Of a stretch of DNA of 39,847 nt, positions 1 through 39,847 are shown piece by piece. Location of the stretch: contig JAAUQL010000050.1 in NCBI GenBank assembly GCA_012033595.1, forward strand, positions 1-39,847, given 5' to 3'. Positions within the stretch are counted from its first letter, which is position 1. Each line of letters starts with the position of its first letter. The stretch comes from Cyclobacteriaceae bacterium (lineage in GTDB: Bacteria > Bacteroidota > Bacteroidia > Cytophagales > Cyclobacteriaceae). The notes below the pieces were generated by a model. That model worked only from the letters and a program-made list of their open reading frames with translations. It ran no database searches and had not been told where the DNA came from. The position numbers were made by a program, and so were the translations under genes.

Positions 1-4
1 TGAT

Positions 5-294
5 ACTGGGATGGCTATGATGTTTGTGATATTCATGATGTTTTATATTTATTCAATCTCGTTATCTATCTTATTTACCCAGTTCATCCCGGCTATCACA
101 GTTCAGACTTATTCATCACAGCCATTAAAGCCTTCAATGTTTTTTCATCTCACAAGTCCTACGCACATTGGCTGAACTGGGATGGCGTATGAGATACGCG
201 ATATTCATGATGTTTTATATTTATTCAATCTCGTTATCTATCTTATTTATCGTGTTCATCCCGGCTATCACAGTTCAGACTTATTCATCACAGC
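5..294. repeat. Two direct copies of a ~119 bp sequence
   Basis: Positions 5-123 and 176-294 are near-identical direct copies. The shared core runs from 'gatattcatgatgtttta' to 'cagacttattcatcacagcc', with small differences near the left end and at 'acccagttc' versus 'atcgtgttc'. The spacer after copy 1 (about 121-140) resembles the 3' end of the neighbouring minus-strand gene (about 319-338). The duplicated unit may therefore have included the tail of that gene plus its downstream flank. No coding potential is recognised. Confidence 0.85.
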
Positions 295-311
295 CAACCC
301 AGTTCAAACAT

Positions 312-1252
312 TTATTTTTCAGCCATTAAGGCCTTCACAGTTTCCTTCAACTCCTCATTCTCCTTCATTAGTTGAATCACATAAAGCGTCAACTCCTCCA
401 CCTTCCTCAGCAGCATATTGTCCATCTCACCCAGGCCAACACCGTTTTCTTTGAATTCTGCGGCTGATGGGATGTCAGGGAGATGTTTGTTTTGTTGAAT
501 AAACTGATCTACTTCAAGGAGCGGTTTGAGTTCGTAGTCTGGCTCGAAGACGTAGTCGGAAGATGGTACGACTTGGACTTTTACTTCTTCGGCGAGGATT
601 TTGCCATCGACGACGAGTTTTTCGGTCGGGTTGTTGATGCCAATCCCAACATTTCCTCCTGATTGGACAAAATATATGTTCTTGTTTACTTTAGGTATTT
701 CTATTCGCGGCTTATTATCATCCTCACCACTTAGACCAGAGGCCTGAATTTTAAGAGATTCATTACCATAATTATCACTGTATATATAATAATAGTTATT
801 CGCCCCATTCGAAAAGACCAGACCAGTTTCGTAATTCGAATTTGTCTTCTCCAATCGGATATAAGTGCTGCTCGACATATCCCTTAAGTGTAGGGTATTT
901 GTAGGATTGGTAATTCCAATGCCGACCTGTCCCTGACCATTAATTGTAAGTCGATACTGGCTATTAGTTAGAAAATTCAAACTAGCATTTCGATAATTAG
1001 TGAAATGGATTTCATCATTACTTGAGGAACCGGCGCCAACATACCAGTGAGAAGTCCCATTTTTGCTTGCACTAATATATCCACCTGAATTTAAATAAGT
1101 TAATCTAATTAATTCATTTGACCCCTCAACATCTAGCCGGGCATCTGGACTTGTTGTACCAATACCAACATTACCTGATGAAGGGAAAATATTTGTTTGT
1201 GCCTGAAGTTTAATACCTAAAGTATTATACTAAAAAATAAAAAATATCTCAT
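312..1252 (-). pseudogene. Secreted 'HLPDIPSA' tail-fibre-like protein, frameshifted in the signal peptide
   Basis: This is the last gene of a three-gene operon of secreted paralogues. From about 1217 down to 312 the minus strand reads openly. It starts with QTNIFPSSGNVGIGTT, has further GNVGIG-type repeats, and ends with the conserved module DYVFEPDY, HLPDIPSA, LGEMDNMLLRK and a coiled-coil-like tail. An ATG at 1252 overlaps the upstream gene's stop as ATGA and begins a hydrophobic leader (MRYFLFFSIIL) that hits TAG. One extra T in the coding-strand run at 1219-1221 would fuse the leader to LGIKLQAQTN as a good signal peptide. The gene is either a recent pseudogene or intact with a consensus error. 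Known relatives in Bacteroidota are annotated tail-fibre-like or TMF-like and lack the S74 autoprotease signature. Their function is unknown; cell-surface display is inferred. Confidence 0.75.
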
Positions 1253-2151
1253 TTCAGCTGTGTTTTAATAGTTTCGATTTCGTCCAGCAAGCTATTTTTC
1301 AATAATTGATTCTCTACCTTCAACTCCTCATTCTCCTTCATTAGTTGAATCACATAAAGCGTCAACTCCTCCACCTTCCTCAGCAGCATATTGTCCATCT
1401 CACCCAGGCCTACACCGTTTTGTTTAAATTCTTCTGCTGAAGGTATGTCTGGAAGGTGTTTGTTTTCTTTGATGAATTGATCCACCTCATGGAGAGGCTT
1501 GAGTGCGTAGTCCGGTTCGAAGACGTAGTCGGAATTGGGGATATTTGAGGTAACCCTTACTTCTTCTGCCAATACCGTTCCCTTTACAGTTAGCATCTCT
1601 GAGGGATTTGTTGTACCAATCCCTAACCTCCCATGCTCTAATGTCAATGCATTAGTCCATGTGGTAGAATTTGATCTATAATCAATTTTAAATAACGTAA
1701 CTCCATCTCTACCTGGATCTTCCCCAAAGATTCTATAGCCATAATTATTGCCGTAAGTTGATGTTAGAAATTCAACTTCGGAATAATTGTTTAACCTTAC
1801 ACCATGTGATCTGGTAAGAACGTATTCATTCGATGGACTTGTTGTCAAACCAATATTTCCAATAACATCAAGACTATATTTGGGGACAGAAGTGCCAATG
1901 CCAACTTTCCCATCCTGTTTAATTATGAATCTATCAGTATAACCTGTACCTGAGAAGTTTCGAAAAATAAAACTCCCCTGTCCTTCACCTGTATAACTAG
2001 TAATATATACACTACCATCTGTATAAGGAAGATGAGTATTTCCCAGGCTTGGGTGCATTAAGTGTAGCCTCCCAATAATAGTTTGGTCTTGCGCACTAAG
2101 ATTCCCTATTGAGCAAAATATTGTCAGAATAATTGTAAAGCTTCCTTTCAT
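1249..2151 (-). CDS. Secreted 'HLPDIPSA' tail-fibre-like protein, second paralogue
   Basis: This 300-residue protein has an N-terminal signal peptide (residues 1-20, ending near LSAQDQ). The middle carries spaced GKVGIGTSVP and GRLGIGTTNP motifs, typical of the beta-rich stalk of these Bacteroidota proteins. The C-terminal module from about residue 190 holds DYVFEPDY, HLPDIPSA and LGEMDNMLLRKVEELTLYVI, then a heptad-like tail suggesting trimerisation. It begins 3 bases after the upstream gene's stop and its own stop overlaps the next ATG (ATGA), so the three genes are surely co-transcribed. A 105 bp stretch coding the C-terminal module matches the next paralogue at all but one base. The role is unknown; an exported fibre or surface structural protein is inferred from architecture only. 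Confidence 0.8.
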   Translation of the reverse strand: MKGSFTIILTIFCSIGNLSAQDQTIIGRLHLMHPSLGNTHLPYTDGSVYITSYTGEGQGSFIFRNFSGTGYTDRFIIKQDGKVGIGTSVPKYSLDVIGNIGLTTSPSNEYVLTRSHGVRLNNYSEVEFLTSTYGNNYGYRIFGEDPGRDGVTLFKIDYRSNSTTWTNALTLEHGRLGIGTTNPSEMLTVKGTVLAEEVRVTSNIPNSDYVFEPDYALKPLHEVDQFIKENKHLPDIPSAEEFKQNGVGLGEMDNMLLRKVEELTLYVIQLMKENEELKVENQLLKNSLLDEIETIKTQLK

Positions 2152-2153
2152 AT

Positions 2154-3089
2154 TTACTCAGTTTTGAGGCCTTGTATTTTTAATACTTCCTTCAGTTGGT
2201 CATTCTCCTTCTTCAACTCAATCACATACAGCGTCAACTCCTCGATCTTCTGAAGTAGCTTAGCATCCATTTCACCAAGACTAATGCCGTTTTCTTCAAC
2301 TTCTTTTGCCGAAGGGATATCCGGGAGATGGCCATTTAGATCAATGAAATTTTCTACTTCTTGCAGGGTAGGGAGATGATAATCCGGTTCAAAAACGAAG
2401 TCGGACCAGCCAGTGGCTACTTTCACTTCATTGGCCCGGATGGTTCCTAAGACGTCGAGTTTGTAGTCGGGTGTGTTGGTGCCAATGCCGACATTGCCAT
2501 TGTTTTTAAGGGTGAACTTATCCGTCCAGCCACCACCATTGGTAGAAATGGCAAAATCGCGATCTGTTTGTATAAGACTTTTACCCGGTATAGAAGTCAC
2601 AAAGGTACGAGCACCTGCGCCATAAGTATTTTTTATTAACATTGACAATTCTCCATTCAGACTTTGCTCAATATGAAGATTCGTTTCGGGCACAATAGTT
2701 CCAATGCCAACTCTTCCATCTTTTCTTATTCTAAGTTTTTCTGAACCTGTATTGCCATTGGTAAAAAATGTCAAATCTCCATATCCTTGAAATCGGATTT
2801 CGTTATCTAAATTTCGTGTTATTGAAAATATAGTTGCTCCAAATGAATCGTCCGCCTTAATTCCCATACCGCTGGTGGCCACTCCACCCAGAAAAATATT
2901 GTTAATGGCTTTGAATTCTCCATGAACTTGCAATCTATATACTGGAATTGTTATCCCTATACCTACATTTCCATTATAGTGATACATTGGACTAGAGCTA
3001 TCTCCTATTCGGATTCCTTCCTGGCCATAGCACATTATGGTACCTAGCAGCATCAACATCAATATATTTATCTTCATCATATTTTTCAT
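2154..3089 (-). CDS. Secreted 'HLPDIPSA' tail-fibre-like protein, first gene of operon
   Basis: This 311-residue protein starts with a signal peptide (MKNMMKINILMLMLLG, cleavage likely near CYGQ). It carries three GNVGIG or GRVGIG repeats (near residues 40, 127 and 199), then the conserved C-terminal block FVFEPDYHLPTL, HLPDIPSAKE, LGEMDAKLLQKIEEL and a charged coiled-coil tail. This is the same family as the two genes downstream, but its C-terminal module is the most diverged of the three. It lies first in the operon, with about 700 bases of non-coding DNA upstream that should hold the promoter. No catalytic residues are recognisable. Function is unknown and surface localisation is inferred. 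Confidence 0.8.
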   Translation of the reverse strand: MKNMMKINILMLMLLGTIMCYGQEGIRIGDSSSPMYHYNGNVGIGITIPVYRLQVHGEFKAINNIFLGGVATSGMGIKADDSFGATIFSITRNLDNEIRFQGYGDLTFFTNGNTGSEKLRIRKDGRVGIGTIVPETNLHIEQSLNGELSMLIKNTYGAGARTFVTSIPGKSLIQTDRDFAISTNGGGWTDKFTLKNNGNVGIGTNTPDYKLDVLGTIRANEVKVATGWSDFVFEPDYHLPTLQEVENFIDLNGHLPDIPSAKEVEENGISLGEMDAKLLQKIEELTLYVIELKKENDQLKEVLKIQGLKTE

Positions 3090-3795
3090 ATTTTTAACAT
3101 AACTATCCTATCACAATAAATAATTGTGTTTAACATTCTTCTACTTCGTATATCCAATGATTTTCGTATGCTGGAAGCAAATGTTCCAAAAAAACCAATA
3201 TGGGCATATTTCCTCCCAATAAAAAGCTGCGGTCTATCAATAATTGCAATGGCGTGCTTCACATAATCTAAAAATTGTATGCAATTACTAATAATAAAGT
3301 TAACAAAATAAATATTTATTATACAAGCACTTTTAATAATTATTTCTCCTTTGCTGGAATTAACTTTGTATTAATTTCTCTTCATAGGTGTAGATGTACA
3401 ATTGCCACTTGGTTTTTTTGGAGAACCCACCACATAAAGCATGTTCCTCATCGTTTCCCGCTAGTAGCAGGCAGATTTCACCTTCGACCGATAGGGCTTC
3501 GCTAGCAATAATTGAGGAAAGTTGGTGCACTTCCCCAAACTACACCACGCATTGCCGCCTTTGTAAACGCTTTGCGCAACGTAGCGACGTAGCAATCTCT
3601 GTCCAGTTGCGATGTTGCTCCAAGCCGAAACCGGCTTTGTTTTCCCAATCCAAAAGAATGTCCAAAGTCGCCGGCTAATTTGCAGTAACAAAGAGCTCAT
3701 ACATATTTGCTCAAGCAGATATTTTTCACCACTTTCACCGTTGATTGACTTCCGGGATTATTATTCTCTTGCGACACCCTAACCGTAACAGAATT
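3090..3795. other. Non-coding interval with a degenerate dispersed-repeat copy
   Basis: No convincing gene is seen in these 706 bases. The left half is AT-rich and likely holds the promoter of the minus-strand operon. Around 3569-3610 the sequence 'gcgcaacgtagcgacgtagc' followed by 'aatctctgtc' is a diverged copy of the forward module found three times at 33.8-34.5 kb. Short ORFs here follow the repeat and look non-functional. Confidence 0.55.
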
Positions 3796-4814
3796 ATGAT
3801 CGTTGTTCAAAACTACCCTTTGGCCGTTATTTTTACTATCCTGGCAATGATCTGCTGGGGCTCCTGGGCCAATACTCAAAAACTTGCCGAGCATAATTGG
3901 CGCTTCGAATTATTTTATTGGGACATGGTCATAGGCATATTTTTGCTTGGCTTGTTGGCCGCCTTTACTGTGGGCAGCATGGGCGATTATGGTCGTTCGT
4001 TTGCAGAAGACCTTGGCCAGGCCAACACTTCCAGCATAGTTTCGGCCATGTTAGGCGGCATACTCTGGAACCTGGGCAACCTCTTGCTGGTGGCTGCCAT
4101 CGCGGTAGCAGGCATGTCTGTTGGGTTTCCCATTGGAGGTGGCATCGCGTGGGTGCTTGGTATCGTGGTCAATTATGTGCTTATAGTCATGGACAAAGGA
4201 AAATCTGACGATGACACTACCTTGCTCTTTGCCGGTGTGGCGGTGATTGTGGTGGCCATCTTATTGAGCATGCAGGCGTATAGAAAATTGGCTTCGGAAC
4301 AAAAGAAACCTACTACCAAAGGTATTTTGCTTTCGGTTTTTGCCGGGCTGCTGATCGCTTTTTTCTATGGCTTTGTGGTCAACTCGCTCGACAACACCTT
4401 TGTGGCCGGTGGCACAGGCACCTTGACTCCTTACACAGCCATTGTCTTTTTGCAGCCGGCGTGTTGATTAGTACCTTTGTTTTCAATCCCATTTTTATGG
4501 CCAGGCCGGTACAAGGTGCACCGGTCAAAATGGCCGAATACTTCCGGGGCAATCTGCGCACACATATGACAGGCGTGCTGGGTGGAGCCATTTGGATGCT
4601 TGGTATGGTACTTAGCTTTATGGCGGCTGGTTCGGCAGGTCCTGCCATTTCATACGCCTTGAGCAACGCTGCTCCGGTGGTAGCCATTCTCTGGGGGGTG
4701 CTGGTTTGGAAAGAGTTTGCCGATGCCCCCAAAGGCACCAACAAGCTGTTGGTGATCATGTTTATTGCTTATCTGATCGGACTCACCCTCATCACGTATT
4801 CCAAGGTAACATAA
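3796..4814 (+). CDS. DMT-type sugar permease (RhaT/GRP-like), frameshifted
   Basis: This is an inner-membrane permease of about 339 residues with ten predicted hydrophobic segments. It resembles the Bacteroidota drug/metabolite superfamily members close to rhamnose/glucose-type sugar transporters. Recognisable features are the N-terminal CWGSWANTQKL, the FPIGGGIAWVLG segment and the C-terminal ISYALSNAAPVVAILWGV with WKEF. The ATG at 3796 begins just before the first membrane segment. The frame breaks at the T run 4447-4451: one more T changes the premature LQPAC ending into the continuous FAAGVLISTFVFNPIFM. The break is probably a sequencing or assembly error. The gene lies beside a LacI regulator and an apiose pathway, so D-apiose is the inferred cargo, but nothing in the sequence proves the substrate. 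Confidence 0.75.
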
Positions 4815-4845
4815 AGCGAGCTAAGTCAAAATGCCGCCTCGCTTT
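4813..4845 (+). terminator. Weak candidate terminator after the permease
   Basis: Arms 'aaagcgag' (4813-4820) and 'ctcgcttt' (4838-4845) pair perfectly around a 17-base loop, starting at the permease stop codon. Only a poor T-stretch follows (ggggatttt). It could end permease transcription ahead of the convergent lacI-type gene, but the long loop makes it uncertain. Confidence 0.3.
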
Positions 4846-4950
4846 GGGGATTTTCGGTGGCATGCAAGGTATGTCGTTGGTTTCATGTGAGGGTATGTGT
4901 AAACACAAATGGGCTTGCCAAGCTGTCTGGCACTTCGCATATGTCCGGTA

Positions 4951-5964
4951 CTAGGTAGATGCACGCCAGATGAGTTCGGTTTCCAGTATTTTGGTTTGAG
5001 GGGTGAAATTTTCAGGGTCGAAGTCTCGTTCGGAGAGGAAGATGCGTGCGGCCTCCTGGCCAATTTCAAAAGCCGGTTGCTTGATGGAAGAAAGTGAGGG
5101 ATATAAAAAAATATCATAAGGTTCGTCATTAAATCCAATTACCGCCACATCATCTGGTACGGCAATATTATGCTCTCGCAATGCGGCCAACACCCCGGCA
5201 CAAGTACGATCGTTGACCGCAAAAATCCCGTCAAATGATTTGCCCTCGGCAATCATCTTTTTGCACGCTTGATATCCCATTTCCTGATTGAACTCGCAAT
5301 AGATGAGTAATTTTTTGTCTATGGGCAAATTATGGTTTTTTAGTGCTTTTTCGTACCCCCGGTATCTGATCGCCGATATCCGCAGGTTTTTTGGCCCGGC
5401 GATGTAGGCGATACGCTTTTTGCCCCTTTCGATCAGGTGATTAACGGCCGTGATAGCGCCTTTTTCATTGTCGATTATGACCTTGGAAGCTTTTTCATAA
5501 TCGGGTACCCGGTCAAAAAACACAACCGGGACGCCTTTTTTTTGTGCATACATAAAGTGGTCATAATCACCAGCTGACTGAGCCAAAGAGGCGATGATGC
5601 CATCGACCCGCGAAGCCACCAGGTTTTTGACATGTACCACCTCCTGGTCGTGCGATTCATTGCTTTGACAAATCATGACACTATAGCCGTGGCGATCGAG
5701 CACTTCTTCCATTCCACTGATGGCCGCTGAGTTGTAGTGGTAGCCAATTTTAGGCACCAACACCCCCACAGTAAACGAACGGTTTTTGAGCAAGCCCAAA
5801 GCCAGTGGGTTGGGAATATAATCGAGAGAGGTGGCCAGGTCTATGATTTGTTTTTTGGTTTCTGCCCCGATTTCATGTGAGTCTTTTAAGGCACGCGATA
5901 CCGTCGATGTGCTCACGTTGAGCATTTTGGCTATGTCCTTAAGGGTGATCTGGCGTGATTTCAC
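4951..5964 (-). CDS. LacI-family transcriptional regulator
   Basis: This 337-residue repressor-type protein has an N-terminal LacI helix-turn-helix (about residues 7-27, TLKDIAKMLNVSTSTVSRAL), a hinge helix with IPNPLALGL, and a periplasmic-binding-protein-like ligand domain (about 63-335) with typical GIFAVNDRTCAGVL and GFNDEP motifs. The chosen start is GTG at 5962-5964, because no ATG precedes the HTH. It is divergent from the apsD-oiaX-apnO operon and convergent with the permease. The most likely job is control of apiose genes in response to apiose or a pathway intermediate. That ligand is inferred from position only; the family assignment is firm. Confidence 0.9.
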   Translation of the reverse strand: MKSRQITLKDIAKMLNVSTSTVSRALKDSHEIGAETKKQIIDLATSLDYIPNPLALGLLKNRSFTVGVLVPKIGYHYNSAAISGMEEVLDRHGYSVMICQSNESHDQEVVHVKNLVASRVDGIIASLAQSAGDYDHFMYAQKKGVPVVFFDRVPDYEKASKVIIDNEKGAITAVNHLIERGKKRIAYIAGPKNLRISAIRYRGYEKALKNHNLPIDKKLLIYCEFNQEMGYQACKKMIAEGKSFDGIFAVNDRTCAGVLAALREHNIAVPDDVAVIGFNDEPYDIFLYPSLSSIKQPAFEIGQEAARIFLSERDFDPENFTPQTKILETELIWRAST

Positions 5965-6051
5965 TAAATATAATTATTTTAATAAGCTACAAAAGGATGG
6001 AGCAATCAAAAAACGGTGTTGGTTTGCCTTGTAAAAATGGCAATATAGCAT

Positions 6052-6073
6052 ATTATGCAAAGCATTGCGTAAT
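6052..6073. promoter_or_regulatory. Putative LacI-type operator
   Basis: Arms ATTATGCAA (6052-6060) and TTGCGTAAT (6065-6073) form an inverted repeat with 8 of 9 positions pairing around 'agca'. Size, symmetry and the TGCAA half-site suit a LacI-family operator. It lies 88 bases upstream of the lacI-type gene and about 290 bases before apsD. Confidence 0.55.
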
Positions 6074-6142
6074 TATTTCTTCGTCTATGTATAGTAATAC
6101 GAAGATGTATCTCTAATTTCAGCCTAAATGCTGATGAATCAG

Positions 6143-6257
6143 GCAATTCTCATGGGGACAGGAAAAGCGTGTACTTTATAGCAACAAGGGAATGATATTC
6201 CCGAAAGTCAATCGCAGCATTTTGTATAGTCGATGTCTTTTCCTGTTCTTGAATTGC
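6143..6257. repeat. Imperfect long inverted repeat upstream of apsD, with nested palindrome
   Basis: The left arm 6143-6167 (gcaattc...caggaaaag) is complementary to the right arm 6237-6257 (cttttcctg...gaattgc), with a few unpaired bases. Near the middle lies GGGAAT-gat-ATTCCC (6188-6202). The whole could form a hairpin in a long apsD leader transcript, or be a relic of a small inverted-repeat element. No T run follows, so it is not an intrinsic terminator. Confidence 0.5.
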
Positions 6258-6365
6258 TATAGTTGTATTTTTTTATGATGAAAAACCAGGCCAAAATGAA
6301 AGCCGTCCATCTTGCCTGGATGGGGACGGTACTCAGTTTGGCCAAAACCCAAAACTCAATAACGG

Positions 6366-7400
6366 ATGAAAAAGCTAAGATTCGCCATATTTGGCACCGG
6401 GTTCTGGTCGCAGTTTCAGCTTGGTGCCTGGCAGGAATTGGAGGGTGTGGAATGCGTCGCTTTGTATAACCGGACCAAAGAAAAGGCCGATAAGCTCGCT
6501 GCGCGTTTTGGCCTGACCCGCACCTACGATGACCCCGAAGCGCTACTGAGCACAGAGAAAATCGATTTTGTAGATATCATCACCGATGTGGACACACACC
6601 TGCATTTTGTGGAATTGAGCGTGAAGCACGGCGTAAAGCACATCATCTGTCAAAAACCCATGGGTCCCGACTTTGCCTCATGCAAAAAGATGATGGAGGT
6701 TTGCCGGTCTGCCGGTGCCAAACTTTATATACACGAAAACTATAGATGGGAGCGCCCTTTGCCCCGGTTCAAAGAAATATTGGACAGCGGCGCCATAGGT
6801 AAGCCGTTCAAAGCGCGTGTTTCGTTCAATTCAGGATATCCTGTTTTCGATAATCAACCTTTTTTGGCCGAGCTCGATAAATTTATTCTCACTGATATGG
6901 GATCGCATGTTTTTGATGTCACCCGGTTCATGTTTGGCGAATGCAAGCGGCTATGGTGCCAAAAGCGTACGGTTAATCCAAAAATAAAAGGAGAAGATGT
7001 GGCATCGGTAATGTTGCAAATGGAAAATGGCATGCCGGTTTTCACCGAATTGTCTTATTCATCGATAGTGGAGCACGACGCGTTTACCACGGTGTTTATT
7101 TTCGTGGAGGGTGACAGCGGTTCTATGTATATGGGGCCGGGATTTGAGATCAGAACCACCACCAAAGCCGGTACGACATCAGAAGTAGTCACTTTCCCCT
7201 CATACGATTGGGCAGATCCCAATTATATCGTAAATCATGAAAGTGGTATTCCCATCAATCAAAATATTCTCGATGATATGCTTGGGTTGGGAAAGGCCGA
7301 AACTACCGGCGAAGACAATTTTAATACCGTGAAGATGGTGTGGGCAGCCTATGCATCTGCCGAAAGGGGAGAAATAATTGAACTGGACAAATTCGAATGA
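6366..7400 (+). CDS. apsD: Gfo/Idh/MocA oxidoreductase, probable D-apiose dehydrogenase
   Basis: This 344-residue cytoplasmic NAD(P)-dependent oxidoreductase has an N-terminal Rossmann fold with GTGFWS (residues 10-15), the conserved QKP motif with Lys97, and the substrate-side D-M-G-S-H motif (Asp177, His181) followed by VTRFMFGE. D-apiose dehydrogenase, known in Bacteroides-type apiose loci, belongs to this family and oxidises D-apiose to D-apionolactone. The family alone does not give the substrate. The assignment rests on the adjoining OiaX-like and ApnO-like genes, and the nearby GH140 and ApnL-like genes. Its stop overlaps the next start as ATGA (7397-7400). A LacI-type operator and a long leader lie upstream. 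It could instead act on another pentose. Confidence 0.75.
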   Translation: MKKLRFAIFGTGFWSQFQLGAWQELEGVECVALYNRTKEKADKLAARFGLTRTYDDPEALLSTEKIDFVDIITDVDTHLHFVELSVKHGVKHIICQKPMGPDFASCKKMMEVCRSAGAKLYIHENYRWERPLPRFKEILDSGAIGKPFKARVSFNSGYPVFDNQPFLAELDKFILTDMGSHVFDVTRFMFGECKRLWCQKRTVNPKIKGEDVASVMLQMENGMPVFTELSYSSIVEHDAFTTVFIFVEGDSGSMYMGPGFEIRTTTKAGTTSEVVTFPSYDWADPNYIVNHESGIPINQNILDDMLGLGKAETTGEDNFNTVKMVWAAYASAERGEIIELDKFE

Positions 7401-8218
7401 GGATAGGTCTTGGAACATATGCATTGGCCTGGTCTATTGGCGTACCCGGGCATTCGCCGAAGCAACCCATGGATATTTACAGCTTTCTGAATTTTGCCAA
7501 TACACATGGTTTTCGACTCGTGCAAATTGCCGACAACCTGCCCCTGCTCCAACTTGGCAATGATGAATTGGAAAAAATCTATAAAGTAGCCAGAGCGCTG
7601 GATATTGCCATAGAGCTTGGCACAAGGGGTTTGACCTTGTCGAATGTAGAACAACATTTGGCCATCGCCCGACTGCTCCATGCCGATTTGCTGCGGATAG
7701 TGATAGACAAGGCAGACTACCAGCCCGATATGAATACCATCCATGCTACCATTAAAGCACTAGTGCCACTACTCGAAGCATGCCATATCAGGTTGGCTAT
7801 CGAAAATCACGACAGGCTAAAAGCATCGGATTTTAGTAAGATCATAGAGCAGGCCAATAGTGCGCTGGTAGGTATCTGCCTCGATTCGGTCAACTCCCTT
7901 GGTGCCGACGAAGGCTTTGCCAGTGTTTTCGAAGTCCTTGCCCCCCATACCATCAATCTACACCTAAAAGATTACACCATACACCGCAAATCGCACATGA
8001 TGGGATTTGATGTGACAGGCACACCGGCCGGTGAGGGCATGTTGCCGATAAGGGAAGTGGTAAAGGTGTTGGAATTTCATGGCAAGTGCCAATCGATGAT
8101 ATTGGAACTTTGGCCTGCACCAGAGCCTGCCTTCGAAGACACAGTGGCCAAAGAGCAACGTTGGGTGGAGCAGAGTGCCCGATATTTATTTCACAATTTT
8201 AAAAATACAACCCTATGA
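7397..8218 (+). CDS. oiaX: TIM-barrel isomerase/epimerase-like protein, probable 3-oxo-isoapionate decarboxylase
   Basis: This 273-residue protein of the AP-endonuclease-2/sugar-phosphate isomerase TIM-barrel family has probable divalent-metal ligands Glu136 (IENHD), Asp163 (CLDS), His189 (HLKD) and Glu237 (LELWP). In the published Bacteroidota/proteobacterial apiose pathways, an enzyme of this fold (OiaX) decarboxylates 3-oxo-isoapionate to L-erythrulose. The gene is translationally coupled on both sides: its ATG overlaps the apsD stop and its TGA overlaps the apnO ATG. That tight order supports action on the ApnO product. The fold call is firm; the decarboxylase function is inferred from context and family. 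Confidence 0.7.
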   Translation: MRIGLGTYALAWSIGVPGHSPKQPMDIYSFLNFANTHGFRLVQIADNLPLLQLGNDELEKIYKVARALDIAIELGTRGLTLSNVEQHLAIARLLHADLLRIVIDKADYQPDMNTIHATIKALVPLLEACHIRLAIENHDRLKASDFSKIIEQANSALVGICLDSVNSLGADEGFASVFEVLAPHTINLHLKDYTIHRKSHMMGFDVTGTPAGEGMLPIREVVKVLEFHGKCQSMILELWPAPEPAFEDTVAKEQRWVEQSARYLFHNFKNTTL

Positions 8219-9042
8219 CAAAAGTAGTATTAGTAGGCGCAGGTGGCAAAATGGGCTGCCGCATCACCAGCAATTTAAAAAATAGCAAATATGCCATGTC
8301 TTATCTGGAGTTGAGCCCCGAGGGACAAAAACGACTTGCAGATCTCGGTGTGTCTGTTTCCATAGCAGATCAAGTGTTGCAAGACGGAGATATAGTGATA
8401 TTGGCTGTGCCGGATGTGGCCATCGAAACGGTCTCTGCACAGGTGATCCCTCAAATGAAACCCGGAGCCCTGCTCGTCACCCTGGATCCGGCTGCTGCCT
8501 TTGCCGGCAAAATATTCCCGCGTGAAGATATCGCCATCTACGTCACCCATCCGGCCCATCCGTCCATATTCAACTGGGAGCCCGACGAACAAGCTCAGCG
8601 CGATTTTTTCGGGGGCTCCCTGGCCAGACAGGTGGTGGTGAGCGCCATCATGCAGGGCAGTGAGGCAGACTATGCCATTGGCGATGAGCTCAGCAGGTTA
8701 ATGTATGCCCCTGTAACGAAAAATTATAAGATCACGGTAGAACAAATGGGCTTGCTCGAGCCTGCACTGGTAGAGACGCTGTGCTCTACCTTGCAGGTCA
8801 TTGTGCGCGAAGCCCTGGATATAGTGATAGAAAAAGGCGTGCCGGCCGATGCTGCCAGAGACTTTTTGTTGGGCCACCTCAACATCCAGTTGGCAGTGCT
8901 CTACGACCAAATCCCCGGAGCCGTTTTTTCAGATGCGGCCAATAAAGCCATTGTCCGGGGCAAGCCACTGCTGATCAAAGAAAGCTGGCGCGAGGTTTTT
9001 GAACCCGACAATGTAATGGAACAAATCAGGGATATTACCTAG
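8215..9042 (+). CDS. apnO: NAD-binding oxidoreductase, probable D-apionate oxidoisomerase
   Basis: This 275-residue cytoplasmic enzyme has an N-terminal Rossmann glycine motif GAGGKMG (residues 8-14) and a helical C-terminal half of the phosphogluconate-dehydrogenase/ketol-acid reductoisomerase-like type. D-apionate oxidoisomerase (ApnO) has this build. It moves a hydroxymethyl group and oxidises D-apionate to 3-oxo-isoapionate. Fitting features are the THPAHPSIF segment and the all-helical region with QMGLLEPALVETL. The ATG lies in the ATGA overlap with oiaX. It is the last gene of the coupled trio; about 190 bases without a gene follow. A related hydroxyacid dehydrogenase role cannot be excluded, but the pathway context makes ApnO the best reading. 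Confidence 0.75.
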   Translation: MTKVVLVGAGGKMGCRITSNLKNSKYAMSYLELSPEGQKRLADLGVSVSIADQVLQDGDIVILAVPDVAIETVSAQVIPQMKPGALLVTLDPAAAFAGKIFPREDIAIYVTHPAHPSIFNWEPDEQAQRDFFGGSLARQVVVSAIMQGSEADYAIGDELSRLMYAPVTKNYKITVEQMGLLEPALVETLCSTLQVIVREALDIVIEKGVPADAARDFLLGHLNIQLAVLYDQIPGAVFSDAANKAIVRGKPLLIKESWREVFEPDNVMEQIRDIT

Positions 9043-9236
9043 CAGTTGTCCATCGGCAAGAAAAGCACCTGCGCAGCTTTCCTTTACGGAAAAAAATCAC
9101 ACCGGTAAAGGAGGAGCCAGGTCGATAAGCTTACCGATAGCCCAATGCGCTTTTTATGCCTATAGCGTTGATTCCCATCGGGAAACAGCCCAGATTAAAA
9201 AGACATATCAGAAATATACATTACAATAAAAACCTC

Positions 9237-9455
9237 ATGAAAACGCAACTACTAAGCATGGTACTGGTACTGGTTACTTTTTTTTCCGCTTTCGCGAATG
9301 TAGAAGTAGCCATTTGGCATAAGCTGGAAATCGGTTTCGTGAGTAGCAAATCCTATCAAAATCCCATTTATGAAATAAGGAAATTAAGTCTTAGCTTCAC
9401 TTCTCCCTGCTCAACATATTTGGAAAACTGCAAGTCAAAACTAATTTTGAAATAA
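9237..9455 (+). pseudogene. Remnant of a DUF5060 glycosidase N-terminus
   Basis: This 72-codon ORF starts with a signal peptide (MKTQLLSMVLVLVTFFSAFA) followed by VEVAIWHKLEIGFVSSKSYQNPIYEI and FTSP. That looks like the first 40 or so residues of a DUF5060 domain (compare W-K-V-E-L-S-F-T-G in the full-length gene at 19.1-20.9 kb). After FTSPCS the resemblance stops and the frame ends, 11 bases before the GH140 start codon. The best reading is a deletion that removed the rest of a DUF5060 glycosidase gene. A functional small secreted peptide is possible but less likely. Confidence 0.55.
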
Positions 9456-9466
9456 AATAAATCATT

Positions 9467-10804
9467 ATGAAAACTTTATTGGGTCTCCTTGTTGGAGCGT
9501 TATTCTTTTTGTCACCGGTTTTTTCACAACAATTGAAGGTAAGTGAAAACAACAGGCACATAGTGTACACTGATGGTAAACCCTTCTTTTGGCTTGGGGA
9601 TACTGCCTGGGAGCTTTTTCATAGATTAGACCGCGAAGAGGCGGATTTGTATGTACAAAACCGGGCAGAAAAAGGCTTTACCGTCATTCAGGCTGTGGTG
9701 CTTGCCGAGCTCGATGGGCTCAATGATCCTAATCCTTATGGCGATAAGCCTTTAATTGACAATAATCCTGACAAACCAAACGAGGCCTACTTTAAGCATG
9801 TGGACTATATTGTAAACAAAGCAAATGAACTGGGTATTTTTATGGGAATGCTTCCGACCTGGGGAGATAAATTTAATAAAAAATGGGGCGTGGGTCCGGT
9901 AGTATTTACTGAAGCCAATGCCTTTAACTATGGCAAATTCCTGGGCAATCGCTACAAAGACAAAAAAATAATATGGATAATGGGAGGTGATCGCAACCCC
10001 GAAAATGAATCCCAATTGAAAATAGTGAGGGCTATGGCCAAAGGCATAGCAGAGGCCACTGCCAAAAAACAGCTAATTACCTATCATCCGATGGGTGGCA
10101 GCAACTCCTCTCAATGGTTCCATCAGGATGAATGGCTCGATATCAACATGTACCAGTCGGGGCATGGCGAGGTGAACAACCAAAACTACAAAAAGACACT
10201 GGCCACCTACGAAATGACTCCGGCCAAACCAGTGCTGGATGGCGAACCATGCTACGAAGACCATCCGATAAACTGGAATGGGCAAAATGGATGGTTTGAT
10301 GCCTTCGACAGCCGACGCGCCGGTTGGTGGTCGATGCTGTCGGGAGCTTGCGGTCATACCTATGGCAATCATAATATTTGGCAAATGTGGCAACCGGGGC
10401 GACAGCCAATATCTGCGGCAAGGACTCCCTGGCAGCAATCCATTGATTATCCCGGGGCTTTTGAGGCCGGATACATGAGGGCATTTTTCGAAAATATAGC
10501 ATGGCAAACCCTCACACCTGCCACCTCGCTGGTGAAACAAGGACCAAATACACATGGTATGGATGTGCTGGCTGCCTCCTCGGTCGATGGCGCGCTGTTG
10601 GTGGCCTATTCGCCATATGGCTCCAACTTTAGTCTTGACCTGGGTAAAGTAAAATCTGAACAGCTTGCTGCCAGTTGGTTTAACCCTCGAAACAACAGCT
10701 ATGTGCAACTGCCCAATCTGCAAACCGGTGCCATTGTTCAATTCGATCCTCCGGCCGATCCGGTTCGTGGCAATGATTGGGTGCTCATGCTCATGGCGAA
10801 ATAG
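9467..10804 (+). CDS. GH140-like glycoside hydrolase, probable apiosidase (DUF4038)
   Basis: This is a secreted enzyme of 445 residues. A signal peptide (about residues 1-21, ending FSQQ) is followed by a DUF4038 TIM barrel (about 30-345) and a C-terminal beta domain of the 'putative collagen-binding' type (about 355-443, ending GNDWVLML). The barrel shows Asp175 (MGGDRNPE) and Glu260 (LDGEPCYE), which suit the acid/base and nucleophile of GH140. The founding GH140 enzyme releases D-apiose from rhamnogalacturonan II side chains. Adjacent apnL and the upstream apsD-oiaX-apnO genes make apiose release the natural first step. Export to the periplasm or outside is inferred from the signal peptide, and no T9SS domain is present. 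Other DUF4038 proteins have different specificities, so substrate is not certain. Confidence 0.8.
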   Translation: MKTLLGLLVGALFFLSPVFSQQLKVSENNRHIVYTDGKPFFWLGDTAWELFHRLDREEADLYVQNRAEKGFTVIQAVVLAELDGLNDPNPYGDKPLIDNNPDKPNEAYFKHVDYIVNKANELGIFMGMLPTWGDKFNKKWGVGPVVFTEANAFNYGKFLGNRYKDKKIIWIMGGDRNPENESQLKIVRAMAKGIAEATAKKQLITYHPMGGSNSSQWFHQDEWLDINMYQSGHGEVNNQNYKKTLATYEMTPAKPVLDGEPCYEDHPINWNGQNGWFDAFDSRRAGWWSMLSGACGHTYGNHNIWQMWQPGRQPISAARTPWQQSIDYPGAFEAGYMRAFFENIAWQTLTPATSLVKQGPNTHGMDVLAASSVDGALLVAYSPYGSNFSLDLGKVKSEQLAASWFNPRNNSYVQLPNLQTGAIVQFDPPADPVRGNDWVLMLMAK

Positions 10805-10833
10805 TCCTTTCAACTAATTAAAACCCGGAACAC

Positions 10834-12725
10834 ATGAAAGAAACTTCACAAGAGATGCTCTGGTATGGAAGCAACAAGGCATTGCCTCCCATCCATCAGC
10901 TCAAAGCTGGCCGTTTAGAATTGAATTATACTTCCGGACTTATAAGAGATATTAAAATAAACGGCATCGAAGTGCTGCGCATGGTATATTTTGCCCTTCG
11001 AGACAGCAAATGGAACACCATACAGCCAAAAGTGGAAAATGAGGTGTTTGCGCAAAGTGAAGCATCTTTTGAGCTAGCGTTTGATTGCATATACCAATCG
11101 AAGGAAATCGATTTTATATTTCACGCATCCATTCAGGGTACAGCGCTCAATCAGCTCGTTTTCGAAATAAGGGGTGAGGCGTTCAGCGATTTTCAAACCA
11201 ATCGAACAGGCTTTTGCGTGCTTCATCCCATAGGCAATTGTGCCGGAGAAGACTGTAAAATCGTTGCTCCGGATGGTTCCATGTCTATCGCACGGTTTCC
11301 GGTATTTGTTAGTCCGCACCAGCCTATGTTCAATATCGCTCAAATGTCGTGGAATATCGGAGATGACGGCAAGGCCACGCTTGAATTTTCGGGCGATGTG
11401 TTTGAAATGGAAGACCAGCGCAATTGGACAGACGATTCTTACAAAACATATTGCAGGCCGCTTGCCCTGCCTTTTCCGTACGACCTGCAAAAGGGTGACA
11501 AAATCCACCAACAAATCCGGTTGGAAGTAGAAGCGCCAGCTATATCAAATGCCCAAAGAAACCAGGAATATCTCTTCCGTTTCGACAATCGTGGAGTAAA
11601 AACCTTGCCGAAAATAGGCATTGGAAGACCGAAAATCACGCCTGTGTTAAGTGAACACGAGGCCAGGCTGATAGCAGATGTGGGATTCGACTTTTACGAT
11701 GTGGCACTGGCTTTTGTGGACGGGTGGCAAGCAGAACTAAAAAATGCAACACAGGAGGCTAAAGTACTTGGCCTTTCGCTAAAGCTCGAGGTTCAGTTTT
11801 CAGATAATTATAAAGATCAGATCGACGCGCTAAAGCAGGCATGTGAAAATGAAAATTGTGTGCCATCACATATCATGATGCTACGCTCCGGCAAATTGGT
11901 GACACCAGATGCCTTTACAGACCTGGCGCTGCCGCTTTTGCGCAAGGCATTTCCATTGGCCGCGATAGGTGGCGGTACCATGGGTTTTTTCGCAGGCCTC
12001 AACCGCAACCGCATATTGCACCAGGAACTGGATTTTGTATCATATGCCATCAATCCGCAAGTACATGCCGTCGATCAACAAACCCTGATTGAAAACCTGA
12101 AAGGGCAGTCGGCAACGGTGATCACAGCAAAATCTTTTCGGATAAAAAGGGGGTAAACATAAGCGCCGTCACCCTCAAACCGCCTGCTGGTGCTTTTCCA
12201 AAGGCTTATGACGCCTCAGATCAAGAACCGGCAGAAGATGTGGACAGCAGGCAGGCAGCGCTCACGGGCGGGGTTTGGACTCTGGGATCGATCAAGGAGC
12301 TGAGCGAAGTCGGAACAGAGGCGCTTACCTACTACCAAACCGTGGGTTCGAAAGGAATAATTGCGGGCGGAAAAACGACCATGATTTATCCGATGTATTA
12401 TGTATTTGCCGAGATATTAAAACACAATCATGCAAGCCTGTTGACTTCGCGATCTTCGCATCCGCGCGTATTTGAAGGCATAGTGCTCGAACATCAAGGT
12501 CAGAAAACTATGATTCTTGCCAACTTGACCGGAGAACATATAGTAGTCGGCATAGAAGGGATGGCGGAAAATGCCAGGATAAAAAAGCTGGACGAAAAAA
12601 GCATGGAAAAGGCCATGTACCACCATGAGGAATTTATGGCATCGCCCTTCTGCACGTTTAAATTCGAACAGCCTGTCAGCAATATCAAGATCAGGCCATA
12701 TGGGCTGGTGTTCATCAGCGAATAA
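10834..12725 (+). CDS. apnL: Probable D-apionolactonase (ApnL), frameshifted
   Basis: This cytoplasmic protein has about 630 residues once one frameshift is repaired. The family hydrolyses D-apionolactone, the ApsD product, to D-apionate. Recognisable parts are a beta-rich N-terminal half with IRDIKINGIEVLRMVYFALRD and a TIM-barrel-like second half (VGFDFYDVALAFVDGW). The first frame ends at a TAA at 12154. Adding one T to the run 12135-12138 continues the frame as SFSDKKGVNISAVTLKPPAG and on to 12725 without a stop. No signal peptide is visible, in keeping with action on intracellular lactone. It starts 29 bases after the GH140 stop, so the two are probably one transcript. Family recognition is from memory of the motif pattern and context, not a search. 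Confidence 0.7.
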
Positions 12726-12960
12726 TCACATCTTTGGTTTGTAATGAGTCATAGACGATCGCTTCAGGCTGCAATCTCTAAGCATATTTCTCCGTTAATG
12801 CCCGGCTTATAACTAATGCGCCGGGAGGAGATAAATTTTGCCCTGACCATCCCTGGCATAGCTGAATTTCTTTTTAGTAATTTCGAGGCTTTATCACCAT
12901 ATAAATTTTATATTGGCAATCAGCGCGTTTTTTTTTGAAACCTCTCAAATTCAGCAGGGC

Positions 12961-15672
12961 ATGAAAATAAAATTTAACATTAACTATCATACTGTCTGGG
13001 GACAGAATCTGTATATCTGCGGTACCAGCGACCTGTTGGGAAGTATAAATCCGTCGAATGCCTTGCTGATGAAATCCTCCGGACAGGGCAATTGGCAGCT
13101 CGAAATCGACCTCCCAAAGTCCTCTTCGTTGCATTACAAATACCTCCTGAAAGATGAAAGGGGAGAGGAACAACTTTGGGAATGGGGAGACATGCGCAGG
13201 CTGTCGATTCCGAATACTGCCGCCACTGTAGTGGTAGAGGATGCCTGGCGACCTGAACATGATGTGGAAAATGTCTTATTTACCCAGGCATTTACCGAAA
13301 ACCTGTTTAAAAGGAGTAAGGCCGCAGTACCCAAAGAAACCACCAGAGCCAATACGCGTCTGCGACTGATTGCTCCCAGGATCGGCAAAAACCAATCCTT
13401 TTGTGTGACGGGGAGCGCCCCAAGCCTTGGCAATTGGGATCCTGCCCGCGCAGTGATCATGGACGAATCGGCATACCCGGTGTGGCGGGCAGACATTCAA
13501 ATAGAAGATAGCTGCGAATACAAATACGCCATTTTCGACCACGACAAACAAGGCATCATCGCGTGGGAAAGTGGCGAAAACAGATACTTGTCGCGATCAG
13601 GCGACAATAAGGTGGGCTTCGTGATCAAAACGGATAATAAATTCAGATATCCTCTAGGGCTGTGGAAAGGAGCGGGGGTGGCTGTTCCTGTGTTTTCGAT
13701 AAAAACCACCACCAGTTGCGGCATCGGTGAATTTATGGATATTAAAAAATTGATCGACTGGGCGGTGCAGACAAGGCTAAAATTGGTGCAGATTCTTCCG
13801 ATCAACGATACGGTAGCCACCCAATCCTGGACTGACTCCTATCCCTATGCCGCCATATCGGTATTTGCGCTCCATCCCATTTATCTCCATTTGCCAAAAA
13901 TGGGCACCTTAAAAGACAAAAAAACGATGCAGGAGGTTCTGGCAAAAGGAGCTGAACTCAATGCATTGCCGCAAATAGACTACGAGGCGGTGATGAAGCT
14001 GAAATCACCTTTTTACAAAAAACTGTACGACCAGCAGAAAGCGCAATTTTTGAAAGACGAAGGCTTTAAATTATTTTTTGAAGAAAACAAATCCTGGCTG
14101 GTACCTTATGCTGCCTTTTCGCGCCTGCGCGACCAGTTTGGCACCCCCGATTTCACCCAATGGGCTCAATACTCCACCTACCACAAAGACATCATTGAAG
14201 ATCTCGTCGATCCGAAGCAGCCAGACTACGATCACTATGCGGTACACTATTTCATCCAATACCATTTGCATTTGCAAATGAAGGAAGTCGCCGACTATGC
14301 CAGGGAAAAGGGCGTGGTGCTCAAGGGTGATATCCCTATCGGCATATACCGCAATTCAGCAGATGCATGGGTAGAACCGGGGCTGTACCATATGGACAAA
14401 CAGGCAGGTGCTCCCCCCGACGGCTATGCCATTTCCGGCCAAAACTGGGGTTTCCCCACCTACAACTGGGAAGAGATGGCCAAAGACGGGTATAGCTGGT
14501 GGAGACGGAGATTGTCGAAGATGGCGGCCTATTTCGATGCCTATCGCATCGACCATATACTGGGTTTTTTCCGGATTTGGGAGATTCCCTGGCATTCGGT
14601 CGAAGGCCTTATGGGCAAATTTAATCCGGCCATACCGATGTTTGTAGATGAGCTGAAAGAAAAAGGCCTTCATTTTGATCATGATCGTTTTTGCAAGCCC
14701 TATATCCGTGGATATATGATTGATGAACTCTTTGGCGCCGATGCTGCCTGGGTCAAAGAGCACTTTCTCTACCAGGGTGAAGCTGATTTTTACCACATGA
14801 AAGAAGCTTTCGATACTCAACGCAAAGTGGAAGCGCATTTTGCTTCGTTGCTGCCAGTAAACGACGACAAGGAGCGTCTTTTGAAAATAAAACAGGGCTT
14901 GTTTACCCTTATTGGCAATGTGCTGATGCTGGAAGACGAGCATAATGAGGGCAGGGGCTATCATCCAAAAATCGCCCTTCATTCCACATATTCTTTCAAA
15001 GAGCTGGATCCCGCAGCCCAATATGTCCTGGACAAAATCTACATTCACTACTTCTATCAGCGACAAGAAGATTTTTGGCGCGAAAAGGCCATGATTAAGT
15101 TACCGGCCATCATCAATGCCACCAATATGCTGGTGTGTGGAGAAGACCTGGGGATGGTGCCGGACTGTGTGCCTGGTGTCATGGACGAATTGGGTCTGCT
15201 CAATCTGGAAATACAGCGAATGCCCAAGAAAACCAATACTGAATTTAGCCATCCGGTAGAGAGCAAGTACCTGAGCGTGGTGAGTCCGAGCTGTCATGAT
15301 ATGTCTACCATAAGGGGCTGGTGGGAAGAAAATGCCGAATCTACCCGGCGATTTTATTCAACGATTTTGGGTCAGTTTGGCGAGGTACCCGTAGCCTGCG
15401 AACCCTGGGTGAGCCGTGAAGTGATCGTCCAACATTTGCAAGCTCCGGCCATGTGGGCCATATTTCCCATTCAAGACCTGGTGGCGATCGATGCCAGCCT
15501 ACGCCACCCCGATGCGCAAGCAGAGCAGATCAATGTGCCCAGCAATCCGAAGCACTACTGGCGGTTCCGGTTTCACCTCAGCATAGAAGATTTACTTGCC
15601 GCCCACGACTTCAACGCCCGGCTTGGAGACTTGGTGACACGGTCGGGTAGGGGCGATGAACATGCTCCGTGA
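12961..15672 (+). CDS. malQ: 4-alpha-glucanotransferase (GH77) with tandem starch-binding domains
   Basis: This cytoplasmic amylomaltase of 903 residues transfers alpha-1,4-glucan segments in maltodextrin and glycogen metabolism. It begins with two CBM20-like domains (about 1-105 and 118-225; compare VWGQNLYICG and the second GKNQSFCVTGSAPSLGNWDP). The GH77 barrel follows, with nucleophile Asp531 (YRIDH), acid/base Glu728 (CGEDLGMVPD) and Asp780 (SCHDMSTIRGWW). The length and double CBM20 match the usual Bacteroidota form. The ATG at 12961 is preferred because an earlier in-frame start would add a non-conserved FFFE-rich leader. It is not obviously linked to the apiose genes; a 235-base gap separates them. 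Confidence 0.92.
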   Translation: MKIKFNINYHTVWGQNLYICGTSDLLGSINPSNALLMKSSGQGNWQLEIDLPKSSSLHYKYLLKDERGEEQLWEWGDMRRLSIPNTAATVVVEDAWRPEHDVENVLFTQAFTENLFKRSKAAVPKETTRANTRLRLIAPRIGKNQSFCVTGSAPSLGNWDPARAVIMDESAYPVWRADIQIEDSCEYKYAIFDHDKQGIIAWESGENRYLSRSGDNKVGFVIKTDNKFRYPLGLWKGAGVAVPVFSIKTTTSCGIGEFMDIKKLIDWAVQTRLKLVQILPINDTVATQSWTDSYPYAAISVFALHPIYLHLPKMGTLKDKKTMQEVLAKGAELNALPQIDYEAVMKLKSPFYKKLYDQQKAQFLKDEGFKLFFEENKSWLVPYAAFSRLRDQFGTPDFTQWAQYSTYHKDIIEDLVDPKQPDYDHYAVHYFIQYHLHLQMKEVADYAREKGVVLKGDIPIGIYRNSADAWVEPGLYHMDKQAGAPPDGYAISGQNWGFPTYNWEEMAKDGYSWWRRRLSKMAAYFDAYRIDHILGFFRIWEIPWHSVEGLMGKFNPAIPMFVDELKEKGLHFDHDRFCKPYIRGYMIDELFGADAAWVKEHFLYQGEADFYHMKEAFDTQRKVEAHFASLLPVNDDKERLLKIKQGLFTLIGNVLMLEDEHNEGRGYHPKIALHSTYSFKELDPAAQYVLDKIYIHYFYQRQEDFWREKAMIKLPAIINATNMLVCGEDLGMVPDCVPGVMDELGLLNLEIQRMPKKTNTEFSHPVESKYLSVVSPSCHDMSTIRGWWEENAESTRRFYSTILGQFGEVPVACEPWVSREVIVQHLQAPAMWAIFPIQDLVAIDASLRHPDAQAEQINVPSNPKHYWRFRFHLSIEDLLAAHDFNARLGDLVTRSGRGDEHAP

Positions 15673-15726
15673 AAGTACTTGAGGGCGTCGCAGGATTTTT
15701 AGGGGCTTAGCCGTATTAGAAACCGA

Positions 15727-15746
15727 GCCAGGGCAATGTCCCTGGC
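15727..15746. terminator. GC-rich hairpin between convergent genes
   Basis: GCCAGGG (15727-15733) and CCCTGGC (15740-15746) form a perfect 7-base stem with a 6-base loop, between the ends of malQ and the convergent DUF4412 gene. No T run follows in either direction, so a termination role is only suggested by position. Confidence 0.35.
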
Positions 15747-15805
15747 CGTAGGGGTACTATCGCAGGTTGGCATACATGCAATCCGTACAACAGGGGGCAG
15801 ATATC

Positions 15806-16462
15806 TTATTGGCCACCGCCCATCATCATTTTCTGAAGTTCTTCTTGTGTGATTTCGTTGTAACCTGCCGTCTTTTCAAAGACCTCGTCAGAGACTGCCT
15901 GCTTTTTGATGTCCGTTGCCGTGATTTCCATCTCCATATTTTGCTGATTCAGGCTATACTGTAGGGGAAAACCTTTAAGACCGGCAAATTCCTTTTGTGC
16001 ATTGTTGCTTATTTTTTCGGTATAGTAAACCGTCATTATCCCATTGCCTTCATTATCTTTCATAATGGCTTTTTTGCAAGGATAACCTAATATGGTTTTG
16101 CTTTCATCAAAATAATCTATCAGTGGCGCTTTTTCGTCTGCCTTTTCAAACTCATCCTGGTTTACGGCCATGCGCAGTTTCTGACCTGCCATATCCATTT
16201 CTATAAATCCAGATTTGTTGTCCATGTCACTGATCACCACATTTTTTCCCATCATCTGGCTTTGTTCCAATCTCGACTTGTTTCCTTTGATGGTGACGGT
16301 CACTTCCTGTGGCAGCATGGCCTGGTACGCCTTCATTTCTTCGGGCATGTTTACGTAGTTGATGCCGTATTTTACTATGCCCTCAAAATCGCTTTGCGCA
16401 AATAAAAAAGAGGAAAAAACAAACAAAAAAAAGGTGAGCAATGGTTTGACAGCAGTTTTCAT
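15806..16462 (-). CDS. DUF4412-like secreted protein
   Basis: This 218-residue protein has a clear signal peptide (residues 1-22, cleavage near FAQS). The mature part resembles DUF4412 proteins of Bacteroidota: FEGIVKYGINYVN at the start, a lipocalin-like run of beta strands with VTIKGNKSRLEQSQMMG, and ILGYPCKKAIM with one cysteine. It ends in MMMGGGQ. A periplasmic location is expected. The biochemical role of the family is unknown. It is transcribed in the same direction as the S41 peptidase upstream but lies about 170 bases away, so it may have its own promoter. Confidence 0.75.
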   Translation of the reverse strand: MKTAVKPLLTFFLFVFSSFLFAQSDFEGIVKYGINYVNMPEEMKAYQAMLPQEVTVTIKGNKSRLEQSQMMGKNVVISDMDNKSGFIEMDMAGQKLRMAVNQDEFEKADEKAPLIDYFDESKTILGYPCKKAIMKDNEGNGIMTVYYTEKISNNAQKEFAGLKGFPLQYSLNQQNMEMEITATDIKKQAVSDEVFEKTAGYNEITQEELQKMMMGGGQ

Positions 16463-16632
16463 TTATCGTGTTTTAGTTGAAATAGTATATGATGGCTAAA
16501 AATAAGCGGGAGAAAGTTCATTTCCTATAGGATGATTCGATTCTGATTTTGGTGGAAAGAAAAAAAAATCGGCAGCATTACGCCAGGGGGTTTACCGCTT
16601 TGGGACAGCCTCCTTGCCGCTTATTTTATTGG

Positions 16633-18021
16633 TTATTTTAGAGTCAGGTACATATTTTCTTTCCAGGGCATATCAGTTTTGGGCAAAGCCTTCATTTTGT
16701 CCAACATTACTTCACGGGCAGATCGTGCAGGTTCGTTGAGACTAAGGCCTGTGATCAATTCTACGGCGCGGGCAAACATGTCTTCCTGCAGGGTGCCAAG
16801 CTCCGCATTCAAATCATCCTGTATAAAAAAGTCGGGAGCAAAGCCTGCGACAAAGTCACTGACACCAGCGGCATTGGCTGTTTTGAGCACAATAGGCTGC
16901 ATGGCCCAGTTCAGGGCTTGCTCTTCATCGTGAATGGTGACTGAGCCAACAAACTTGCCGGTAGTGTTTTCTTCTCCCACCAGTACTACATCCATATATG
17001 GCCTCAAACAGTTGATCATGAGCTCACTTGCTGAGGCGGTGTTGCGGCTGACCAAAATATAGAGTGTATTCAGGTTGAGGTTGACCGGTGGCACCACAAA
17101 CCTGGAGAGGAGATTTTCTGATTCTTCTCCTTCTTCTTGCACTATTTCACTGGTAATCTTGTCGTTCCACAGCATTTTGGCAAAGATTTGCCGGGCATTT
17201 ACCACATTGGCTGGCGCGATCATGCTCGACAGCAATATGGCGGTATTGATCGATCCTCCGGGATTGTAGCGCAAATCGAGCACCAAATCTGTAATGCCTT
17301 CTTGTCTGAAACGGCCAAATGCAGTCACCAGCGAATCTTCGTATTCCTGGATGAACTGGTTGTAAGACAAGTAGCCTATCGTATGTCCTTCTAATTGGAA
17401 TGTTTTACGCATCAAAAGTGGGTTTTCGGCAAGTACTACCGCACTGAGTGCCTTTTCTGAGACCGGAGCAATTTTTCCTTCATTGTCAAACTCCCCGAAA
17501 GTGAGGGTGTAGTTGTCGAGATCGAACAATAAATCCTGGTAATTTGAAGTGTTCAACTTTGTTCCATTCACTCTGTAAAATTTATCGCCCCGCTTTATGC
17601 CTGTTTTATCTGCCGGAGAGGTGGGTACCACATATTGCACTATGCCCACCACATCATTTGATCCCGGCAAAAGGAACAGTTTGAAATGATGACCAAAGGT
17701 CTTTTCTATACCTTTGAAGCTATTGATCAACGCGGCATAATCTTCAGTGATAAAAGACCAGCGATCGGTCGGTTTAAAGAGCATATTTTCGAAAAGCTGC
17801 TTCGGATCCGCAGCATTTCTGTAGTCTGTGTTTTGTGGTATCAGATCATTCCACAGATAGGCTTCGTTCATGTTTTCCCAAATGAAGGTATTTATTTTTG
17901 AGAAATTCTGAGCTGGCTCTACGTTTTCATCTTCTTTGCACGAAAACATAAAAAGCACCAACATGCCCAATAACCACGATTTTCGCCAGGATATAAAAAT
18001 GTTGTTTGGTATATTTTTCAT
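16633..18021 (-). CDS. S41-family (C-terminal processing type) peptidase, lipoprotein
   Basis: This 462-residue protein has a lipoprotein leader ending at about Cys28 (FMFSC) and an acidic stretch KEDENVEP, so it is probably outer-membrane anchored. A helical S41 N-terminal domain (about 40-105) is followed by a PDZ-like region (about 110-190, with VVPTSPADKTGIKRGD) and the S41 core (about 215-420). The putative nucleophile is Ser in NTASASELM (about residue 330), followed by TTGKFVGS, the usual place of the partner Lys. The conserved strand DLVLDLRYNPGGS is present. The family cleaves proteins or peptides near C-termini. The natural substrate is unknown. No accessory genes adjoin it. Confidence 0.88.
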   Translation of the reverse strand: MKNIPNNIFISWRKSWLLGMLVLFMFSCKEDENVEPAQNFSKINTFIWENMNEAYLWNDLIPQNTDYRNAADPKQLFENMLFKPTDRWSFITEDYAALINSFKGIEKTFGHHFKLFLLPGSNDVVGIVQYVVPTSPADKTGIKRGDKFYRVNGTKLNTSNYQDLLFDLDNYTLTFGEFDNEGKIAPVSEKALSAVVLAENPLLMRKTFQLEGHTIGYLSYNQFIQEYEDSLVTAFGRFRQEGITDLVLDLRYNPGGSINTAILLSSMIAPANVVNARQIFAKMLWNDKITSEIVQEEGEESENLLSRFVVPPVNLNLNTLYILVSRNTASASELMINCLRPYMDVVLVGEENTTGKFVGSVTIHDEEQALNWAMQPIVLKTANAAGVSDFVAGFAPDFFIQDDLNAELGTLQEDMFARAVELITGLSLNEPARSAREVMLDKMKALPKTDMPWKENMYLTLK

Positions 18022-18366
18022 TGAATTACAAACCTGTTTTTAATACAATAGTTTTAAAACACTATACTGCCCCTATTTATTGCAATCCGGTGCAGTATCA
18101 TCAAAAATATTCTTCATAATCATTCCATTTGCGATAGAAGGCCAATGCTTTATAGGTCGGCTTTTACCCTGTCACAGACCGGGAGCAGGCTCATACGCCC
18201 TTGGTTGAGGGGAGGTATGCCTGTTGAAAGGGTATCAGCCAGGTGCCAATCGCATTTCAAATGGTTATGGATGGCAATTGCCTGCAAGCGACCCTGGGTT
18301 TTTCATCATAGTTTTTTTTAATATCGCATATCAGCCTTCTGCCGATACTCCACTTTTCCCAATGCA
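18022..18366. other. Interval without a recognised gene
   Basis: Nothing convincing is seen in these 345 bases. The right part presumably holds the S41 gene's promoter on the minus strand. A short plus-strand ORF (18224-18472) overlaps the neighbouring gene and shows no recognisable protein. No strong terminator or repeat is visible. Confidence 0.4.
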
Positions 18367-19029
18367 CTATTCCCTCAGTCTTTCATCCGGCCCGGTTCCA
18401 TTGGGTTTTTCATACTTTGTCGATAGCACAAATTTGTCGAACTCAAAGCCGTCTTCACGCATCGAAAATTGAATTTCGTGCAAGCCTTCCTGTTCAATTT
18501 CTATAAAAATCAATCCCGGCTTGCCACAATGTTCTTCCTCGGTTCTTTGCTTGCTCGCCCAGCTCCATTCATTTTTGCCTTCGCACCATTGCATTCTCTG
18601 TCCGCTTTCCGGCCATGTTCCGTCTATTCCCATATGAATGCCATTGTCTTCAGTGCCTGTACTGTAGGCCCTTACCCACACATAGTATTTGCCCGGGGTA
18701 TTGAAATATACCTGATAGTGGAGAATTGCCATCTGCCCGGCTACATTGCTGAAGTTTTCTCCGGTCACCAGCTTGTCGGCATGCGTTATTCTGGTGTCGG
18801 GCAAGCATTCCAGATAGGAGTTGGCGCTGGCATTGCCGGCATGAGCGTCCGTAACTATATCCCATTGCCTCACGTTATGCAGCGATTGCCGGTGGAAATG
18901 TTCGGCTTCTACCGCCACCACACCATCGCGTTCTTCAAAAGTCGGGTGTTGATTTTTTTCAGGTTTCTGGTCTATCCGCGGGGTTGTTGTGGCCAGAGAA
19001 ACCCAACACAATGCGATAAGTAATTTCAT
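18367..19029 (-). CDS. Secreted carbohydrate-binding-like domain protein
   Basis: This 220-residue protein has an N-terminal export signal (MKLLIALCWVSLATTT). The rest is one domain resembling the galactose-binding-like C-terminal modules of large glycosidases. It opens with VVAVEAEHFHRQ, continues with YLECLPDTR and GKYYVWVRAYSTGTEDNGIHMGIDG, and closes with GLHEIQFSMREDGFEFDKFVLS. No catalytic residues are evident. It lies 44 bases downstream of the DUF5060 glycosidase in the same direction, so it is probably co-transcribed and may bind the same glycan. The ligand cannot be inferred. It could be a detached accessory domain of the upstream enzyme. Confidence 0.7.
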   Translation of the reverse strand: MKLLIALCWVSLATTTPRIDQKPEKNQHPTFEERDGVVAVEAEHFHRQSLHNVRQWDIVTDAHAGNASANSYLECLPDTRITHADKLVTGENFSNVAGQMAILHYQVYFNTPGKYYVWVRAYSTGTEDNGIHMGIDGTWPESGQRMQWCEGKNEWSWASKQRTEEEHCGKPGLIFIEIEQEGLHEIQFSMREDGFEFDKFVLSTKYEKPNGTGPDERLRE

Positions 19030-19073
19030 TTGATCTGGTGTTTAATTTTTTAGTGGATGGATGGCGAGAGCGG

Positions 19074-20900
19074 CTATTGGTTTTTTGTCAATAAGATAGC
19101 CCAGTCTTTGTCGCCGTCTTGCGGGGCGCTGCCCAGTTCGATCACTGCGCCACCACTCACCGTACCGATATCGGTTTGTTGCAATTCACCTCCCGTGCGA
19201 GGGTTGAACCAACGCAGGGTAAATTCGCCATTTGTTGCCAACAGATCAAGGGTAGAGGTGCCTCCATAGGGCAGATAAACCAGGTAGTATTCGCTGGCTT
19301 TGGCCAGGCAATAGTTGCCTTGAGTCACCAGTTCATCCCTGGGTTCCATTTCCCAAAAAGGAACATATCTTTCGAAAAAGCGAAGTGTATTGCTGGTATA
19401 ATCCCACATTCGGTCGCGCGATCGCCAGTCTTCTGCTCCTAGGTCGTTATTGTGGTTTTTATAACCAAAATACCATTCGGCACCACCTCCACCGGCCATC
19501 AGGTTGCCCCATAGCACTTCGCTGCGCACGGTATCCTGGTTGTGGTCAGCTCTGTCGTCCGGATCTACGCCACGGTGAGCCGGGCCAATTTCATCTATGC
19601 ATACCACCCATGGGTGGCCTGCTTCGGCAGAGGCTTTCGTCCAATGGAGTGTCTCTGTATGGGCATCGCGCATATTATGAATCTGTATGGAAGGCCCGTC
19701 GATGTGGGCATCGCCCAGCAGCTGATCGAAGATTTCGTAACGAGGCTGAGGCGCGGCATGGGTATGAATGGCGAGGAAGTTTTGGTATGGATTAATGCTT
19801 TGCAAATATGCCGACATGGCTTTTTGCTGAGGCACGGTTTGCGCTTTGGGCGTAAAATCAGCAGGTCCATTTTCTTCACCCATATTCCAGGTAATGGCCA
19901 GGTGGTGACCAAATCGGGCAACAAGTTCGCGATAATACAATTTGCGCTGAAGGCCGGTGTCCCCATTGTCGAGCAGCAGTTCGTTTTCCGTCTCCTGGGT
20001 AACAATGTGCAGCATAAGCCCGAGCTTTTCCATGTGGTCAAAGACCACTTCCCACTGGGCGAGTTTAGAGCAATCGAAGCGTAGGCGCTCTTCGTAGCTG
20101 GTATATGGCCATACATCTTTACCATCGCCTTCTATGTTCATGGTGAGAAAATATACCGAATTGATGCCTTTGGAGGCCAGATAGTTGATGGCGCCTATCA
20201 GATTTTTTCCTTTGCCACCCTGCCAGGCCGGGTCGCCGGTTTTCCAGTCTTGTGCATGAGCTTCGTAGCGGTGAAGTTGCGCTTTGTTTTCGGCCTCGCC
20301 ACTTCTTTCTTCGGGCGAACTGCCTTTATAGGTGCCATCAAAATCGGCATAGCCCAGCAGGTTTTCCGGGCTGTCAGCGCCTCCCTTGAGGAAGTATTCT
20401 CCGGTCTCCTGAAATTGCAGATATCGACCGCCTACGTAATTGAGCCGCCCTTTGGCCCTTAGGTCTGGCAGTGAAGCCAAACTTTCTTTCACATTAATTT
20501 TGCCTGTTTGTCCGTCAAATGCAAGGGCTTCCCCGGCTTCGGGGTCTGGATCTACAGCGATATTTGCGCCTTTTCTAAAAGAGGCCATATAAGTCCAGGT
20601 TCCCACTTCGTCAGGACGGAAAACAACTTTCCATATGGCTCCTGCCGTGGCGCTGCTTTCTGCGGCATTTCCATCAGCAGCAAAATACCCCGGTACGGTA
20701 TATTTTTTTTCGCCAAGCGAAAAGGTCACATTCATCCGGTAGTCGGTAAATGGGTTGATCGTATCAGCTTCTGACGTTTCGGGGCCAGTAAAAGAGAGTT
20801 CTACCTTGTCCCATTTGTCAGCTTCTATACTTTTTGGAGCATGGCAGCCGTAGATGCTAAAGAAGGTGAGGAGGAACATTATGGGTGCAAAGAATTTCAT
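19074..20900 (-). CDS. DUF5060-containing glycoside hydrolase-like lipoprotein
   Basis: This 608-residue protein has a lipoprotein leader with Cys19 (SIYGC), so surface or periplasmic anchoring is expected. DUF5060 spans about residues 28-120 (WDKVELSFTGPE ... FRPDEVGTWTY). A TIM-barrel catalytic domain follows (about 145-500), and the C-terminal beta domain is of the 'collagen-binding' type (about 515-607, ending KDWAILL). Candidate catalytic acids are Glu342/Glu343 (WNMGEENG) and Glu437 (CIDEIGPA), in the usual strand-4 and later-strand positions of such barrels. The substrate is unknown. Relatives sit in loci for plant and algal polysaccharides. It is followed by a carbohydrate-binding-like gene. 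It is not clearly a member of a named GH family as far as can be judged by eye. Confidence 0.8.
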   Translation of the reverse strand: MKFFAPIMFLLTFFSIYGCHAPKSIEADKWDKVELSFTGPETSEADTINPFTDYRMNVTFSLGEKKYTVPGYFAADGNAAESSATAGAIWKVVFRPDEVGTWTYMASFRKGANIAVDPDPEAGEALAFDGQTGKINVKESLASLPDLRAKGRLNYVGGRYLQFQETGEYFLKGGADSPENLLGYADFDGTYKGSSPEERSGEAENKAQLHRYEAHAQDWKTGDPAWQGGKGKNLIGAINYLASKGINSVYFLTMNIEGDGKDVWPYTSYEERLRFDCSKLAQWEVVFDHMEKLGLMLHIVTQETENELLLDNGDTGLQRKLYYRELVARFGHHLAITWNMGEENGPADFTPKAQTVPQQKAMSAYLQSINPYQNFLAIHTHAAPQPRYEIFDQLLGDAHIDGPSIQIHNMRDAHTETLHWTKASAEAGHPWVVCIDEIGPAHRGVDPDDRADHNQDTVRSEVLWGNLMAGGGGAEWYFGYKNHNNDLGAEDWRSRDRMWDYTSNTLRFFERYVPFWEMEPRDELVTQGNYCLAKASEYYLVYLPYGGTSTLDLLATNGEFTLRWFNPRTGGELQQTDIGTVSGGAVIELGSAPQDGDKDWAILLTKNQ

Positions 20901-21082
20901 TTGATTTTGGATTTAGGGTTTATGAAACTAATTATTTTAAATTTTGAGAAATCGAAAGGTGAGCTGGTCTGTTGCTTTTTAAAAAATAACACGGTTTAGA
21001 ATGTTCAGCGCCACTAAGCGCTTGATAAAAATATTGTTACAAATTTTTGTAGTGTGGCTTTCGGTTCTTATCGCTGCGGAAA

Positions 21083-21099
21083 TTTGACCAGCGGTCAAA
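21083..21099. promoter_or_regulatory. Perfect 17-base palindrome, putative operator
   Basis: TTTGACC (21083-21089) and GGTCAAA (21093-21099) pair perfectly around 'agc', 183 bases upstream of the DUF5060 glycosidase gene. Size and symmetry suit a dimeric regulator site. No regulator gene is adjacent, so the binding protein is unknown. Confidence 0.4.
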
Positions 21100-21790
21100 G
21101 TCCGTATGCCTGATATGACGCCATCATAAAAATAAACCTTTCGTTTGTTCTTTCAACTAGCCCGGTACAAAAATTACAGATGAACCTCGATAGGGGATAT
21201 TGCTGACAAGCACCATTGACAAAGCATAAAATTCTCAAAAGCCTTTAGGGTTTTTAATTTTCCCATGCTGGAATATAAGCGAGCGTTGTCTTTTGAGATT
21301 TGGAAAATTAGAATCTGCACATGAGCCTGCTTTTAAGACAGGCTTCAACGACGCGTTTCAAGCTTTTTATATGCACAGGGTTAATGGTAGCCTCTTGGTC
21401 AGCTTATCAATTACTTTTTTCGCTATCTCCTTGTTTTTTTGTATTCCGTCGCATTCTATTCACCTGGTTTTTGGTGCGATTGGTCTCACTTTACAAGTTG
21501 AGACCTGCTAAAGGGTATTTTTCAAAACTTTCATCCAACCATTCGTTAAGCTCCATGCCGGCAAATATTTGACCCTGGACTGTTGAATAGGAAAGAAAGT
21601 TAGCGTAGTAGGTGATGGTCTGGGATAAAATGCAGTAATGCAGAAAGATGTGAACCTGCGGAAGTGGGAAAGGATATGATGAGAGAGGTTCGCATCTTTT
21701 TATTACAGTAAAACACAAGCTGCCTGTGACGATTAAATGAGTTTTGGGCAGGGAGTAAGATTTTTCATGGTTAGGTTGTCTGTTTAACGA

Positions 21791-21822
21791 AAGTGCAGGT
21801 CGAGAGGCTTGCACTTTTTTTT
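21791..21822 (+). terminator. Intrinsic terminator without an upstream gene
   Basis: Arms 'aagtgcagg' (21791-21799) and 'cttgcactt' (21808-21816) pair with one G-T wobble and are followed by a run of eight T (21815-21822). It is a good plus-strand rho-independent terminator. It ends about 80 bases before the aldo/keto reductase gene. The transcript it ends is not identified. Confidence 0.65.
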
Positions 21823-21899
21823 AGTGAATAAGGGGTAAATTCCTTTTCAATGCGACATTTTATCTTTTAAATTCATGTCATAAAATCAGGTACAATATC

Positions 21900-22918
21900 A
21901 TGATGAGAATATCGGACAAAACCAACCCTACGGAATACCGCGCAGTACAAGACCGGTACGATGAAATGACCTATAGACGATGCGGAAACAGCGGAATCAA
22001 ATTGCCGGCGATATCCCTGGGGCTTTGGCATAATTTCGGTTTTGTCGACAGTCTGGAAAAGGGCAGGAACATGCTCAGGGCTGCCTTTGACGCCGGCATT
22101 ACCCACTTTGATCTGGCCAATAATTACGGACCTCCGTATGGATCGGCAGAGGAAAACTTCGGAATCATACTAAAAAGGGATTTTTGCATTATCGCGACGA
22201 ATTACTCATTTCGTCTAAAGCAGGATACGACATGTGGCCTGGTCCGTATGGAAATCTGGGTTCACGGAAGTACCTGATCGCCAGTTGCGATCAAAGCCTG
22301 CTACGCATGGGTCTGGAATATGTTGATATTTTCTACCACCATCGGCCCGATCTCGATACCCCGCTCGAAGAAACCATGGGCGCCTTAGACCATCTCGTTC
22401 GCCAGGGCAAGGCCTTGTATGTTGGTATTTCCAACTACCCCGCAGACCTGGCCGAAAAGGCAATATGTATTTTGAAAGATATGGGAACCCCCTGTCTTAT
22501 CCATCAGGCACGATATTCTATGTTTGATCGATGGGTAGAAGACGACCTGCTCGACATTCTCGATGACAATGGTGTCGGCTGCATTGCTTTTTCCCCCCTG
22601 GCGCAGGGCATGCTTACAGATAAATATTTAAATGGGATACCGGAAGGTTCACGCGCTTCCAAAGAAATGAGCTACCTGGAGCGCAATCAGGTGGAATCGC
22701 AGCTTCCCAAGATAACGCTGCTCAATGCCCTGGCTCATGATCGTGGCCAAAAGCTAAGTCAGATGGCATTGAGCTGGTTGTTGAAAGACGACCGCATCAC
22801 CTCCGTGCTTATCGGCGCCAGTTCGGCCAGTCAACTAAAAGAAAACCTCGATGCGCTGGATAAGCTGGAGTTTGATGAAGATGAAATCAGAAAAATTGAT
22901 GAAGTACTCAAAGGCTAG
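21900..22918 (+). CDS. Aldo/keto reductase, YghZ/Gpr-like, frameshifted
   Basis: This cytoplasmic NADPH-dependent reductase has about 339 residues after repair of one frameshift. It resembles the glyceraldehyde-3-phosphate reductase-type AKR family (E. coli YghZ). The N-terminal pattern RYDEMTYRRCGNSGIKLP and LGLWHNFG supports a start at the ATG pair 21900/21903. The catalytic tetrad is present: Asp and Tyr in FDLANNYG, Lys in SSKAGYD and His in FYHHRPD. NADPH-binding IGASSASQL lies near the end. The first frame stops after an out-of-frame RDFCIIATNYS. One more T in the run 22181-22185 gives RDFLHYRDELLISSKAGYD. Function in aldehyde reduction or detoxification is inferred; linkage to tetrose metabolism is only speculative. 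Confidence 0.85.
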
Positions 22919-23011
22919 GAGCAAAGTCCGGCATCGCTCAGATGTTCAAAAAATCTACCAGATTCGCTTGGCCAAAGACCACTTTGCAAGGGGGGATGAA
23001 AATCAAAAAAA

Positions 23012-23042
23012 AACCTGCCGGGATGCTCGATCCCGACAGGTT
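23012..23042 (-). terminator. Strong intrinsic terminator, minus-strand direction
   Basis: 'aacctgccgggat' (23012-23024) and 'atcccgacaggtt' (23030-23042) form a 13-base stem with one mismatch and a 5-base loop. An A run at 23006-23014 on the plus strand gives the U tract for minus-strand transcripts. It lies about 80 bases past the small peptide ORF. In the plus direction the T run comes too late to be typical. Confidence 0.75.
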
Positions 23043-23124
23043 ACTAATACCTGCGTTTTTTCTTCCGACCATGTAAACCTGTGGTGCAGGAGACCCCTGG
23101 AAGCGTGCGGAAGCGAGGATCCGT

Positions 23125-23205
23125 TTAAGAAATCATGGACGATGTATAAACGAATAGCACAATCAATACCAGCAGCGCTATGGCCAGGTTAATGATTTTT
23201 TTCAT
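23125..23205 (-). CDS. Small single-span membrane peptide (26 residues)
   Basis: The ORF encodes MKKIINLAIALLVLIVLFVY plus TSSMIS. It has a basic N-terminus (KK), an unbroken hydrophobic helix of about 18 residues, and a short polar tail, so a small inner-membrane protein is plausible. A strong minus-strand terminator follows about 80 bases downstream. An AT-rich region with TAAATTTG (minus strand, 23223-23230) precedes it, resembling a Bacteroidota -7 element. No function or family is recognised. The ORF is very short, so a chance reading is possible. Confidence 0.45.
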   Translation of the reverse strand: MKKIINLAIALLVLIVLFVYTSSMIS

Positions 23206-23302
23206 TGGCTTTTCATAACAATCAAATTTATTCTACACTGTGTTTCTTTTCTTAACGATAATGTAATCAAAACATTATATAGCCAAAATGTTTTGGTTTT
23301 GG

Positions 23303-23600
23303 TCAAAAAAAAGAGCCATCGACAGGCTTGCAGTCGATGCCCGTGGCCTTTCAGTCAATCTGCAAAGATCTTTTTACTGAATCCCCCCTGCCCACTTTTG
23401 GAAAAGGGGGATTGGCCTGGATTGGTAGAAAATATAAATCGCTTCCGATAATGCAATGATCCTCATAGTTCCCTGCCGGTAGCTGGCAGATTGCCACACT
23501 CCGCGAAAAGCTCCGTTCGCAATGACGGCGTAAGGCAGGCGCCATTGCGAGCTGTCTGAACCAGGTTGCGCAGACGCCTGCTATTTTGCAGAAGTGCAAT
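23303..23600. repeat. Dispersed repeat copy preceded by a duplicated terminator arm
   Basis: The stretch 23311-23339 repeats the first part of the terminator at 23606-23644, 297 bases away (agccatcgac, gcttgcagtcgatg). Between them lies a dispersed repeat. Its parts are 'aatcccccctgccca...aagggggatt' (about 23382-23413), 'atataaatcgcttcc' (about 23432), and the module 'gattgccacac' to 'gttcgcaatgacgg' (about 23490-23528). The same modules recur at 33.7-34.6 and 39.5-39.7 kb. Confidence 0.75.
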
Positions 23601-23605
23601 AAAAA

Positions 23606-23644
23606 CAAAGAGCCATCGACATGCTTGCAGTCGATGGCTCTTTG
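23606..23644 (-). terminator. Terminator of the giant T9SS protein gene
   Basis: 'caaagagccatcgac' (23606-23620) and 'gtcgatggctctttg' (23630-23644) are perfectly complementary 15-base arms around a 9-base loop. It lies 30 bases past the stop of the minus-strand giant gene, and plus-strand 'aaaaac' at 23601-23606 gives the U-rich tail for that direction. Confidence 0.85.
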
Positions 23645-23673
23645 CTTTAGCCACTGTGTGAATGGTACTACTG

Positions 23674-26600
23674 CTATTCTATGAGCATTTTCTTCACCGC
23701 TTCTTCACCATTGCTATACAACCTGTACAGGTAGATTCCCGGGGCGATGGCTCTGTTGGCTTTATTTCTACTCCAATCGATTTCATGGATGCCTGCATCA
23801 TAAACTCTTTCGTCGGCATAAATGATTTCTCCGAGCATATTTACCACGGTAAACTGAGTCAAACCTTTTTTGGCAATTTTAAACTTCACTTTTGTGTCAG
23901 TGCTAAATGGATTAGGGAAATTTTGGAACAACTCGAGTTTGCCGTTGCGCAACGCATTGATATCAATATTGGCCGCATTAGACCTAATCGACAGTTGGTT
24001 GAGCCTGTCGTCGTAGGCCATGGCTTCGGTAATGGCCGAATTGAGTTCTACAGTGCTTATTGCCTCCGGTTCCAATACCACAAATTCCATAACAAACACA
24101 ATGGTGCCATCATCCAAAGAGGCGGCTTTACCATGGTGTTCGTCCCACATGGTAGCCACGACGCCTTGTCTGGCCATTTCTTCATTTAGCGAAAGCTCAA
24201 ATACAGATTGTGAGATGCCCACATATTCGAGCTGGGAGGCATCCCAGCCTATGGTGAACTGGAAGCCGCTGATGTCCTTGAAGTTGCCTGCAACCACAGG
24301 TATTTCTATGCGTTCGCCTTCCATACGGATATCTTCCAGGTCGAGAGCGATACTTTCTTTGCTGGTGCGGCCTGAGGCGTCGTTGATCCATGAGTTGTTT
24401 ACATCTCCTGCTTTTACGCCTTTAAAGTTAAGATTGATATCTTCTTCGTCCAACGGCACTTCTATGCTGGTGGCATAACTGAAGGGGTCTGTGCTTAAAT
24501 CAAAGGATGCCGGTATAAACAACCAGTTGTAACCGCTTCTGAAGCTCTGGCTGATGCCCAAAATCACTTTGCGCATTTCCACCAGGTCTATGGCCGATAT
24601 AGATTTAGATCCATCGACATCTGCGGCTATATATTGGTAAGGATCGCCAAACTCTTCCATTTGCAGCATATGCCTTCTTGTCTTTATGATGTCGAGCGTA
24701 GTCACGTACTTTTGCAAAGGTGTATCGTCTTGTTTGCTGGCCGAAAGCATATAGCTGGATTGCTCGTATGTCTCTAAGGCATATGCTCCATCCGTACTGG
24801 TAAGCCTGGCCAGAGACTCTTCGCTGGCTGTGGCTTTTACCTCAACGCCATTGATCGGCAAGCCTGAGTAGGTCTCTACCCTTCCTGCTATAAATTTGTT
24901 TTGGAGAATATTGATCGTCACGTCTTTGGTGTTGAACGGCATATCCATGCCACCGATGGCTTTGATGAATATGGAACTTCGTTCGAATCGCAAACTGGCA
25001 TTTGGCTGGCCGCTTTTGGCTTTGAACCTAAGTGCGAATAGTTTGCTGCCATTGGGCAGGTCAATCGGGTTTTCACTGGTTTGATCAAACACCAGCTTAC
25101 CCTGGCTTACCTGCTGCAAGTAAAAGGCATCCATACCGGCCACATCGCTTTCTTCTATGCCGACAAACTCAAGTGCGGATGGATCCCAATTTAAACTCAG
25201 GCTGGTGCCGATCACATCGGCCAGTTGATCCACAAGCACCGGCATCACAAATTCCTGACCCGATCGTATGCTGAGTTCGTCGAAACGGAAGGTGGCCGGA
25301 GAAACCAATTGCAACTCAAAGCGGTCTGCGCCATAGCTTTGAGCTATGTTTTTGGTAATGCTAAACTGGTAGGTAGCACTGTTGCTTACGGTCGTGGTTT
25401 TGTTTACATACTTATCCTTCAATCGCATCATCGTGCCTTCGGGCATATCTTCTATTTTTGGAAAGGTCATGGTATAATTTCCAAATTGATAGGGATCGAT
25501 GTTGAGTTTTACCACTTGCACGCCGCGCGCTTCGCCCATGGCATTAATGGCCAACAGCTTGTCGTTGATTTTCGATGACAGGTTTACATAACCACCTGCA
25601 AATTTTAAGGCATCATATGACACGTCATACTCATTGGTAGCATGGCTCACAAATGCCACAGCGGTTTCATCTTCTTTGCCCTGTTCAGATTTTACTTTGA
25701 TAAACACTTTGGCCAGGGGCTCATCGCTTTTCCTTAAGAAGCTATTGCCATTGGCGCTTGCTTTCGAAGACTCTGAAACACTCAAATTGGCTGTGGCAAC
25801 ATTTGCCTTCACAAAAAAGCCCTGACCCGAGGCAATATATTGCGAGACACCGTTTATGCCTAATCCCGCACTGTAGGTGCCATATTGCTGGTTTGTTGGG
25901 TTCCAGATATATACTGCGCTTCCGCTGATGTCCGATTTAGTAACCAAATCCCAATCTATTTCGCAAGGGTAGGGGTTTGCAAAGAAATTCCACCCGCCTC
26001 CATCTAGAGAAGACGACAAAAATGAGATATCGAAATTATAAGTTTCAGGGTTTCCGGCGACATTGTCGATGCCATCCCCGATCACCGGCAAGCCTTTATT
26101 TATGATCACCTGTTCAGTTGCATACTCTTTGGTCCACAGCCATAGCTTCATGCCGGTAGCTACATCCACATCATTTGTCATGGAAGTAAAATTCTCCCAT
26201 CCATCCACGCCTCTGGCTCCTGTGGTTCCCAGATTTTCATTATAGGTTCCTATATTGGTCCAGCCGGTAGGGTATCTTTCGGCCACGCCCTGAATCCAGA
26301 TATCATCGCTGATGTTAGAGAGTTTTTGCCCTTTTATCGGGGTGCCAATATAGCGCCAGCCTTCCGGACCGGTACGCAGGCTGCGTTGCCATACGATTTG
26401 GCCTTCGAGCTTACCTCCATCTTCTATGGTAGCTATTCGTGCAGTGTTGCCAGGTGTAGATACCAGGGTGAAATTGCGTGTATCGTCTGCGCCGTCCACA
26501 TCAATGGTGGCATTGCCATTAATTTTGAGGGTATTGATAAGCCTGATATGGATATTGCTCACCACACCGACAGCATTGGTATTGCTTACGGTTATGTTGC

Positions 26601-29600
26601 GGAATGTGTCGGTCCTGTTGGGAACCGAACTGAGGATGGTTTGTTCGCCGGTGCCATTGAAGTGGGTGGTAGCGCCCAGGTCGGTAAAGGTGCCATCGAG
26701 GGTAAGGTTGCCCGCCACTCCCAGTACGATGCCTTCATTCAATCTCAGCGAGGCGCCTGGCTCTACCTCTACGTTGTTGTAGCTTTGGTCGGTAGAGATG
26801 GTCACCACATTGCCCGTGGTCACAATCAGGTCGATGGCCTCGCCCACTTCTATTACAGTAGTGGTGTCAGATAGTAGAAGGGCGGCGTTGTCGGTGGCGA
26901 TGATAGTAAAGAACTCATTGGTAGCATCGTACAACAGGTCGGTCCAATTGGCCTCCCCTGCGGCGAGCATCATTTGCGGGGCGGCAGGAGTAGATGATGT
27001 ACTGGTGATAGTGCCGGTGCCGAGTCCCCTCGACAGATCTATGGTTTGGTTATTGTCAAGATCGAGGTTGCCATTGGCATCAATAGCCTGAACCGAAAGC
27101 GAAAATTCCACCCCGGAAGCTACAGTAGCAGGTACGCTGGTAAAATGCAGCCTCTCGCCCACCACATCTATGCTCACTTCATTCGACACCAGGTCTGTCA
27201 ATGTGCCCGCCAGTTGGGAGCCAATCGCATTATTTACATTGCCATGGTCAGTGCCTCCGAGCGAAAATGCCAAGACTTCATTATCCGTTACATTTCCGGT
27301 TAGCCAGACGGAGAGGATGATTTCTTCGCTCGTGGCATCGGCAATTGTCAGGTCGCCCAGGGCGATATCTACGGTGATGGAGGTCGCTGAGATGGTATCG
27401 ACGACCGGTATAGCCATGCTTTCTGTGTTATTGTACAAGGTTACTCCGGCTATGGCCGTAGTCCAGTCAATAACTGTGTTGCCGGCACCGACATCAAACA
27501 CCAGTCTGGTCACATGAGTGGGTGCACCATCGTTCGTGCCTGTATCCACGATGTTGAAGCCAAATACGGGCACTGCCTCCTGCGCACTATCGGCAAGGGA
27601 AGAAATGGTGGTCGTACCAGGTTGCGTGAGGGCTGCCGCAAAGTCGGTATCTATATCGCTAAGGGGCACACCTGTCTGTTCAATGACATCGCTTTGATTG
27701 GTGCCATCATCCAACACATAGTAAATATTATAACTGGAAACTGCGCTCAAACCCCTGACGCGTGCCCAGAATGTGCTGTCTTGTTGGGTGATATTTATTG
27801 TATCGCTTGCCTCGGCAGCAACTCCCCCACCATTGATTCCGCTTATCACCTGGGTAGCATCTGGTTGAGCGATAGAAGGATCCTGTACTACTAAATACAA
27901 GGTAGCCGGTTCGTCCAGATTAAGCAGGAGGTCAAAACCATCCACGGCCACGCTGTCGTATTGAGGGAAAGCGGGCGAAGCTGTGAAAGATGGGGGAGCG
28001 ACATCGTTTATTACTCCAAAAATTGAAAGGTTGTCAATTGCCCAAGTTCCCAATCCTCCCTCAGCATTGTAGGCGTAAATCCTTACTGTTAAAGAACTTT
28101 GATTTTGCGCCAGTGAATTAAAATCAATTTCCTCGTTCAAATACCAGGTAAAAGGAACATTTGTAGAATAGACTTGATCAATTGCAGTTGCAAAAGCGTC
28201 AAGGCTTGTCCTGACCTCCCATAAAACTGGCCCAGAATCTGATCTTCTGTGATCTAGTTCAATGGAATTAAGGTTAAAGCTATACCCTTCGTTGGCAGCT
28301 ATTGAAAATTCGTAATAATAATCATCTTCAACGGAATTCGAAGCCAGAGACCAATCTCGTGCATTGAATGCCCCTGCCAATTGTTCCGTTTGCAGGCTTG
28401 CCCCCCTTGTTATATTGCTTAGATCGAGTCCAATAGGTTCATTGTCTGGTGGAAAAGACGGTTCATCACCTACTGAACCTGTGAAGGTAAAGATAGATAG
28501 TCCGGCTTTTACATTAAGTTGATTTGTGAGTAAACTAAGGTTTTGTGTGAGGTTCTTTATTTTGAAGATTATGTTAGATTCTTCGATATTGTAGGTTAAT
28601 GAAGGCCACAAAGCTGTACCTGACGAAGTCGTCTGAGTCAGATCAACAATTGGACTCAGGTCACCTGTACCGTCCTCCACCGAAATATTTAAGGTCTGGT
28701 CAACATCACGGGTGTTTTTATCATCAATAGCCTCCACTTCAATACTGAATGGGGAGTCTACTTGCAATGTATGGGTAGATATTTGAACAAAATTAAGCTT
28801 TGTTGCTTCTACACGGATCGTATTTTCATTTCCTCCGGTAGTAATACTCTCTGCCCCACCACCAGTAGAGTTTATCAATGGTGTGCCGGTAGTTTCATAG
28901 GTTACTCCCGTAATGGTAAAAACCAATTGTTCATTATCTACGATATAATCACCCTGTCCAAAAGTCACTACAAGGTAAAAGTCAGTAATTTCACCATCAA
29001 GGGCGACCAATGAATCAACTGCAATTGGGATGGTAAATTCCGTATCACCATTTATATTCATTGGGCTTACCAGCTTTGTTCCGTTGTTTATTGCTGCTGC
29101 TTTGAGTGCCCTGGAGCCATTGGTAGAGAAGCTGATGGAGGTAATAATGGTATTTTTTAAGTCAGTAGCAGCAGTGGCTCCTCCATCACGGAGTTTCATG
29201 CCAAAGACTTCAAGTGAGTTGCTTGTTCTCATTGAACTGGCTAGCGCAGCATACGATTGATATTCGATATCCACAGGATAAACAAAGTCTGGATTGGCAA
29301 TGATATCGGAAGCATTGGTGCGCTGACTGCCAATGGCCGGGGAGTTGGTATTGAAGGTCGGGTTGTCGGCATCGCAATTGTATTCGAACACGGCAAAGTG
29401 GTAGGTGTGGTCAGGCTGCAGGTTGGTGACCGTAGCCGAAGTGCCATTGCCTTTGTAAACCACAACATTGCCATTGCCAAGGTCATCTCCCAAAGTGTAA
29501 TTCGTTTCATTGACAGGAAGCGCCTCAACCGGGGCGCCTTCTTTGGCAATTACCATTCTGCCTGTTCCGTTTCCATTGACCCAGGCGAGTGTCATTTGCT

Positions 29601-32015
29601 CACTTTGGATGTCGCTGAAGCTAATGTTTGAAGCCTGTATTGTGGGGCTTTCACATCCCTGTTGGGAGATCAATACGTTGTCGATGCGCCATTCGGTGGC
29701 GCTTCCGGGCGTATTGCCGGATGAGGTGTATTTGAAAGCGATGCGACCATTGGCCGGTATGGCAGACAAATCGATGGCGCCGGAAGGTGTCCAGATAGAA
29801 GCATCTTCCGACGATGGGCTAAAGCTCAAAGACTCCCAGTCGGCCAGGTAAGGGTTGCCCGATCCACTATAGTTGGTTGAGTAGAGCACCTCCAGTTTGG
29901 GGTGAATATCATCTGTGCCGCTGGTATAGCTATCGAAGGTCAGCACTTCGTTGCTGAGCATGTCAAAACTAATTAGCGGCGATATGTTCCAGGCTTCGGA
30001 GGGGCCTGATGCACCCAGGCCATTGACCGAGCTATAGCCCGACCCGCATACCCATCCTTTGCCCTGTATAATGATCGATACCCAATTGGGGATCGGGCAG
30101 GTGGTGAAGGTTTGGTTTAAAGAAGTAATATCAAATGGATTAGAAATAGCACTTGTTTTCTCCGTGCCAGAGGCCGTCAAAACCAAACCATCGCCGATGG
30201 CGTTGTGCCTGATGTTTGGAAAAGAGGCAACTCCGGCCACGGCATTCATTAAAATTGGTGTTCCCACTAAAACACCACTGGAGGTCAGGCTTACTTGTTC
30301 TGCAAATTCCACATCAAAGTTGCCGTGTACGTCAGTTCCTACTACAGTCACCGTTTCAGGCATGGCTGTGCCAAGGCCTGTAGAAACGGGTTGATTTTCG
30401 AATTGAAGATGTGAGGTGTTTACCTGAACTGTAAAGTCGTTTGAATTCATATCATAGCCTAAAACTAATTCTGGAAAAAAGCCAGAACCTGAGGGATCGG
30501 CGGTAAAACCATGGTCAAGGTAATCTACCCTGAAAGAAAGCACTGAGCCGTCTGCCAATGTGTTTGCAGACCTTAAAAAAACAGACACATCAATTACGAG
30601 CTCATCAATTGAAGGTATCACCAGATTGCCCGCTGTGATCGGTATATCGATATATTCATCGGTGATGATAGCCGCATCCGATTCTATTATCGCTCCACCA
30701 TTAATTTTAACTACTGCCCCTCCAATATGATCCGTCCAATCTGCCGTGTTGGTGGAATATGGCTTTAATCGGATATTAGTGACAATAGTATTCAATGCAT
30801 CACACGTTCCCAGATCAAAAAAATATATTGTCATTACATCAACGGCGGATTCAGCGTCATTGGAGGTAGATAATATCTCAGCTGCAGGTGGTTGTTCAGA
30901 CTCATATACATCGGTATCATTGTCGATACAGTAAAAAGTCTGCACGTTACCAGGGGATGTTGTACCGGTTTTTATTGCAGGAGGATTAAAAATTAAATTA
31001 GAAAGTGGAGGCGCATCAATAAAAATGGTCCGGCCTATGGCCGAAGAACTTAGGTCTATGGTGATAAAAAGGTAACCCGAATTACCGGAATTGATGGTTT
31101 GATTTAAACCGGTGAAAACCAAATCACTTCCACTTGCCACCCTGTCAATGGTTTTGATCACCAAATCGGAATTTGAATCAAATACTGCATCTGTTGAATA
31201 CCATAGATTAATTCCGTTCTGTTCGATATCCCCGGTATTATACGTTCCGTTGGTTTTCAACGTCATCGAACTAAGATTAGCATCGGCAACTGTTACATCC
31301 AAAGCTAGCCCATACAGTAAATTATTGGTGGTTTCGGCCTCTATAGTTCCAGAGGGCGGATTATTCAAAGTCGAAATATTGACCTGGGAGTTGCTGGTAG
31401 AATTGCCACTAATTACTATATCATCAATACTTGAAGTGCCAGATGCGATTACTGAACCTCCAATAATTCTAATATTGGAAGACATAACCCATCTAATAAA
31501 AACACTTGGCTGATTATCGACTTCGGAGGGCAAGGGAAGATTAGAAACTACTCCACTTGTCCAGTCATCACCTAAAGGCGGAATGTTATTATTTGTAAAA
31601 GATGTCCAGGTTCCTCCAGTTCCTATTTTATATTCTATGATAAAATCACGAGGTCCCGGACTACTACTGCTTTGTTTAGATGATAGCAAGATATTTTGAA
31701 ATCCTTCCGTGTTCACCTCTATCTGCCAATACTTAGTAGTCGCCCCATCTTTCCATTGATTTGATTGGGCGAATGATGGATAACTGTATGTAATACTTGG
31801 AGTACCTGGCTCCCGTGAAATAATTTTGGTGCTGTTTACCGGAATCCATTCATCTGCTGTGGCATTACCATCAGCAAAACTCCAGCTTACCAGGGTCACC
31901 TGGCTATATGCTTCAAAAGTGGAGGCTCCTACCAAAAAAACATCACAATAATTGCAGTGGCATATTTGTGAACGGCCTGAATTTTTTCTTGTAATGAGGT
32001 ATAAATAGAGATCAT
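23674..32015 (-). CDS. Giant T9SS-exported multidomain surface protein with cohesin-like and dockerin-like modules
   Basis: This protein has about 2,780 residues after repair of one frameshift. The clear open frame starts at 31935 (TTG). One extra base in the A run 31934-31940 joins it to an ATG at 32015 that encodes KYATAIIVMFFLVGAS, a signal-peptide core. The N-terminal two thirds are many beta-sandwich segments, including an FnIII-like one (AFEYNCD, TNLQPDHTYHF) and repeated BACON/Ig-like stretches. Towards the end come a cohesin-like domain (from SGQEFVMPVLVDQ), a carboxypeptidase-regulatory-like domain (AGRVETYSGLPINGVEV), a dockerin-like calcium segment (DVDGSKSISAIDLVEMRKVI, with KAGDVNNSW later), a second cohesin-like domain (GFQFTIGWDASQLEYVG), and a type A T9SS sorting domain in the last 90 residues (FQNFPNPF, GIYLYRLY). 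Surface attachment or release is expected. No enzyme domain is seen. Confidence 0.88.
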
Positions 32016-32346
32016 ATGGTAATGATTTAATGGATTCTTAAAGGAGTGTAAAAATACCTTTTTTAATTAATATTTTTCAGACAAAACAGCTAATCATTAA
32101 TAGTTGCAAGGCCTCTGGGGTAACCACAGCGGTCTAGCGGCATCTAAATCTCTGGCAGCTATACAAATTTGCCCCTCATCAGCCTGGTTCATGTTTGCTC
32201 CGGCACGGCTACAGCAGGCAGCAGTGCGAATGTTCACCTCATTGGCCTGTGGGGTAAACTGCCCTCAGAAAGCGCCTCGTTGCTATAAAATATTCGATCA
32301 GGTTTATCCAAACTATTAGCGTACCTTTGCCGGCTTAATATCATAC
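32016..32346. other. Divergent intergenic region
   Basis: These 331 bases separate the minus-strand giant gene from the plus-strand helicase and should hold both promoters. An open minus-strand stretch without a start (about 32101-32260, ending LPQRPCNY) is unrecognised and may be a gene relic. No terminator, tRNA or known RNA is seen. Confidence 0.4.
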
Positions 32347-33635
32347 ATGAAATTTTCAGAACTAGGAATTATCGATCCCATCCTCAAAGCCCTCGAGGCC
32401 GAAGGCTATTCACAACCCACACCCATTCAGGAGCAATCCATACCCATACTGATGCGGGGCAGAGACCTGCTCGGATGTGCCCAGACTGGCACCGGAAAAA
32501 CAGCAGCTTTTGCCATCCCCATCCTTCAGCACCTCATCAAAGACCGAATGCAGGACAGCGGTTCGCGCAAGATCAGGGCACTTATCGTCACCCCTACACG
32601 CGAGCTGGCCATTCAGATAGAGGAGAGCTTCAACGTATATGGCAAATACACCGGAGTGAAAAACGCGGTGATCTTTGGTGGCGTGAAACAAGGCCCCCAA
32701 ACGACCAAATTGCGTCATGGAATAGACGCCCTCATTGCCACCCCCGGGCGCCTGCTCGACCTGATGAATCAGGGTTTCATCTCGCTCAGGGACATCAAAT
32801 ACTTTGTACTGGATGAGGCCGACCGCATGCTCGACATGGGCTTTATCCACGATATCAAGAAAATTATTGCCAAATTGCCCGAGAAGCGTCAATCGCTCTT
32901 TTTCTCAGCCACCATGCCTCCGGACATTATTGCCTTATCGCAAAAATACTCGGCAATCCGGAAAGAGTAATCGTGGCGCCAAAGCAAACCACCGCAGAAA
33001 AGGTGGATCAGACGATATATTTTGTACACAAAAACGCCAAGGCCAAACTGCTGGTACACCTGCTGGAAACCAAAGACGTAAGGTCTGCTATCGTCTTTTC
33101 GCGTACCAAGCACGGCGCCAACAAAATCGTAAAGGAGCTTGGCAAAGCCAATATCGATTCGGCGGCTATTCATGGCAACAAGTCGCAGGGGGCGAGACAG
33201 CAGGCGCTGGGAAATTTTAAAAGCGGCGCTACAAAAGTGCTGGTGGCCACCGATATCGCTTCGCGCGGCATAGATGTAGAAGAGCTGTCGCATGTAATCA
33301 ACTACGACTTGCCTAATATTCCCGAAACCTACGTGCACCGTATCGGACGTACCGGACGAGCAAGTGCCAGTGGCGAGGCCATCTCCTTTTGCGATACCGA
33401 AGAGCGGGCATACCTTCGCGATATTGAAAAGCTGATTGCTCAAAAAATCCCCGTCGTGGCCGATCATCCCTATACCCACGACAAAAGTGATCTTTCACCC
33501 AAAATCCACGACCTGCCGCCACGCACCATTCATGAACATGTACTGCCAAAACAAAGCGGACGCACGGACGATAAAAAACGGGAAGGCAACAAAAACAAAA
33601 ACCGGTGGCGTCGTCGTTTTCAGCCTAAAAATTAG
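32347..33635 (+). CDS. DEAD-box RNA helicase, RhlE-like, frameshifted
   Basis: This ATP-dependent RNA helicase has about 429 residues after repair of one frameshift. All hallmark motifs are present in order: Q motif ([13 protein letters not shown]), motif I (AQTGTGKT), [19 protein letters not shown] ([12 protein letters not shown]), SAT (FFSATMP), then [25 protein letters not shown] and [10 protein letters not shown] basic tail ends [14 protein letters not shown], as in RhlE-type proteins acting in ribosome assembly or cold growth. The first frame ends after [10 protein letters not shown]. Adding one A to the run 32942-32946 gives [19 protein letters not shown], the normal inter-domain sequence. 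A broken core helicase is unlikely, which favours an assembly error. Confidence 0.92.
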
Positions 33636-33699
33636 TGCCGGGTAATTGGGTAGGCCTTTAGTTTAAATCTGTACCATGTGTTTGTAAATAGTCCAGATA

Positions 33700-34570
33700 T
33701 TGCCAAATCCCCCCTGCCCACCTTTGAAAAAGGGGGATTGGCCAGGATTTAGTAAAAAATATAAATCGCTTCCTTTAAAGCAATGATCCTCATAGTTCTC
33801 GGCCAATAGCTGGCAGATTGCCACAACTATTTGCCGTCTTTGCGAGGAGCGCTTGCGCAGCATAGCGACGCGGCAATCTCTGTCAATCTGCAATGATCCT
33901 CCCTGCCAGTAGCCAACAGATTGCCACACTACGCGAAAAGCTCCGTTCGCAATGACGGCGTAAGGCAGGCGCCATTGCAAACTGTCTGAATCAGGATGTG
34001 CAACTGTCTGAACCAGGATGGGCAGGATTGCAGGATGTGCAACTGTCTGAACCAGGATGGGCAGGATTGCAGGATGTGCAGGATTAGTAAAAAGTATAAA
34101 CATCTTCCCATTCCCTGCCAATAGCTGGCAGATTGCCACAACTATTTGCCGTCTTTGCGAGGAGCGCTTGCGCAGCATAGCGACGCGGCAATCTCTGTCA
34201 ATCTGCAATGATCCTCCCGGCCAGTCGCTGGCAGATTGCCACACTACGCGAAAAGCTCCGTTCGCAATGACGGCGTGAGGCTGGCGCCATTGCAAACTGT
34301 CTGAACCAGGATGCGCAGGATAGCAGGATGTGCAACTGTCTGAACCAGGATGGGCAGGATTGCAGGATGTGCAGGATTAGTAAAAAGTATAAACATCTTC
34401 CCATTCCCTGCCAATAGCTGGCAGATTGCCACAACTATTTGCTGTCTTTGCGAGGAGCGCTTGCGCAGCATAGCGACGCGGCAATCTCTGTCAATCTGCA
34501 ATGATCCTCCCGGCCAGTCGCTGGCAGATTGCCACACTACGCGAAAAGCTCCGTTCGCAATGACGGAGAA
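33700..34570. repeat. Tandem array of composite dispersed repeats
   Basis: Three copies of a 293-315 base unit start at 33811, 34126 and 34419. Each copy has a forward module 'tgcgaggagcgcttgcgcag' ending in 'gcggcaatctctgtc', then an opposite-facing module 'gattgccacactacgcg' to 'gttcgcaatgacgg'. The two modules are rough inverted copies of each other. The first two units are followed by 'ctgtctgaaccaggatg' and 'gcaggatt' short repeats. At the left edge, 'aatcccccct' pairs with 'agggggatt' (about 33703-33740). No protein is encoded; the ORFs here follow the repeat. Confidence 0.9.
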
Positions 34571-34630
34571 AAGCTTGTTTATTCCGGCAAGGAAAGCGGA
34601 AGCGTGAATGTGGCTGATATACGGATCTGG

Positions 34631-35560
34631 CTATTTCCCCTCACTCAGCAGATTCATGTCTTTCATCCAGGCTTGCACATTTTGTGGCCACATGTTGTGC
34701 GAAGTGCCATCTCCTCGACCCAATCCGTATCCATGTCCGCCGCTATGAAAGAGGTGCAACTCTGCTGCAACACCATGAGCGAGCAAAGCCTCATAAAATC
34801 CGATGCTGTTGGCTACGGGTACACCGGTATCGTCGCTCGAATGGATCAATATGGCCGGAGGGGTATCTTTTGTCACTTGCTTTTCATTGGAAAACCGGAG
34901 CATTTGTGCGTCAGAAGGGTTTTCGCCAAGCAGAGACTTCATCGAGCCAGTATGCATAATATCCCCTGACATACTGATGACGGGGTACACCAAAACCATG
35001 AAATCGGGTCGGCAACTCACTTGCTGAATGGGGTCTTTGGCATCTTTTATTCCCAGGTCGAAGTGGGTGCCTACGGTGGAAGCCAGGTGGCCTCCGGCGG
35101 AGAATCCCATGATGCCGATTTTGCCTGGTGCTATACCCCATTTTTCAGCATGGTATCGGGTCATCCTTACGGCGCGTTGGGCATCCGTCATGGCCACTTC
35201 GCTTTTGTCCGTGATGTTGTCAGAGGTTGGTAGACGGTTTTTTACCACAATGCCCGCCACTCCAATAGAGTTGAACCACCTGGCGATATCGTGACCTTCG
35301 TGCTTGATGGCCAGCAACCAGTAGCCGCCACCCGGACAGATCACTACCGCAGCACCGGTGGCCTTTTCCTTGTCGGGAAGATACACCGTGATGTCAGGAT
35401 CCTGAATATTGCGCACATGGCCCTGGTCAGTAATCTCCTCTTCGCCGATCAGTCCGGTGGAATAGGGTATTTTCCCAGTCCAAAGTTTCAGTGTTTCCTG
35501 GGCGTACAGGCTTTGAAAAGTCATGTACAGCACGATTGTCAAAATAAATGTAGTTTTCAT
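34631..35560 (-). CDS. Secreted alpha/beta-hydrolase, acetylesterase-like
   Basis: This 309-residue protein has a signal peptide (about residues 1-20, LYAQ). It has the alpha/beta-hydrolase features of acetyl-xylan esterase-like enzymes: oxyanion loop CPGGGYW (about residue 75), nucleophile elbow GFSAGGHLAS (Ser about 153), catalytic Asp in HSSDDTGVP (about 242) and His in SGGHGYG (about 276). It probably removes acetyl or similar ester groups from plant or algal polysaccharides in the periplasm. The substrate is not shown by the sequence. It is followed by a dispersed-repeat array and lies just downstream of the zinc dehydrogenase on the same strand (8-base gap), so the two are probably an operon. 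Confidence 0.85.
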   Translation of the reverse strand: MKTTFILTIVLYMTFQSLYAQETLKLWTGKIPYSTGLIGEEEITDQGHVRNIQDPDITVYLPDKEKATGAAVVICPGGGYWLLAIKHEGHDIARWFNSIGVAGIVVKNRLPTSDNITDKSEVAMTDAQRAVRMTRYHAEKWGIAPGKIGIMGFSAGGHLASTVGTHFDLGIKDAKDPIQQVSCRPDFMVLVYPVISMSGDIMHTGSMKSLLGENPSDAQMLRFSNEKQVTKDTPPAILIHSSDDTGVPVANSIGFYEALLAHGVAAELHLFHSGGHGYGLGRGDGTSHNMWPQNVQAWMKDMNLLSEGK

Positions 35561-35567
35561 GAATTGC

Positions 35568-36614
35568 TTATTTTAGGTCTAAAAGTATTTTCAAATAGTT
35601 GTCGGGCTGGGTATCGAGCAGATCAAATGCTTTCTGTATATCATCTACAGGCATCAGTGCGCTGATGAGGGCGTCGGGTTTCAGATGGCCTTGCTCCAAC
35701 TGCGCTATGGCTTCAGCAAATTCTCCATGACTCACCCGCGATGCTACAATGCGGGCTTCTTTCCAGATTAGTTCTTTAAACACCACCGGCACCGCTTCAT
35801 CGCCCAGTCCCAATACGCATACCGTACCACCGCCGCGGATACTTTGTACACAGGCACGTACCGGGTTAGCCCTTCCGGGAATATCGACAGCATGTCCGAC
35901 CACCTCAAAAGCGACATCCACTCCTTTACCCTCTGTTTCATTTCTGATCACTTGCACCGGGTCTTCTCTCAGGGCATTGATCACGCGCACTTCAGGGTAG
36001 CTTTGCCTGATCATTTCCAGACGTCCTTCTACCACATCTACCACAAACATTTGTCCTTTGCTTTTGGTGCGTGCGGCTTGCATCACACATTGTCCCACCT
36101 TGCCACCGCCATAGATGGCGATGCGGTCGCCTTGTTTTACTGCTGCCCGCTTGCAGGCATGAAAGCCAATGCCATACACCTCTACCAGTGCAGCATGTTG
36201 GTGAGATACGCCGGGTGGTACCTTATAGAGCATGGAGGAGGGTACGCATATGTATTGTGCAAAGCCGCCATCCTGGTCTATCCCGATGAGCCGTAGCTTT
36301 TCGCATGCCGGAAAATGACCTGCTTTGCAGGCATCGCAGGCACCACACCAGATGATGGGGTCAACAGCTACTTTATCACCACTTTTGTATCCGGTTACTT
36401 CGTCGCCTGTTTTTTCTACCACACCCGCAAACTCATGCCCCGGTGTAAAGGGCAACTTTGTCCGGGGATGAAAATCGCCCTTAAACAAGTGTTGGTCGCT
36501 GCCGCAGATGGAAGCATAGTGTACACGCACCATCACCTCATTGGCTGCCATGGCAGGTAATGGTTTTTCGGTGATCCTGAATTCGTTGTACTGTTCTAAA
36601 ACGGCAGCTTTCAT
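35568..36614 (-). CDS. Zinc-dependent medium-chain alcohol dehydrogenase
   Basis: This 348-residue cytoplasmic MDR-family dehydrogenase has catalytic zinc ligands Cys37, His60 and Glu61 (SICGSDQ, TPGHEFAG). The structural zinc cysteines are Cys90, Cys93, Cys96 and Cys104 (WCGACDACKAGHFPAC). A Rossmann NAD(P) site is at YGGGKVGQ. It resembles sorbitol, threonine and sugar-acid dehydrogenases. The start is placed at ATG 36614 (MKAAVLEQYNEF). An upstream extension in the same frame has no family similarity. It precedes the acetylesterase gene in an apparent operon. The substrate is unknown; a polyol or sugar acid is likely. A link to erythrulose from the apiose pathway is conceivable but unproven. 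Confidence 0.85.
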   Translation of the reverse strand: MKAAVLEQYNEFRITEKPLPAMAANEVMVRVHYASICGSDQHLFKGDFHPRTKLPFTPGHEFAGVVEKTGDEVTGYKSGDKVAVDPIIWCGACDACKAGHFPACEKLRLIGIDQDGGFAQYICVPSSMLYKVPPGVSHQHAALVEVYGIGFHACKRAAVKQGDRIAIYGGGKVGQCVMQAARTKSKGQMFVVDVVEGRLEMIRQSYPEVRVINALREDPVQVIRNETEGKGVDVAFEVVGHAVDIPGRANPVRACVQSIRGGGTVCVLGLGDEAVPVVFKELIWKEARIVASRVSHGEFAEAIAQLEQGHLKPDALISALMPVDDIQKAFDLLDTQPDNYLKILLDLK

Positions 36615-36721
36615 GGTATTGGATTTTGTGCCCGAATTTGCATAAATAAGCCGTCGAATGCAACGCAGGACAACGATTATTGGGAATCCGCCCTTCATCT
36701 TACTTTCCGTAAGGAAATAGT

Positions 36722-36733
36722 ATTATGCATAAT
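36722..36733. promoter_or_regulatory. 12-base palindrome upstream of the zinc dehydrogenase
   Basis: ATTATGCATAAT is a perfect palindrome 108 bases before the dehydrogenase start. Its ATTATGCA half matches the left arm of the putative LacI operator at 6052-6073, so the same regulator might act here. It is short and AT-rich, so chance is possible. Confidence 0.3.
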
Positions 36734-36884
36734 TTCGAGGAATGGCCAAACCGATCCGGTATTCAAAAACTGACCGGTTGTATTCGGTGAAAAAAGGACT
36801 TATCGCATATTCATCCGGGCGACATTCTCAGTAAGGAGTATGGCATTTCAGTAAAAACACGTAATTTGCTACGTAGTTTAAATT

Positions 36885-38729
36885 ATGAAATACAGTTTTC
36901 AGGATTTTACCAATAACCGTAAGAATAAATTTGGCCAACTGGCCTTATGGTACATCCTTGCCCTGTGTACCGTGGCTACGGTCATCATCATCGGCCAGGT
37001 GCTTATACAAAAGCACCTCAGCAGTCAGCAAAGTGACTCCCGTATAGTCAATATAGCGGGTAGGCAACGCATGCTCAGTCAAAAGATCGCCAAACTGGCT
37101 CTGCAATTAGAAGATACCCTGGCATCGGGGACACATGAAAAATTGTCTGAAGAATTGGCTGCTACCACCCGTTTATGGCAAAAATCTCATTTGGCACTAC
37201 GTGTTGGTGACCCGGAGATGCACCTGCCGGGTAATAATAGCCAGGCCATAGATTCGATGTTCAGAAGCATAGAAAAGCACCATGTGGCCATTTACGAAAG
37301 TGCAGAAACCCTGGCGGGCTGGCAACAGAGCAAACGGTCCTCTGGTGCAGAGCTAACCACTCTGGTGCATACAATTCTCGCAAATGAGGGGCTTTTTTTG
37401 ATTGGAATGGACAAAATCGTGTATCAGTACGACCTGGAGGCCAAACAGAAAGTAAACAGCCTCAGCCAAATGGAATACATGCTGCTGGCCATTTCACTTT
37501 TGGTCATCTTTCTGGAGGTAGTATTCATTTTCAGACCCACGGCCAGGCAGGTAAGCAAAACCATGGGCAAGTTGATCGAATCGGAAAAACAGGCCATTAA
37601 AATGACCAAAGAGATTTCGGCAATTTATAGTTCGCTCGAAAAATCGTACGAACAACTGGCCAAAGTAAACGAACCCGACGATATGCCTCGTGTATGGGCG
37701 AGGGCCGACAAAGGGGGGAACGTAAGCTGGATGTCGAATACCTTGCAACACATAACGGGTTTGCAGAACGCCAGGAGTTTGCGGATATGCGATCTTTTTC
37801 CGGGCGCCGGTCTGGGCGATGACTTTATGGATGAGCTGGTGGAGGTCATATCAAACCATGAAAACTGGTCGGGACAAGTATGGATAAAACAGGGCGGACA
37901 TGAATATTGGGTAGAAGTGACGATTTGCCCGGTGCTGAACCTTGGCAATGAGGTGGGCGAAGTGCTGGTGATCGCTACCGACATAACGGGCAGAAAGCAC
38001 GCCGAGCAGGATATGTATCGGAAAAACCGCAATGAAATAGAGACCCGGATCAACCAGCAAAAATACCGATCGGTGCTCATCCTCGAAGGACAGGAAGAGG
38101 AGCGGAAGAGACTGGCCATGGACATCCACGATGGCATAGGCCAGCACCTGACTTCGCTCAAATTCCAGATCGAAGGCATAGACCCTGAAGAATGTGAAAT
38201 AAATGCGCGTAAGCTTGCCGAAATTAAAGCACAATTGTCCGACACCATCAAAGAGGTGCGCAGGGTCACGTTCAACCTAAAACCTACCGTGCTTGGCGAC
38301 TATGGCCTGGCATCCGGCCTCCGGATGTTTGTGAGTGAAATTTCGAAATACAGTGAGCTAAAAATAAATTTCACCAATCCCGGCCACCTGACGGATCGCT
38401 TTTCGCAAAGGTTAGAGAACAATGTGTTTCGGATAGTGCAGGAGGCCATCAACAATGCCATTAAATATGCCAAAGCCGGTCTCATTGATGTTTCGATAAT
38501 GAAAACAAAGGAGGAGTTGCTGATAGTCGTGAAAGATGATGGCGTTGGTTTTGATCCGTCGCAACTCCATGATGTCGGCATAGCATCGGGTAGCGGATTT
38601 TTTAACATGTACGAACGCACGGCCTATATCAATGGTAAGCTGGAAATAGACTCTGTGCCCGGAAAGGGAACCAGGGTCGAGTTGCGTGTGCCTGTAAAGC
38701 CGTCGGCAAACAATGGTAGCGGAGAGTAA
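36885..38729 (+). CDS. NarX/PilJ-type sensor histidine kinase with PAS domain
   Basis: This 614-residue membrane kinase has TM1 at about residues 19-41 and a periplasmic four-helix PilJ/NarX-like domain with the P-box-like motif SRIVNIAGRQRMLSQKI. TM2 is at about 196-215, followed by a coiled linker and a PAS domain (about 265-375, with ITGLQNARS and VIATDITGRKHAEQ). HisKA_3 carries phospho-acceptor His415 (RKRLAMDIHDGIGQHL), and HATPase_c has FRIVQEAINNAIKYA and DDGVGFDP. This is the NarL-family partner type. The P-box resemblance suggests an anion or small ligand, but no nitrate genes are in view. The response regulator begins 16 bases after its stop, so the pair is co-transcribed. Confidence 0.9.
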   Translation: MKYSFQDFTNNRKNKFGQLALWYILALCTVATVIIIGQVLIQKHLSSQQSDSRIVNIAGRQRMLSQKIAKLALQLEDTLASGTHEKLSEELAATTRLWQKSHLALRVGDPEMHLPGNNSQAIDSMFRSIEKHHVAIYESAETLAGWQQSKRSSGAELTTLVHTILANEGLFLIGMDKIVYQYDLEAKQKVNSLSQMEYMLLAISLLVIFLEVVFIFRPTARQVSKTMGKLIESEKQAIKMTKEISAIYSSLEKSYEQLAKVNEPDDMPRVWARADKGGNVSWMSNTLQHITGLQNARSLRICDLFPGAGLGDDFMDELVEVISNHENWSGQVWIKQGGHEYWVEVTICPVLNLGNEVGEVLVIATDITGRKHAEQDMYRKNRNEIETRINQQKYRSVLILEGQEEERKRLAMDIHDGIGQHLTSLKFQIEGIDPEECEINARKLAEIKAQLSDTIKEVRRVTFNLKPTVLGDYGLASGLRMFVSEISKYSELKINFTNPGHLTDRFSQRLENNVFRIVQEAINNAIKYAKAGLIDVSIMKTKEELLIVVKDDGVGFDPSQLHDVGIASGSGFFNMYERTAYINGKLEIDSVPGKGTRVELRVPVKPSANNGSGE

Positions 38730-38745
38730 TAACCCAAAGAAAAAC

Positions 38746-39402
38746 ATGGAAAAGATAAAGGTAGTGTTGGTAGATGATCATGTGCTGGTGCGAAAGGGCA
38801 TCAAAGCCATGCTGGATTCTGACCAGGAAATTGATGTGATCGGTGAAGGCAACAATGGAGTGGAAGCCGTGGATTTGGCCCGCAAACTCAAACCGGACAT
38901 TATGATCCTGGACATTAGGATGCCCGAAAAAAACGGGCTCGAAGCAGCGGCCGAAATCCAATCGATGGCTCCCGCCACCAAAGCGTTGATTTTGTCGATG
39001 CACGATTCGGAAGACTACGTGCTACAGGCGCTAAATTCAGGAGCATATGGCTATCTGCTAAAGGATACCGACAAAAATGAATTTGTGAAAGCACTGAAGC
39101 AGGTACACCAGGGCATCAGGTACTTTAGCGGGGCGGTGTCCAATATTCTCGCCAATCAACTACTCAGCCACACACCCGCCACCATAAAAACGCCCATGCA
39201 GGAAGACAGCTACCATCTCACCAGACGCGAAAGGCAGATTTTGTCCATGATCAGCAATGGAAAACACAATAAAGATATTGCCGAGGCCCTGGAAAACAGC
39301 GTGCGCACAGTTGAAACCCATCGCTTCAACATCATGAAAAAACTCGGAGTCAACAACGCTGTGGATATGGTGAATAAGGCGATAAAAGAGAATTTGGTGT
39401 AA
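38746..39402 (+). CDS. LuxR/NarL-family response regulator
   Basis: This 218-residue DNA-binding regulator has a receiver domain (about 3-120) with acidic pocket Asp10/Asp11, phospho-acceptor Asp56 (MILDIRMPEK) and conserved Lys in YGYLLKDTD. A LuxR-type helix-turn-helix follows (about 150-212, with LTRRERQILSMI and VRTVETHRFNIMKKL). The start is placed at ATG 38746, giving the family-typical MEKIKVVLVDDH. An in-frame earlier start would overlap the kinase gene. It is surely phosphorylated by the adjacent kinase. Its target genes are not evident; it may control the divergent dehydrogenase/esterase pair, which is speculative. Confidence 0.93.
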   Translation: MEKIKVVLVDDHVLVRKGIKAMLDSDQEIDVIGEGNNGVEAVDLARKLKPDIMILDIRMPEKNGLEAAAEIQSMAPATKALILSMHDSEDYVLQALNSGAYGYLLKDTDKNEFVKALKQVHQGIRYFSGAVSNILANQLLSHTPATIKTPMQEDSYHLTRRERQILSMISNGKHNKDIAEALENSVRTVETHRFNIMKKLGVNNAVDMVNKAIKENLV

Positions 39403-39479
39403 TTGATTCAATAGATTTTTACTGGTCTGAGGAGGCATAACATTTTTACAAACGGACATATATTAGATGACGAGAGATA

Positions 39480-39725
39480 CCAGTCTGAATCAGGATGTGC
39501 AGGATAGCAGGATGACCAGGATTGGTAAAAATTATAAACCGTTTCCCATAAAAGCAATGATCCTTATAGTTCCCGGCCAATAGCTGGCAGATTGCCACAC
39601 TCCGCGAAAAGCTCCGTTCGCAATGACGAAGAAAAGCAGGCGCCTTTGCAAACTGTCTGAATCAGGATGACCAGGATTGCAGGATGAACAGGATTAGTGA
39701 AAAATATAAATCGCTTGTCATAACC
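39480..39725. repeat. Dispersed repeat copy
   Basis: This is a single copy of the composite repeat seen at 23.3-23.6 and 33.7-34.6 kb. It has 'tctgaatcaggatgtgcagg' and 'aggattggtaaaaa', then 'gcaatgatccttatagttcc', then the reverse module 'gattgccacactccgcg' to 'gttcgcaatgacg' (about 39591-39628), and again 'ctgtctgaatcaggatg' and 'aggattagtgaaaaatataa'. The remaining bases of this 445-base end stretch hold no visible gene. Confidence 0.85.
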
Positions 39726-39847
39726 CAACTTGCACCGGAAGGGCATCGAAAACACAAATTTTAAGATATTTTCTTGTACAAATCATGTACTGCGTGCTGG
39801 AATCGGGGTTTTGTGTTTAGAAAGTCGATTGTAGTGATGTATGGTAT

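Follow-up and report, generated by a model that had tools for sequence, protein, structure and literature searches.

Among the closest described systems are the pathways for D-apiose reported by Carter et al. 2018, which are said to operate with an ABC importer. This work, treated in an excerpt of PMC6302742, resembles the locus analysed here in the ApsD, ApnL and ApnO steps and in the decarboxylation of 3-oxo-isoapionate, whereas our gene run includes an apiosidase-type gene, its ApnL is only remotely similar, a permease is present, and no L-erythrulose kinase was found. Furthermore, an intertidal isolate with upper-step genes, a kinase and a 4-phosphate decarboxylase grows on D-apiose, as stated in an excerpt of PMC11747546. 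On the side of sugar release, BT1012 is called a beta-apiosidase acting on RG-II in an excerpt of PMC7939467; this protein and the GH140 structure 8t9w share with the window GH140 the catalytic domain over its full length, but the window gene is joined to cytoplasmic apiose catabolism. A different lower branch, OiaK-OiaX (NF042436, NF042437), is found in the same-genus genome G398, where homologous ApsD, ApnO, ApnL, LacI and permease genes surround it; it has a kinase and a RuBisCO-like protein in place of the one TIM barrel of the window. Finally, in Erwinia E602 and Pantoea At-9b a TIM-barrel gene likewise adjoins ApnO, but these operons additionally carry rpiB as well as genes of the Dak kinase and TPI families, and no ApsD, ApnL or GH140 match occurs within the 14.8-kb stretch. 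Among the literature matches listed, taken as titles and beginnings of abstracts, there was no report of such a locus type in Bacteroidota.

The window, i.e. the whole stretch of DNA that was analysed, is an entire contig of 39,847 bases from a 5.75-Mb assembly (234 contigs, 97% complete). A LacI gene and a divergent enzyme run in the order ApsD, TIM barrel, ApnO, GH140 and ApnL occupy 4951-12725 (Table 1), and 4-base ATGA overlaps at 7397-7400 and 8215-8218 link ApsD, the TIM barrel and ApnO. Thus, the earlier note was right that three genes are tied by such overlaps and that apiosidase, dehydrogenase, ApnO-type, ApnL-like, permease and LacI genes all lie within 3796-12725, as open reading frames and Pfam/NCBIfam matches confirm. 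Its inclusion of the permease in the cluster needs qualification, since this gene, a neighbour of the others, is separated from the enzyme run by LacI, converges on the latter and does not belong to that run. The gene set occurs together in other genomes too and is therefore not a chance assembly; very probably, the cluster frees the plant sugar apiose and degrades it by a known kind of chemistry. T9SS-like tails, together with a related locus of flavobacterial type (L024), suggest that the DNA belongs to Bacteroidota.

Table 1. Features of the apiose locus in the window
Feature	Position	Strand	Basis
Ureide-permease/RhaT-like sugar permease, candidate apiose importer	3745-4467 + 4461-4814 (two frames)	+	Pfam/NCBIfam
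LacI-family regulator	4951-5964	-	Pfam/NCBIfam; 56% to G398, 46% to G429
20-bp imperfect palindrome, probable LacI operator	6053-6072	+	locus comparison
ApsD-like D-apiose dehydrogenase (Gfo/Idh/MocA)	6366-7400	+	best PDB match = 5uhw group
AP_endonuc_2 TIM barrel, probably an OiaC-type decarboxylase of 3-oxo-isoapionate	7397-8218	+	Pfam, linkage
ApnO-like D-apionate oxidoisomerase	8215-9042	+	PF16896, 5t57
GH140-type apiosidase	9467-10804	+	PF13204, 8t9w
ApnL-like D-apionolactonase	10834-12156 + 12240-12725 (two frames)	+	NF049900

Regarding the upper steps, the dehydrogenase matches the 5uhw group best in the PDB, with 249 bits across residues 2-340 of its 344 and 85 bits for the next match. 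The PDB search labels this group only 'oxidoreductase', and we take it to be the Agrobacterium apiose dehydrogenase; by its Gfo/Idh/MocA fold, nearest to this structure, the protein is predicted to be an ApsD. Likewise, the predicted ApnO combines a PGDH_C domain (PF16896, 199.5 bits; best PDB match 5t57, 297 bits) with 51-53% to Shinella and Ensifer homologues located at most 6 kb from an ApnL above the model's cut-off. These two ApnL proteins score 805 and 816 bits against NF049900 (curated cut-off 750), the plasmids also carry homologues of the window ApsD (37%) within the same 6 kb, and the Shinella cluster holds a gene annotated as OiaX. The window ApnL itself scores 262 bits in its first piece and 26 in its second, below that cut-off, and is best regarded as a remote homologue; five relatives, each in one stretch, score 242-355 bits, and a same-genus homologue, open until its contig ends, 319 bits. 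Speaking against the apiose reading, the 12-20 kb retrieved for ApnL-like matches in G444, G190, G249 and G397 (a short contig) contained no ApsD, ApnO or TIM barrel, though GH140 adjoins the match in G249 and G397; moreover, the same-genus G397 has no TIM-barrel match at all. Both permease pieces pass the Pfam Ureide_permease model (50 and 38 bits, cut-off 27), and the first piece reaches 34 of the 369 bits required by the RhaT NCBIfam model. The solved structures 5uhw, 5t57 and 8t9w are compatible with apiose. Taken together, the nearest solved structures, the ApnL model, the recurrent gene order and the apiosidase-type gene within the run lend good support to a genuine locus for apiose, with a pathway of a kind already known and an apiosidase-type gene joined to the catabolic run.

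The GH140 protein, with a putative signal peptide judged by eye, matches PF13204 (Apiosidase) at 412.6 bits (cut-off 26.5), which places it in GH140, and its PDB matches are 8t9w, labelled 'Apiosidase' (433 bits), followed by 3kzs/5msy (207 bits), presumably BT1012. It is the one PF13204 match found in the genome, which also contains five GH28 matches, none of them on the window contig; a PaeX-like esterase lies at 34631-35560, below its model's cut-off. These genes fit a pectin source, but do not tell apart RG-II and apiogalacturonan, the two sources named in the earlier note. The window proteins that were scanned revealed no further RG-II enzyme. A protein at 19074-20900 was considered as a second apiosidase and rejected, having no PF13204 match at 0.01; it consists of DUF5060 and Collagen_bind_2 and adjoins a GH115_C-like protein (18367-19029). 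Proteins combining DUF5060 with an Apiosidase domain do occur at four apiose loci (L068:7455-9092, L078:9862-11517, L082:14745-16382 and L019:579-2111), and the stretches around the G773 and G429 ApsD loci are without an ordinary GH140. At 33663-34295 of the window, an open reading frame contains one long stretch twice in its translation, probably a DNA repeat and not a gene.

The decarboxylase had been called OiaX-like, an identification that we had to discard: NF042437 (OiaX) describes a RuBisCO-like protein whose substrate is a phosphorylated intermediate and is not matched by the window gene, which belongs to another family, AP_endonuc_2, and no OiaX or OiaK match was found in the genome of the window. 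Instead, the TIM barrel is probably a kinase-independent 3-oxo-isoapionate decarboxylase, a type named OiaC. Its distribution across the order was surveyed in 390 genomes, including that of the window, counting as carriers near-full-length matches of at least 35%; matches of at most 33% (in 65 of 84 genomes), a 149-aa fragment in G526 (72% complete, without ApnO) and the weak ApnO matches (27-32%, E 1e-4 to 8e-4) that 8 of 29 genomes gave were dropped, and absences are no proof, as at most six or four candidates were scored per genome. Among the matches listed, all 18 TIM-barrel carriers had ApnO, at most 5 kb away in 17 and at most 150 bases away in 14, and one ApnO genome, G513, had neither the TIM barrel nor the OiaX branch. 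In G530 (L084:8696-10345), TIM barrel and ApnO share one open frame without a linker, which a single sequencing error at a stop could create. Outside the order, the Erwinia and Pantoea genes beside ApnO adjoin dihydroxyacetone-kinase-family and triose-phosphate-isomerase-family genes. Speaking against the link, the four alphaproteobacterial homologues viewed (34-35%) have no annotated ApnO within 7 kb.

Could this TIM barrel be an isomerase or epimerase on a pathway intermediate, with the upper pathway kept? A PDB search with the protein alone gave nothing at 1e-3, its profile found Art22, UlaE and 3tva, the nearest folds are ketose 3-epimerases, and no NCBIfam model named OiaC was matched; moreover, in G595 and G608 the gene adjoins OiaX and OiaK, which together with the folds suggests that it may perform another step. 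We nevertheless consider an isomerase unlikely, because 15 of the 17 ApnO-linked TIM barrels, among the matches listed, lack any OiaX match up to 5 kb from ApnO, because OiaX and OiaK take its place between ApsD and ApnO in the same-genus G398 (which has no TIM-barrel match), and because such a role would leave no known decarboxylase in a genome devoid of OiaX matches. Still less probable is a decaying locus with permease and ApnL as true pseudogenes. Both frames are indeed broken, and the earlier note's description of them as genes holds for their families and not for intact frames, but two further genes of this contig are split alike, one near 22180 for an aldo-keto reductase and one near 32970 for an RhlE-type helicase, which makes assembly errors likelier than decay, and the remaining four enzyme genes are open. 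In G398, an open permease homologue of 338 aa (62% and 71% to the two window pieces) stands beside the homologous LacI, and ApnL homologues are open in several relatives.

Least probable, in our estimation, is that the locus handles a different branched sugar such as D-hamamelose via related enzymes. A RuBisCO-like protein of a D-hamamelose pathway has been published, going by a title cited in PMC10176493, so that related enzymes may serve further branched sugars. Of the 23 OiaX-model carriers, among the matches listed, 19 were without ApnO within 5 kb (18 without a strong ApnO, one with ApnO on another contig), for which reason matching the OiaX model does not in itself indicate apiose use, and such proteins may serve another branched sugar, e.g. 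hamamelose. Their model scores were 491-527 bits (e.g. G713:C34:163265-164491 and G694:C1:1018149-1019375), against 408-470 in the four ApnO-linked ones. In the window, the GH140-type gene within the run, at 433 bits to a solved Apiosidase, argues against a hamamelose locus, as does the dehydrogenase, whose nearest structure, 5uhw, is presumably that of an apiose enzyme.

With respect to regulation, a plain inverted-repeat scan gave no clear operator. Comparison of the spacers upstream of ApsD in five LacI-bearing loci yielded the palindrome TTACGCAAANNTTTGCGTAA, exact in G595 and G608 and with two mismatches in the window, where 0.01 matches at up to three mismatches would be expected over its whole length, the motif having been picked after the data were seen. 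G429 and G398 are four and five mismatches away, and when the bases of the window spacer were shuffled 200 times, five mismatches were reached in 2% of cases and four in none; the three loci without this LacI (L018, L024 and L050) have no site within five mismatches. The palindrome is thus a probable LacI operator, as predicted from these comparisons.

The gene trees do not support a simple differential loss, in which the window and G398 would derive from a G595-like operon holding both branches. The window groups with G595/G608 in the TIM-barrel tree (99/98) and with G595 in the GH140 tree (82/100, or 100/100 once the remote G773 row is dropped), and with G398 in the LacI tree (97/95). A clade of window and G398 was rejected for ApnO (p 0.0002) and not for ApsD (p 0.19), and holding G000, G398, G595, G608 and G773 together was weakly rejected for both (ApnO p 0.033, ApsD p 0.034), p values that are loose because the groups were chosen after the trees were seen. 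The locus looks mosaic, and we make no claim of simple loss.

The earlier note spoke of a full locus with every step; at best, the locus is complete to L-erythrulose, where the enzyme run ends, and no further step was found in the window. No Dak-type kinase was detected in its genome, and Dak1 occurred in 0 of 21 TIM-barrel genomes (two less than 85% complete, one of unknown completeness), while the search found all four control plasmid records, chosen for a previously seen gene of this kind. In proteobacterial TIM-barrel neighbourhoods, a Dak-type kinase was present in four of six and none in two; split transketolase genes occurred in two of the six, one with the kinase (Paracoccus) and one without, and Pantoea has a whole transketolase. 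On the Paracoccus and Rhizobium plasmids (L026, L027), TRAP transporter, SDR and split transketolase genes adjoin the TIM-barrel homologues, and in the flavobacterial locus a transketolase start adjoins GH140. The sole kinase among gene clusters common to at least four of 28 loci was OiaK, in the six OiaX loci. FGGY-family kinases are encoded near two loci: in G415 one lies 1.9 kb past ApnL, and in G433 (L051:9189-13035) one lies 1.4 kb away from a TIM barrel that is separate from ApnO and has a 3-keto-disaccharide-hydrolase-like protein as a neighbour, so that another kinase family is possible. From these hints, we tentatively raise the possibility, which we hold to be rather less than even, that apiose-derived L-erythrulose reaches central metabolism independently of a Dak-type kinase, e.g. 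as a two-carbon donor for transketolase or via an FGGY-family kinase, by an undescribed lower branch.

From the genes, their families and their linkage, we infer the activities, the import role, the regulation and the product of the decarboxylase, and consider the resulting mechanism of a LacI-controlled apiose operon in a Bacteroidota-type bacterium likely as a whole. Outside the cytoplasm, GH140 would release apiose from plant material; the permease would import it, ApsD would oxidise it to apionolactone and ApnL would open the lactone to apionate, which ApnO would turn into 3-oxo-isoapionate by a shift of the hydroxymethyl group and oxidation; the TIM barrel would then decarboxylate this compound to L-erythrulose without a kinase, and the sugar or an intermediate would release LacI from the palindrome. 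The order from glycan-bound apiose to L-erythrulose set out in the earlier note fits the gene families and their linkage, except that the decarboxylase is not OiaX. The step after L-erythrulose represents a sharply testable gap. Within a single genus, two alternative lower branches would occupy the same place, and a short operon would couple the release of apiose from plant walls with its breakdown.
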